Source: an uncultured beta proteobacterium
Lineage (GTDB): Bacteria > Pseudomonadota > Gammaproteobacteria > Burkholderiales > SG8-41
Direction: 5' to 3'
NCBI GenBank assembly: GCA_903885665.1
Contig: CAISJL010000126.1
Coordinates: 36,260-100,259, forward strand
DNA: 64,000 bases
The position numbers and the translations under genes were made by a program. Under the pieces are notes generated by a model. The model worked only from the letters and a program-made list of their open reading frames with translations. It was not told the DNA's origin and did no database searches. Shown piece by piece: positions 1 through 64,000 of the stretch (position 1 is the first letter of the stretch; every line of letters starts with the position of its first letter).

Positions 1-65
1 CACCCGTTACCACCAATCTCTGCCATCCATAATTGCGACACATAAAAAACGCTCAGGGGAGTCTC

Positions 66-1067
66 ATGAATTGCTATAACCACCACAGCTACGCTTGCCG
101 CCTTCTCACTATTTTCAGCGGGCTGTTCGCCGCATGCTGTTTGTACTCTAGCCTAGCCACCGCAGCAGCTACTTTTCCCACTCGGCCGCTACGGCTGATT
201 GTGCCCTACGCCCCCGGTGGCAACATTGACATCTCTGCTCGCATTATTGCGACACCTCTGGCTGACCTGCTTGGGCAGAGTGTGGTGGTGGATAATCGCC
301 CAGGTGCAGGCGGCAATCTAGGTGCCGCCTTGGTGGCCAAAGCCGCGTCCGATGGCTACACTATTTTGGTGGGCTCGAGTGGCCCGCTATCGGTGAATCC
401 GGTCATTTTTAAAAGCCTGCCCTACGACTCGTTAAAAGACTTTGCACCCATCTCCACCATTCAAGCCGTACCTTTGGTGGTGATTGCAGGGCCCAAATCG
501 TCTATCAACACCATTGCCGAGATGGTGGCGGGTGCTAGAGCGCGGCCCGGTAAACTCACCGTGGCCTCCTCGGGTGCCGGCACCACCAATCACTTCGCCA
601 TCGAGATGCTCGGCAATATGGCGAATGTGCAATTCTTGCATGTGCCATACAAAGGTAGTGGTCCAGCACTGTCTGAACTACTCGGCGGTCAAGTGGAGAC
701 TATGGTCGATCAACTCTCAGCCTCGATTGGTTATATTCGCGATGGGCGCTTCAAAGTGCTGGCCGTCACCACCTTACAGCGTAGCCCTTCGCTACCGAAT
801 ACCCCAACACTCGATGAGCTGGGCTATAAAGGTTATCAGGCCTCAACCCTACTCGGACTCCTAGCCAGTGCCGGCACTCCACCTGCGACGATCAAGATTC
901 TCAATACAGCTGTGCGCCAGGTCATGGATGGTCCTGCCAGCGAACGCTTTCGCGGTCTTGGTGCAACCCCTGGCGCCAGCTCACCCGAGGAATTCACCAC
1001 GCGGATTCGCGAGGAGTTACAACAATGGCAAGTCTTGGTTAAAAAACTCAATCTCAAATTTGAATAA
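66..1067 (+). CDS. Bug/TctC family tripartite tricarboxylate transporter substrate-binding protein
   Basis: Signal peptide followed by 'FPTRPLRLIVPYAPGGNIDISARI...VVDNRPGAGGNLGA..VAKAASDGYT', typical of Bug proteins. Start moved from 33 to 66 (MNCYNHH), which is in frame and preceded by a GGGGA-like RBS. Confidence 0.93.
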   Translation: MNCYNHHSYACRLLTIFSGLFAACCLYSSLATAAATFPTRPLRLIVPYAPGGNIDISARIIATPLADLLGQSVVVDNRPGAGGNLGAALVAKAASDGYTILVGSSGPLSVNPVIFKSLPYDSLKDFAPISTIQAVPLVVIAGPKSSINTIAEMVAGARARPGKLTVASSGAGTTNHFAIEMLGNMANVQFLHVPYKGSGPALSELLGGQVETMVDQLSASIGYIRDGRFKVLAVTTLQRSPSLPNTPTLDELGYKGYQASTLLGLLASAGTPPATIKILNTAVRQVMDGPASERFRGLGATPGASSPEEFTTRIREELQQWQVLVKKLNLKFE

Positions 1068-1130
1068 GCGCGCAGCCAGCGCTTTAAAATAACGCCCTCG
1101 AACACTCATCACCCTACAAGGAACCCTGTC

Positions 1131-2036
1131 ATGACTACCCAACCCGTACGCGCCACGACTCGTCTGCGTCAACTGCTCGCCCAACCGGGCTGTATTGTGG
1201 CCCCGGGTGTGGCCGATGCATTTGCGGCACGTCTAGTCGCCCTCGAGGGCTTTGACGCACTCTACATGACCGGTTTTGGCACCAGCTTAACGCGTCTTGG
1301 CATGCCAGACGTGGGTCTGCTCACCGCCACCGAAATGATCGATAACGCGAGCCGGATTGTTGATGCCTCCAACCTACCCTTGGTTGCTGACGCCGATACT
1401 GGCTATGGCAATCCAATCAACACTCGCCGCACGATTCGCGACTACGAAAAAGCCGGCGTGGCGGGCGTGCATCTCGAAGATCAAACCTGGCCTAAGCGTT
1501 GCGGACATCTGGCCGGCAAGCGTGTTATCCCCATTGCCGAGATGGTCGCCAAGATTAAAGCGGCTTGCGATGCCCGCCGCGATGATGACTTTGTAATCAT
1601 CAGCCGCACCGATGCAATCGCGGTCGAGGGCATGGAAGCCGCACTCGAGCGCGGAGAGCGCTACCGCGAAGCCGGTGCCGACGTGGTGTTTATCGAAGCG
1701 CCTATTGGTCGCCCTCAGGTCGAACAAATTGCCGCGCGCTTCAAAGGCGTGCCGCTACTCTACAACATGGCCTCTAGCGGTAAAACCCCAGACCTACCGG
1801 CCGACGAGCTGGGCCGGCTTGGCTTTAAACTAGCCATCTACCCCAATTGGTTGTTATTAGCAGCGATCCCGGCCATGCAAAACTTGCTGCGCGAACTCAA
1901 ACGCACCGGCTCGATTGCTGAGCTTCGCCACCAAGTCGCAACCTTTAAACAGTTCACCGAAGTGGCCGGCTTGCCCGAGATCCAAGTCCTAGAAAACTTA
2001 TACGGTGTGCCTGACGATCAGCGTGCCAGCCTCTAA
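1131..2036 (+). CDS. Isocitrate lyase/PEP mutase superfamily lyase (2-methylisocitrate / 2,3-dimethylmalate lyase-like)
   Basis: 'GVHLEDQTWPKRCGHLAGK' carries the KRCGH active-site motif; 'VADADTGYGNPINTRRTIRDYEKAG' is typical of the family. Confidence 0.9.
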   Translation: MTTQPVRATTRLRQLLAQPGCIVAPGVADAFAARLVALEGFDALYMTGFGTSLTRLGMPDVGLLTATEMIDNASRIVDASNLPLVADADTGYGNPINTRRTIRDYEKAGVAGVHLEDQTWPKRCGHLAGKRVIPIAEMVAKIKAACDARRDDDFVIISRTDAIAVEGMEAALERGERYREAGADVVFIEAPIGRPQVEQIAARFKGVPLLYNMASSGKTPDLPADELGRLGFKLAIYPNWLLLAAIPAMQNLLRELKRTGSIAELRHQVATFKQFTEVAGLPEIQVLENLYGVPDDQRASL

Positions 2037-2108
2037 TAGCAAGCACTAACTAATACCATTAAGATTAACTAACATATTGATTTAATTGATTATTTTATAG
2101 GCATACTG

Positions 2109-3527
2109 ATGACTATCGCACGCACCTTATTCGATAAAATTTGGGATCGCCATGTCATCATGACGCGTCCCGAGGGCGATGCCCTCATCCACATAGACCG
2201 TAATTTTGTGCACGAAGGCTCTTTCCACGCTTTTGGTGCACTGGCCAAAGAGGGGCGCCAAGTACGCAAGCCTCGCCAAAACTTTGCGATTGCCGATCAC
2301 TATGTGCCGACCCTCGGCCGCGAGCAAGGTCTCGCCGCAGTCGCCGACCCTGACGCTCGCCATATGATTGAATTACTCGAATCCCATGCCAAGCACAACG
2401 GTATGAAGCACTTCGGGATGGCTGACCCCCAACAAGGCATTGTGCATGTGGTGGGCCCTGAACTAGGGATCACTCAACCTGGCCTGACCATTACCTGCGG
2501 CGACTCCCATACCTCCACCCACGGCGCGCTCGGCGCCTATGCGTTTGGGATTGGCGCCTCGCAACTCAAACAAATTCTCGCCACCCAATGCTTGTGGCTC
2601 AAGCGCCCCAAGACCATGCGCATCACCATCGACGGTGCACTAGGCGCTGGGGTGAGCGGCAAAGACGTGGTGTTGGCGATTATTGCGCGTATTGGTACGG
2701 CTGGCGCTTCCGGTCATGTCATCGAGTTTGCCGGCAGTGCAATTCGCGCCCTCAGTATTGCAGGTCGCTTAACGGTTTGTAATATGGCAATCGAGGCCGG
2801 TGCACGCGCCGGCTTGATCGCCCCTGATGACACAGTCTACGAATATCTGACTGGACGCCCATATGCGCCGCAAGGGGCAGAATGGGAGCAAGCGCTCCTC
2901 GAATGGCAGCAATTACCCACTGACCCCGGCGCACGCTTTGATCAAGAAGTCCACTTGGATGGCAGCCAATTGCAACCGATGGTCACTTGGGGCACGAGCC
3001 CCGAGGAAGCCCTAGCAGTCACTGCCACCGTTCCCGATCCCGCCTGCTTTGGCGAAGCCAATCAACGCGCCCACGCGCAACAAGCTTTGGCCTATATGGA
3101 TCTACAACCAGGCATGCCGCTGACAGCAATCCCGATTGACTACGCATTTATTGGCAGCTGCACTAACGGTCGGATTGAGGACTTACGCGCCGCCGCTGAA
3201 GTGTTGCGCGGCCGCACCACAGTCATCCCGGCGTGGATCTCGCCTGGCTCGACCCCAATCAAACGCCAAGCCGAGGCGGAGGGCCTAGATCAAATTTTCT
3301 TAGCCGCCGGGGTTGAATGGCGCGCCTCGGGCTGCTCGAGCTGCTGTGCCATGAATGGCGATTTAATCCCTGCTGGTGCGCGCTGTGCCTCCACCGCTAA
3401 TCGCAACTTTGAGGGCCGCCAAGGACAAGGTGCGCGCACCCACTTAATGAGTCCGGCGATGGCGGCAGCCGCGATGATCACCGGTCACATCACCGATGTG
3501 CGCACACTACTTGGAGCCAGCGCATGA
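2109..3527 (+). CDS. Aconitase-superfamily large subunit (LeuC/DmdA-like hydratase)
   Basis: Fe-S ligand motifs 'IGSCTNGRIEDLRAAAEVLRG' and 'GCSSCCAMNGD'; full-length LeuC-like architecture. Confidence 0.9.
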   Translation: MTIARTLFDKIWDRHVIMTRPEGDALIHIDRNFVHEGSFHAFGALAKEGRQVRKPRQNFAIADHYVPTLGREQGLAAVADPDARHMIELLESHAKHNGMKHFGMADPQQGIVHVVGPELGITQPGLTITCGDSHTSTHGALGAYAFGIGASQLKQILATQCLWLKRPKTMRITIDGALGAGVSGKDVVLAIIARIGTAGASGHVIEFAGSAIRALSIAGRLTVCNMAIEAGARAGLIAPDDTVYEYLTGRPYAPQGAEWEQALLEWQQLPTDPGARFDQEVHLDGSQLQPMVTWGTSPEEALAVTATVPDPACFGEANQRAHAQQALAYMDLQPGMPLTAIPIDYAFIGSCTNGRIEDLRAAAEVLRGRTTVIPAWISPGSTPIKRQAEAEGLDQIFLAAGVEWRASGCSSCCAMNGDLIPAGARCASTANRNFEGRQGQGARTHLMSPAMAAAAMITGHITDVRTLLGASA

Positions 3528-4138
3528 CCCCCTTTATTTCACTCAACGCAGTTGCCGTGCCCTTTGACATGGCCAATGTCGATACCGATCGGATTATTCC
3601 TGTGCGTTTTTTACGCAAACTACGCGACCTTGCGCATAGCTATGAAGGCTACTTATTTCATGACATGCGGTTTGATCCGACAGGTGCAGAGCGGCCCGAA
3701 TTTATACTCAACCAAACCCCATGGCGACAAGCGGGTATTTTGGTGGCAGATACTAACTTTGGTTGCGGCTCCTCGCGCGAAGGTGCGGTCTACGCGCTAC
3801 TCGACTACGGTATTCGCGCGGTGATAGCACCTTCATTTGGTGATATTCACTACGCCAATGAACTCCAAAATGGCATGCTGCCCGTGACACTCCCCGATGA
3901 GATTTGTAATCATTTACGCGCGCAACTCCACGCGCAACCGGGTGCGCATTTACAGATCGATCTACCCACCCAAATTGTTACCGATACCGATGGCGAGACC
4001 CACCCCTTCATGATAGATCCAGTCTACAAAGAGCGTTTGTTACAAGGTTTAGATGATGTAGGTTTGGTATTAGCGCAAAACTCACAGATCGAAGCCTTCG
4101 AACAAGCGTATCATCGCCAACACCCATGGCTTGCTTAA
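3524..4138 (+). CDS. Aconitase-superfamily small subunit (LeuD/DmdB-like)
   Basis: 'NVDTDRIIPVRFL', 'NFGCGSSREGAVYAL' and 'VIAPSFGDIHYANELQNGMLPV'; ATGA overlap with the upstream large subunit. Confidence 0.9.
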   Translation: MTPFISLNAVAVPFDMANVDTDRIIPVRFLRKLRDLAHSYEGYLFHDMRFDPTGAERPEFILNQTPWRQAGILVADTNFGCGSSREGAVYALLDYGIRAVIAPSFGDIHYANELQNGMLPVTLPDEICNHLRAQLHAQPGAHLQIDLPTQIVTDTDGETHPFMIDPVYKERLLQGLDDVGLVLAQNSQIEAFEQAYHRQHPWLA

Positions 4139-4193
4139 ATTTTACGGATCGACTTAAACCCTTGAAACGCCCTCGACTCGCGCGCCGGACATC

Positions 4194-5159
4194 ATGATTG
4201 TCAATAGTGTTGCCTATCAACAAGGGCGCGTCGTCGCACGAGTCGCCAGTCAAGATATTCACGACTATCTAGGACACGCGGACTACATCGTGTGGGTGGC
4301 CGTGCGCGACCCCGACCATGCCGAACTCGAACAATTAAAACAAGAATTTAATCTGCAACCCCTAGCGGTTGAAGATGCCTTGCACGGCCATCAGCGGCCC
4401 AAGTTCGAAGAGTATTCAGACTCACTGTTTTTTGTGATTCATACCGTAGAGATTGATGGCGAAGAATTGCGCATTGGTGAAATTAATATTTTTGTCACCG
4501 CGCGCTATGTCTTAACTATTCGCAAAAATAGCGATCGCAATCTCACCGAAGTGCGCACGCGCTGCGAGAACGAACCTACCCATATGCAGTATGGTACAGG
4601 CTATATTTTGTATGCCTTAATGGATGCGATTGTTGATCGTTACTTTCCGATTATTGATGGTATTGCCTCACAACTCGAGCACATTGAAGATCGTATTTTC
4701 GCTGGCGAATCGGCACGTCAAAACATTGAGTCCTTGTATTATCTCAAACAACAATTAGTCACACTCAAGCACGCGACCGCGCCACTACTCGAAGCGATAG
4801 GCAAACTCTACGGCGGACGCGTGCCGGCGGTGTGCGCCGGTTTGGACGATTATTTTCGTGATGTCGCTGACCACCTAGTGCGCATTAACCAACTCATCGA
4901 TGCTACACGGGACATGGTGGCTACCGCCATTTCAGTGAGCTTAGCCATGATTACCGTACAAGATACCGAAGTCACCAAACAACTGGCTGGCTACGGCGCG
5001 CTGGTCGCAGTGCCGACCATGATTGCCGGCATCTATGGCATGAACTTTCAACATATGCCTGAACTGAGCTGGACTTGGGGCTATCCGATGGCGGTGCTCA
5101 GCATGGTGATCATTGACCTCTATTTATTTTATCGGTTTCGCAAGTCGCGGTGGCTATAG
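4194..5159 (+). CDS. corA: CorA-like magnesium/cobalt transporter
   Basis: C-terminal 'YGMNFQHMPELSWTWGYPMAV' holds the YGMNF signature between two TM helices. Confidence 0.92.
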   Translation: MIVNSVAYQQGRVVARVASQDIHDYLGHADYIVWVAVRDPDHAELEQLKQEFNLQPLAVEDALHGHQRPKFEEYSDSLFFVIHTVEIDGEELRIGEINIFVTARYVLTIRKNSDRNLTEVRTRCENEPTHMQYGTGYILYALMDAIVDRYFPIIDGIASQLEHIEDRIFAGESARQNIESLYYLKQQLVTLKHATAPLLEAIGKLYGGRVPAVCAGLDDYFRDVADHLVRINQLIDATRDMVATAISVSLAMITVQDTEVTKQLAGYGALVAVPTMIAGIYGMNFQHMPELSWTWGYPMAVLSMVIIDLYLFYRFRKSRWL

Positions 5160-6406
5160 CCGCTAAGTCACAGGTGCGCACCGCCATTTTTGGAGGTGGC
5201 CCTGCCGGCCTAATGGCCGCTGAAGTCTTACTCGGAGCGGGTGAGTCGGTTGACCTCTATGACAGCATGCCCTCCGTTGGCCGCAAATTTTTATTAGCCG
5301 GGGTCGGTGGACTCAACCTAACACACGCTGAGCCGCAGCCGCACTTTATTCAACGCTACGGCGCGCGCGGCAGTGATCTGGGCGCGCTACTCACCGACTT
5401 TGATGCCGCCGCCATTCAAGCTTGGGCTGGTGACTTGGGCATTGCCACTTTTGTTGGTAGCTCGCAACGTATTTTTCCCACCGCCATGAAAGCCGCACCG
5501 CTGTTGCGGGCGTGGTTACATCGCCTGCGTAGCCAGGGCTTACGCATCCACGTCCGTCACCGCTGCTTGGGCTGGGATGGGCAGGGCGCGTGGCGGATGC
5601 AAACCCCCCACGGCGAACAAACCCTCACGAGCGCTTGTACTATTTTGGCTTTGGGCGGCGGCAGTTGGTCACGGCTAGGCTCGGATGGCGCATGGGTGCC
5701 GTGGTTACGCCAATCAGGCGTCGCAGTGCACCCGCTCAAACCCAGTAACTGCGGGTTTGAAGTCGCATGGCGTGCACACTTTAAAAAACGCCACGCTGGG
5801 GCCCCAGTCAAAGCCGTAAGCGCCAGCCTGACCACACCCAAGGGGGTCACCCACCAGCGCTTAGGCGAATTCACCATCAGTCACTATGGTGTCGAAGGCG
5901 GTTTAATCTACAGCCTCTCCGCAGCGCTGCGCGACACCATCGAACATTCGGGTCGCGCTACGCTACACCTAGATTTGCTACCCCACTTGAGCGCCGAGCA
6001 CGTGTTGGCCGCGGTCAGTCACCCCCGCGGCTCACGCTCTCTGGCCAGTCACTTGCAAAGCCGCCTCAAAATCACTGGGGTCAAAGCCGGTCTGTTACGC
6101 GAAATATTGACGACACGCGAGCTGCTCGAACCCCATCGTATTGCCACCACCCTTAAGGCGCTGGCCCTACCACTGATCGCAGCGCGACCACTCGATGAGG
6201 CCATTAGCAGCGCTGGCGGCGTTGACTTTAGCGCGCTCACCCCAACCCTCATGTTGCGCCAACACCCCGGCGTGTTTTGCGCCGGCGAGATGCTGGACTG
6301 GGAGGCCCCGACTGGCGGCTATCTGCTCAGTGTGTGTTTGGCAAGCGGCAGACAGGCTGGTTTAGGAGCGCTGACTTACTTAAAAATAACAAATAAAATC
6401 AATTAG
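5150..6406 (+). CDS. HI0933/YhiN-type NAD(P)/FAD-dependent oxidoreductase (TIGR03862-like)
   Basis: N-terminal Rossmann 'AIFGGGPAGLMAAEVLL', 'GGLNLTH', C-terminal 'GVFCAGEMLDWEAPTGGYLL'. Overlaps the corA stop codon. Confidence 0.88.
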   Translation: MAIAAKSQVRTAIFGGGPAGLMAAEVLLGAGESVDLYDSMPSVGRKFLLAGVGGLNLTHAEPQPHFIQRYGARGSDLGALLTDFDAAAIQAWAGDLGIATFVGSSQRIFPTAMKAAPLLRAWLHRLRSQGLRIHVRHRCLGWDGQGAWRMQTPHGEQTLTSACTILALGGGSWSRLGSDGAWVPWLRQSGVAVHPLKPSNCGFEVAWRAHFKKRHAGAPVKAVSASLTTPKGVTHQRLGEFTISHYGVEGGLIYSLSAALRDTIEHSGRATLHLDLLPHLSAEHVLAAVSHPRGSRSLASHLQSRLKITGVKAGLLREILTTRELLEPHRIATTLKALALPLIAARPLDEAISSAGGVDFSALTPTLMLRQHPGVFCAGEMLDWEAPTGGYLLSVCLASGRQAGLGALTYLKITNKIN

Positions 6407-6432
6407 TTAATTATTTAGTTAACTATTTGATT
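6397..6432. repeat. AT-rich inverted repeat between convergent genes
   Basis: aatcaattagttaa (6397-6410) pairs with ttaactatttgatt (6419-6432), one mismatch, 8-nt loop. Confidence 0.7.
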
Positions 6433-6442
6433 GATTGATTAA

Positions 6443-7615
6443 CTATTCGGCAGTCTTGCTAGAGGCACCCGCCATCAACAAATGCTCCAGAGTGCGCAGA
6501 TAGATCGCCGGCAAGGTCTCCACTTCGATCACGGGAAGCCGTTCATTCACCTGATGAATTGTGGCATTGGTCGGGCCAAACTCCACCACTTGCGGACAAA
6601 TATCGGCAATAAAGCGACCATCTGAAGTGCCGCCAGTGGTCGATAACTCGGTCTCAATTTTCATCACATCGCGGATTGCTGCGGCTATGGCGTCGACCAA
6701 ATCGCCTTTTGGCGTCAAGAACGGCCGACCATCTTGGCGCCACACTAAATCATGCGCCACGTCATGTTTATTCAAAATCCCCTCGACTCGCGTCTGTAGC
6801 GATTCTGCCGAACTGGCGGTGGAGTGACGAAAATTAAACTGCACTTGGGCGGTGCCGGGGATGACATTGTTGGCGCCAGTGCCCGCATTAAAGTTGGAGA
6901 TTTGCCAAGTGGTGGGTGGAAAATACTCGTTACCCCGATCCCACTCGATGGTCGCCATCTCGGCAATTGCTGCCGCTACCATGTGTATGGGATTAGCCGC
7001 CAAGTGAGGATAAGCCACATGGCCTTGCACGCCCTTCACCGTCAATATACCCGTGAGTGAGCCACGCCGACCATTTTTAATCATATCGCCCAATTGCTTA
7101 ACCGAGGTGGGCTCGCCCACAATACAGTAATCCAAACGTTCACCACGATGCGCTAAGGTCTCGACCACCCGCACCGTGCCATCGGTTGCTGGCCCTTCTT
7201 CGTCAGAGGTAAACATCACCGCCAATGAGCCAGGATGATCCGGATGTGCCCGCACAAAATCACGCAACGCAATCACAAACGCGGCAATCGAGGTTTTCAT
7301 ATCGGAGGCGCCACGACCGTGTAACACCCCATCTTTAATGGTAGGGGTAAACGGATCAATATCCCAGCTGGACAAAGGTCCGGTGGGCACCACATCGGTG
7401 TGTCCAGCAAAGCACACCAAGGGTGCGGCCGTGCCACGGCGCGCCCATAAATTGGTGACGCCGTTACCGGTAATCCATTCGCAGTGAAAACCCAAGGGCT
7501 CTAAATGCGCGGCGACAATCTCTAAACAACCGGCGTCCTCCGGTGATACCGAGTGACGCGCAATTAATTGTTGAGTCAATTCTAAGGCAGTGATATCCAC
7601 GGCAGGCTCTTTCAT
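6443..7615 (-). CDS. dapE: Succinyl-diaminopimelate desuccinylase
   Basis: M20 peptidase motifs '[13 protein letters not shown]', '[14 protein letters not shown]', '[13 protein letters not shown]', '[12 protein letters not shown]'. Start could also be 7645. Confidence 0.93.
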
Positions 7616-7712
7616 GAACAAAAAAACAACACAGATGACAAACACAAAAAATACATTGCAGCCAATGCCGGTATTCTAATCAGCCCAGCGCACTGCGTCA
7701 CCCTAGGATTTA

Positions 7713-7737
7713 GCCTAGAACTTAAAGCCTAGAACTT
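7713..7737. repeat. Short direct repeat gcctagaactt x2
   Basis: gcctagaactt at 7713-7723 and 7727-7737 in the gap between divergent dapE and the 2-hydroxyacid dehydrogenase gene. Confidence 0.6.
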
Positions 7738-7894
7738 GAAACCCAGAGCCCAAAGCCCAAAGCATCCAGTCCTGGGACCAAAACGCCTGAATTCATCAAA
7801 AACCCCTCACTCAGGGTTCATCGGCCCACAGCAAATCACCATCTTAGCAAAGAGTAGGTAAAATCAACGCCTGATCAACTGCTATCCTGTCATT

Positions 7895-8902
7895 ATGAAC
7901 CCACCTACGACCTTACTCATCTCCCACGGACTCGAACAGCGGCGCGGCCACGAAATCACCGCCCTCGCCACCTCTCTTGGCATGACACTCGAATTCATCG
8001 TCTTACCGAGCGACCCCGAAGCCCGCCTGAATGAAACTGATTGCGCCCGTATCGACTTGGCGTTTTTTTCAAATGATATTTTCCCCAAACACTCACGCCA
8101 ATTCTTCTCTACCGTACGCAAAGCTCCACGCCTGCGCTGGCTACAAGTGTTTAATGCCGGAGTCGATCATCCCATCTACAGCGAAATGATCGAACGCGGC
8201 GCCCAACTCACCACCGCTGCCGGCACCACCGCTGTGCCCATTGCCCAAGCCGCGATTGCGGGGCTGTTAATGCTGGCGCGTAACTTCCCGCGTTGGCTGA
8301 CCGCGCAACGCGAACATCGCTGGGATCCGGTGCCACCGCACCAATTCCCACGCGATCTTGCTGGACAAACTGCGTTAGTGGTCGGCTTCGGTGCTATCGG
8401 TCAGGAGTTTGGACGACTCGCCCGCGCCCTAGGTCTGCGCGTCATCGGCGTGCGGCGCAGCCCCCTTCGCCCAGAAGATCAGGTTGATGCACTGTATCCA
8501 CCGCAGCAACTCGACAGCCTATTGCCCCAAGCCGATTGGCTGGTCATCGCTACCCCACTCACCGCACAGACTCGCGGTTTAATAAACGCCAGCCGCCTCG
8601 CCGCCCTACCCCAAGGCGCGCGGGTCATCAACGTCGGCCGCGGTGAGATCATCGATGAGCCAGCGCTCATCTCACAATTGCAATCCGGTCATTTAGGTGG
8701 TGCTTACTTGGATGTTTTTGCTACCGAACCCCTGCCCACTGACTCACCCCTGTGGCAATTGCCGAATGTACTGATTTCACCGCATAATTCCGCTGCCGCC
8801 CAAGGTAATGAAGAACGGGTCTACCAACTGTTTCTAAAAAACTTAAGCGCACTCCACCGTGGCGTGCCTCTGACCAATCTTGCCAGCCTTAGCGACGCTT
8901 AA
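7895..8902 (+). CDS. D-2-hydroxyacid dehydrogenase (NAD-binding)
   Basis: 'ALVVGFGAIGQEFGRLARALGLRVIGVRR', 'RVINVGRGEIIDEPALI', 'GAYLDVFATEPLPTDSPLWQLPNVLISPHNS'. Confidence 0.92.
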   Translation: MNPPTTLLISHGLEQRRGHEITALATSLGMTLEFIVLPSDPEARLNETDCARIDLAFFSNDIFPKHSRQFFSTVRKAPRLRWLQVFNAGVDHPIYSEMIERGAQLTTAAGTTAVPIAQAAIAGLLMLARNFPRWLTAQREHRWDPVPPHQFPRDLAGQTALVVGFGAIGQEFGRLARALGLRVIGVRRSPLRPEDQVDALYPPQQLDSLLPQADWLVIATPLTAQTRGLINASRLAALPQGARVINVGRGEIIDEPALISQLQSGHLGGAYLDVFATEPLPTDSPLWQLPNVLISPHNSAAAQGNEERVYQLFLKNLSALHRGVPLTNLASLSDA

Positions 8903-8929
8903 CAACGCCACTAACACCCAAGGAATAAA

Positions 8930-9913
8930 ATGAAAAATATCAATAAAATCAATAAGTTGTTTATTTCTGGCCTGCTTCTGGGCGTAAGCCTCTGTGCAGG
9001 TCTCGCCACCGCACAACAATGGCCAACCCGCCCGGTGCGGGTAATCGTGCCCTACGCCCCCGGTGGCAATACTGACTTTACCGCGCGCTCGGTCAGCACC
9101 AAGCTCACCGAAATGTGGGGCCAGCAAGTGATCGTCGACAACCGCCCCGGTGGCGCAACCAATATTGGCTCGGAAATTGTCGCCAAAGCCCCCGCAGACG
9201 GTTACTTATTGTTAATGGGTGGCGCCTCCAACGCAGTCAATATGACCCTCTACGCCAAGCCGCCATATGACACGCTACGTGATTTCACCCCCGTATTGTG
9301 GTGCGTACAAGGGGCCAATTTATTAGTAGTGCACCCCTCTGTACCGGCTAAAAATCTCAAAGCGCTGATTGCCTTAGCCAAAACCCAACCCGGCAAACTC
9401 AACTTTGGTTCCTCTGGTCTGGGTAGCTCGAATCAAATGGCTGGCGAATTATTTAAAGTGATGGCGGGTATTAATATTGTGCATATTCCCTACAAAGGCA
9501 ATGCGCCCTCGATCGTGGATGCTATCGCCGGTAATGTCGAAATGGTCTTCAGCGGTGTGCCTGCCTTGATTCCCCATATCAAATCACAACGTCTGCGCGC
9601 AATTGCGATCAGCAGTCTTGAACGCTTTCCAGCGGTAGCGGATATCCCCACCTTTGATGAATCAGGTCTCAAAGGCTATGAAGCGAGCAACTGGTTTGGA
9701 CTGATAGCGCCGATTAAAACCCCGCGCGAGATCATCACCAAAATTAACACCGACGGCAATAAAGCGCTGGCAGCACAAGATATCAAAACCCGTTTTGAGA
9801 GTGACGGCTTAATTCCGAAAGGCGGCAGTCCTGCTGACTTTGATAAATTTATTCGCTCAGAAATCAGCAAATATGAGCGCGTGATCAAAGCAGCCAAAAT
9901 TACGCAACTGTAA
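8930..9913 (+). CDS. Bug/TctC family substrate-binding protein
   Basis: 'QQWPTRPVRVIVPYAPGGNTDFTARSVSTKL...VIVDNRPGGATNIGSEIVAKAPADGY'. Confidence 0.94.
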   Translation: MKNINKINKLFISGLLLGVSLCAGLATAQQWPTRPVRVIVPYAPGGNTDFTARSVSTKLTEMWGQQVIVDNRPGGATNIGSEIVAKAPADGYLLLMGGASNAVNMTLYAKPPYDTLRDFTPVLWCVQGANLLVVHPSVPAKNLKALIALAKTQPGKLNFGSSGLGSSNQMAGELFKVMAGINIVHIPYKGNAPSIVDAIAGNVEMVFSGVPALIPHIKSQRLRAIAISSLERFPAVADIPTFDESGLKGYEASNWFGLIAPIKTPREIITKINTDGNKALAAQDIKTRFESDGLIPKGGSPADFDKFIRSEISKYERVIKAAKITQL

Positions 9914-9981
9914 TGATCTCACTCAAACTATACACATCTCATATCCAGCGCATCCACTACGGTAAGCGTTCAGACCTCGCT

Positions 9982-10080
9982 ATGCATATCTTGAACTTCG
10001 CTCAACGCCTACCATGGCTCGCTATCGGTATAACCGCTATCGCGCTACTTACCGCTACGGTACGCGCACAATCATGGTAG
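9982..10080 (+). pseudogene. Orphan signal-peptide ORF (32 aa) ending AQSW*, possible remnant of a Bug-type gene
   Basis: MHILNFAQRLPWLAIGITAIALLTATVRAQSW*; below the ORF-track length cutoff. Bug proteins commonly have an 'AQ.W/YP.RP' junction at this point. Confidence 0.4.
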
Positions 10081-10236
10081 CCGCAACGCCATATCGAACG
10101 GGTAGTGCGCCTTAAGCTTACAACCCCAAACGTCAACCCAATACCCTCGATAGCCGTTAAACTATCTATTACAATCGCAAACCGAGTTCACCCTTGCGAC
10201 ATTCTGACCAACCCAAGATCTATAGGAGTATTTAAA

Positions 10237-10728
10237 ATGAATCGTCTTAGCAAACTGGCCATACTGGCCGCTGCATCGCTGAGTTCCATCGCCATTGCGC
10301 AACCATACCCTGCGCCCATGGGTGCACAGCCGTATTCTGGCGGTGGGCAGCCCTATTCTGGTGGTGGACAATCCGGTGGTGACTATGCCCAAGTCATTGA
10401 TAGGCGTCCCAATCTGGTAACCGTACAGCAACGCCAATGCCAGCAACGTGAAGTCATGCGCGAAGGCTCGAACAACGGTGGCGTGCTTGGTGCTTTAGCC
10501 GGTGGTGTCATCGGCAGCACTCTGGGTAGCAATAAGCGCGACCACGCTGCTGGTGCCGCGATTGGTGCTATTGGTGGCGCACTCATTGGTAATGAAATTA
10601 GCAACCGCAATAATCCACAACAAACCGAAGTTCGCGACGTCTGCCAACTCGTGCCCGTGACCGTACAGCAAGGTGAAGCCGTGACCTTCAGCTACAGAGG
10701 TCGCACTTTTACCCAATTTTTTCAATAA
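10237..10728 (+). CDS. Glycine-zipper 2TM domain, envelope-associated protein
   Basis: 'GGVLGALAGGVIGSTLGSNKRDHAAGAAIGAIGGALIGNEI' glycine zipper; preceded by signal peptide. Start moved from 10105 to 10237 (RBS ATAGGAG). Confidence 0.85.
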   Translation: MNRLSKLAILAAASLSSIAIAQPYPAPMGAQPYSGGGQPYSGGGQSGGDYAQVIDRRPNLVTVQQRQCQQREVMREGSNNGGVLGALAGGVIGSTLGSNKRDHAAGAAIGAIGGALIGNEISNRNNPQQTEVRDVCQLVPVTVQQGEAVTFSYRGRTFTQFFQ

Positions 10729-10769
10729 GTTAGACATTTTGTAGCAGCCCCACACCAAGGAACGCACGC

Positions 10770-11546
10770 ATGAGCACACTTGTTGTCATTACCGAGCAAC
10801 CCGCCCCAGGCGTTGGCTTGATCAGAATCAATCGCCCCGAGGCTCGTAATGCGCTCAACATGGCGGTGCGTCAACTCATCGCGCAACACTTAAGCGCGAT
10901 GGCAGACGACGACGACATTCGTGCCATTGTGCTCACCGGCAATGAAAAAGCTTTTGCCGCCGGCGCCGATATCAAAGAAATGGCCGAAGCCAGTACCATC
11001 GATATGCTATTGCGAGGCACGCAAAAACTCTGGCGCACCATTTATGCCTGCCCCAAGCCAGTGATTGCCGCGGTCAATGGCTTTGCCTTGGGCGGCGGAT
11101 GCGAATTAGCGATGACCTGCGACATCATCATCGCCGGCGAGACTGCGAAGTTTGGTCAACCTGAAGTCAAAATTGGCATCATCCCTGGTGGCGGTGGCAC
11201 CCAACGACTACCTCGCACTATCGGTAAATATCAGGCCATGCGCTATGTATTGACCGGTGATTTATTTGGTGCGCGTGATGCCTGGCAAATGGGCCTAGTG
11301 AGCGAAGTAGTCGCTGATGCAGAAGTCGAATCGCGGGCAGTAGCCATGGCCGCACAAATTGCTGAGCTGCCCCCACTCGCCATTGAGCAAAGCAAAGAAT
11401 CTATCTTACGTGGCATGGATGCGTCCCTAGAAACAGGCCTCACCCTAGAGACACGTACTCTACAAATGCTGTTTGCCTCGCAAGATCAAAAAGAAGGCAT
11501 GGCAGCATTTATCGAAAAACGCAAACCAAAGTTTATCGGGCGTTAA
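10770..11546 (+). CDS. Enoyl-CoA hydratase/isomerase family protein
   Basis: Crotonase motifs 'NEKAFAAGADIKEMAE' and 'AVNGFALGGGCELAMTCDIIIAGETAKFGQPEVKIGIIPGGGGTQRLPR'. Confidence 0.95.
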   Translation: MSTLVVITEQPAPGVGLIRINRPEARNALNMAVRQLIAQHLSAMADDDDIRAIVLTGNEKAFAAGADIKEMAEASTIDMLLRGTQKLWRTIYACPKPVIAAVNGFALGGGCELAMTCDIIIAGETAKFGQPEVKIGIIPGGGGTQRLPRTIGKYQAMRYVLTGDLFGARDAWQMGLVSEVVADAEVESRAVAMAAQIAELPPLAIEQSKESILRGMDASLETGLTLETRTLQMLFASQDQKEGMAAFIEKRKPKFIGR

Positions 11547-11660
11547 GTAGGCGCTATTCGCTACCGCCGCTTATTTGTGGCCTGTGGCAATAGCGAATCA
11601 GGAGGGTGTAGCCTCGTATGATATTATCGACTGGATTAATACGCTAGAGGAGTAACATTC

Positions 11661-12632
11661 ATGCGACAACTAACTTGCGTACTCACGTTTCTTACGGCTT
11701 CGCTATCGGCCGTTGGCTTCAACTGTGATGCACAGACCTATCCAAATAAACCAGTCAGAATCGTTGTCCCAGTCGCCGCGGGCGGCCCTACCGATATTCT
11801 CACACGCACACTTAGTCAAAAATTTGCTGAAACGTGGGGTCAACAAGTATTGGTTGAAAACCGCGCTGGTGGTGGTAGTAATATTGGTTTCGAATTCGTC
11901 TCAAAGTCTGCAGCAGACGGCTATACCCTGTTAATGGCACAGCCCGCATTTACGGTTAATGTCAGCTTATATAAAAATCTGCCCTACGACCCGCTACGTG
12001 ATTTTGTGACCATAAGCTTAGCTGCTACTTATCCAATGCTTTTGGTTTCTCACCCCTCAATGCCAGCGCGCTCCATTAAAGAACTGGTGAACTTAGCTAA
12101 GACCAAACCGGGACGGCTGAGTATCGCATCCTCCGGTAACGGTACTACTGCGCATCTCGCAGTGGAATGGTTCAATACACTAGCCAATATTCGTCTAACG
12201 CATATCCCCTACAAGGGGGCGGCTCCAGCCACCGTTGACCTACTCGGTGGTCATGTTGATTTAGCTTTTGTGAGTCCACCCACAGTACTCACAGCAATTC
12301 AACAGCGCCGCCTGACGGCGCTAGCAATCACTGGTAGTGCACGTCATGCATTACTGGCAGGTGTTCCCACTTTTATCGAGTCTGGGTTTCCCGAATTTAT
12401 CGTCATGGGTTGGTATGGATTAGTTGCACCAGCCGGTACGCCGCGCGATATAGTGAATATCGTGCGCGCTGAAGTCGTCAAGGCCTTAGCCGCGGGCGAT
12501 ATTAAAGAAAAACTCCACGCACTCGGTCTCGATCCAGTAGGCAGCACTCCCGAACAATTCACCACACTACTCAAAGATGAGGTCTCGCGCTGGGCGAAAG
12601 TAGTCAAGGCATCTGGTGCTAAACCAGATTAA
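11661..12632 (+). CDS. Bug/TctC family substrate-binding protein
   Basis: 'QTYPNKPVRIVVPVAAGGPTDILTRTLSQKFAETWGQQVLVENRAGGGSNIG'. Confidence 0.94.
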   Translation: MRQLTCVLTFLTASLSAVGFNCDAQTYPNKPVRIVVPVAAGGPTDILTRTLSQKFAETWGQQVLVENRAGGGSNIGFEFVSKSAADGYTLLMAQPAFTVNVSLYKNLPYDPLRDFVTISLAATYPMLLVSHPSMPARSIKELVNLAKTKPGRLSIASSGNGTTAHLAVEWFNTLANIRLTHIPYKGAAPATVDLLGGHVDLAFVSPPTVLTAIQQRRLTALAITGSARHALLAGVPTFIESGFPEFIVMGWYGLVAPAGTPRDIVNIVRAEVVKALAAGDIKEKLHALGLDPVGSTPEQFTTLLKDEVSRWAKVVKASGAKPD

Positions 12633-12644
12633 CTGAGAACACGC

Positions 12645-13466
12645 ATGAAACACCATATCGATATTGCCACTGGCGTTACTCTCGCTTATTCGCTAGACGA
12701 CTTTACCGATCCATGGTGTGAGGCCGAGACCATCATCCTTGTACATGGCATTGCAGAAAGCGGTGAAGCATGGCGCGGCTGGGTTCCCCATCTGGCACGA
12801 CAATACAAAGTTATCCGTTTGGATCTGCGCGGATTCGGTGACTCCACGCCCATGCCGCTTAACTACGACTGGTCAATCGCAGCACTAGCCGATGATCTTG
12901 ATGCATTCATCACGGGCCTGGGCCTAACACGCGTGCATCTGGTTGGCGCTAAACTCGGCGGTCTCGTCACCATGAAATTTGCAGCGACGCGGCCCAACAA
13001 GGTGCATACCTTAATTGTCTCTGGCGCGACGATCAAACTAGATTTTCTGGCGCCGTCCATCCCTGAAAAAGTACGCCGTATGGAGCAGGACAGCATACGC
13101 GCGTGGGCCGAATCGACCATGCGTGAACGCATGGGAACTGGCTTGCCTTCCATTGCGGTGACTTGGTGGATAGACCACATGGGTCGGGCACCGAAAGCGT
13201 CGGTGCTAGGAATCTACCGTATGCTCGCCAGTGTAGATATCACACCCGACATCCCGCTTATTAAAGCGCCCACCCTGGTGATGACCTCAACTAACAGTGG
13301 CTACTATGGCTCAACTCAAGAATTCAGCAACTGGCAGAAAAACATTCCAAACTCCGAACTAGTTCTAATCCCCGGCGACTCTTACCATATCTCTGCATCT
13401 TATCCCGATGCCTGCGCAAACCAAGCCGCGCAATTTCTCGCACGACAGCAACAGAAAAACAACTAG
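12645..13466 (+). CDS. Alpha/beta hydrolase
   Basis: 'IILVHGIAESGEAWRGWVPHLARQYKVIRLDLRGFGDS'; the nucleophile-elbow position reads 'LVGAKLGG', not the canonical G.S.G. Confidence 0.85.
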   Translation: MKHHIDIATGVTLAYSLDDFTDPWCEAETIILVHGIAESGEAWRGWVPHLARQYKVIRLDLRGFGDSTPMPLNYDWSIAALADDLDAFITGLGLTRVHLVGAKLGGLVTMKFAATRPNKVHTLIVSGATIKLDFLAPSIPEKVRRMEQDSIRAWAESTMRERMGTGLPSIAVTWWIDHMGRAPKASVLGIYRMLASVDITPDIPLIKAPTLVMTSTNSGYYGSTQEFSNWQKNIPNSELVLIPGDSYHISASYPDACANQAAQFLARQQQKNN

Positions 13467-13761
13467 GCGCATGACGATTCCATTACATACTGTGATGATA
13501 TTGTCATTAAATGATCAGTATCGCTGCGACACCCCAGCCCTAAAGTTCTAAGTACTACGGTCGATCCTCTACAATGCGCATTTATTTAATATGCATTGCA
13601 TTGCGCCCGTACGTGGGCTTTGCACTAGTGGGCTTTGGTTTTTTAATTTTTTTAATTTTCTTAATTTTTGCATAGCGTTTTTATCTCTTTTTATCTCATT
13701 CCTATCGAGTTTTTATCAAGTTTTTATCGCATTACTGCCTAATCCATTACCGAGAGCGTTC

Positions 13762-15213
13762 ATGAGTAAATCTACTGCGCCCATACCTAGCCCTGCCACC
13801 GTCGCCAGCCACTATGACTACGATTTAATTGTGATCGGGTCTGGCCCATCCGGACAACGCGCCGCAATTCAAGCCGCCAAGCTTGGCAAACAGGTCGCCA
13901 TCATCGAGCGTTGTCGCACCATTGGTGGCGTCTGTGTCAACACCGGTACCATTCCCTCTAAAACATTTCGTGAAGCCGTATTACATTTATCTGGGTTTCG
14001 CGAGCGCGGGATTTACGGCTCGGCTTATCGCGTTAAGCAAGACATCACCATTGATGATTTGCTCTACCGCGTGCAGCAAGTGATCCGCTCCGAAGTCGAC
14101 GTCATTCGCAATCACATGGCGCGTAATCGCGTCGATCTGATTGAGGCGATCGCTAGTTTTATTGACCCCCATACCATTGATTTAGTCTCTGCCACCGGCC
14201 ACGGGCGACGTCAAATATCGGGCGAAAAAATTATTATTGCTTGCGGTACTGAAGCGGCTAAAGACGGTCATATTCCGTTTGATGGCCAGCATATTTTCAC
14301 TAGTGATGATGTGCTCGGCTTACAGCAAATTCCGCGCTCTATCATTGTCGTGGGTGCAGGGGTCATTGGGGTCGAATACGCCACCATGTTCGCAGCCTTA
14401 GGTGTGCGCGTCACCATCGTCGACAAGCGTCCCGTGCTACTGCCATTTCTTGATCATGAAATCTCCGCAGCGCTCACCTATGTTGCGCAACAAAACAACG
14501 TGACCATGCGCTTAGGTGAAGAAGTCGCCGAAGTCAAACTCATTGCTCACGCCAGCAAACCCTGTGAAGTGAGCTTGAAAAGTGGCAAGGTCTTACATGC
14601 CGATGCCGTGCTCTATTCGATAGGCCGCGTGGGCGCCACCGAACAACTCGCACTCGATCTCGCTCAAGTACATGCTGATGACCGCCGTCGAATTACTGTC
14701 AATGCGCACTTCCAAACCAATGTTGAACATATCTATGCCGTAGGGGATGTCATCGGCTTCCCGTCGCTGGCGTCTACCTCTTACGAACAAGGACGGGCAG
14801 CAGCGCGTCACGCCTTTGGTGTGCAAGAAGATCACGCGATTGGCATTGGCGTATTTCCCTATGGGATTTATACAGTACCTGAAATCTCCACTATTGGTAA
14901 AAATGAAGATGAGCTCACGGCCGCTGGTATCCCCTATGAAATTGGCAAAGCCAATTATCGCGAAATTGCGCGCGGTCAGATTATTGGTGATCGAACCGGA
15001 GTTTTAAAATTAATTTTTAGCCCTGTCGATAAACGACTGCTAGCAGTACATATTTTGGGAGAAGGTGCTAGCGAGCTCATTCACATTGGCCAAGCAGTCA
15101 TGGCTCACAATGGTACGATTGATTATTTTGCAGATGCGGTATTTAACTACCCAACATTGGCTGAATGTTATAAGTCTGCGGCACTAGATGGTTTGAACCG
15201 ACTGCAATATTAA
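13762..15213 (+). CDS. sthA: Soluble pyridine nucleotide transhydrogenase (Si-specific NAD(P)+ transhydrogenase)
   Basis: 'YDLIVIGSGPSGQRAAIQAAKLGKQVAIIERCRTIGGVCVNTGTIPSKTFREAVL'; the redox Cys pair is replaced (CVNTGT), as in SthA. Start corrected from 13591; the upstream extension is low-complexity poly-T. Confidence 0.92.
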   Translation: MSKSTAPIPSPATVASHYDYDLIVIGSGPSGQRAAIQAAKLGKQVAIIERCRTIGGVCVNTGTIPSKTFREAVLHLSGFRERGIYGSAYRVKQDITIDDLLYRVQQVIRSEVDVIRNHMARNRVDLIEAIASFIDPHTIDLVSATGHGRRQISGEKIIIACGTEAAKDGHIPFDGQHIFTSDDVLGLQQIPRSIIVVGAGVIGVEYATMFAALGVRVTIVDKRPVLLPFLDHEISAALTYVAQQNNVTMRLGEEVAEVKLIAHASKPCEVSLKSGKVLHADAVLYSIGRVGATEQLALDLAQVHADDRRRITVNAHFQTNVEHIYAVGDVIGFPSLASTSYEQGRAAARHAFGVQEDHAIGIGVFPYGIYTVPEISTIGKNEDELTAAGIPYEIGKANYREIARGQIIGDRTGVLKLIFSPVDKRLLAVHILGEGASELIHIGQAVMAHNGTIDYFADAVFNYPTLAECYKSAALDGLNRLQY

Positions 15214-15275
15214 TCGGTATTCAAAAAATTTATCTCATCATTACTAATTTACTAATTTACTAATCTAACTACGAT

Positions 15276-15307
15276 ACGTACTCAATAGCAGGCACTATTG
15301 AGTACGT
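15276..15307. terminator. Perfect 13-bp hairpin between convergent genes; candidate bidirectional terminator
   Basis: acgtactcaatag (15276-15288), loop caggca, ctattgagtacgt (15295-15307). Confidence 0.6.
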
Positions 15308-15316
15308 GATCTCTAG

Positions 15317-16903
15317 CTATCCACGATTCATCTGTTCCCAAATCGCTTTTTCTAACGCTGTTGCACGGCCTTCTTGAGCAAAAATCTGCGATACCGTGTC
15401 ACGGTCACCGGCCGCAATAATTTGCCGCAAATGACCAATAGTGGCTCTAAACTCTTCAAACGCTACCTCAGGATGTTCAGCAATCGACTTGATCGGTAAG
15501 TGTCCAATTTCTGCGGCTCGCCGCTCATTCTTGGCTTTTTCAACTAAGGTATCAATTTCAGCTTGGGAAATATGCAATCTAGAGGCGACTTCTTGAATTT
15601 TGACCATTTCATCATCGTCAATGACCCCGTCTTCCATATACACATAGAGCTCTGCACGCATCGCTTCACGCTCTTTGTGCAGTTGGTCATTAAATGCTGA
15701 AGCCAAAATAGCCGCAGGCACCGCAAAAATACCAATCCCCACCAAGGCCATGATACTCGTCATCAAGCGGCCTATTGGTGTTATTGGTGAAATATCACCA
15801 TAACCTACAGACGCTAAGGTGACCACCGCCCAGTAAATCGATTGTGGAATATTTTCAAACTTTTCGGGCTGTGCTTCATGTTCAAACAAATAGCCCAAGC
15901 TGGCCATCAAAATTACCATCAACAACATGATAAAGGTTGAGGCTGCAATCACTGGCCATTCACGCTGGAGTGCTTTGAGCAAGGTACCTGTGGCTTTACT
16001 CTGACGGGTCAATTTCAATAAGCGCATCAATCGGAATATCCGCAAGAAACGCAAGTCAAACAAGTGTTGCAACAATGCTTCTAGGTAGAACGGCACAACC
16101 GCTAAAAAGTCAATGACTGCCAAGGGGCTGCGGGCGTAGCGGAAGCGACCAAAAAACGCACCTGCATTACCCGGTCCTTCAACACATGAATATATCCGCG
16201 CAAAGTATTCAACCGTAAATACTGCCACCGCGACCGCATCGAGCACAATAAACTCAATATTTAAGTGATAGTGTACAGATTCAACCGATTCCATAATTAC
16301 CGCTAGCACCGAGATCAACACCCACCAGACGACAAAGTTGTCAACCATTTCATGCAACTGACCGCTGGTGTCGGTTGTATGAAACAAGGCATAGACTTGT
16401 TGGCGGAAAGTGCGGCCTTTGTTCAGCTTACGAAACTCTTGAATCGCCGGCACTAATACACGCAACAACTTTAACAGTCTTAATAGCCGAAGAGCTCGCA
16501 ATACCCGCAAGTCGAGGTTGACGCCAATAAACTGCAAATAAAACGGCAATATAGCTACCAAATCGATCAACGCAAACGGGCTAAATATATAACTCAAACG
16601 CGGTAGCTTGCGGCCCTTAAACTCTTCGTCTTCTGGCGCCGTATAAAACCGCAACACATATTCAATGGAAAACACAACCAAAGAAAATACATCAAAGAAA
16701 TGAAACAAGGACTTATAAGGCTGGAATACAACATCAATATTCTCAACAATCAAGGCCACCAAATTGGCAACGATCAAGATCGAAATAAAATTTTCGGTCG
16801 ATTTGGCGTAGTTATCATCTAAGTTGGTATTAAATAACCAACGATATATAAAACGTCGCACCTTGTTAGCTTGGGGGGGGGTAGTAGATTGGGTTTCAGT
16901 CAC
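15317..16903 (-). CDS. Voltage-gated ion channel with tandem voltage-sensor domains and one K+-type pore
   Basis: Two S1-S4-like units ('PFALIDLVAILPFYL..LRVLRALRLLRLLKLLRVL' and 'PLAVIDFLAVVPFYL..LRFLRIFRLMRLLKLTR') followed by one pore with filter 'TLASVGYGD'. Confidence 0.9.
   Translation of the reverse strand: MTETQSTTPPQANKVRRFIYRWLFNTNLDDNYAKSTENFISILIVANLVALIVENIDVVFQPYKSLFHFFDVFSLVVFSIEYVLRFYTAPEDEEFKGRKLPRLSYIFSPFALIDLVAILPFYLQFIGVNLDLRVLRALRLLRLLKLLRVLVPAIQEFRKLNKGRTFRQQVYALFHTTDTSGQLHEMVDNFVVWWVLISVLAVIMESVESVHYHLNIEFIVLDAVAVAVFTVEYFARIYSCVEGPGNAGAFFGRFRYARSPLAVIDFLAVVPFYLEALLQHLFDLRFLRIFRLMRLLKLTRQSKATGTLLKALQREWPVIAASTFIMLLMVILMASLGYLFEHEAQPEKFENIPQSIYWAVVTLASVGYGDISPITPIGRLMTSIMALVGIGIFAVPAAILASAFNDQLHKEREAMRAELYVYMEDGVIDDDEMVKIQEVASRLHISQAEIDTLVEKAKNERRAAEIGHLPIKSIAEHPEVAFEEFRATIGHLRQIIAAGDRDTVSQIFAQEGRATALEKAIWEQMNRG
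16873..16881 (-). repeat. Homopolymeric G9 (C9 on the coding strand) tract near the channel gene start
   Basis: ttggggggggg on +; coding strand ACTACCCCCCCCCAAGCT = T T P P Q. Confidence 0.85.
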
Positions 16904-16928
16904 GATAATCCTCAGCTGTTCTTTAAGA

Positions 16929-17501
16929 TCAGAACTTCAATTCAGCAATTTTGATCACACTAAATCCGCGGCCACACACAACGACGCGTAGATTTAACTC
17001 TTGATTGACGGCCTCATCCGTTTCCATAGCAGCAAACGTGAGCGCGCTTGGGTCTGTTGGCTTCGGTGTGCCTTTTTCCACAATAATTGCACCATGCGTA
17101 TTCAACTGTTCGCGATCGCACTTCGGTGAAAAAATCAAACCCTCCTTCTCGGCCACATTCTTGATGTTGGCCAATGGCGCGCCAGGAGCGACTACTGCCA
17201 TTAGACAGTCTTGCAACATTGCCTCGCTGTCTTTACGGCAGCTCTCCAGCGCCACTTCTTTACCTTCGGCGCGCGCCTTGCCAGTTTCTTCAAGCCACTT
17301 AACCAATTGCTCAGCGTTGCTTTTAGTGTGTTCGGTCTCTGAGCCCTCTTTAAACGTGGTATAGCCCAAATTCACCACTAAACCTAATACGATTAATAAC
17401 AAAATAACAAAGACTGCATCATATTTGGTGAAATACGGTTGTGCTGCGGCAGCACTGTGTTGATCATCCGACTGATTTTGTGTAGACACTACAACCTCCA
17501 A
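16929..17501 (-). CDS. Single-TM membrane protein of unknown function upstream of the ion channel gene
   Basis: 'YDAVFVILLLIVLGLVVNLGYTTF' TM segment plus a ~130-aa soluble domain containing Cys; same strand, 25 bp before the channel start. Confidence 0.75.
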   Translation of the reverse strand: MEVVVSTQNQSDDQHSAAAAQPYFTKYDAVFVILLLIVLGLVVNLGYTTFKEGSETEHTKSNAEQLVKWLEETGKARAEGKEVALESCRKDSEAMLQDCLMAVVAPGAPLANIKNVAEKEGLIFSPKCDREQLNTHGAIIVEKGTPKPTDPSALTFAAMETDEAVNQELNLRVVVCGRGFSVIKIAELKF

Positions 17502-17743
17502 AACGATTCATCTCGCACAAGAGCGCCTTGTGCACGCCTGCAGAGCAATACACTCTGCATCCATACTTTTGTCTTGCATAGCACGCGCTACTTCACCGCA
17601 TCGTGCAGGTCATCAGTCAAAGCGATAGCATTCGTTAATTAGCAAAGACAGTAACAATAACAATCACTATTAAATGACTATGTGTTGAATGATGAATAGT
17701 TGAACAACATTTAATAAAGATAATAAATACTATGAATACAATT

Positions 17744-17790
17744 AATACTTTACTGCGGTAATCACTGAATTAAGGTGATGTTAAAGTATT
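17744..17790. repeat. Nested inverted repeat in AT-rich intergenic region
   Basis: AATACTTTA (17744-17752)...ATCAC (17761-17765)...GTGAT (17775-17779)...TAAAGTATT (17782-17790). Confidence 0.6.
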
Positions 17791-18057
17791 AAACCAATGA
17801 TTTGTTTCATATTAATGATTAATTATCTTCGCGAAGTTCCAATATTACTCGATTTTTTTTGAGTTTTCCGTTTTTTTTACAATTGAGCGGATATTTATTT
17901 TAAAAACAAAATAAAACAAGCCGTTAATTAACTGATCGCTTGTATTTAATGTTGATACTGAACGCTTCTCAAAAATATAACTCTCTGATTTTATTATTAA
18001 ATATTTTTGCTGCACTCGCGCAAAGTAGTCACGCAGTGCGCTGCCTGCGTAAGCTCA

Positions 18058-19266
18058 TCACCACGCCGCTTCTAATGTGGCCATGATTCGATCACGCTCC
18101 GCTAAAAACTCGCGTTGCGGATCGGCATTAAAGTTTCTCAGTGAATGTTCCAAAATCTGCGGCAAGCTATCGCGGGGAATGTTGACATCACGCAAGCGCG
18201 TGGGCATACCCATACCGGCAAACGCCTGCTCAATCGCTTGTGCTGCATTCAAGTGTGGCGTATCACCCTCCGCACAATCAAAAGCTGCAGCAATCAACCG
18301 CATTGCTTCTGGATCACGCCCACCAAATTGGCGAACCACGGTTGCAGTAAGTGCTGAGTTAGCCTCGCCTTGGCCCACATGCGCATGCAAATTAAATAAC
18401 GCCGTGGCCAGTGCATAAGTCACCCGCGCAGGCCAATGCTTCTCAGTGAGAGTGCCGCCATCATCGGCGTCGCGATTTTGTAAAAACGCTGCGGCACATA
18501 AATGAATCCGCGCCTCAGCATCTTGCGGGTTGGCCACACGCGGAATAGCGCGTTGCGCTAAACGAAACGACTGCAAACGATCGCCCTCAGATAAAGGCCC
18601 CATACGGGGCGCGCCCAGATTCATTAAGGCACGCCAAAATACTGATGCTGCAGTCGTGCGCGCCAACGAGACTGGCGCCGTCAACACCGCATCCGCATCC
18701 CAAAACAATGCGACCGGTCGCGTTTTAGGATCAAAAAACTCCATACGATGATTACGATTTGGGTCTTTCACGCCAGAACCAGCGCGATTTTGAGCCGTGG
18801 TAGCTGCAGTCAATACATTGACAATCGGTAACTTAGGCGCCATCAGTCGCGGACTAATCGCCGGGCCTTTAGCAGGATATTGTGTAATTAATTGATCCAC
18901 TGGTCTGGACTCCGCCATCAAAATGGCAACCACCCGCGTGCCTTGAATCACACTACCCGAACCCACGCCGATTAATAAATCTGCCTGCACAGCGCTTGCA
19001 GCTGCAGCTGCGGCTTGTACCGACGTCAGCGTGGTGTCTTTATCAATTTCATCATACACACCGACACACTGCGCGCCGAGTATGCGTTGAATACGCGCGA
19101 TCAAATCGGTTTTGCGCGACACACTTCGGCCACATACAATAAATGCACGACTTGTTTGTTGGCGTTTGAGCTCTGCTGGCAATTGCTCCAGAGCATCTTG
19201 ACCGCTATATAAGCGTAATGGATAACTGATGGCCCGAAAATCGGTGACGGCAGCGTTTACTGACAT
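18058..19266 (-). CDS. Iron-containing alcohol dehydrogenase-fold protein with apparently degenerate metal site
   Basis: N-terminal 'AFIVCGRSVSRKTDLIARI', 'LLIGVGSGSVIQGTRVVAIL', 'PKLPIVNVLTAATTAQNRAGSGVKD' is Fe-ADH-like; the expected Asp/His ligand positions are not conserved. Confidence 0.75.
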   Translation of the reverse strand: MSVNAAVTDFRAISYPLRLYSGQDALEQLPAELKRQQTSRAFIVCGRSVSRKTDLIARIQRILGAQCVGVYDEIDKDTTLTSVQAAAAAASAVQADLLIGVGSGSVIQGTRVVAILMAESRPVDQLITQYPAKGPAISPRLMAPKLPIVNVLTAATTAQNRAGSGVKDPNRNHRMEFFDPKTRPVALFWDADAVLTAPVSLARTTAASVFWRALMNLGAPRMGPLSEGDRLQSFRLAQRAIPRVANPQDAEARIHLCAAAFLQNRDADDGGTLTEKHWPARVTYALATALFNLHAHVGQGEANSALTATVVRQFGGRDPEAMRLIAAAFDCAEGDTPHLNAAQAIEQAFAGMGMPTRLRDVNIPRDSLPQILEHSLRNFNADPQREFLAERDRIMATLEAAW

Positions 19267-20702
19267 AAGCGACGATTCCTAAAGAGTTCCAAAGCAGACA
19301 ATGCCGCCAGCGCACCGCCAGCGGGCGTCATTTCATCATAAACCGGTAAACCCAAAGCCAGCGCTCGTTCGCGGAACGCCCGCTTGCGCGCTTCCAGGCT
19401 AGGCTCTCCATCGGCGCGTAGTACTAAAATAAAATGCGCTTGCCTCGGATAGCGTTGCTGTACACGCAGGGCTGCATCAACTAAATTATCCAAGACTTCA
19501 GGTTTGCTACGGCCACCAAAAGCCGACATATTTAAATGCATCACCACTGCTTCGGGCTGTCCTTGATCATAGATCAGTTCGAGAATTTTCTCAGCCACCC
19601 GACCATCGTCTTGCTGAAACGTACCTACTGGACAATCGATCGGATTGGTTAAGCTAGTGCCAGGTGGCATGTGCAAATCATTTAATGCTGCAATCAATGG
19701 CGGTGCAAAGCGCGTCACCGCCAACCCAAGACGGGCATAGGCATCGGTAGCCAAGACGCTTGTACCACCACCATTACCAAACAACACGACTTCTCGGGTC
19801 GGTCGCTCGGGACGTGGCTCTACCGCTTGAAATAACAACAAGGTGTCGACAAACTGGTCTAGGCTTTCTACCAAAATGCTGCCCGTCTGACGTGCGAGTG
19901 CAACCCAAACACGATCATCCCCTGCCAGCGAGCCCGTATGTGATGCAGCGGCAATTAATCCCTGCTGTGTTCGGCCACCTTTTAGTATCACGACCGGTTT
20001 AGTGGCTTTCGCTTGGCGTAATAATTCAAATAAACGCCGACCCTGTTGCCCGCTCTCGATGTATAAACCAATGACTCGAGTTTGTGGATCAGCCAAATAA
20101 AATTCCAACAAATCTGCAGGTGTCACATCCGCTGAGTTACCGAGCGTCACCAGCCCAGAAAATTTCACGCCGCGCGCCATGCCGCGACGAATCACATCGG
20201 TGCCGATGCCCCCGCTTTGCGACACAATCCCTACAGTGCCTACATCACGCGGACTAATTTCGGTAAAGGTGAGTTGGCCACGCGGTGAATACGTACCTAA
20301 ACAATTTGGCCCTAGCAGTCGCATCCCGCCCGCACGCGCCGCCTGTGCTAACTGGGCTTGCAATCCCTCGCCCGATTCGATTTCAGCAAACCCACTGGCG
20401 ACTACTTGCGCAAACCGCAACCGGCCTTGTGCCGCGGCCAGAATCGGTGGAATCAATGGGGCAGAAATCCCGATATAGGCATAATCCACGGGCTGCGGTG
20501 TATCTGCCAAACTTGGATAAGCCGGTAAGCCATTAATTTCGCTTGCCGTGGGATGTATTGGATAGATTGCACCACGATAACCAAACTCTTGTATCCGTCG
20601 AATAAACACATTGGGTAGCGCGTGGTTTTTGGCGGATGCGCCATATACCGCAATTGTGCGCGGCGCAAACAATGGCATAAATTCATCAATAATCGTCATC
20701 AT
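19257..20702 (-). CDS. ADP-forming acyl-CoA synthetase, CoA-binding alpha subunit
   Basis: 'LFAPRTIAVYGASAKNHALPNVFIRRIQEFGYRGAIYPIHPTASEINGLPAYPSL', 'VGIVSQSGGIGTDVI', 'IAAASHTGSLAGDD' (conserved His). Confidence 0.9.
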   Translation of the reverse strand: MMTIIDEFMPLFAPRTIAVYGASAKNHALPNVFIRRIQEFGYRGAIYPIHPTASEINGLPAYPSLADTPQPVDYAYIGISAPLIPPILAAAQGRLRFAQVVASGFAEIESGEGLQAQLAQAARAGGMRLLGPNCLGTYSPRGQLTFTEISPRDVGTVGIVSQSGGIGTDVIRRGMARGVKFSGLVTLGNSADVTPADLLEFYLADPQTRVIGLYIESGQQGRRLFELLRQAKATKPVVILKGGRTQQGLIAAASHTGSLAGDDRVWVALARQTGSILVESLDQFVDTLLLFQAVEPRPERPTREVVLFGNGGGTSVLATDAYARLGLAVTRFAPPLIAALNDLHMPPGTSLTNPIDCPVGTFQQDDGRVAEKILELIYDQGQPEAVVMHLNMSAFGGRSKPEVLDNLVDAALRVQQRYPRQAHFILVLRADGEPSLEARKRAFRERALALGLPVYDEMTPAGGALAALSALELFRNRRLCQ

Positions 20703-21437
20703 CTAGCCCAATATAAAACGCGCATCAACCGCGACTGCTGCATCTGCAGTCACCATCAAAGGATTGATATCCATTTCCATCACCGCATCGGCTTGCTGCA
20801 TCAGCAGTCCCTGCTCACCCCCAACTTGTAACAATACGGCGATCAAGGCTTGGGCTGAAGCCGGTGGCTGACCGCGCACACCCGTCAGTAAGGCGGCCGC
20901 CTTTAATTCGCTAATCATATCCTCTGCATCGAGCTGGCTAATCGGGCACAAGCGAAACGCCACGTCTTTCAATACTTCAATAAAAATACCACCCAGACCC
21001 ACCATCACTAAAGGGCCAAATTGCGGGTCCCGCCAACCACCAACCACCCACTCCTGACCGGCGGGCGCCATCTCCTCGATTAAAAATCCATCAATCACAT
21101 GCGCTTTGATTTCTGGTGATTGCAACATAGTGCTGATTGCTGCACTCACCTCAGCCACACTGCATAAGCCCAAGCGCACACCCCCGACATCACTCTTATG
21201 TAGAATGGTTGCCGACATCACCTTCAACACCCAAGGCCCTTGCATACTGGCGCATGCCGTTGCTACTGCTTCACTGAAGTCGGACGATTGTGCACTCACC
21301 ACTCGCGTCTGCGGTACGCGTACTCCATAAATGGCTAGCAAGCTCTTGCCAGCAGCTTCATCTAATGCCGTGCGTTGTTGGGCGCGTGCTGCACGGATTA
21401 AGGCTTGGCCTCGGCTCTGTACGTCTAGCATAGTCAT
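20703..21437 (-). CDS. ADP-forming acyl-CoA synthetase, ATP-grasp beta subunit
   Basis: 'PWVLKVMSATILHKSDVGGVRLGL', 'GFLIEEMAPAGQEWVVGGWRDPQFGPLVMVGLGGIFIEVLKDVAFRLCPI', 'EMDINPLMV'. Confidence 0.9.
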   Translation of the reverse strand: MTMLDVQSRGQALIRAARAQQRTALDEAAGKSLLAIYGVRVPQTRVVSAQSSDFSEAVATACASMQGPWVLKVMSATILHKSDVGGVRLGLCSVAEVSAAISTMLQSPEIKAHVIDGFLIEEMAPAGQEWVVGGWRDPQFGPLVMVGLGGIFIEVLKDVAFRLCPISQLDAEDMISELKAAALLTGVRGQPPASAQALIAVLLQVGGEQGLLMQQADAVMEMDINPLMVTADAAVAVDARFILG

Positions 21438-22783
21438 GCGGGTCTCCCGGTAATTTCACCAATAATGCCTGTGTGTAGCTGGCCGCTTCGAAACGGTGCG
21501 GAATCTAAAATATTCAGTAGCGCTGGTATATTATGTTTCACACCCACAATCTCGAAACCGCGCAAGGCCTCTAACAACTGGGTAATTGCACTATCTCGAT
21601 CCACAGCATGCACAATCACCTTCGCCAATAAGGGATCATAGTGCGGCGTGACCACTCGTCCTTCAGCATAGCCCGTATCAATCCGCACTCCAGGTATTTG
21701 TGGGGGTCGAAATACCGTCAGGGTGCCGGGTGAAGGATAAAAATTCTTAGGGTCTTCTGCATACACACGCGCTTGAATCGCGTGCCCACTGATCTTTACT
21801 TGGGTATCACAGCACTGGCTCAAGGGCAGCCCTGCCGCCGATAAAATTTGCGCTCGCACCAAGTCAACACCGGTGATCATCTCGGTAACACCGTGTTCGA
21901 CTTGCAGACGCGTGTTCATCTCGAGAAAACAAAACTCACCATTTGCACTCAACAACATCTCTACCGTACCGATATTGTCATAACCCATTTTTTGTAAAAT
22001 CGCAGCAATCTGATCAGCCATCGCCAACGCTTGTGGTCGTGGCAATTGTGGTGCAGGCGCTTCTTCAATCACCTTTTGGTTACGCCGCTGGGTGGAGCAA
22101 TCCCTCTCAAAGAAGTGCATCAGCTGACCATGCTGATCGCCCAAGACTTGAAACTCCACATGGCGCGGGCGCTCGATGAGTTGCTCGAGAAACACCTCCG
22201 CATTACCAAAACCACGAGCAGCCATGGAACGTGAGCGCTCCACCGCGGCTAACAAGCCCGCAGCCTCCCGCACCGGTAACATCCCAATGCCTCCACCACC
22301 ACCTGCTGGCTTCACTAATAAGGGATACCCTATTTCTGCAGCAATGATCGCAATTGCCTCGGGGTCTTCAGGCAACACCACCGAGCCACGCGCCATCGGC
22401 ATGCCATTTTCAGCGGCCAAGGCCCGCGCTTGGGTTTTATGCCCCATCGCTGCCAACCAACGCGGCGCGGGGCCGATAAATCGCGACCCGTGATCGACGA
22501 CTTGTTGCGCAAACTCTGCGCTCTCAGCCAAAAACCCATAGCCTGGGTGCACGCCATCGGCGCCACAGTGGCGCACCACTTCTAACAGTTGCGCGGTGTT
22601 TAAATAGCTCTCGCGTGCCGGGGCGGCACCAATTGCATACGTCTGCGTGGCTAGCGCTAAATAAGGTGCCCCTGCATCGGCCTCTGAATAGACCGCCACT
22701 GAGGCAATCCCCATTGCATTCAATGCACTTAACACACGGGCGGCAACCGCCCCGCGATTTGCAACCAGAACTTTATTAAACAT
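21434..22783 (-). CDS. Biotin carboxylase subunit of an acyl-CoA carboxylase
   Basis: 'FNKVLVANRGAVAARVLSALNAMGI', 'PLLVKPAGGGGGIGM', 'FLEMNTRLQVEHGVTEMITGVDLV'. The ORF ends without a biotinyl domain. Confidence 0.92.
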   Translation of the reverse strand: MFNKVLVANRGAVAARVLSALNAMGIASVAVYSEADAGAPYLALATQTYAIGAAPARESYLNTAQLLEVVRHCGADGVHPGYGFLAESAEFAQQVVDHGSRFIGPAPRWLAAMGHKTQARALAAENGMPMARGSVVLPEDPEAIAIIAAEIGYPLLVKPAGGGGGIGMLPVREAAGLLAAVERSRSMAARGFGNAEVFLEQLIERPRHVEFQVLGDQHGQLMHFFERDCSTQRRNQKVIEEAPAPQLPRPQALAMADQIAAILQKMGYDNIGTVEMLLSANGEFCFLEMNTRLQVEHGVTEMITGVDLVRAQILSAAGLPLSQCCDTQVKISGHAIQARVYAEDPKNFYPSPGTLTVFRPPQIPGVRIDTGYAEGRVVTPHYDPLLAKVIVHAVDRDSAITQLLEALRGFEIVGVKHNIPALLNILDSAPFRSGQLHTGIIGEITGRPA

Positions 22784-22909
22784 TGCTCATCCTGCCGCAG
22801 CGACCATCAGTGACACGCAAAGCACTTCACCAGGTCTATTAAAATAATAATAAAATCAAATAGTTACTTAATATTTTATTGTTTGGATATTTATTGCTGT
22901 AGCGCGCCC

Positions 22910-24478
22910 CTAAGGTCTGACTCCTGCACGTAACTTCGGGCCCAGCTGTGTAGCCAATCGATCCTGGCAGGCATCAATGAACTGACACAAATAAGGTCGC
23001 GTCTCGCGCGGGTCAATAATATCTTCCACTGCAAACGCCTCTGCCGTACGAAACGGCGAGGCTAAGGCCCGTAACTCCGCCTCGAGCTCACGTTCGCGTG
23101 CAACGGGGTCCGGCGCACTCGCAATCTCCCGCTTATAAGCGGCCTTCACCCCGCCTTCAACTGGTAACGAACCCCATTGCGCCGAAGGCCAAGCAATTTT
23201 AAAGTTGAGTCCCCCACGATCAGTAAAACCGCCGCCGGCCACACCATAGCATTTACGAATAATCACCGTAATCACCGGCACGCTCACCTGAAAACCAATA
23301 AAGCGTGCCCGCACCCCTTCACGCAAAATCGCTGCTGCCTCGGACTCCAAGCCCACCATCAAGCCCGGTACATCGGCAAACAACAACAAAGGAATATTAA
23401 ACATATCGCACAGCTCGGTGAAATGACCCTGCTTGCGTGCGGCCTTCACATCCATAATGCCGCCGACCATCGGGTTACTGGCGATGATCCCCACCACTTT
23501 GCCATTTAAACGCGCCAGTGCAGTAATAATGGCACGGCCAAAGCCGGGTTGAATTTCAAACCAAGAGTCCCGATCGACAATCATGCCTAATAAGGTTCTC
23601 ATGTTATAGGCCTGGCGATCGGCACGCGGCACGATACTCGCCAGCGCCGCTTCGCAGCGATCCACAGGATCACCAACATCGCGTTGCGGTGGCAAATTCC
23701 ACACGTTTTGTGGCATGTAACTCATAAACCGACGTATTTGGGCAAAGCAATCGGCCTCGCTACTGGCCACATTATCAATGGTGCCGGCGCGATCCACCGC
23801 CACCGCCGTGCCACCTAAGTCCTCTTTGCTCAAACGCTGACCAAACGCCCGTTCGACCACGGGCGGACCTGCGGCGAATAAATGGCCTGTGCCTTTCACC
23901 ATAATCGACCAATGCGACAAAATCGCACGCATCGCCGGCCCACCGGCAGTCGTGCCCATTACCGCGCTCACCACTGGCACCACCCCGAGCAAATCAGCAG
24001 AACGCTCCATCCCATCTTGGCCATAGCCAGGCACTACGGTATAACCTTTGCGCTTAGCGGTGTTGACTGAACCGCCTGTACCATCAATCAGGTTCACCAA
24101 CGGAATGCGATATTGAAAAGCCAAGTCCTCAATAAATCCACCTTGGCCACCTTTGCGTCTGTCGCTCCCAAAACCGGTGCCGGCTCGAATCGTGTAATCC
24201 TCGCCGCCAATCGCTAGCGGCCGCCCATTGATTTTGGCAATGCCCATGACATAGGGCGCGGGCTCAAATCCGGTTAATTGGCCGCCGCTGTCATAAGTGC
24301 CTTTGCCGGCGAGCTTGCCGACTTCGCGAAATGTGCCTGCATCAACCAACGCATTGATGCGTTCTCGAACCGTTAATTTACTTTGCGCGTGGTGACGCGC
24401 CACCGCCTCGGGCCCACCACATGCCTCGGCTAGGGCGCGCCGACGATGCAGCTCATCAATTTCTGCTTGCCATGGCAT
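22910..24478 (-). CDS. Acyl-CoA carboxylase carboxyltransferase subunit (PccB/MccB-like)
   Basis: 'KLTVRERINALVDAGTFREVG', 'VVPVVSAVMGTTAGGPA', 'VPVITVIIRKCYGVAGGGF'. Confidence 0.92.
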   Translation of the reverse strand: MPWQAEIDELHRRRALAEACGGPEAVARHHAQSKLTVRERINALVDAGTFREVGKLAGKGTYDSGGQLTGFEPAPYVMGIAKINGRPLAIGGEDYTIRAGTGFGSDRRKGGQGGFIEDLAFQYRIPLVNLIDGTGGSVNTAKRKGYTVVPGYGQDGMERSADLLGVVPVVSAVMGTTAGGPAMRAILSHWSIMVKGTGHLFAAGPPVVERAFGQRLSKEDLGGTAVAVDRAGTIDNVASSEADCFAQIRRFMSYMPQNVWNLPPQRDVGDPVDRCEAALASIVPRADRQAYNMRTLLGMIVDRDSWFEIQPGFGRAIITALARLNGKVVGIIASNPMVGGIMDVKAARKQGHFTELCDMFNIPLLLFADVPGLMVGLESEAAAILREGVRARFIGFQVSVPVITVIIRKCYGVAGGGFTDRGGLNFKIAWPSAQWGSLPVEGGVKAAYKREIASAPDPVARERELEAELRALASPFRTAEAFAVEDIIDPRETRPYLCQFIDACQDRLATQLGPKLRAGVRP

Positions 24479-24562
24479 ATAGATTAATAATTCAATATTA
24501 TCAATTAGTTATTATGTAAGCGGGCGCCTACATTTTAGCGCAGCAACCAAACACTTAGACTA

Positions 24563-24784
24563 CTATTCCTCGAGAATAGCGACAACCTGACCCTCGGCAA
24601 CTGGGTCTTTTTCCTGCACCAGAATCTCCACCAAGGTGCCGCCTTCTTCAGCAATAACCGGTATTTCCATCTTCATAGACTCAATCACAATCAGGGTATC
24701 ACCACTGGCAACTGTGTCGCCGGCCTGCATTTTAATTTGCCATACGGTGCCTGTAATCTCCGACTTCACTTCAATGCGTGCCAT
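24563..24784 (-). CDS. Stand-alone biotin carboxyl carrier protein
   Basis: 'IVIESMKMEIPVIAEEGGTLVEILVQEKDPVAEGQVVAILEE' contains the biotinylated Lys motif. Start corrected from 24799 to 24784 (MARIEV). Confidence 0.92.
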   Translation of the reverse strand: MARIEVKSEITGTVWQIKMQAGDTVASGDTLIVIESMKMEIPVIAEEGGTLVEILVQEKDPVAEGQVVAILEE

Positions 24785-24876
24785 CGTTTTGTTCCTCAAT
24801 GCGCAGATTCAATCAATGATATTTCAGCCAAATGATGCTTTGGCATCGTATGCTTAGGCACCAATTGCTGTCAAGA

Positions 24877-24892
24877 AGATTGTTGACAATCT
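24877..24892. promoter_or_regulatory. Candidate GntR operator (palindrome)
   Basis: agattgt-tg-acaatct, core TTGTTGACAA, between the divergent BCCP and gntR genes. Confidence 0.5.
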
Positions 24893-24919
24893 GACAAAGC
24901 AAGATTAGCGTCACGGTCT

Positions 24920-25633
24920 ATGAACCCTGATTACACAGCGCCCGCTATCGCCACACTGTTGCGGCCTCCTGCCCTCACTCAATCCCTGGCCGAACAAATC
25001 GCTGCCAAACTCTGTACCGATATACTCGCTGGCGACTACGCACCCGGTCAGCGCATCATGGAGCAAACCGTTGCGTTGACCTTTGCCGTGAGCAGGGGGC
25101 CGGTGCGGGAGGCTTTGCGCTTACTGGAAAAGGACGGCTTAGTGAGCATACTGCCGCGGCGCGGTGCTCAAGTCACCAACCCGACAATCGCTGAAGTCTA
25201 TGAAATCTTCAATATCCGCGCCATGCTCAATGGTCTACGCGACCGCATGATTGCGGAGAGCCCGACCCGAGTAGAACTACTACCGCAACTCGCCCAAGAA
25301 ATTGAGTGTTTACGGGTAAGCGCGACCGAAACTGATAATGGCTATATTGACACCGTCATTCGTCTCAACCAATGGCTGACCCAAGTTGCCGGCAATGCGC
25401 GTCTACAAGCCATATTAAGTGCGCTAGCCATCCAAACCGTGCGCTACACCCGCCTGGGTCTCGCCACTCCCGAGCGCCGCGCCCAATCAGTGGGGCACTG
25501 GCAAGCCACATTGATAGCGATTCGCAACGGTGACGGCCCGGGCGCCGAACGGATTGCTCGGCAGCGGGTATTGGACTCCCGCGATGCGGCAGCAACACAA
25601 TTGGGTCAAGCGCCACCCGCCCACTCGTCCTAG
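24920..25633 (+). CDS. GntR family (FCD-type) transcriptional regulator
   Basis: 'LAEQIAAKLCTDILAGDYAPGQRIMEQTVALTFAVSRGPVREALRLLEKDGLVSILPRRGAQV' winged helix plus a helical C-terminal domain. Confidence 0.93.
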   Translation: MNPDYTAPAIATLLRPPALTQSLAEQIAAKLCTDILAGDYAPGQRIMEQTVALTFAVSRGPVREALRLLEKDGLVSILPRRGAQVTNPTIAEVYEIFNIRAMLNGLRDRMIAESPTRVELLPQLAQEIECLRVSATETDNGYIDTVIRLNQWLTQVAGNARLQAILSALAIQTVRYTRLGLATPERRAQSVGHWQATLIAIRNGDGPGAERIARQRVLDSRDAAATQLGQAPPAHSS

Positions 25634-25734
25634 TCTATCGATTCAACGCAATACGGCGCAGTACCGCTATTCATGATTAAATCGCATTACAATTTCCCTG
25701 TTATTTTCAAACCGACACCTTTGAAAGTTCGCAT

Positions 25735-26544
25735 ATGACCACTCAACTCCCCGAACTCACCGATGCCACACTACAACTCGATGGTCGTGTTGCGACTTTA
25801 ACGTTAGATCGCGACGACGTGCGCAATGCTCTCACCGGCACTGAACTGGTCTCCGATATTGTGAACACCCTACAATGGGCGAACAGCTGCCTAGATGCTT
25901 CTGTATTAATCATTACTGGTGCGGGTAGCGCCTTCTCCGCCGGCGGTAATGTTAAAACCATGGGCGATCGCGCCAAAGGTCCGGTACATGAATTACAACG
26001 TAACTACCGCCTAGGTATTCAACGCATCCCACTCGCCATGCAAGACACTGACATTCCTGTCATCGCCGCCATCAACGGTCCGGCCATTGGTGCGGGCTTT
26101 GATTTAGCCAATATGTGCGATATTCGTATTGGCTCCACCGAGGCACAATTTGGCGAGACCTTTGTTAATTTAGGCATCATCCCCGGTGATGGTGGCGCTT
26201 GGTTTTTAACACGCCTCTTGGGCTACCAACGCGCAGCCGAACTTACCCTAACCGGTCGCCTGATCAAAGCCGAAGAAGCCAAAAGCTTAGGTATTTTGCT
26301 CGAAGTCACAGAGCCTGGCGACTTACTCGCCAGCGCTCAAAAAATGGCTAGTCGGATTGCCGCGAAGCCACCTTTGGCCGTGCGTTATGCCAAACGCTTA
26401 CTCAAGCTGTCACAAGGTCAAAACTTGAGCGATCATCTGGATCACTGTTCAGCATTTCAAGCAATTTGCCATAAAACAGAAGACCACCAAGAGGCCTTGC
26501 TGTCCTTTTTTGAGAAACGGCGCGGCGTATTTAAAGGTCAGTAA
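25735..26544 (+). CDS. Enoyl-CoA hydratase/isomerase family protein
   Basis: 'GAGSAFSAGGNVKTMGDR' and 'AAINGPAIGAGFDLANMCDIRIGSTEAQFGETFVNLGIIPGDGG'. Confidence 0.94.
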   Translation: MTTQLPELTDATLQLDGRVATLTLDRDDVRNALTGTELVSDIVNTLQWANSCLDASVLIITGAGSAFSAGGNVKTMGDRAKGPVHELQRNYRLGIQRIPLAMQDTDIPVIAAINGPAIGAGFDLANMCDIRIGSTEAQFGETFVNLGIIPGDGGAWFLTRLLGYQRAAELTLTGRLIKAEEAKSLGILLEVTEPGDLLASAQKMASRIAAKPPLAVRYAKRLLKLSQGQNLSDHLDHCSAFQAICHKTEDHQEALLSFFEKRRGVFKGQ

Positions 26545-27260
26545 TGCCATTGTTAAAACCATTCTTCCTACCGCATACGCTACACCGCTGGTTATTGGCC
26601 GCAGGCACGGCATGTTGGATTGGACTGTCTGCTCCACCAGCAGCCGCCATCGAGCCCTTCTTTCCACCGCGCGACGAGTTGGCTACTGATGCCTCATGGC
26701 AACGCTTTCGGCAACGCCTACTCACAGCGATTGAAGCGCGCGATATAAAGTTTGTGATGTCCATTGTCGCTCGTGATGTGCGCAATGGTTTAGAGCGCGA
26801 CAAAGGCCATGCTGAATTTAAACTGCAATGGCTCGTTGATGAACCAGACAGCCCACTATGGCGCGAATTGCGCCGCGCACTTCACTTAGGTGCGAGTTAT
26901 TTTCAACACGAACATATGCCTCGTAGTGCCTGTGCACCTTATGTCTTGCCACACTGGCCGCAAGATTTAGACCCAACCGAGCATGGCGCAATCATCTCTC
27001 AAGAGACGCAAATGCGCGAAGCGCCCAGTGGTCGATCAGCTATATTAGAAACTCTGAGTTATAGCGTCGTCCCGGTTAACGATTGGGAAGTCGCTGATCT
27101 GGATCGCGGCAATCCCCAACGTTGGGTGCGGGTGAATGCACGTCAGCGGCAAGGGTTTATTCCAGAAGAACATATTCGTAGCCCGCTCGAACACTTAGCG
27201 TGCTTTCGCAAGGGTGCGCAAGGTTGGCAATTAACCTCATTTATGGCCGCGGGCGAATAA
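26544..27260 (+). CDS. Secreted SH3-domain-like protein of unknown function
   Basis: Signal peptide; 'AIISQETQMREAPSGRSAILETLSYSVVPVNDW...RWVRVNARQRQGFIPEEHIRSPLEH' resembles a bacterial SH3 module. Start overlaps the preceding stop (TAATG). Confidence 0.75.
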   Translation: MPLLKPFFLPHTLHRWLLAAGTACWIGLSAPPAAAIEPFFPPRDELATDASWQRFRQRLLTAIEARDIKFVMSIVARDVRNGLERDKGHAEFKLQWLVDEPDSPLWRELRRALHLGASYFQHEHMPRSACAPYVLPHWPQDLDPTEHGAIISQETQMREAPSGRSAILETLSYSVVPVNDWEVADLDRGNPQRWVRVNARQRQGFIPEEHIRSPLEHLACFRKGAQGWQLTSFMAAGE

Positions 27261-27306
27261 AAGCAGCCAAGCATCAGTGATCCACCAAGTAAAAGTAGCA
27301 CACCTA

Positions 27307-28464
27307 CTACAACTGTCCGTAAGAATGTAAACCCGATAAAAACATATTCACGCCAACAAAGGCAAACATCGTCACGAATAAGCCGATAACTGCCCACCAT
27401 GCCAATAAGGGGCCGCGCACGCCTTTGATTAATCGCATATGTAACCACGCCGCATAATTAAGCCACACAATCAAAGCCCAAGTCTCTTTGGGATCCCACG
27501 ACCAATACCCCCCCCAGGCCTCTGCTGCCCACATCGCACCTAGAATGGTGGCAATTGTAAAAAACGTAAAGCCTAGCGCAATTACCTTGTACATCAAATC
27601 ATCCATCACCGCGGGAGTAGGCAAGATTTGCGTGAGCCAGCCACGATCTACTAACAATGCAGCGCAAGCAATCATGGCAGCAATCGCAAATGATCCATAG
27701 CCAATAAAGTTAGCCGGCACATGGATTTTCATCCACCACGATTGGAGAGCAGGCACCAACGGTTGAATTTCATGCGCACCCCGATCAAAGGTGTACCATA
27801 AAATAAACCACACCGCAGCGAGCACCACCAACATCACAAATGCACCCAACTGGCGAGTGGCGTAACGCGCTTCATAATACAAATACAATAAACCGGTAAT
27901 AATCGTAAACAATACAAACACTTCATACAAATTACTAATCGGTATATGTCCAACATCGACACTGATTAAATAAGACTCATACCAACGCACCAATAAACCG
28001 ACTAAACCTGCGGTCACCCCCACCCACAGTAAGCGGGTGCCCGCTGCCGTGAGGGCTGCTACGCGCCCGAGTAAACCACTCCAATAACTCAGCGCACTCA
28101 GTGCGTAAAAAAAACACATCCACATGATTGCAGTTTGACTTGAAATTAAATATTTCAAGAAAAACACTTCTTGGGCGCGCGCAATCTGGCCTTGATACCA
28201 ATAGACACTACATAAACTCACAGCAATCAATACCCACATCAAGTTCCGAATTGCTGACCAGTGCCAAGCCAGCGTAATTAAAGCTACCACTGCCGCCACC
28301 AAAATTACTTGCTCATAGCCATCCATCCACTGACCAAAGCGCTGCAATACCCAGCCGCTGCCAAGAACTAAGCCTACGGCATAACACCAATCCCATACGC
28401 TGCGCTTAAATAAACCTCGGGCAACTAAGACTTCTGGCTCAACTGGCTCTGGGACACTAGACAT
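27307..28464 (-). CDS. ccsB: Cytochrome c biogenesis protein CcsB/ResC (CcsA-like)
   Basis: 'AWGGYWSWDPKETWALIVWLNYAAWLHMR' haem-handling WWD-type motif. Confidence 0.92.
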   Translation of the reverse strand: MSSVPEPVEPEVLVARGLFKRSVWDWCYAVGLVLGSGWVLQRFGQWMDGYEQVILVAAVVALITLAWHWSAIRNLMWVLIAVSLCSVYWYQGQIARAQEVFFLKYLISSQTAIMWMCFFYALSALSYWSGLLGRVAALTAAGTRLLWVGVTAGLVGLLVRWYESYLISVDVGHIPISNLYEVFVLFTIITGLLYLYYEARYATRQLGAFVMLVVLAAVWFILWYTFDRGAHEIQPLVPALQSWWMKIHVPANFIGYGSFAIAAMIACAALLVDRGWLTQILPTPAVMDDLMYKVIALGFTFFTIATILGAMWAAEAWGGYWSWDPKETWALIVWLNYAAWLHMRLIKGVRGPLLAWWAVIGLFVTMFAFVGVNMFLSGLHSYGQL

Positions 28465-28467
28465 GGG

Positions 28468-30531
28468 TTACCCTTTCGACATCGCTGCGAATGCTTGCTG
28501 GTGGTGAATAAATTCTTGATCATTGTCTAAGGTATTGCGGTTGGAGGCCATCGCCACAACCATCTGGGCGTGGGTATCGCTATGAGCTGCCTGTAACAAA
28601 ATCCACAAACGACGCTCTCGAATATACAGCATCACAAAAATGCCTAATACCAACAACAAACAACCACCATACACAATATTTTGACCCGGTGCGCGCGTCA
28701 ATTGCAAGCCCGAAGCTTTCACTTCTTCAAACTGCGTGAGCTGCACATAAAATGGTGCACCATATGCAAAACTATCGCTCACCGAGGTGAGGGTATCACG
28801 CACAAACCGCAAGGCCTGCGGATCATCCATAGACGTCGTTGGCGTATGTTGTTGATTATCCCACTGCCATGCCGCCAACGCCACGCCCTCTAATACTTTC
28901 ACGTAAATCTCAGCCGCCTTATCCCGCTCCGCCTCTGGCACACTCTGATCAATAAAATCACTGACTGACTGAAAACCATTGGTCGCAAATAATTGCAAAA
29001 CTCGCTCCGCACTCTCGGCAAGTCTTGCGCGCAACTGCGGGGTGACTGCAGAGCCTCCGGCTTGCGCTGCGAAACGTTGTCCCAATAACGGCCACGACTT
29101 TGCATCTAATAATAAAGCCCGTAACCGCATATACCGCTCTATGCGACCTTGGCTATCGAGCGGCAAGCGCAAGTAACGAAAACTCGCATTAGGGCTTGCC
29201 CGCACTCCACTCATTAAATACCAAGCGCCTTCTAACTGCAGGGGCAGCATATAGTTACTAAATTCACTTGCCTGACCTTGCGCATCGCGCAGCCGAAATT
29301 GCACACTCGGCCCTACATTGCGTAAATCTTGACGTGAGGCGTCTGCTGCACCCGAGCCCATTTGCGCAAAAACACGCGCTGCCACGCCAGCGGTCTTCAC
29401 TGGCTCCTGTGGCGTATTATTTACACTTAAATCTTCGATATTAAAGGGCCGAAAATCAGCAACTTCTAGACGCAATTCGGTTTGACCGTTATGTATCGTA
29501 GTGGACTGATGCACCACACCCGCAATATCAAAGGGCTGTGGCTTCTGACTAAATAAAGGCCATGCCCGAAATTGCATGCGGGTGCCGCCATCTGCAAAAC
29601 TGGCTTGATAAATCGCAATGCCGCGATGAATTAAGGGATGGTTCACGCGAATCGTGCGCTCAATACGCTCACCGGTTTGGCGATCAGTTAATACAATATC
29701 ACTGGCAAAATCGCGTGGCTGACCGGTCGTGTAATGCTCAATATGAAATTTATTTAATGCCACGGTGAATGGTAGGTCTTGCACAAAATAACCATCGCCA
29801 ACATTTAAAAACACTACATTAGCGCTTGAACCCTCGGGAATATTGACGTTACCGCGAAACGATTGATTATCGGGCCCGAGACGACTCTGCGCTGGCACCT
29901 GACTTTGCGGTATGTCACGCACCTCAATGACCTTTTGCCCCGTCCACTGCAATGCTTTTAACGGTAGATTGCCATCGATCAAACCGCCGACGCAAATCAC
30001 CACAATGCCACAATGCGTGAATAAATAGCCTAGGCGATGATAGCTGCCGGCCTTTGCCGCAATTAAAATGTCTGCACCACCGGCACCTCTTGCTGTCACA
30101 CGATAGCGAAAACCGTGGCGGAATAAATACGCTTCGACCTGTGCTTGACACGCCTGAAGCGACTGCTCTAAGGGTAGAGTCATCTGCATAGGTAGTCGTT
30201 GTAATGTGCGCACAGTCACTTTGTCACGATAACTGGCCATCTCTTGCAACATAGACGGCCCGTTACGATAAATACAACTACTGGTGGAGAGCACCAGAAA
30301 CGCTAAGATGGTCAGAAACCAACTGGCGTGATACACGTCATACAGGCCTAGCGCCTCAAAGACTGGAAACCAGAATGGGCCAAATTGAGCAATATAGTTT
30401 GCATAAGGCTCGGCCTGCTTGAGTACCGTGCCGACTACCGAGGCAATCGCTAATACGCTCAGAAGACTGATCGCGAAGCGCATCGAGGAAAATAATGTAT
30501 ACAGGGCTTGCCACCGACTCCATTGACCCAT
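28468..30531 (-). CDS. resB: Cytochrome c biogenesis protein ResB
   Basis: N-terminal 'FSSMRFAISLLSVLAIASVVGTVLKQAEPYANYIAQFGPFWFPVFEALGLYDVYHASWFLTILAFLVLSTSSCI', typical of ResB. Confidence 0.92.
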   Translation of the reverse strand: MGQWSRWQALYTLFSSMRFAISLLSVLAIASVVGTVLKQAEPYANYIAQFGPFWFPVFEALGLYDVYHASWFLTILAFLVLSTSSCIYRNGPSMLQEMASYRDKVTVRTLQRLPMQMTLPLEQSLQACQAQVEAYLFRHGFRYRVTARGAGGADILIAAKAGSYHRLGYLFTHCGIVVICVGGLIDGNLPLKALQWTGQKVIEVRDIPQSQVPAQSRLGPDNQSFRGNVNIPEGSSANVVFLNVGDGYFVQDLPFTVALNKFHIEHYTTGQPRDFASDIVLTDRQTGERIERTIRVNHPLIHRGIAIYQASFADGGTRMQFRAWPLFSQKPQPFDIAGVVHQSTTIHNGQTELRLEVADFRPFNIEDLSVNNTPQEPVKTAGVAARVFAQMGSGAADASRQDLRNVGPSVQFRLRDAQGQASEFSNYMLPLQLEGAWYLMSGVRASPNASFRYLRLPLDSQGRIERYMRLRALLLDAKSWPLLGQRFAAQAGGSAVTPQLRARLAESAERVLQLFATNGFQSVSDFIDQSVPEAERDKAAEIYVKVLEGVALAAWQWDNQQHTPTTSMDDPQALRFVRDTLTSVSDSFAYGAPFYVQLTQFEEVKASGLQLTRAPGQNIVYGGCLLLVLGIFVMLYIRERRLWILLQAAHSDTHAQMVVAMASNRNTLDNDQEFIHHQQAFAAMSKG

Positions 30532-30674
30532 GCGCTGTTATCCGCTTTGAGACTACACCTAAGGCCGCATCTGCTGCCTGCGAGCAGAGTCAGTCAGCAA
30601 TGAACGCAGCATCTCGATTCTATATATCTCAGCATCCCCGCCCGAATAAATTCGTGACAGGCGTATGCCGCTCT

Positions 30675-31337
30675 TTAACGCAAACCAGCAATATATTCAG
30701 CAACCGCGGCAATTTCTTGATCACTTAACTTTGCAGCAACCATGCGCATCATTTGCGCTGGATCATTGGCACGCTGGCCAGAACGGAAGGCTTTGAGTTG
30801 CGCCGTCGTATATTCAGTGTGTTGACCGGCTAGACGAGGAAATTGGACCGGCAAGCCAGCGCCATTCGGTGAGTGACAAGAGGCGCAAGCAGCAATACCT
30901 TTGGCCGCAACACCACCCCGATATATACCTTCACCTTGTTTAGCTAAAGTGGCGTCCTGAGCCGCTCTAGGCTTGGCCTTTTGTGACGAAAAATAAGCTG
31001 CTAGGTCTTGCATATCGTCACTGGATAGATTGGCGACCATGCCGGCCATGATGCCGTTATTACGTTCTGCGGCTTTGCCGTTTTGCGGCTTGAAATTCAT
31101 TAACTGTTTGTTTAAATACTCCGGGTGCTGTCCCGCTAAGATAGGGTTACTCGGGATCACGCTATTGCCATCAGCCATATGACAGGCTGCACAGGCTTGT
31201 CCAGCAATCACCTGCCCTTTTGCAGGGTCACCCTTTGCTGCGCCGTGGGCTAAGCCGCAAGCCGCCACTAAACCCATGACCCAGACCCACTGTCTCGGTT
31301 TGAGCTTGAACTTGTTTAGGCGGAATTCCATGCGCAC
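30675..31337 (-). CDS. Dihaem cytochrome c4
   Basis: Two CxxCH motifs: 'GQACAACHMADGNS' and 'IAACASCHSPNGAGLPVQFPRLAGQHTEY'. Confidence 0.92.
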   Translation of the reverse strand: MRMEFRLNKFKLKPRQWVWVMGLVAACGLAHGAAKGDPAKGQVIAGQACAACHMADGNSVIPSNPILAGQHPEYLNKQLMNFKPQNGKAAERNNGIMAGMVANLSSDDMQDLAAYFSSQKAKPRAAQDATLAKQGEGIYRGGVAAKGIAACASCHSPNGAGLPVQFPRLAGQHTEYTTAQLKAFRSGQRANDPAQMMRMVAAKLSDQEIAAVAEYIAGLR

Positions 31338-31438
31338 TCCTTCAATTATCGGTATCAGTAGAAGGTCTGTATTCTAAAGCATTTTACGGGCAAATTAACG
31401 CTACCCATAAGACAGCCAATATAGGTGATAATAGGTGG

Positions 31439-32053
31439 GTGTCTTTATTCTCCCAACTCGAATTTCGCTACGCGGTTCACCAACTAGCCGATATGCCGCC
31501 CGACCGAGGCGCTGAAGTGGCGTTCGCCGGTCGCTCTAATGCCGGCAAGTCAACGGCCATCAATACCATTGCCAATCGCCGTCGCTTAGCCTTTGTGAGT
31601 AAGACCCCTGGCCGTACACAGGCGATTAATTTCTTTGATATGGGCAATCAATCAGCTTTAGTCGACCTTCCGGGCTACGGCTATGCGGCAGTGCCCAGAC
31701 ATGAGCAAGAACGCTGGGACAATTTGATTGGCAACTACATAGCAAACCGTAACTCTCTGATTTTATTGGTTATTATTGTAGACATCCGGCGCGGCTTAGG
31801 TCCCTTAGACCTGCAGATGTTGGAATGGTTATCACCCACCCAAAAGCCTGTACATATATTGTTGACTAAATCCGACAAAATTAACCGACAAGAATCCACA
31901 GCCATGCTGGCACAAACCGAAGCACAACTGGCCCAATTACCTGGTGTCGCCACTGCCCAAATTTTCTCGGCAACCAAAAAAGTCGGGGTGCGGTTAGCAC
32001 AAGCAACCATTGCGCGTCACCTAAATGCGCCCTTAATTCCGGTCAACCCTTAG
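31439..32053 (+). CDS. engB: Ribosome biogenesis GTP-binding protein YihA/YsxC/EngB
   Basis: 'VAFAGRSNAGKSTAINTI', 'KTPGRTQAINFF', 'LVDLPGYGYA', 'LLTKSDKI'; GTG start. Confidence 0.95.
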   Translation: MSLFSQLEFRYAVHQLADMPPDRGAEVAFAGRSNAGKSTAINTIANRRRLAFVSKTPGRTQAINFFDMGNQSALVDLPGYGYAAVPRHEQERWDNLIGNYIANRNSLILLVIIVDIRRGLGPLDLQMLEWLSPTQKPVHILLTKSDKINRQESTAMLAQTEAQLAQLPGVATAQIFSATKKVGVRLAQATIARHLNAPLIPVNP

Positions 32054-32270
32054 CGCCCAATCTCCTGCACTGCAGATCTCCTCTGGCCGCGGAGAACCCT
32101 CAACAATGCGCACAGCCCGCTCCGAGTTTGCTACGATCAAGGCTTATCCTGTGCGCAGATGACAGCGCCAGCGTTCTCTGTGTTTTCTGGGCTCTCTGTA
32201 TTATCCATATTATTCATATAATGCAACGATTCCATCGACTAAATTGCCATCATCTCAATCATCTCAATAA

Positions 32271-33299
<1,029 letters not shown>

Positions 33300-33310
33300 G
33301 AATTATCTGG

Positions 33311-33940
33311 TCAGGCGCTCGGCAAGTCGACTCCGTCATCGGTATTCGCCAATAGAGACTCGACTTGGGCCAAACGTGCACGCTCCATGATTCGACCCTG
33401 TGGCGTCATGCGTAGCGGATGTCGTAAATCAGTCACGGCAAACACCGCGAGCTCTACATCCGCGATAGTCTCTTCAATCATATATAGCGGCACCGTTGCG
33501 GCTTGTTGCCCAATAAAACAACGCAATTGGCTAGTGCGATAATTCAACTGTCGGTCGAGTAAAAAATTCTCGACTAGCTTAGGGCTATCGACAAACAATT
33601 GTAGAGTCACTGTCGCATACTGCCCCGCCAATCCAGACAACACACCTCCTGTTAAGTGCGGATCAAAATCGGACAGACCACGCATCACTCGCACTGCTAG
33701 CGCTCTGAGTTGATGCAGGTGCACAGGTGGCTTCACGATCTGAAAGATTGCTTGATGCTCGCGCCGCGCCCAATCGATTTCATCATTGTTTGGCATCATA
33801 CGTGCGCTCATCACACCGAGTTGTTTAGCCGCTTTACGTTTAGCCAAACCATAATCATTAATACCATCCTCAGCCATCAGCCGTGCAGCTAAAACCGCCA
33901 AAGCTTTGCGCATATCATCTCTAACTCGCAATTTAGCCAT
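33311..33940 (-). CDS. Conserved protein of unknown function
   Basis: 209-aa ORF; 'RDDMRKALAVLAARLMAEDGINDYGLAKRKAAKQLG' resembles a conserved proteobacterial family I cannot name with certainty. Confidence 0.8.
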   Translation of the reverse strand: MAKLRVRDDMRKALAVLAARLMAEDGINDYGLAKRKAAKQLGVMSARMMPNNDEIDWARREHQAIFQIVKPPVHLHQLRALAVRVMRGLSDFDPHLTGGVLSGLAGQYATVTLQLFVDSPKLVENFLLDRQLNYRTSQLRCFIGQQAATVPLYMIEETIADVELAVFAVTDLRHPLRMTPQGRIMERARLAQVESLLANTDDGVDLPSA

Positions 33941-33954
33941 CTTCTAGACTCCGC

Positions 33955-36258
33955 TTAGCGTTTTTCTGTAGTAGCAGCCTTCTCTTCACTAGGACTGGCC
34001 TCAGAATCCAGTTCAGTGGCTGGAAACTCTTGGTAGAAGTATTCACTAATACCGCCGCTGGTGACATGCACGCCGGTATTGGGATTAATTTGCATCACTG
34101 CAATTCCGGATGGCGGCACAAATGGCTCCTCCGGCACGTTGCGTAAGGCAACACTCATGTAATCAATCCATATTGGAAGCGCAGCGCTACCACCAGTTTC
34201 GTTACGACCCAAGGTTTTCGGTTGGTCATAACCCATCCACGCCACCGCCACTAGATTCGGTTGAAACCCACAAAACCAGGCATCAATAAAATCATTGGTC
34301 GTGCCAGTTTTACCGGCCAAATCATTACGATTTAAGCGCATAGCGCGTGCCGCCGTACCCATGCGCACTACATCGCGCATCAGACTAGACATAATGAATG
34401 CGTTACGCGGATCAATCGCCGGTTCTGCAGAGTCCCCTGCAACCTGCGGCTCTGTGGCCATCACTACACGACCTTTGTTATCTACCACCCGATCAATAAA
34501 ATAAGGGGTCACTTTGTAACCACCATTGGCAAATATCGAATAAGCACCCAGCATTTGTAATGGGGTGACATTACCGGCCCCCAGCGCCATGGTTAAATAT
34601 GGCGGATGCATTTTAGGATCAAAGCCAAAACGGCCTATATAATCTTGGGCATATTGCGGAGTAATGGATTGCAAGATCCGCACCGAGACTAAGTTTTTAG
34701 ATTTTGCCAGCGCTGTACGCATCCGCATTGGCCCTTCAAACTTACCATCAAAATTCTTTGGCTCCCACGACTCCGAACCCGTTTGTGATGCCGAAAATGT
34801 GAGTGGTGCATCATTAATCACACTGGCAGCAGTAAACCCTTTTTCTAATGAAGCTGAATAAATAAACGGTTTAAAACTAGACCCGGCTTGACGCAGCGCC
34901 TGAGTGACATGATTGAATTGACTACGATTAAAATCAAACCCACCAACGAGAGCGCGTATCGCACCGGTGCGTGGATCTGCCGATACAAAAGCAGCCTCGA
35001 CTTGCGGTAACTGGGCAATTTGCCACTGCCCTTTGCTATCGCGTATTAAACGCACTACAGCACCTCGACGGACACGCTGATTAGGAGCTACTTGGTCATT
35101 GAGCATACGCGCTACAAACTTAAGACCTTCACCGCCAATTGTAATGCGTTCACCGCCTGCACGATATAGTTTTACTTTTTGTGGACTTGCTTCTAATACC
35201 ACTGCTGCATGCAGCTCATCGCTATCCACGACCTCTTGTAACGCATCCTCTAGTCGCTCGTCATTAATCTCGCCTGACAAATCTACGTATGTTTCAGGGC
35301 CGCGATACCCATGGCGCTGATCATAATCCATTACTCCCTTGCGCAGCGCTGCATAAGCTGCTTGCTGATGCTCCGCTCGCAACGTTGTATGTACTGAGTA
35401 ACCACGGGTATAGGCTTCTTCACCAAAACGCTCAACCATTTGCGCACGTATCATTTCTGCGAAGTAATTTGCTCGCACTGTAAATTCATTTAACGCTTGT
35501 CTGACTGGCTTGAGGTCATGATCCGCACTCGCTTGTTGTTCTGGCGTAATCATATTTAATTCACGCATCCGTCTGAGCACATATTGTTGACGCAACTTCG
35601 CACGCGCGGGATTGGCCACTGGATTAAAGCGTGAGGGCGCTTTTGGCAAACCAGCAAGCATGGCATGCTCTGCAACACCGAGTTCAGATAAAGACTTGCC
35701 ATAATAAATTTGCGCGGCAGCTGCAAAACCATAAGCGCGTTGGCCCAAATAAATCTGATTAATGTATAGCTCTAGAATTTGTTGCTTAGTTAACATGGCT
35801 TCAATTTTAAAAGCCAGCAACATTTCGTTGAATTTGCGACCTAAGGTTTTCTCTTTAGATAAGAAAAAATTTCGAGCCACTTGCATCGTAATGGTAGACG
35901 CACCTTGACGCGCACCACCTGAACTAAAATTAGATAAGGCGGCACGCGCCACCCCTACATAATCCACGCCACGATGCCGAAAAAAACGTTCATCCTCCGC
36001 GGCTACAATCGCATCAATCAAGCTCTTAGGCACCGTAGCCAAGGCAACAACCGCACGGCGCTCCTCTCCAAACTCACCGATGAGTTGTCCTTCAATGCTG
36101 TAAATGCGTAAGGGAATTTTGGGCTGATAATCTGTCAGCGCCTCTAAGGTTGGCAAGCCTGGATAAAGCAGCACTGCGGCAAATCCTAGGACTAGACTCC
36201 CTGCCGCCGCCATGAAAAACACTAACATCAAGGGATATGCCCACCAACGTGCAAACAT
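33955..36258 (-). CDS. mrcA: Penicillin-binding protein 1A (bifunctional transglycosylase/transpeptidase)
   Basis: 'AAEDERFFRHRGVDYVGVARA', 'GGSSFKPF'-like 'AGSSFKPFIYSASLEKG', 'GKTGTTNDFIDAWFCGF'. Confidence 0.95.
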   Translation of the reverse strand: MFARWWAYPLMLVFFMAAAGSLVLGFAAVLLYPGLPTLEALTDYQPKIPLRIYSIEGQLIGEFGEERRAVVALATVPKSLIDAIVAAEDERFFRHRGVDYVGVARAALSNFSSGGARQGASTITMQVARNFFLSKEKTLGRKFNEMLLAFKIEAMLTKQQILELYINQIYLGQRAYGFAAAAQIYYGKSLSELGVAEHAMLAGLPKAPSRFNPVANPARAKLRQQYVLRRMRELNMITPEQQASADHDLKPVRQALNEFTVRANYFAEMIRAQMVERFGEEAYTRGYSVHTTLRAEHQQAAYAALRKGVMDYDQRHGYRGPETYVDLSGEINDERLEDALQEVVDSDELHAAVVLEASPQKVKLYRAGGERITIGGEGLKFVARMLNDQVAPNQRVRRGAVVRLIRDSKGQWQIAQLPQVEAAFVSADPRTGAIRALVGGFDFNRSQFNHVTQALRQAGSSFKPFIYSASLEKGFTAASVINDAPLTFSASQTGSESWEPKNFDGKFEGPMRMRTALAKSKNLVSVRILQSITPQYAQDYIGRFGFDPKMHPPYLTMALGAGNVTPLQMLGAYSIFANGGYKVTPYFIDRVVDNKGRVVMATEPQVAGDSAEPAIDPRNAFIMSSLMRDVVRMGTAARAMRLNRNDLAGKTGTTNDFIDAWFCGFQPNLVAVAWMGYDQPKTLGRNETGGSAALPIWIDYMSVALRNVPEEPFVPPSGIAVMQINPNTGVHVTSGGISEYFYQEFPATELDSEASPSEEKAATTEKR

Positions 36259-36460
36259 GGCGCGAACCTGTTACCTGAAATTTATATTGAAAATCAATAA
36301 GTTACAAAAAATAAGGGCTACAATTCAACATTTTTGAAGGCTACGCCATAAACAATTCAAACTGCACACTGCAGCTAATTTCTTAATTGGCGTTTTAGCA
36401 TGATGCATTATAGGCATGTGTGATGCAAATTATAATGCGCCACAATCCAAAAAAGCTTTA

Positions 36461-36488
36461 TATATAAATACTTAATATATAAATACTT
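36461..36488. repeat. Direct repeat tatataaatactt x2 (15-bp period)
   Basis: 36461-36473 and 36476-36488 are identical. Confidence 0.75.
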
Positions 36489-36928
36489 GATGCGCACTCA
36501 TGTTTTCGTATAATATAGGTTCAATAAAGGTTCACAAATACTTTTGTCCTTTGTCGTGACCTAATGTCGTATTGTGTCGTATTAATCAGTAGTGCTGTAA
36601 CAACTATTACAGTAATTGAAGACGGTAATTGTGGAATTAACGATGTTTTGGCGGATTGTAGGTTGATTGTCAATTTATTCAGTATCCCCATTTTACGATA
36701 ACGTAATGTTGCAGTGATGGTGTTGCTGTTTTTATTTGATATAGCCATTTTGTTGAAACCAGAAGGCTTAACAAGATAAATCATCCCGCATTGCTAGTTT
36801 CATTATTCATGGTTGACGCCCCTAAATTAGTATCAGTATTTTTATTAATAAAATCAAATAGATATATTATTTTTTAAATTTTGCGACTTAATTGACGCGG
36901 GATATTTTCGCCCTAAATTTGGTATTCA

Positions 36929-38038
36929 ATGGCTATTTTTAATTTATCGCATAGCGCTCTGAGCTTAGATCAGCTATTTAAACCCTCCAGCCCAGCGCTG
37001 GTTGGAACCGATATTGGATCATCATCGGTAAAAATGGTTGAACTCGTTAAGCTCGGTAAAGGGCAGTTTCGCTTGCTCCGCTATGCGATTGAACCTTTAC
37101 CGCAAGCTGCCCTGGTCGATGGCGATATTGCAAACCTCGACATGGTGATTACTGCGCTACGCCAATGCCATAAAAAACTTGGCAGCAATATAAAAAACTT
37201 AGCCCTAGCCTTACCTATTGCCAATATCATCACCAAAACGGTCATTATTCCAAGCACCGATTCGCAAAACGAGCTCGATGCCGAGGTAGAACGGGCAGCC
37301 CATGAATATATTCCATTTTCCATTGATGAAGTCAATCTTGATTACCAAGTCTTGGGTAGCGCACAAAATCACACCGATGATATAGAAATATTTATTGCAG
37401 CAACCCGTCGTGACCATGTCGATGATCTTGTTGCCGTCGTAGAGGGTGCCGGACTAAAACCCATCATTATTGAAATTGACCAACACGTTAACCGTATTGC
37501 TTATGAGCTTATAGAGGCAGCATTACCTAATCATGGACGCAATCTGAATATTGCAATTGCTCATATTGGCGCATCTGCAATGACAGTACAGTTTTTTCGC
37601 GATGGTCAACTACTGAATTCACTCGACAATCCTATCGGCGGATCTCATCTGAGTGGTTTAATCAGCAAAACTTACGGGTTAAGTTATACAGAGGCAGAAC
37701 AGGCTAAGCGTAAGCGCAAGGGTTTACCAGAAAATTATATTAACGATGTATTGCAACCCTTTATGGATGGGGTGCTTAACGAATTAGAGCGCTCTATTTC
37801 ATACTTATATTCTAATACGTCTACCCAAAATATCGATCGCATCATCCTCACCGGTGGCTGTGCCAGTCTAGAAGGTTTAGGGCAATATATTGCCGAGCAC
37901 ACTGGGATCAGCACCGCGATTGGCAACCCATTTAGGGATATGAAAAGTTCAAAGTATATTGACACGCAAAAACTGCTTATCGATGCGCCATTACTCATTA
38001 CCGCCTGCGGTCTAGCATTGCGAGGGTTTGACGCATGA
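36929..38038 (+). CDS. pilM: Type IV pilus assembly protein PilM
   Basis: 'PALVGTDIGSSSVKMVELVKLGKG', actin-like fold, 'IILTGGCASLEGLGQYIAE'. Confidence 0.95.
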   Translation: MAIFNLSHSALSLDQLFKPSSPALVGTDIGSSSVKMVELVKLGKGQFRLLRYAIEPLPQAALVDGDIANLDMVITALRQCHKKLGSNIKNLALALPIANIITKTVIIPSTDSQNELDAEVERAAHEYIPFSIDEVNLDYQVLGSAQNHTDDIEIFIAATRRDHVDDLVAVVEGAGLKPIIIEIDQHVNRIAYELIEAALPNHGRNLNIAIAHIGASAMTVQFFRDGQLLNSLDNPIGGSHLSGLISKTYGLSYTEAEQAKRKRKGLPENYINDVLQPFMDGVLNELERSISYLYSNTSTQNIDRIILTGGCASLEGLGQYIAEHTGISTAIGNPFRDMKSSKYIDTQKLLIDAPLLITACGLALRGFDA

Positions 38039-38592
38039 TCCCGCGCATTAACCTGCTGCCACATCGCGAACGCGAACGCAAAGCCCAACAAGTTCGCTTT
38101 ATCATTATGCTTGTCATGGTCGGCTTAGTTGCTGCAGGGATTAGCTTTGTAATTGATGGCTATCTTCACGAAATGCAGTTAGTGGCTCAGTCACGCATTA
38201 CATTTCTAGAACAAGAAGTACAAAAAATAAATAAAGAAATTACCCATATCGAACAGGTCAAAGTTGAAATCAATGACATGTTAAGTCGCGAAAAAGTTGT
38301 TGAGTCTTTGCAACTTAACCGCGCTCAGGTTGTTCATCTATTTGATCAACTTGGTCGTCATGTTCCTGAAAATTTGGTTTTAAAGTCAGTCAAACAAACT
38401 GGCACTAAATTAGTCATTGTTGGGTCTACCAACTCCCAATCAAAAGTTTCAGTATTTATGCGCAATTTAGAAACTTCTCAGCACCTAAAAAATGCCACGC
38501 TCATCGAAATCCAATCCAGCGGTTCTGGCGATAATGACTTCACGATTAATGTTGATTTTGTACGTACTGACGATACACCATCTAAAGTTTAA
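38035..38592 (+). CDS. pilN: Type IV pilus assembly protein PilN
   Basis: 'MIPRINLLPHREREREKA'-like N-terminus and single TM; overlaps the pilM stop. Confidence 0.93.
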   Translation: MIPRINLLPHRERERKAQQVRFIIMLVMVGLVAAGISFVIDGYLHEMQLVAQSRITFLEQEVQKINKEITHIEQVKVEINDMLSREKVVESLQLNRAQVVHLFDQLGRHVPENLVLKSVKQTGTKLVIVGSTNSQSKVSVFMRNLETSQHLKNATLIEIQSSGSGDNDFTINVDFVRTDDTPSKV

Positions 38593-38616
38593 TATAATTA
38601 AATTCATCACGACGCA

Positions 38617-39276
38617 ATGACTCTTGACGAAATCAAACGCCTAGATCCCAAGCATATTGGCAGTTGGCCACTGCCTATTAAATTAGCTACCTTAGTTCTC
38701 ACGTTCATCGTCGTATTATCTTTTTTCTTTATCACGAGTTGGCAGAGCAAATGGGCAAACTACACTACGAACCAAAGTAAAGAAGAAAGCCTGAAGTCTG
38801 AGTATTTAGAAAAAAAGAAGTTATCAATTAATCTACCGAGCCACCGCAAGCGCTATTCAGAGATTGAAGCCCAATTTACAACCCTGCTGCAGCAGTTGCC
38901 GGCAAAGCTTGAGCTCGATGAAGTGCTCAATGATCTAAACCAAGCAGGCACTGCGCGTAACTTAAAATTTAATTTATTTCGTCCCGCACCCAAAGAGACT
39001 GTAAAAGAATTTTATGCGGAGCAGACCATTTCTCTCAAAATTGTGGGTAATTACCATGATTTGGGGTTATTTGTCAGCGATATTGGCAAGCTCTCTAGAA
39101 TTGTCAGTCTCGATGATATTACGCTAAGCAGTAACAACGATAACACCGTGACGCTTGAGGCCACAGCGAAAACATTTCGCTATATCGAAGATAAAAAAAT
39201 ACTGAAATTAATAAAAAACCTGGTGATATCAAATCATGAGGAACTACGGTGCTCTAATGACATTGCTGTTGTGTAG
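38617..39276 (+). CDS. pilO: Type IV pilus assembly protein PilO
   Basis: Position in cluster, N-terminal TM, 'FRPAPKETVKEFYAEQTISLKIVGNYHDLGLFVSDIGKLSRIV'. Confidence 0.93.
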   Translation: MTLDEIKRLDPKHIGSWPLPIKLATLVLTFIVVLSFFFITSWQSKWANYTTNQSKEESLKSEYLEKKKLSINLPSHRKRYSEIEAQFTTLLQQLPAKLELDEVLNDLNQAGTARNLKFNLFRPAPKETVKEFYAEQTISLKIVGNYHDLGLFVSDIGKLSRIVSLDDITLSSNNDNTVTLEATAKTFRYIEDKKILKLIKNLVISNHEELRCSNDIAVV

Positions 39277-39778
39277 TGTATTGATTGGGTGTGAAGCTCC
39301 CAATCAAAACGACTTGCAGGTGTTTATCGCTGAGTCCAACAAAATAGATGCGCAGATAAGTGGTTCATTATCCGAAATAAAGCTCTACGAGCCCGTCATT
39401 TACGATCCCCAACAGTTGCACGACCCCTTTAAACTGCGCAAGCCTGAACTTGCTAAATTGGCAATAAATAGTGCATTAGCGCCTGATCTAAAACGACCGC
39501 GTATGCCTCTGGAGGAGTTTGATCTTGGCAGCCTTAGCGTAGTCGGCACTTTAACTAAAAATAAATCCAATTACGCTTTAATTCAAACCCCCGAAGGACT
39601 GGTAATGCCGGCCAAGGTCGCGGATTACATTGGTAAAAATTTTGGCAAGATTGTTCGCATCACAGACACTGAGGTGCACCTTAACGAACGAATCCAAAAT
39701 GACAGCGGCAGTTGGGAAGAAAAACTCCAAGTATTAATTTTACCTATTACTCAAGATAAATCTGGAAAAGGAAAGTAA
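39236..39778 (+). CDS. pilP: Type IV pilus lipoprotein PilP
   Basis: Lipobox 'LLCSVLIGCEA', 'LDSL..VGTL'-like 'FDLGSLSVVGTLTKNKSNYALIQTPEG'. Overlaps the pilO 3' end by about 40 bp. Confidence 0.93.
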   Translation: MRNYGALMTLLLCSVLIGCEAPNQNDLQVFIAESNKIDAQISGSLSEIKLYEPVIYDPQQLHDPFKLRKPELAKLAINSALAPDLKRPRMPLEEFDLGSLSVVGTLTKNKSNYALIQTPEGLVMPAKVADYIGKNFGKIVRITDTEVHLNERIQNDSGSWEEKLQVLILPITQDKSGKGK

Positions 39779-39780
39779 CC

Positions 39781-41877
39781 ATGATTTCCATGCGCTACCC
39801 ATTAGCTACTATTAAGACTTTGTGCTTGATGCTAGGCTTAACAGGCATCACACTATTTAATTTAGGGTATGCACAAAATAGTATTGATGCGATAGAAGTC
39901 ACTACTCAATCCGGTAATACGACCTTACTAAAAATCACACTCAAAGAGCTTCCCACAGCAACGCCTGGGAGCTTTGCAATCACCAATCCGCCCCGTATTG
40001 CTTTTGACTTTCCTAACACTACAAATAACAACATCAAAAATTTACGCGATCTCGTTGGCGGTGATATCCAACGTATTAATATTGTTGAAGCTGATAACCG
40101 TTCACGTATAGTCTTAGATACAGCGCGTCCACTAGCCTATGACACTAAAGTTAACGGTCGTATCGTTCTGGTGACTTTAAGACCAAATCTAACATCATCA
40201 CCTGATATTGCGAGCACTACTGTCACAAGCTTCACCCCCAACAATATCAAACCAACAGCGCCAGCATTATTAGACGTTGATTTTCGACGCGGCTTAGGAG
40301 GCGAAGGACGAATTATTGTTGATTTATCTGATAACCAAATTGGTATAGATGTTCGTAAACAAGGAAGTCAATTAATCGTTGATTTCATGAATGCCTCATT
40401 ACCAAAAAATTTACAACGCCGGCTCAATGTGGTTGACTTCGGCACGCCTATAGACACCCTAGAGACTACCGCTAATGGTGAAAACACCCGGATGGTCATT
40501 GCGCCTAGAGGCAATTGGGATCATGTTGCTTATCAAACAGGAAATCAGTTCATATTAGAGGTTCGAAAAATTTCTGACGATAGCACTCAATTAGTTGCTG
40601 GTGGTAATGCCGGCGAAAAACTTACCCTTAACTTTCAAAACATTGAAGTCCGCGCTTTGCTCCAAGTTTTAGCCGATTTTACTGGTCTCAATTTAATCAC
40701 GAGCGATAAGGTTACTGGCACAGTGACGTTGCGCTTAAAAGATGTGCCATGGGATCAGGCGTTAGACATTATTTTGCAAAGTAAAAATCTAGACTTTAGA
40801 AAAAACGGCAATGTCCTCATGGTAGGTCTGCGAGATGAGCTTGCCAGCCGCGAGCGCCTCAAACTCGAGTCTAAAGAGCAATTTGCCGACTTTGAGCCCT
40901 TAGTGACTGAGACTGTGCAACTCAATTACATTACATCAGTTGTTGCCAACACAATTATTAATGATCCCAAAGCTAAATTACTCTCAAGGCGCGGCAGTGC
41001 AATTTCTGATGCCCGCAATAATATTATTTTTCTACAAGACACGAATGCCCGCGTTCAAGAGCTTAAACGTATTCTAAAAGCTTCCGATATCCCCGTGCGG
41101 CAAGTGATGATTGAATCTCGCATTGTTGAAGCGAGCAATCAATTTAATAAGAACTTAGGTGTGCGCTTGACTGCGGGAAAGATTTCAAAAACCCCGAACA
41201 GTTGGGCGGTGGGTGGTAACTACGACACCACAGCCTACCGCACCGGTCGAATAGATAACAAGCCAACGAGTACTGATGAGACTTTTTTTGATGCTCCAGC
41301 CCCTGGTGTTGGCGGCGCCTCTGCGGCAAAGATTGCCGCGATGTTGGTCAGTCCCCGCTACGGGGCCTTACTTGGGCTTGAAATATCTGCTTTACAATTT
41401 GATTGCAAGGGCCGAACAATTTCTAGTCCGCGTGTCATCACTTCTGACAAAACCGAGGCAGTTATTGAACAAGGTACAGAAATACCTTACCAACAAGCTT
41501 CTGCTAGCGGTGCTACTGCTATTACCTTCAAAAAAGCTACTTTGTCGCTACGTGTTAAACCGCAAATTACCCCTAACGACGATGTCATCATGACCCTTAA
41601 AGTCAATAAAGATAGCATTGGCATACAAACTAATGCTGGTCCATCTATAGATACCAAGCAAGTCAGCACCGAGGTCTTGGTTGAGAATGGCGGCACTGTG
41701 GTGATTGGTGGAATCTTTACCCAAGACGATAATGATTCACAAGCCAAGGTGCCGATGTTGGGTGATCTTCCTGGAGTTGGGGTGCTATTCCGAAACAGCA
41801 TTAAATCTGAAACACGCAAGGAACTGTTGGTCTTTATCACACCAAAAATTATGCGGAATAATGCCTTTCAACGCTAA
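39781..41877 (+). CDS. pilQ: Type IV pilus secretin PilQ
   Basis: AMIN domains, 'VTLRLKDVPWDQALDIIL', secretin 'VENGGTVVIGGIFTQ...KVPMLGDLPGVGVLFRN'. Confidence 0.96.
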   Translation: MISMRYPLATIKTLCLMLGLTGITLFNLGYAQNSIDAIEVTTQSGNTTLLKITLKELPTATPGSFAITNPPRIAFDFPNTTNNNIKNLRDLVGGDIQRINIVEADNRSRIVLDTARPLAYDTKVNGRIVLVTLRPNLTSSPDIASTTVTSFTPNNIKPTAPALLDVDFRRGLGGEGRIIVDLSDNQIGIDVRKQGSQLIVDFMNASLPKNLQRRLNVVDFGTPIDTLETTANGENTRMVIAPRGNWDHVAYQTGNQFILEVRKISDDSTQLVAGGNAGEKLTLNFQNIEVRALLQVLADFTGLNLITSDKVTGTVTLRLKDVPWDQALDIILQSKNLDFRKNGNVLMVGLRDELASRERLKLESKEQFADFEPLVTETVQLNYITSVVANTIINDPKAKLLSRRGSAISDARNNIIFLQDTNARVQELKRILKASDIPVRQVMIESRIVEASNQFNKNLGVRLTAGKISKTPNSWAVGGNYDTTAYRTGRIDNKPTSTDETFFDAPAPGVGGASAAKIAAMLVSPRYGALLGLEISALQFDCKGRTISSPRVITSDKTEAVIEQGTEIPYQQASASGATAITFKKATLSLRVKPQITPNDDVIMTLKVNKDSIGIQTNAGPSIDTKQVSTEVLVENGGTVVIGGIFTQDDNDSQAKVPMLGDLPGVGVLFRNSIKSETRKELLVFITPKIMRNNAFQR

Positions 41878-41883
41878 GTAGTG

Positions 41884-41911
41884 ATGGCCATGACACACAT
41901 GGCCATTTTTT
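41884..41911 (+). terminator. Rho-independent terminator after pilQ
   Basis: atggccatg (41884-41892), acaca loop, catggccat (41898-41906), then a T run. Confidence 0.85.
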
Positions 41912-42193
41912 CGCGTAACCGCCGATAAGATCTTTTAGATATGGTTTTTCTTTACATAGCTGACAGCTCATTAACTCATTGATTTTTTTATATAAATAGA
42001 AATAAAGATCGTTTACTTGGATTCATCGGCCTTTATTTTCGTGCTGACCCTAACCCGCATTATTGTCTGCTCTCACGCAATCTCTAGTCGATATACGCCC
42101 GCACCACTCAGGCCCACTCCCTGACATGATTTCTACGCAATTCTCCAGTCTGCTTAGCGCCTGAGCTTCAGCATGGGCTAAAATTGGCTCATC

Positions 42194-42778
42194 ATGATTA
42201 ATTCAAGTCCATCACTGTCCTCAGAAATTTCCTCTTCTCCCAAGTCCATCAATATTTATTTAATAGGCCTGATGGGCGCAGGTAAAACCTCTGTTGGCCG
42301 TATGCTCGGTCAACGCCTACAACTCCCTTTTTACGATTCCGATCACGAAATCGAACGAATCACCGGTGTCAAAATACCCACCATCTTCGAAATTGAAGGG
42401 GAAGCCGGTTTTCGTGCCCGTGAGGAAAAAATCATCGAACAGCTTACGGCCCTTGATGGCATTATCTTAGCCACAGGCGGTGGCGCCATTTTGTCAGCGC
42501 AGAACCGCGAACGACTACAAAGTCGTGGTCAGGTCATTTATTTGTGTGCTACGCCCGAGGACTTATGGCGCCGCACCCGCCGCGATCGCAATCGTCCCTT
42601 GCTCCAAACCGCCAATCCGCTCGCTAAACTGCAAGAGTTACATCAACAGCGCGATCCCTTATACCGATCAAGCGCTAATTTGATCGTCGACACCGGCACG
42701 CAAAGCCTGAGTAGCTTAATCCAACATATACTCACCTTAATTCCTAAGCATTCATCCTCCCCCAAGGTCGAACCATGA
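42194..42778 (+). CDS. aroK: Shikimate kinase
   Basis: '[22 protein letters not shown]', 'FYDSDHEIE', '[10 protein letters not shown]'. Confidence 0.96.
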
Positions 42779-43884
42779 TCAGCTCCACTCCGCTACACAC
42801 TGTTACTGTTGAACTGGCTGAACGCAGCTACCCCGTACATATCGGACCTAACTTACTCACCCAGGCTGCCCTAATCGTGCCGCATTTAGTGCGCCCCAAA
42901 GTGGTGATTGTCACCAATACCGTCATCGCGCCACTGTATTTAGAAGCACTACGCGCTGCACTTGAAAGTCATCAGATTCAAGTGGATGCGATTATTCTGC
43001 CTGACGGCGAATCACATAAGGACTGGACCACACTCAACACCATATTCGATAGCCTGGTGAGCCAACATGCTGAACGTAAAACAACGCTTATAGCACTCGG
43101 CGGCGGGGTGATTGGTGACTTATGTGGGTTTGCTGCTGCTATTTTCCAGCGCGGCGCGCCATTTATCCAAATACCGACCACACTGTTGGCACAAGTGGAC
43201 TCTGCTGTCGGTGGTAAAACCGCGATTAATCACCCGCTGGGTAAAAATATGATTGGTGCGTTCTATCAACCCAAATTAGTGCTGGCAGATACCGCGACCC
43301 TGAATACCCTACCAGATCGTGAGTTGTCTGCCGGCTTAGCGGAAGTCATTAAATATGGCTTGATAGGCGATGCTCAGTTCTTTGATTGGCTAGAACTACA
43401 CCTTGATGACTTGCTGGCACGCGACCCTACCGCACTCAGCCACGCCATTGCAGTCTCATGCCGCAATAAAGCTCAAGTAGTTGCTAGTGATGAGCGCGAA
43501 GAAGGTGTGCGTGCCCATTTAAATTTTGGTCATACCTTCGGCCATGCCATTGAATCTGGTTTGGGCTATGGTCAGTGGTTGCATGGCGAAGCAGTCGCCG
43601 CTGGCATGGTCATGGCTACTCGCGCCTCAGTACATTTGGGTCTGATTTCTGGAGATGTACTCGAGCGCTGCATTGCCCTTCTCCGGCGCGCCCGCTTACC
43701 GGTTTTAGGACCCCACCTCGGTGTAGATCGCTATATGGCCTTGATGTCTCACGATAAAAAAGTCGACGCCGGTAAAATCCGCTTTATTCTTTTACGCGCT
43801 ATTGGTGAAGCCATGGTTACGGATCACATTCCCAGCTCGGTATTAGCCAGTGTTTTAGGCGAGGAAGGCGTTGATGCGCACTAA
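42775..43884 (+). CDS. aroB: 3-dehydroquinate synthase
   Basis: '[60 protein letters not shown]'. Confidence 0.97.
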
Positions 43885-44998
43885 ACTTGCACCCTATGCT
43901 GCCCAATCCAGCCACACTCGCGGGCGGGTGTTTGACGAAGCCCCCCCACGGGGACGTTCCGAATATCAGCGCGACCGTGATCGGATTATTCATTCCACTG
44001 GCTTTCGGCGTCTTGAATACAAAACCCAAGTATTTGTAAATCATGAAGGCGATTTATTTCGCACCCGGCTCACCCATAGCCTAGAAGTTGCACAAATTGG
44101 CCGCTCTGTGGCGCGTCATTTAAACTTAGAAGAGGACTTAACCGAGGCCATCACCCTAGCCCACGACCTTGGACATACGCCATTTGGCCATGCAGGCCAA
44201 GATGCTTTGAACCAATGTATGCGTAGTTACGGCGGGTTTGAACATAATTTACAATCCTTGCGGGTGGTCGACTTACTAGAACAACGATACGCCGCATTCG
44301 ATGGTTTAAACCTAACGTTTGAGACGCGTGCCGGGATTCTCAAACATTGCTCGATTAAAAATGCCCGCACTTTAGGTGCGGTTGGTGAGCGCTTTATCCA
44401 CAAATTACGGCCTGGTCTAGAGGCACAAATTGCCAACCTAGCCGATGAGATTGCTTATAATAATCATGATGTTGACGACGGACTACGGTCAAAATTGCTT
44501 GACCTCGACCAACTCTCCAGCGTAGGTCTATTCCACCGCCACTTACAGCTGGTATTGCGCGCTTATCCCAAAATTGAAGGTCGCCGCTTAATTCACGAAA
44601 CCATTCGGCGCATGATCGACACCTTGGTCACCGACTTAATTACTCACAGCGCTGCTAATATTAAAGCACTCAAACCAGACACCATCGAAGACATTTATCA
44701 GGCGCCGCCTTTGATTGGCTTTTCCAAAGCCATTCAAAAAGAACAAGCTGAACTCAAGCAGTTTCTCCACAAACATCTCTACCGTCACTATCAAGTCTGT
44801 CGCATGAGCAGCAAAGCACGGCGCATTATTTCTGATTTATTTCAAGCATTTATCGAAGAGACACAATTATTGCCCCCCGAATTTCAAGAGCGCGCGCATC
44901 ACGATAAACCGCGCGCCATTGCCGATTACATTGCGGGCATGACTGATCGCTACGCGATGATTGAACATCAACGTTTATTTGCTGTTGAAATCCATTAA
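43871..44998 (+). CDS. dgt: Deoxyguanosinetriphosphate triphosphohydrolase-like protein
   Basis: HD-domain '[19 protein letters not shown]', '[18 protein letters not shown]'. Overlaps the aroB end. Confidence 0.94.
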
Positions 44999-45187
44999 TC
45001 TCGGTCAATCTCGCGCATTCTCTTGCAATTGCCTATACCCGTACACTTTACATTCAGTTAATATCTAAGCGGTTGAACCGACTACGCGATAGCGGTAGAC
45101 TGGATAGGTTTCACTTTGCATTTCGCATATTACATACTGGCCAACAAGTCTATTTTCGACGGCTTGTTCTAAGTATTTGAATATAAT

Positions 45188-48100
45188 ATGTTTTTAACGA
45201 GGCTCTCGATGGCGCACCCGAATTTACCGCAACCCCAAGGACTCTACGATGGGGATCATGAACATGACGCCTGTGGCGTGGGCTTTATCGCCCACATTAA
45301 AGGTAAAAAAAGTCACGATATTATTGATCAAGGCTTAACCATATTACGCAACCTCACCCACCGTGGTGCAGTGGGCGCAGATCCTAAAGCCTCCGATGGC
45401 GCCGGTATTCTGATCCAAATTCCTGATGCGTTTTTTCGCGAAGAAATGGCTTTGCAGCAGGTCAAATTGCCACCTGCTGGGCAATACGGTATTGGCATGG
45501 TATTTCTACCACGGGAGCCTGCTTCGCGCTTGGCTTGTGAACATGAAATTGAACGCGCCATCAAAGCTGAAGGTCAAATCCTTTTGGGATGGCGTGATGT
45601 GCCTGTAGATAGCAGCGATCTGGGTGAGTCGGTCAAAGACGTTGAACCAGTCATTCGCCAAGTGTTCATCGGTCGCAGCGCTGAGATTCGCGTCACCGAC
45701 GCCCTAGAGCGCAAACTTTATGTCATTCGTAAAGCTGCAGGTCATGCGATCCGCGCCTTAAACCTCGCCCACGGCACCGAATTCTGGGTACCCTCGATGT
45801 CAGCGCGGACTATTGTCTTTAAAGGCATGCTATTGCCGGCCCAAGTTGGCACCTACTATAAAGATCTACTCGATCAACGCGTGGTGTCAGCCTTAGCCCT
45901 GGTGCACCAACGCTTCTCTACCAACACCTTCCCCACTTGGGACTTGGCTCATCCATTCCGCATGATTGCGCATAACGGCGAGATCAACACCTTACGCGGC
46001 AACGTGAATTGGGTGCGCGCCCGTCAAGGCGCAATCTCCAGCTTAGTCCTAGGTAAAGACTTAGATAAGCTGTGGCCCTTAATTTATCCTGGTCAGTCTG
46101 ATTCCGCTTCCTTTGATAATGCCCTAGAGCTCTTGGTGATGGGCGGCTACTCGATTGCCCATGCCATGATGATGATGATTCCCGAAGCTTGGGAAGGTCA
46201 CACCCTAATGGATAGCAATCGGCGCGCATTTTATGAATATCATGCCGCTATGATGGAACCCTGGGATGGTCCGGCGGCAATTGCGTTCTCCGATGGCCGC
46301 CAAATTGGTGCGACCCTAGACCGTAACGGATTGCGACCCGCCCGCTACATCGTGACCGATGATGATTTAGTCATCATGGGCTCTGAGTGCGGCTGTTTAG
46401 CGATTCCTGAAGAAAAAATCATCAAAAAATGGCGCCTTCAACCCGGTAAGATGTTTTTAGTCGATTTGGAAAAGGGTCGCATCATCAACGACCAAGAACT
46501 CAAAGAGTCCTTGGCCAGCGCTAAACCCTATGCCGAATGGATGGAGCGGATTCGCGTCAAACTCGACGATGTCGAAAGCCATAATCCCCTACCCGCCCAT
46601 AGCAGCGTCTCCTTACTCGATCGCCAACAAGCATTTGGCTATACCCAAGAAGACCTCAAATTCTTGATGACCCCCATGGGTAGCTTGGGTGAAGAAGCCA
46701 TTGGCTCTATGGGTAACGACTCACCGCCGGCAATTTTATCTAATAAAAACAAGAACTTATATCAATATTTCAAGCAGTTGTTCGCACAAGTGACCAATCC
46801 CCCGATCGACCCTATCCGGGAAGAGCTGGTCACCTCCTTAGTCTCCTTTATTGGTCCAAAGCCTAACCTACTAGGTATTGAAGAGACGAACCCGCCAATT
46901 CGCCTTGAAGTCAGTCAGCCAGTTCTCGATTTCTTTGAAATGGAGAAAATTCGCAATATCGATGCCTATACCGATGGCAAATTTAAATCCTACGAACTTG
47001 ATATCACCTACAATGTGAGCTGGGGTAAAGAGGCCGTTGAAGCCCGCCTTGCCAGTCTGGCCGCACAAGCCGAAGACGCGGTGCGCAATGGCTTTTCCAT
47101 CTTGATCATCTCGGATCGGCACGTTGATCGTCATTTAGTGGCTATTCCAGCCTTATTGGCTTTGTCCGCCATTCACCAACACTTAGTCGCAAAAGGTTTG
47201 CGCACCAGTGCTGGCTTGGTGGTTGAAACCGGCTCGGCGCGTGAAGTGCATCACTTCGCACTACTGGGCGGCTACGGGGCTGAAGCCGTACACCCTTATC
47301 TTGCACTTGAGACCATTCTCAATATGGCAGAAACCGGTCAGTTGGGCACTACGGTTGATGGGGCTAAAGCTGTTAAGTATTTTGTCAAAGCGGTGGGTAA
47401 AGGACTGCGTAAAGTCATGTCCAAAATGGGCATCTCAACGTATATGTCCTACACCGGCGCCCAAATCTTCGAAGCGATCGGCCTCTCGCGTGCTTTGGTT
47501 GAAAAATATTTTACCGGCACAGCTTCTAATGTCGAAGGAATTGGCTTGTTTGAAATTGCTGAAGAAGCGATTCGCACGCATCGCGGCGCCTTTGGCAACG
47601 ATCCCGTCTTAGCCGATTCGCTAGATACTGGCGGTGAATATGCGTGGCGGGTGCGCGGCGAAGAACACATGTGGACACCGGATGCGATTGCCAAACTACA
47701 ACACGCCGCGCGCGCCAATAGTGCCAGCACGTATCGTGAATATGCCAATATCATTAATGATCAAACAGAACGACACATGACCTTCCGTGGGCTGTTTGAG
47801 TTTCGTTTTAATCAATGCCAGGCGATTGATATCGCTGAAGTCGAACCCGCTAGCGAAATCGTCAAGCGTTTCTCTACGGGTGCGATGTCGCTAGGTTCGA
47901 TTTCTACCGAAGCACACACTACCTTAGCAGTCGCAATGAATCGCCTGGGCGGTAAATCTAATACCGGTGAAGGTGGTGAGGACAGACGTCGCTTTGCCCC
48001 GATTAAAGCCGGCGAAACCTTAGCTTCCCGTTTAGGTAAAGATCGAATTGAAAACGATTTTGAACTGATCGCAGGCGACTCCCTCAAATCTAAAATCAAG

Positions 48101-49867
48101 CAAGTGGCCTCTGGTCGGTTTGGGGTGACTGCTGAATATCTAGCAAGCGCCGAACAGATTCAAATCAAAATGGCACAAGGTGCGAAGCCCGGCGAAGGCG
48201 GTCAGTTGCCTGGTCGCAAAGTCTCTGAATACATTGCTGAATTACGCTATTCAACACCAGGGGTAGAGCTCATCTCACCGCCACCACATCACGATATTTA
48301 TTCGATTGAAGATCTGGCACAGCTCATTCACGATTTAAAAAACAGCAACCCTGTGGCCTCCATCAGCGTCAAGCTGGTGTCCGAAGTAGGGGTCGGCACT
48401 GTTGCAGCTGGTGTAGCCAAAGCCAAAGCCGATCATGTCACTATTTCAGGTCACGACGGTGGCACAGGCGCCAGCCCATGGTCCTCGATTAAACATGCCG
48501 GCACACCTTGGGAACTTGGTCTTGCCGAAACACAACAAACCTTGGTCTTAAATCGTCTGCGTAGTCGAATCGCAGTGCAGGTCGACGGCCAACTCAAAAC
48601 TGGTCGCGATGTAGTGATTGGTGCATTGTTAGGTGCTGATGAATTTGGTTTCGCAACCGCCCCCTTGGTGGTTGAAGGCTGCATCATGATGCGCAAATGT
48701 CACCTCAACACCTGCCCAGTCGGTGTCGCTACTCAAGACCCCGTATTACGCCGCAAATTCGCGGGTAAACCTGAGCATTTGATTAACTATTTCTTCTTTG
48801 TTGCTGAAGAGATTCGCGAGTTGATGGCGAAATTAGGTATTCGTCAATTTAACGACCTAATCGGTCGCGTTGATTTACTCGACACCCGCAAGAGTATCGA
48901 ACACTGGAAAGCACGCGGTCTTGATTTCAGTCGTATTTTTCATCAACCACAAATCGGCCCCGAAGTCTCGCGCTATCACACCGAATCTCAAGATCATGGC
49001 CTCGATAAAGCCCTCGATCATCGTTTGATTGAATTGGCAAAGCCCGCACTAGAGCACGGGAAAGCCGTTCAAATTGAAATGCCGATTCGTAATATTAATC
49101 GCACTGCTGGCACCATGCTCTCTAGTGCGGTTGCTTTGCGTTATGGCCATCAAGGTCTGGCAGATGACACGATTCATATTCGATTTGCTGGCTCTGCAGG
49201 TCAGAGTTTGGGCGCCTTTTTATCACGGGGTATCACCATTGATTTAATTGGTGATACTAACGACTATTGCGGCAAAGGTTTATCTGGCGGTCGTATTAGT
49301 GTGCAACCCTCACCTAAATTTCGTGGTCAAGCCGAAGAAAACATCATCACCGGCAATGCAGTGCTCTATGGTGGAATTGCTGGTGAAGCATACTTCCGCG
49401 GTGTTGCAGGCGAGCGTTTTGCAGTGCGTAACTCAGGCGTGCATGCCGTTGTCGAAGGTGTGGGTGATCATGGCTGCGAATACATGACTGGCGGCACTAT
49501 TATGGTATTAGGTCAAACTGGGCGTAACTTTGCGGCCGGTATGTCTGGAGGCGTTGCTTATGTCTTTGATGCTGAAGGGCATTTCGCCGACTACTGTAAC
49601 CAAACCATGGTTGATCTACTCCCCGTGCTCACCCGCGCGGAACAAGAAGCCAAGGTCAGTCGCGATATCTGGCATTTAGGTGATGCCGATGAAGATGTTG
49701 TATTACGCTTTTTAACGCAACACGTGAAATATACCGGTAGTCTACGCGCCAAAGCCATACTGGATAATTGGGCCAACACGCGCAGCCAATTCGTTAAAGT
49801 ACTCCCCAAGGAGTATCAACGCGCTTTGGCTGAGCTTGCTGCAAAAGGTAAGCAAGTTGCCGCTTAA
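45188..49867 (+). CDS. gltB: Glutamate synthase (NADPH) large subunit
   Basis: '[14 protein letters not shown]' glutaminase Cys, FMN-binding and GXGXG C-terminal domains. Start may be 45209. Confidence 0.97.
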
Positions 49868-49930
49868 GACATTATTTTATTGTTCTATTCAGACCCTCTA
49901 TATTGCACGGGTTGTTGATTTAAAGGCATT

Positions 49931-51358
49931 TTGATTATGGGAAAAGTGACAGGATTTTTAGAGTTTAATCGCTTACACGAAGCAGCCGAATTACCACAAT
50001 CTCGGCTCAAGCATTGGCACGAGTTTGTAGCGCCATTAAGCGATCAAGAGGCCAGCATCCAAGGTTCGCGCTGCATGGATTGCGGCACGCCTTTTTGTAT
50101 GAGCGGTTGCCCGATCAATAACATTATTCCCGACTGGAACGACCTCACCTATAAACAAAATTGGCAGCAAGCCTTAGTCACTTTACATTCGACCAATAAC
50201 TTTCCTGAGTTTACTGGACGAGTCTGCCCAGCACCCTGTGAAGCCGCCTGCACACTGAATATCAACAACGATGCGGTGGGCATTAAATCGATTGAACACG
50301 CCATTATCGATAAAGGTTGGGCCTCAGGTTGGGTCACCCCACAATTGCCTACACAAAAAACCGGTAAGCAAGTGGCCATTATTGGTTCTGGCCCCTCTGG
50401 TTTGGCCGCTGCACAACAATTAGCGCGTGTAGGACACACGGTTGTTGTGTTTGAAAAGGCTGATCGTATCGGTGGTTTGCTGCGTTATGGGATTCCAGAT
50501 TTTAAAATGGAAAAACACCTCATTGACCGCCGTGTCGCACAAATGCAAGCCGAGGGTGTGGAGTTTCGCACCCAACAACATGTCGGCCAAGACATACCTG
50601 CGGACGATCTGCTCAAAGGCTTCGACGCCATCATCGTCGCCGGGGGTGCTGAACAACCACGGGATCTGCCCGTGCCCGGCCGTGACTTGCAAGGCGTTCA
50701 CTTTGCCATGGAGTTCTTACCCCAACAAAATAAAGTAGTGGCTGGCGATACCCTCAAAACGCAAATCATGGCAACCGGTAAACATGTCGTCGTAATTGGT
50801 GGTGGCGATACCGGCTCTGACTGTGTGGGGACTTCAAACCGCCACGGTGCAGCTTCGGTTACCCAATTTGAATTAATGCCACAACCCCCTGATGCAGAAA
50901 ATAAACCCTTGGTCTGGCCGTACTGGCCGATCAAGTTACGCACCTCCAGTTCACAAGAAGAGGGCTGCGCACGGGATTGGGCGGTTGCCACCAAGCGCTT
51001 CGAAGGCAGCAACGGTCGGGTTGAGCGTCTAGTCGCAGCCCGCGTGTCTTGGCAAGACGGTCAGATGCGTGAAGTTCCCAACTCTGAATTCACCATGCCC
51101 GCTGATTTAGTATTATTGGCAATGGGCTTTGTAGGACCGCGCCCGCAAGGCCTACTCGAGCAACTCGGGGTGAACAAAGACCCCCGCGGTAATGTCTTAG
51201 CCAATACGGTCGAATATCAAACCTCTGTGCCTAAAGTGTTTGCCGCCGGTGACATGCGCCGCGGTCAATCACTCGTGGTCTGGGCGATTCGCGAAGGTCG
51301 GCAATGTGCACGTGCGGTAGATACCTTCCTTATGGGAAGCAGTGAACTACCACGCTAA
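49931..51358 (+). CDS. gltD: Glutamate synthase small subunit
   Basis: '[26 protein letters not shown]', '[22 protein letters not shown]'. Start 49931 or an in-frame Met just downstream. Confidence 0.96.
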
Positions 51359-52428
51359 TGTCTGCACTCCTTAACGATACCTTTATTCGAGCACTGCTGC
51401 GCCAACCCACATCGCATACCCCTATTTGGATTATGCGGCAGGCTGGGCGCTATCTCCCTGAATACAATGCCACGCGACGGCGCGCCGGGAGTTTTCTGGG
51501 GTTGGCTAAAAACCCCGACTACGCCACCGAAGTAACCCTGCAGCCACTGGCACGCTTTAAATTAGATGCGGCAATTTTATTTTCCGACATCCTGACTGTC
51601 CCCGATGCCATGGGCTTAGGTCTGTATTTTGCTGAAGGTGAAGGCCCGCAGTTCGAGCGCCCCTTACGCGATGAAGCAACCATTTTAAAGCTGCAAGTAC
51701 CTGATTTACATGAAGCGTTATCTTACGTATTTGCCGCAGTCACGCAAATCCGGGGCGCCCTCCAGAATCGTGTACCCTTAATTGGCTTCTCCGGTAGCCC
51801 CTACACGCTGGCCTGTTACATGGTTGAAGGTCGTGGCAGTAGCGACTTTCGCACGATTAAAACCATGCTCTATAGTCGACCCGACTTACTCCACCATATT
51901 CTCAAGATCAACGCGCAAGCAGTCATTGCTTATCTCAACGCCCAAATCGAGGCTGGCGCCCAAGCCGTGATGATTTTTGACACCTGGGGTGGCGTGTTAT
52001 CCGATGCGGCATACCGCGAGTTTTCGCTCGCCTATCTTCGCCAGGTTGTCGCCGGAATACACACCCATTGGGACGGCCAGGCTATACCCAATATTGTATT
52101 TACCAAAGGTGGTGGCTTGTGGTTAGAAGATATCGCGGCTATCGGCTGTTCAGCGGTAGGTCTGGATTGGACCGTTAATCTTGGCAGCGCTCGCCAACGT
52201 ATAGGTGAGCGTGTTGCCCTGCAAGGTAATCTAGACCCTGCTGTTTTATATGGCACGCCTGCCGTTATTCGCGAGCAAGTCGCCCAAGTTTTGGCTCAGT
52301 TTGGTCATGGCTCGGGGCATGTGTTCAACCTCGGTCACGGTGTTTCGCAATTTACCGCGCCAGAAGCAGTAGGCGCGCTTGTCGATGCCGTGCATGAACT
52401 CAGCCCGCGCTACCATCAAACGCCCTAA
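51358..52428 (+). CDS. hemE: Uroporphyrinogen decarboxylase
   Basis: '[19 protein letters not shown]', '[17 protein letters not shown]', '[14 protein letters not shown]'. Confidence 0.97.
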
Positions 52429-52613
52429 AACCGCCCCTCCAATAATTCATAACTATTTGATTTTATTGGTTTTATTTTGAATCTCTGGCGGCGGTATTGC
52501 AGCAATTGGATTCCAACTCTACGCCGCAGGTTGACTGCTCTACAATCTCACCTTACGCATACTCGTTATCTAGTCATTGTAAGCGCTACTTTTAATTCAC
52601 TGCGGATCTCCTG

Positions 52614-54794
52614 ATGCCCCTCATCCGAGTCGCGCTAGACGTGCCGCTAGCCCAACTCTTCGACTATCACTGCACCGACAGTAACGCCCGCATTGGCGCC
52701 CGCGTATTGGTGCCCTTTAGTCGTCAGCAGTTAGTTGGGGTGATTGTGGCCATGCCCACACACTCCGATTTCCCCGCCGCCAAAATTAAAACTTGTCATC
52801 AAGTGCTCGATCACAGCCCACTACTACAACGCGCAGATCTTAGACTCATCGAGTTTGCTGCAGACTATTATCTACACCCACTCGGTGCAGTGGTGATGGC
52901 GACAATACCAGTCGCGCTACGTCGCCACAGCACTAGCGCGCGCGCACCTGCGGTCATCGCCTATCGTTTAAGCGCACTCGGGCAAAACATCAGCGTGGAT
53001 GACATCCCCGCTAAAGCACGCGCACAACGTAATGTGCTGCAGTTACTACAACAATCCATACTGACTAGCGCCACCATTCGCCAACGTGGATTAGCCACCC
53101 GACGTGCGATGAGTGATTTTTTGCAACTCGGTTGGGTTGAAACTACCGATCTGCCGACAAGCGCTTTACTGCCACCAGCAGATCTACCAGCCCCCGCTCC
53201 CGAACTCACGCCGGCACAACGTGCTGCCGTTACCGCGATTGAATCAGCGCATGGTCACTACCAAGCAATTCTACTGCGTGGCATTACCGGTAGCGGCAAG
53301 ACCGAAGTCTATTTACATGCTATGGCCAAGGCCTTAGCGCTTCACCAACAAGTACTATTTTTAGTCCCTGAAATCGCTCTCACCCCTCAGTTATTTGGTG
53401 TATTGGCGGCGCGCTTTCCCAACGCATCCATGGCTTTATTACATAGCGGTCTCAATGATCAAGAACGGCTCAAGCATTGGCAGGCTGCGCGCTTGGGTGA
53501 AGCACGTATTGTGTTAGGCACCCGATTGGCTGTATTCGCCCCGCTGCCGGCACTGGGCCTGATTATTGTTGACGAAGAGCATGATGCCTCCTTCAAGCAA
53601 GGCGATGGCTTTCGTTACTCTGCACGCGACTTAGCGGTAGTACGCGCCCGCCACATGGCAGTACCCATTGTGTTGGGTTCTGCCACACCAGCCTTGGAAA
53701 CTTATCGCAATGCATTGGATGCGCGTTATCAATTAGTCACTCTACCCAGTCGCATTCATGCCAAGCCCCCACTCATTTCGTGTATTAACTTACGCCTTGA
53801 GCGTGCTACCGATGGCCTATCACCAAGTCTGGTTCAAGCACTACGTACCCGATTATCACGGGGTGAGCAAAGCATGGTTTTTATTAACCGCCGTGGCTAT
53901 GCCCCAGTATTAATGTGTAGTAGCTGCGGTTGGAATTCTGCTTGCAAGCGCTGTTCGGCCAAACTCGTCGTACATTTACGTGACCGCCGCCTGCGTTGCC
54001 ATCACTGCGGTCACGATAGCGCCATTCCACCACATTGTCCGGAGTGTGGTGATGCAGATATTGCGCCACTGGGTCAAGGCACACAACGGGTAGAGTCTGC
54101 CTTAGTCAAACTATTTCCTGAGGCCCGCATTCTACGGGTTGACCGCGATTCGGTCTCTCGCAAACATGCATGGCGCGATATGCGTGAACATATTCAACAA
54201 CGCCAAGTCGACATCTTAGTGGGCACCCAAATTCTTGCCAAAGGCCATGACTTCCCCCACTTAAATCTAGTGGGGGTAATTAATGCTGACAGCATGCTCT
54301 ATAGCACCGATTTTCGCGCGGCAGAACGCTTATATGCATTACTGACTCAAGTCGCCGGGCGCGCTGGGCGTGGCGCACAACAAGGCCAAGTGCTGATTCA
54401 AACTGAATTTGCAGACCACCCTTTATACACGGCACTGCGCGATCAAGACTTTGATGGTTATGCCAAAAACCTACTCACCGAGCGCCACCAAGCTGGATTT
54501 CCGCCGTATATCCACCAAGCCTTATTGCGTGCCGAAGCTCGCGACATCGCCACCGCCATCACATTTTTAACGGCGGCATCCGCCCTTGCCCAAGCAATTA
54601 CCCCTAGCGTCACCATTTATGAGCCAGTACCCTCCAGCATGATGCGTAAAGCAGGACGCGAACGAGCGCAATTATTAGTGCAATCAGCCTCACGCCAAAA
54701 TTTACGAACTTTTTTAAATGCTTGGCAACACCAACTAGTCAGCACGTCCACGACTGCTCGTTGGTCTTTAGATGTAGACCCTGCAGAATTCTAA
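52614..54794 (+). CDS. priA: Primosomal protein N' (PriA helicase)
   Basis: 'LLRGITGSGKTEVYL', 'DEEHDASFKQ', zinc-binding 'CSSCGWNSACKRCSAKLVVHLRDRRLRCHHCG'. Confidence 0.96.
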   Translation: MPLIRVALDVPLAQLFDYHCTDSNARIGARVLVPFSRQQLVGVIVAMPTHSDFPAAKIKTCHQVLDHSPLLQRADLRLIEFAADYYLHPLGAVVMATIPVALRRHSTSARAPAVIAYRLSALGQNISVDDIPAKARAQRNVLQLLQQSILTSATIRQRGLATRRAMSDFLQLGWVETTDLPTSALLPPADLPAPAPELTPAQRAAVTAIESAHGHYQAILLRGITGSGKTEVYLHAMAKALALHQQVLFLVPEIALTPQLFGVLAARFPNASMALLHSGLNDQERLKHWQAARLGEARIVLGTRLAVFAPLPALGLIIVDEEHDASFKQGDGFRYSARDLAVVRARHMAVPIVLGSATPALETYRNALDARYQLVTLPSRIHAKPPLISCINLRLERATDGLSPSLVQALRTRLSRGEQSMVFINRRGYAPVLMCSSCGWNSACKRCSAKLVVHLRDRRLRCHHCGHDSAIPPHCPECGDADIAPLGQGTQRVESALVKLFPEARILRVDRDSVSRKHAWRDMREHIQQRQVDILVGTQILAKGHDFPHLNLVGVINADSMLYSTDFRAAERLYALLTQVAGRAGRGAQQGQVLIQTEFADHPLYTALRDQDFDGYAKNLLTERHQAGFPPYIHQALLRAEARDIATAITFLTAASALAQAITPSVTIYEPVPSSMMRKAGRERAQLLVQSASRQNLRTFLNAWQHQLVSTSTTARWSLDVDPAEF

Positions 54795-54877
54795 TGATCA
54801 TTGCTAGAATAAAATGCGTACCTGCATGTTAAAATTCCAAGTTCATTTTACTGCTCGCCTTTTTCCGAAGATTCCCC

Positions 54878-56620
54878 ATGTCGATCACCAGCACTGATGC
54901 TCGCGCACTGCTCACCCAACTTCTAGAACAAGCGGTGCGCCAAGTTGTACCCGCTGACACTACTTTCGCCATTACACTGGAGCGACCCAAGCTCGCCCAA
55001 CACGGTGACTTTGCCTGTAATGTCGCGCTGCAATTAGCCAAGTTACTCAAAGCTAATCCACGACAAATTGCCCAAGAAATTATTGCGGCACTGCCTGCAT
55101 CCGCAGATCTTGAAAAAACTGAACTCGCTGGTGCTGGATTTATTAATTTATTTCTCACTACCAGCTATAAGCAACAAGTTATTCAACGGGTGCTACACGC
55201 CGGCACGCGTTACGGTCATCATGCACTTAGTGCCCCCCAGCGCATTCAAATTGAATTTGTATCTGCCAACCCAACTGGACCACTGCATGTTGGTCATGGT
55301 CGGGGTGCCGCCTACGGTGCCAGTCTGGCAAACCTATTAAGTGCAGCCGGCCACCAAGTGTCACGTGAATATTACGTCAACGATGCTGGCCGCCAAATGG
55401 ATATCTTGGCCTTATCAACCTGGTTGCGATATCTCGGATTACTGGGAGAACCCGTTGCCTTTCCGCCCAATGCCTATCAAGGTGATTACGTCATTGAGAT
55501 GGCTCGCCAACTGCAAGCGAAACTCCAAGATCGCGCTCATAAACCTTGGGCTAGCGTGTTCGAGCACATCACTCCGGTAGAGACCGATGCTGAACATCAT
55601 CTCGATGATTTAATTCAACGCGCGAAGCAGTTACTGGGCGATGATTACCCCATTGTGCATCAGCATGCGCTCAACATTCAGTTGGCAGACTGCCAACAAG
55701 ACTTGGCCGAGTTTGGCGTGGAATTTGATCAATGGTTCTCAGAGCGCGCACTCTATACCTCGCAACAAGTCGCCGCCGCAGTGGCCCTACTGGAGCAACG
55801 CGGTCATCTTTATCGTAAAGATGGTGCCCAATGGTTCCGCTCCACCGAATTTGGTGACGAAAAAGATCGGGTGGTGCAACGTGAAAATGGTCAATTTACC
55901 TATTTTGCGAGTGACATTGCTTATCATCTAGAAAAATTCAAGCGTGGTTTTGATCTTGTCATAGACGTTTGGGGCGCTGATCATCATGGGTATATCCCCC
56001 GCGTTAAAGGCGCACTCCAAGCGCTGGGCGAAGACACGGCACGACTCGAAGTCGCTTTAGTGCAGTTTGCCATTCTTTATCGCAACGGCGTAAAAGCCTC
56101 GATGTCGACACGCTCGGGTGAGTTTGTCACTTTGCGGGAGTTGCGCCACGAAGTTGGCAACGATGCAGCACGCTTTTTCTATGTATTGCGCAAGAGCGAC
56201 CAACATCTTGATTTTGACCTGGATTTAGCCAAATCGCAGAGTAATGAAAATCCTGTCTATTACATTCAATACGCCCATGCCCGCATTTGTCGTGTATTAG
56301 AACAATGGGGCGGTGAAACAGATAGCCTGCACCAATCAGACCCAATCCCGCTACACTCTGCACATGAAGCAGTGCTCTTGAAAAGTTTACTCGAATATCC
56401 GGATATTCTAGCTGCTGCAGCGCGCGACCGTGCTCCCCATAGCCTCGCTTTTTATCTAAAAGATCTCGCTAGCGATTTTCATAGCTACTATAATGCAGAA
56501 CGATTTTTAATTGAAGATACCGCACTCCAAAGTGCTCGCCTTGCACTCGCACTGGCGGTTCGGCAAATCTTACGTAATGGACTGGCACTACTCGGCGTTT
56601 CAGCGCCAGAAAAAATGTAA
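54878..56620 (+). CDS. argS: Arginyl-tRNA synthetase
   Basis: 'EFVSANPTGPLHVGHGRGAAYG' (HIGH-type), class I core, anticodon-binding C-terminus. Confidence 0.96.
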   Translation: MSITSTDARALLTQLLEQAVRQVVPADTTFAITLERPKLAQHGDFACNVALQLAKLLKANPRQIAQEIIAALPASADLEKTELAGAGFINLFLTTSYKQQVIQRVLHAGTRYGHHALSAPQRIQIEFVSANPTGPLHVGHGRGAAYGASLANLLSAAGHQVSREYYVNDAGRQMDILALSTWLRYLGLLGEPVAFPPNAYQGDYVIEMARQLQAKLQDRAHKPWASVFEHITPVETDAEHHLDDLIQRAKQLLGDDYPIVHQHALNIQLADCQQDLAEFGVEFDQWFSERALYTSQQVAAAVALLEQRGHLYRKDGAQWFRSTEFGDEKDRVVQRENGQFTYFASDIAYHLEKFKRGFDLVIDVWGADHHGYIPRVKGALQALGEDTARLEVALVQFAILYRNGVKASMSTRSGEFVTLRELRHEVGNDAARFFYVLRKSDQHLDFDLDLAKSQSNENPVYYIQYAHARICRVLEQWGGETDSLHQSDPIPLHSAHEAVLLKSLLEYPDILAAAARDRAPHSLAFYLKDLASDFHSYYNAERFLIEDTALQSARLALALAVRQILRNGLALLGVSAPEKM

Positions 56621-56629
56621 ACTACTACC

Positions 56630-57202
56630 GTGAGTAAAGACTATAAATCTATGGATCGTAAATTGCGCCATCGTGATAACGGTGGATCGATGTTTATCGG
56701 TATTTTAATTGGCTTAGTATTAGGCTTAGCCATTGCATTAGGTGTGGCATGGTATATCAACAAAATGCCTAGCCCTTTTCAACAGCGCGACAAAAATGCC
56801 AAAACAGACGTCACCAAAGCGACTGAAAAAAATGGCAAAGATGCAGACGGTAAATCTGCCAACGATAAATCGCGATTTGATTTCTACAAAATGCTACCAG
56901 GCTCCGAAGAGCAAGCTGTAGATTTACCATCACGCGATACTAAAAGTACTGCCAAAGAATTTTTCTACTTACAAGTCGGCAGTTTTCAAAACGCCCCAGA
57001 AGCCGACAACCTAAAAGCGCAAGTCGCTCTCATTGGATTGCAAGCCACCATACAAACCATTAGCTCGGCTGAACGTGGTGTTTTACACCGCGTTCGACTA
57101 GGGCCTTTTGGCAATGTCGATGATGTGAATCGAAACCGTGAAATTTTGAAAAAAAATGGAATCGAAGCAACACTCATTAAAGGTCGGGATTCAGATAAGT
57201 AG
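56630..57202 (+). CDS. SPOR-domain membrane protein
   Basis: Single TM plus 'YLQVGSFQNAPEADNLKAQVALIGLQATIQT...HRVRLGPFGN'; GTG start. Confidence 0.92.
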   Translation: MSKDYKSMDRKLRHRDNGGSMFIGILIGLVLGLAIALGVAWYINKMPSPFQQRDKNAKTDVTKATEKNGKDADGKSANDKSRFDFYKMLPGSEEQAVDLPSRDTKSTAKEFFYLQVGSFQNAPEADNLKAQVALIGLQATIQTISSAERGVLHRVRLGPFGNVDDVNRNREILKKNGIEATLIKGRDSDK

Positions 57203-57242
57203 TCCTTCTAAATCTTTTAATTTTTAGATTGGTGTAGCCCAC

Positions 57243-57935
57243 GTGAATACATATAAGCAATTCCTAAAATATACCTGCCAAGCCTTACTCATTAGCTTGT
57301 GCTTTTTTCAATTACCGGCCAACGCTCAAAGTAGTGGACCTATTGCTGGTAAGGAATATATAAAACTCAACCCTGCACAGCCTACGGATAGCGGTCAGAA
57401 AATTGAGCTCTTAGAATTTTTTTGGTACGGCTGCCCGCATTGCGAACATCTGCAAGCGCCTCTCAACGTTTGGTTAAAAAAACTGCCGCCTGATGTAGTG
57501 CTAAAACACACACCTGCTGTTTTTGATGACTCTTGGTTACCGCTGACCCGTGCTTACTACACCATCGAAACCATGGGATTAGTAGACAAACTACATGGCG
57601 AATTTTTTAATGCCATACACAAACAAAATCAGCGCTTAAAAGATGCAGCAACTATCATTGATTGGGCCGCGAGTAAGGGCGTAGACCGCAAAACATTTAG
57701 CGACACTTACAATTCATTTGGTATTAATGGTCGCACCCAACGCTCAGTAGAACTTACGCGCAAATTTGATGTCACTGGCACACCATCGATTGCCATCGAT
57801 GGTAAATATCTCACGGCTCCATCCATGACCCTCCGCGCCGACCGCTCTGTCGATTATGATCGGTTCTTCAAAGTGATTGATGCATTAATCATAGAGGCGC
57901 GCAAAACAAAGTCTCCAACTAAAGCCGGTAAATAA
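57243..57935 (+). CDS. dsbA: Thiol:disulfide interchange protein DsbA
   Basis: Signal peptide, 'FFWYGCPHCEHLQAPL' (CPHC), 'FDVTGTPSIAIDGKY'. Confidence 0.94.
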   Translation: MNTYKQFLKYTCQALLISLCFFQLPANAQSSGPIAGKEYIKLNPAQPTDSGQKIELLEFFWYGCPHCEHLQAPLNVWLKKLPPDVVLKHTPAVFDDSWLPLTRAYYTIETMGLVDKLHGEFFNAIHKQNQRLKDAATIIDWAASKGVDRKTFSDTYNSFGINGRTQRSVELTRKFDVTGTPSIAIDGKYLTAPSMTLRADRSVDYDRFFKVIDALIIEARKTKSPTKAGK

Positions 57936-57949
57936 AGAACCGGTATCCG

Positions 57950-57972
57950 CCTCTGAACACCTAGTTCAGAGG
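57950..57972. terminator. Bidirectional terminator hairpin between dsbA and waaC
   Basis: cctctgaac (57950-57958), 5-nt loop, gttcagagg (57964-57972). Confidence 0.7.
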
Positions 57973-58986
57973 TGCTGTTGATGGATATTGCATAATCTGT
58001 TGCCAAGCCTGCCAAACCTGATTTAAATCAGGCTGTGCATCACCTGGATTTACCCCGCCTATGCTTACTTGATGCGCCCCACCTTGTGGGCCTGCGCGAA
58101 AAGCGCGTGCTTGACTAAAAATCTGAAGATGCGGCAAATTCAAAGCAACTGCTAAATGCGATAGGCCGGTATCAACGCCAATCACCCCTCGCGCTAAGGA
58201 CATACATTGCGCCAATTGATCTAGAGGCATCTCGGGTAACACACACACTGCCTCGCTGTGCTCAGATAAATGTGCCGCAATACGTGCCACCCGCGCTTGT
58301 TCAAGATTACCTGCTTGCGGTAATACCACACGCTCGCCTTGAGCAATTAAGCGTTTGGCGATGGCTATCCATTGATGTTCCGGCCATTCATTATCGGCTC
58401 TTGTAGTGCCATGTACTAACCAAACACCAGACTGCGCAGCAGTCATACACTCGCTAACCCCAGCGTTCCATTCCCACAATACCTGTGGCGCATACTGGGC
58501 ATAGTCATAATTCATAGCTAGGCCACACAGCAAGCGATAACGATCAATAGCATGAATCCGCCACGGCATCGGTAGGGCACGGTCCACCATAAACCGCACT
58601 GGCCATTCGTAACTACAGGCCTCACTCTGATTGCCGAAGCTATACCTTAAGCCCGTGTCCGATAACCGGGCCAAACGTGCCACCCATGCCGATTTGATTA
58701 AACCTTGGACATCAATCACAACATCGTAGGCTTGCTCACGCAACACTGCTTTAAATTGTTGATACTCTGCTCGGGTAACAACGCTCAACCACGAACGACG
58801 CCAACGGCGTTGCGCAATAGGAATAACCCGTTGCACACCCTGTAAACCGCCTAACAAGGATGCAAAGTTTTCCTCCACCACCCAATCAATCTTCGCCTCG
58901 GGATTGTTTCGTAACAGATCTTGAATCACTGGCGTTGTTTGAATGACATCGCCAAGAGATGACATTTTGACAATCAAAATATGCAT
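57961..58986 (-). CDS. waaC: Lipopolysaccharide heptosyltransferase I
   Basis: 'ILIVKMSSLGDVIQTTPVIQDL', 'GVIGVDTGLSHLAVALNLPHLQIF'. Confidence 0.94.
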   Translation of the reverse strand: MHILIVKMSSLGDVIQTTPVIQDLLRNNPEAKIDWVVEENFASLLGGLQGVQRVIPIAQRRWRRSWLSVVTRAEYQQFKAVLREQAYDVVIDVQGLIKSAWVARLARLSDTGLRYSFGNQSEACSYEWPVRFMVDRALPMPWRIHAIDRYRLLCGLAMNYDYAQYAPQVLWEWNAGVSECMTAAQSGVWLVHGTTRADNEWPEHQWIAIAKRLIAQGERVVLPQAGNLEQARVARIAAHLSEHSEAVCVLPEMPLDQLAQCMSLARGVIGVDTGLSHLAVALNLPHLQIFSQARAFRAGPQGGAHQVSIGGVNPGDAQPDLNQVWQAWQQIMQYPSTAPLN

Positions 58987-59177
58987 GATCGCAACACGCC
59001 CTTTAGACTAATCCCGAGTGGATAGAATCAAACATAGGTTTCAGCGACAACAACAGTATGGCTTCATCGACTATATTGAATCTATATGATCCCGAAATTC
59101 TATCATTTCAGGATCAAGGGCATCGTGTTTTATTACAGCGCTATTGGGTTATTGGATGGATGCTACCCGTGCGTACC

Positions 59178-59681
59178 TTACAAACCAGTATAGTAAAAAT
59201 GTAAGGGCACACTCGCGCGGCTCCGATAACGTTCAAAGGCGTTATTAATCCCTGGTATCACTCTGACGTGTTGATGATTGAGTCGCAACACAAAGTGCTG
59301 CGAATCAACCGTCATAAATGAATCAATCCAACTGCCCTCTTTCCGTGAAAATTCTTGGATAGAACAGGAATGAGAGAACAACTTTGCAAACTGTAGCCAA
59401 CGTGGCTGTTCTTGCTCAACGAGTTGTAGATCACTAACCAACACTACTAAACGATTCACAGGGTTAGAAACTAAAAACCGATGATACAATTTTAAGCGAT
59501 GGGATAAATTATGCTCTGGACTTAATACACTTTCGTAGATACGAATGGTATGTCGTGCTTGAGGAATCATCCAATCGACAAAAGCATTGTAATTTTTTTT
59601 ACTGTGTACCACTGATCGTCTTGATTTAGGCTGTGAGTATGGCGCAGAAATCTCCGTCGCTGCCGTTCGTGATGTATGCAT
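59178..59681 (-). CDS. PLD-like / DUF7931-like protein of unknown function
   Basis: 'QARHTIRIYESVLSPEHNLSHRLKLYHRFLVSNPVNRLVVLVSDLQ...' resembles a phospholipase-D-like backbone family. Family call is tentative. Confidence 0.6.
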   Translation of the reverse strand: MHTSRTAATEISAPYSQPKSRRSVVHSKKNYNAFVDWMIPQARHTIRIYESVLSPEHNLSHRLKLYHRFLVSNPVNRLVVLVSDLQLVEQEQPRWLQFAKLFSHSCSIQEFSRKEGSWIDSFMTVDSQHFVLRLNHQHVRVIPGINNAFERYRSRASVPLHFYYTGL

Positions 59682-59792
59682 AAAAAAACTCCTCCGAAAG
59701 GTTTAAGTCGTGACTTCGGTGACGTAGATTCTATGATTTTCAATTCAAAATCAAGCACTACCGATCGATTGTTCTAATTATTTTTATGCGAA

Positions 59793-59824
59793 AAATAATA
59801 TTCATTATTTAATGAATATTATTT
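59793..59824. repeat. Perfect 14-bp AT-rich inverted repeat
   Basis: aaataatattcatt (59793-59806), loop attt, aatgaatattattt (59811-59824). Confidence 0.85.
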
Positions 59825-60185
59825 AATTCACGTATTAATTTAGTGATTTATTTTGCATGTTGCATCTTTATTTTAATCACTCTGTACTGTTATGCAGTGG
59901 CCCTAATCCACAAACAATTTTTCACAATGTGAAATGATTGAGAATAGATTTTGATATGGCTCGGAGGAAAGAAGATTTAGGCAAGCAACTCCGCCGGTCA
60001 TATTGTGTGCATTTAGTAGCACCGCGAATCAGCGTGTTCACTACTTTATAGCAGAATTGTCGTACACAAACTTTAGCACTGACACCATACCAAGATTCTC
60101 ACGTAAAAAACCTATGGATTTAAAATCAAACTGTTGATAACCAAACACAATAAAAGCAGGTCTAACCTAAGCCCATACAAGTTCA

Positions 60186-60600
60186 TTACTCGTAGAGCAG
60201 TTCTTCAATTTTGGAGTGTGATTTCTGAGTTACGGTATAGCAATCCTTGAAACTGGTGTAACCACTAACTAGTACGACCCAATCGTTTTTAAATTTGAGT
60301 TCAATTTAATAATTTCAATTTCTGACAATACAACCTCAGCCTTTGCGTGAAGTCGATCATCACGAATCTTGCGCTTTTTATAGATTGAGAAATACATTCA
60401 GGGCAAATATCAAACCCTTTGAGTAATCGATACCGCTCCGCAATCACCTAATTTGCAATAACCTTGAAAGCAAGGCCCTTATCGTCCCCACGTGCGATCT
60501 CCTTGTGTAACAGTTTGATTTGGTAGGCCAAGTAGAAGTCAATGATCAAGCTCCTCAACCTAAGAATAAGCAGAAAGTAAACAAGGAAATCGACTCGACT
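60186..60600 (-). pseudogene. Decayed gene of unknown family
   Basis: On the minus strand, protein-like segments in successive frames: 'DFYLAYQIKLLHKEIARGDDKGLAFKVIAN*VIAERYRLLKGFDICPE', then 'MYFSIYKKRKIRDDRLHAKAEVVLSEIEIIKLNSNLK', then 'FKNDWVVLVSGYTSFKDCYTVTQKSHSKIEELLYE*'. Confidence 0.5.
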
Positions 60601-60614
60601 ACCCCCTAACAAAA

Positions 60615-62441
60615 TTACTCCACGGTCACCGACTTCGCTAAATTACGCGGTTTATCAACATCTGTGCCGCGCTGCAAGGCGGTGTGATAAGCCAACAACT
60701 GCAATGGTATGGTATGTAGAATTGGGGATAGCAATCCAGCATGATCGGGCATTTGAATCACATGCACGCCTTCACTCTCAGCAATATGCGTATCTTGGTC
60801 AGCCAATATATAGAGCTCGCCACCTCGGGCATGTACTTCTTGGAGATTAGATTTTAACTTCTCTAGCAATGTATCGCGTGGCGCTACTGCAATGACTGGC
60901 ATTTTGGCATCCACTAAGGCCAAAGGCCCATGCTTTAGCTCCCCTGCAGCATAGGCTTCGGCATGGATATATGAAATCTCTTTGAGTTTTAATGCGCCTT
61001 CCATGGCAATTGGGTAATGCACGCCTCGTCCTAAAAATAGTGCATGTTCTTTACACGCAAATACCGTTGCCCATTCAACAATGGCGGGCTCTACTCGTAA
61101 TACATGCTCAAGAGCTAAGGGCAGATGTCGTAAGGCGACGAGCATTTCTTTTTCTTGCGCCAGACTTAAGCGTTGTCGTTGTTTAGCGAGCGCTAATGTA
61201 AATAATACTAAGGCAACCAGTTGTGTGGTAAAGGCTTTGGTTGATGCCACGCCAATCTCTGGGCCTGCACGCGTTAAAAAGTGTAGATCAGAGGCTCTCA
61301 CCAAAGCAGACTCTGGTACATTACAAATGCTTAGGCTGTATAGATGGCCCATTTTTTTGGCCTGTTGTAATGCGGCTAATGTATCTGCTGTTTCACCGGA
61401 TTGTGATAAGGTTAATATCAGCGTTTGCGGGTTTACTACAGAATCACGGTAACGATATTCACTTGCAATTTCAACTTGGCAAGGAATACCGGCAATGGCT
61501 TCCAACCAATATCGTGCCACCATGCCAGCGTGATAACTAGTGCCGCAGGCAATAATAGTGACACCGGTAATTGTTGCAAATATATGCGGTGCTTGTGGGC
61601 CAAATAGTTGCGGTGTAATCGTGCTGGCTCGTGTCACCATTTCTAGCGTATTCGCTACGGCCATGGGCTGTTCGAATATTTCTTTTTGCATATAGTGGTG
61701 ATATTGGCCCAACTCTACGGCAGCAGCAGAGATTGATGATAATTGCTCTGTACGATGCACACGCTCACCTTGCTGATTCCAGATTTGAATATGTTGGAGT
61801 TGCAGTTCTGCGCAATCGCCTTCTTCTAGGTAAACAATCCGTTGTGTCACTTGCACTAATGCCGAAGCATCAGAGGCCGCAAACTGTTCACCTTCACCTA
61901 AGCCCAATAATAAGGGCGCACCCATACGGGCCACTACCAAAGATTGCGTATTTGCTTCATGTACTACAGCAATGGCATATGCACCAATTAGTAATTTTAT
62001 GCTGGCTTTTACTGCTGCCACCAGATTATGTAACTTGGTGAATTCTTGATGTACTAAATGCGCAATGACTTCGGTATCAGTGTCAGACACAAACACATAA
62101 CCAGCAGATTGTAGTTGCTCTCGTAGCATTTCATGATTTTCGATAATGCCGTTGTGTACTACTGAAATACCGGACGAAATATGCGGATGCGCGTTCCTTT
62201 CTGAAGGCACGCCATGTGTTGCCCAGCGAGTATGCGCAATGCCTAATGTGCCTTGTATATGATCTTGTTGCGCTAAATGCTCAAGCTCTGCAACACGACC
62301 TTTACTGCGTATACGTTGCAAACCGTTTTTAACTATTGCTAACCCTGCTGAATCATAACCACGATACTCTAGGCGCTTGAGGCCTTCTATCAATATGGGC
62401 ACAACATCGCGTTGTGCAATTGCAGCGACTATGCCACACAT
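60615..62441 (-). CDS. glmS: Glutamine--fructose-6-phosphate aminotransferase (isomerizing)
   Basis: N-terminal '[33 protein letters not shown]', C-terminal '[13 protein letters not shown]'. Confidence 0.97.
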
Positions 62442-62460
62442 ATTTGTTTACTCAGCATCA

Positions 62461-63825
62461 TTATGGTTTGTCTTTTTGAGGTCGTTGCCAATCTGGCAAG
62501 TGTTGCTGTGTTTTTGGGTTAATAATTAACCCACCGCTTGGCGTGTCACGCCAAACGGCTGTGCCTGCACCTACAGTTGCCCCTTTGGCCACGCGCACTG
62601 GTGCAATTAAGTGCACATCTGATCCAATATGTACATGATCTTCAATGATTGTTTTATGCTTATACGCCCCATCGTAATTACAAGTAATGGTGCCAGCACC
62701 AATATTAACGTCACAACCCACTTCGGCGTCGCCTATATAACTTAAATGATTTGCTTTTGAACCTGGTCCAATATGACTGGCTTTGACCTCTACAAAATTA
62801 CCAATGTGTACGTCATGATCTAATTGTGTTCCTGGTCTTATTCGTGCGTAAGGCCCAATACGACATCCCTCACCCAAGCTTGCACCTTCTAAGTATGAAA
62901 ATGCTTCTATCTTTGTTTGGGCGCCTACTTCAATATTTTTTAATACGCAATGCGCTCCAATGCTCACGCCATCAGCTAAGCGCACATTACCTTCAAATAA
63001 ACAATTTATATCAATGCTGACATCACGCCCACACACCAAAGTTCCCCGCACATCAATACGTGCAGGATCACTGATGGCCACACCAGCTTGCAGTAAACGC
63101 TGCGCTTCTTGCTGTTGATAATGGCGTTCAAGTTGCGCTAATTGTGCACGGCTATTCACACCCTGAATTGATATTGCATCGTTGGTGCAAACCCCCACTA
63201 CAGGCACGCTATCGGCAATTGCAAGCCCTACCACATCGGTTAAGTAATATTCTTTTTGAGCATTATTGTTGGTAAGTTTAGCTAACCACTGTTTTAGTCG
63301 TACCGTTGGCAGCGCCATAATGCCAGAGTTAATTTCTGTAATACTACGCTGGGCAGGGCTGGCATCTTTATCTTCTACGATAGCGGTTACTTGATGCTCA
63401 CTATTCCGAACGATGCGACCATATCCACTTGGGTCTGCTACAGTAGCACTTAAAATAGTCAGTTGTTCTGTGGCGTGATTAATCAGTGGTTGTAACAATT
63501 CCGTACTGACTAATGGCACATCGCCATATAAAACTAAGGTAATAGGTGCATCACCGAGATACGGCATTGCTTGTTGTAGTGCATGACCAGTACCGTGCTG
63601 CGGGTTTTGTAAGGCATAAACTAATTGTTCTTCACCCAACGCCACTTTAACTTGATCACCGCCGTGACCATAGACTATACAGATTGGATCTTGGCTTAAT
63701 TTTCTTGCGGTTGTGATCACATGTGATAGTAATGATCGACCGGCCAGCAAATGGAGTACCTTCGGTAGATCCGAATGCATTCGTTTGCCTTGGCCGGCAG
63801 CTAGAATCACAATTTGAGTGCGCAT
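62461..63825 (-). CDS. glmU: Bifunctional UDP-GlcNAc pyrophosphorylase / glucosamine-1-phosphate acetyltransferase
   Basis: 'IVILAAGQGKRMHSDLPKVLHLLAG' and left-handed beta-helix 'IGPYARIRPGTQLDHDVHIGNFVEVK'. Start taken as MRTQIV; the ORF opens to 63858. Confidence 0.95.
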   Translation of the reverse strand: MRTQIVILAAGQGKRMHSDLPKVLHLLAGRSLLSHVITTARKLSQDPICIVYGHGGDQVKVALGEEQLVYALQNPQHGTGHALQQAMPYLGDAPITLVLYGDVPLVSTELLQPLINHATEQLTILSATVADPSGYGRIVRNSEHQVTAIVEDKDASPAQRSITEINSGIMALPTVRLKQWLAKLTNNNAQKEYYLTDVVGLAIADSVPVVGVCTNDAISIQGVNSRAQLAQLERHYQQQEAQRLLQAGVAISDPARIDVRGTLVCGRDVSIDINCLFEGNVRLADGVSIGAHCVLKNIEVGAQTKIEAFSYLEGASLGEGCRIGPYARIRPGTQLDHDVHIGNFVEVKASHIGPGSKANHLSYIGDAEVGCDVNIGAGTITCNYDGAYKHKTIIEDHVHIGSDVHLIAPVRVAKGATVGAGTAVWRDTPSGGLIINPKTQQHLPDWQRPQKDKP

Positions 63826-63932
63826 TTTTGGATTATCGCATGCTTCAGCGAATGACACATCTGGCGTAAAACCAAAGTGGTTCGTAATTTGGTATCAGTT
63901 ATCAGTCATTTTTAATTATTAATTTGGTGGAT

Positions 63933-64000
63933 TCATTTACGAAGTGCAACACGTTTTATGGACTGCATAAATACTTCGTTGGGCGTTTTAAACCCTAATC
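63933..64000 (-). mobile_element. C-terminus of an IS30-like family transposase, truncated by window edge
   Basis: Minus-strand translation from 63998 to 63933: 'LGFKTPNEVFMQSIKRVALRK*', matching the 'LG(Y/F)KTPNEVF...VALR(T)' end typical of IS30-type transposases. Not in the ORF track because of length. Confidence 0.75.

Follow-up and report, generated by a model that had tools for sequence, protein, structure and literature searches.

We show that the window, the whole 64,000-nucleotide stretch of DNA analysed here, encodes a channel in which two tandem voltage-sensor domains (VSDs) precede a single K+-type pore. Family alignment, selection, structure prediction and ~50 relatives support the 4TM+6TM (VSD-VSD-pore) architecture inferred in the earlier note on this DNA, with a first sensor that lacks a pore of its own; this sensor shows no sign of degeneration. 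The gene is genetically linked to a second one, C1, encoding a single-pass membrane protein. On balance, we lean towards a K+-selective voltage-gated tetramer with two complete sensors per subunit (eight per pore) and C1 as accessory protein. The relevant features of the window are:

15317..16903, minus strand: gene for the tandem-VSD channel of K+ type, encoding 528 aa from a GTG codon at 16903
16448..16807, minus strand: VSD1 (residues 33-152), S1-S4; S4 residues R133, R136, R139, R142, K145 and R148; FxxE residues F78 and E81; S3 D114
16364..16447, minus strand: VSD1-VSD2 linker (residues 153-180), carrying the pre-S1 helix NKGRTFRQQVYALF
15998..16363, minus strand: VSD2 (residues 181-302); S4 residues R285, R288, R291, R294, K297 and R300; F229/E232; D265
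15689..15997, minus strand: pore domain (residues 303-405), consisting of S4-S5 linker, S5, pore helix and S6
15794..15820, minus strand: selectivity filter TLASVGYGD (residues 362-370), unchanged in all but one of 49 aligned relatives
15518..15676, minus strand: TerB-like cytoplasmic helical domain (residues 410-462), PF05099 E = 0.021
15320..15517, minus strand: C-terminal helical tail (residues 463-528), also found in single-VSD twins
16929..17501, minus strand: partner gene C1, 190 aa, single-pass membrane protein, candidate accessory subunit

The open reading frame, the length of its product and all motifs quoted in the earlier note were confirmed; the minus strand is a correction to it. 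Besides the strand, that note lacked the linked upstream C1 gene, the identity of the tail and the existence of a conserved family. Hydropathy analysis revealed ten membrane segments plus a pore helix, arranged 4 + 6, with S1-S4 peaks at residues 42-152 and again at 186-299 and S5-P-S6 at 318-401. Using Pfam, we detected Ion_trans in two stretches and Ion_trans_2 once, over the pore (E = 8.5e-18). An AlphaFold monomer built with 37 relatives had four helices in each sensor (pLDDT ~80–90). The pore with its filter follows only the second S1-S4 block; the finding that would have refuted the claim, a first block that is not a four-helix sensor, did not emerge. The pore was weakly modelled (pLDDT < 50 for residues 348-374), and the model gave no VSD1–VSD2 contact and no tetramer. 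Its fold matched structures of Kv4.2, Kv1 and KCNQ (E down to 4e-9). The linker of 30 residues that follows S4 of VSD1 has no hydrophobic segment, which excludes a hidden first pore.

The C-terminus had been described as an acidic helical domain. Its TerB-like character had been missed, although the match is weak in the window protein itself: PF05099 scored 15.6 bits there, below the Pfam gathering cut-off of 24.4 bits, and 27.8 bits in the family member L100. This tail may assemble or modulate the channel. Since ordinary relatives have it too, it leaves the extra sensor unexplained.

VSD1 and VSD2 are 34% identical across 131 aa (E = 1e-21). With VSD1 alone as query, the matches in the PDB included voltage sensors of Kv7/KCNQ (E = 7e-7) and of other Kv channels. 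Hv1 is a VSD-only proton channel with an Asp in the middle of S1, and its existence raises the question of whether VSD1 might itself be a permeation path, for a proton or gating-pore current. We regard this as very improbable: VSD1 conforms to the Kv type in having a complete S4, KCNQ sensors are the best of its relatives with solved structures, it lacks the mid-S1 Asp, and, as a further departure from the Hv1 type, a pore domain follows later in the same chain.

To assess whether the two sensors are retained, we counted key residues in 49 aligned family members. In VSD1, the six basic residues of S4, the Phe and Glu of S2 (FxxE), the Glu of S1 and the Asp of S3 were present in 47 to 49 members; the same set was present in VSD2 in 48 to 49. 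Both charge sets are under purifying selection, the median pairwise dN/dS among close relatives being 0.050 for VSD1, 0.063 for VSD2 and 0.000 for S4 of VSD1 alone; for the pore, pairwise dN/dS was ~0.02. Judged by sequence, both sensors look functional; the pattern fits that of a sensor in use and is no proof that S4 moves. The homology of VSD1 to VSD2 could also be what a recent or decaying, functionless duplicate leaves behind. This explanation is barely credible given the conservation across ~50 loci, the strong purifying selection and the separate grouping of VSD1 and VSD2 in a tree of VSDs. There, all VSD1 sequences except that of a divergent Gemmobacter member clustered (support 90/98, below the level starred by the tool), as did the VSD2 sequences, with the following single-VSD twins from Burkholderiales at the base of the VSD2 group:

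L151:16334-17512: single-VSD twin
L153:2541-3734: single-VSD twin
L154:943-2148: single-VSD twin

The separate groups indicate that the layout is old within the tandem family. The tree had too few columns to choose between a duplication of VSD2 and the fusion of another VSD as the origin of VSD1. The Gemmobacter member has fewer VSD1 charges than the rest of the family. One metagenome-assembled copy (L098:5932-7386) has lost ~60 residues in frame, which leaves its VSD1 without S3 and with little of S4, and has an intact C1; this is either a natural variant or an assembly error.

In the window, C1 lies 25 bp upstream of the channel gene. A C1 homologue immediately precedes the tandem channel in 42 loci, the gaps being mostly −4 to +12 bp, and the two genes are probably co-transcribed. 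In a separate, independent set of 399 Burkholderiales genomes, a full-length tandem channel was found in four, and C1 was found in the same four, adjacent every time. The probability of this by chance is ~1e-9 if the genomes are independent; two of the four belong to one genus. C1 did not adjoin the tandem channel at four loci (L087, L090, L096 and L099), and the assemblies of L087 and L090 each contain another tandem copy that has C1. Nor was C1 found with the divergent Gemmobacter member. The single-VSD twins have the pre-S1 segment, the pore and the whole C-terminal tail in common with the tandem channel and differ from it in having neither VSD1 nor an adjacent C1, as seen for those in the genomes G736, G762 and G640. 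Hence C1 tracks the VSD1-bearing form and not the pore. From this we infer that C1 is an accessory subunit tied to that form; no binding has been shown.

C1 has one membrane helix followed by a C-terminal α/β domain of ~100 residues, with four conserved cysteines (88, 99, 128 and 176); the cysteine-containing domain is inferred to be, probably, periplasmic. No accepted match to C1 was obtained in Pfam, NCBIfam, PHROG or PDB. A long N-terminal helix and a four-stranded sheet hinted at a pilin-like protein, an assignment that we do not claim because a Foldseek comparison of the model (pLDDT 90) with the PDB yielded nothing at E ≤ 0.001.

The association with C1 also bears on a different role for VSD1. 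It could be a structural or docking module, serving assembly, membrane placement or the binding of C1 or of a partner channel, without sensing voltage for pore gating. Only VSD2 has a direct S4-S5 link to the pore, C1 follows the VSD1-bearing form, and the L098 copy retains C1 without part of VSD1, all as a docking module would have it. Mere docking does not, however, require six S4 charges and a full charge-transfer centre in 47 to 49 of 49 members, nor does it account for a median dN/dS of 0 in S4. We therefore consider a purely structural VSD1 somewhat unlikely and favour VSD1 as a working sensor.

How does the tandem channel relate to known channels? With 6TM channels of the Kv type (bacterial 'ion transporter'/Ion_trans proteins, including KvAP-like ones, and animal Kv1, Kv4 and KCNQ) it shares the VSD2–S4-S5 linker–pore unit, the GYGD filter, six S4 charges, and matches in sequence and fold. 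The Arg/Lys residues of S4, the FxxE motif, the S3 Asp and the filter T-x-x-S/T-V-G-Y-G-D that define this type are all present, whereas the rule of one VSD per pore subunit is broken by an extra, complete and pore-less N-terminal VSD; the linked single-pass partner gene is a further difference. Two-pore channels (TPC) and the four-domain Nav, Cav and NALCN channels likewise have multiple VSDs per chain, but these are 6TM repeats in which each VSD has its half or quarter of a pore. VSD1 has none, and the tandem channel does not qualify as a TPC, which requires a pore domain in both of its 6TM units. TOK1, the yeast 8TM K+ channel (PMC12332018), is also a K+ channel with a non-standard number of modules; it adds a second pore (6+2), whereas the tandem channel adds a second sensor (4+6). 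The modularity of K+ channels was reviewed in 2025, and the passages concerned describe 2TM, 4TM, 6TM, 8TM (yeast) and 24TM architectures without a 4+6 layout (PMC12332018). In line with the earlier suggestion that the architecture is unusual, we found no description of the family, of a 4+6 TM K+ channel or of tandem or duplicated VSDs in the open-access papers searched. The search did not extend to eukaryotic sequence collections, and the negative result is only absence of evidence. For C1, KCNE and the Kv and Nav β subunits offer an analogy as small single-pass partners of voltage-gated channels; no relation in sequence or fold was found, and binding by C1 has not been shown.

The tandem protein might act mainly as a subunit of heteromers with neighbouring single-VSD channels. 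Several loci have one or two co-oriented single-VSD channels directly downstream, some with overlaps of 4 bp or less, and one has such a channel immediately upstream of C1. At most loci, and in the window too, the pair has no other channel gene next to it, which means that the tandem protein must in many cases work without a neighbouring partner. Heteromers as its main state are, in our opinion, clearly unlikely.

The neighbourhoods were diverse. One or two single-VSD channels lie directly 3′ of the tandem channel in L055, L057, L058, L059, L061, L062, L064 and L066. Their filters, TITSGYGN and TIVSGWGN, are unusual in that they end in Asn and have one residue fewer than TLASVGYGD. Two of them occur at each of L057:7678-9551, L058:7685-9535, L061:5620-7463, L064:7672-9521 and L066:7656-9508, the genes overlapping or lying close together in a three-channel operon. 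At L155:2476-5509, C1 stands between an ordinary single-VSD channel (TLTTVGYGD) and the tandem channel, all three arranged head to tail and probably forming one operon. Two bacterial voltage-gated sodium-type channels with the filter TLESWS lie in divergent orientation beside C1 and the tandem channel, which places sodium- and potassium-type channels next to each other, at L063:1695-2585 and 4065-4973 and at L073:1794-2651 and 4057-4920; the one tested was NavAb-like (E ~1e-69). At L080:2-12723 and other Limnohabitans and Comamonadaceae loci, the pair is flanked on one side by an allantoate-hydrolase-type gene and a NitT/TauT-like ABC transporter and on the other by UreD and urtBCDE. This urea/purine cluster surrounds the pair at many Comamonadaceae loci and not elsewhere. 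We dropped a functional tie to urea or purine use because the window and other lineages have different neighbours.

The search for VSD-VSD-pore proteins that the earlier note had called for was made by scanning GTDB genomes with a VSD1-VSD2 alignment. It uncovered a conserved family instead of a single oddity, with ~48–50 contiguous VSD-VSD(-pore) loci. Nearly all hosts are freshwater Burkholderiales (Limnohabitans, Polynucleobacter and Comamonadaceae), among them the isolates Polynucleobacter hallstattensis, P. bastaniensis and Limnohabitans sp. MMS-10A-178. Another genus of the window organism's family has a relative that is 56% identical. The divergent Gemmobacter member (33% identity) is located on a plasmid of Gemmobacter aquarius and annotated just as 'ion transporter'. 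The distribution is patchy: 20 further genomes from the same genus as the window lacked the tandem channel, and when 299 genomes were sampled evenly across the phylum, the only full-length copy was that of the window genome. GC content drops from ~0.52 to 0.37–0.47 across the channel/C1 pair and the adjoining spacer. Together, the GC dip and the patchy distribution suggest that the pair in the window genome was acquired horizontally, which remains an inference. Transport as phage or plasmid cargo was rejected: there was no full-length phage match, and the only plasmid match was the Gemmobacter relative. One contig of a viral collection carries a partial copy of the tandem channel.

Just upstream of C1, the region 17201-18400 is AT-rich (GC 0.37–0.40), and no ORF of at least 80 aa lies wholly inside 17502-18057. 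The convergent neighbour at 13591-15213 is a Si-specific NAD(P)+ transhydrogenase of the sthA type. No such gene was detected at E ≤ 1e-100 in 20 genomes from the same genus as the window; its arrival together with the pair is therefore possible.

In the two-sensor channel that we favour, VSD2 would drive the gate via the usual S4-S5 linker, and VSD1 would be a second working sensor in cis. The short conserved linker is predicted to join S4 of VSD1 to the pre-S1 helix of VSD2, and by this connection movement of VSD1 could bias or delay VSD2 and the opening of the pore. In effect, the protein would be a two-stage voltage detector, and C1 would be its accessory subunit, associated with VSD1. In the absence of electrophysiology, K+ selectivity is inferred from the filter sequence and voltage dependence from the sensors; the movement of both S4s, the direction of coupling, the tetramer, the gating behaviour and the physical binding of C1 are inferences also. 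We raise only as a tentative possibility that this is a new class of K+ channel, in which eight sensors of two non-equivalent kinds control the pore. An accessory protein of unknown fold would be dedicated to the extra set, such that opening integrates voltage and an extracytoplasmic signal.

Known K+ channels vary in the number of pores and in their cytosolic modules; the tandem channel varies in the number of sensors. As a natural, conserved subunit with two sensors, it makes the effect of a second set on gating charge, cooperativity and steepness directly testable, for which engineered chimeras would otherwise be needed, and its hosts include culturable Polynucleobacter and Limnohabitans. 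If C1 binds, a voltage-gated K+ channel of bacteria would have an accessory subunit of its own. The conserved pairing of channel and C1 suggests a two-part voltage-gated channel.
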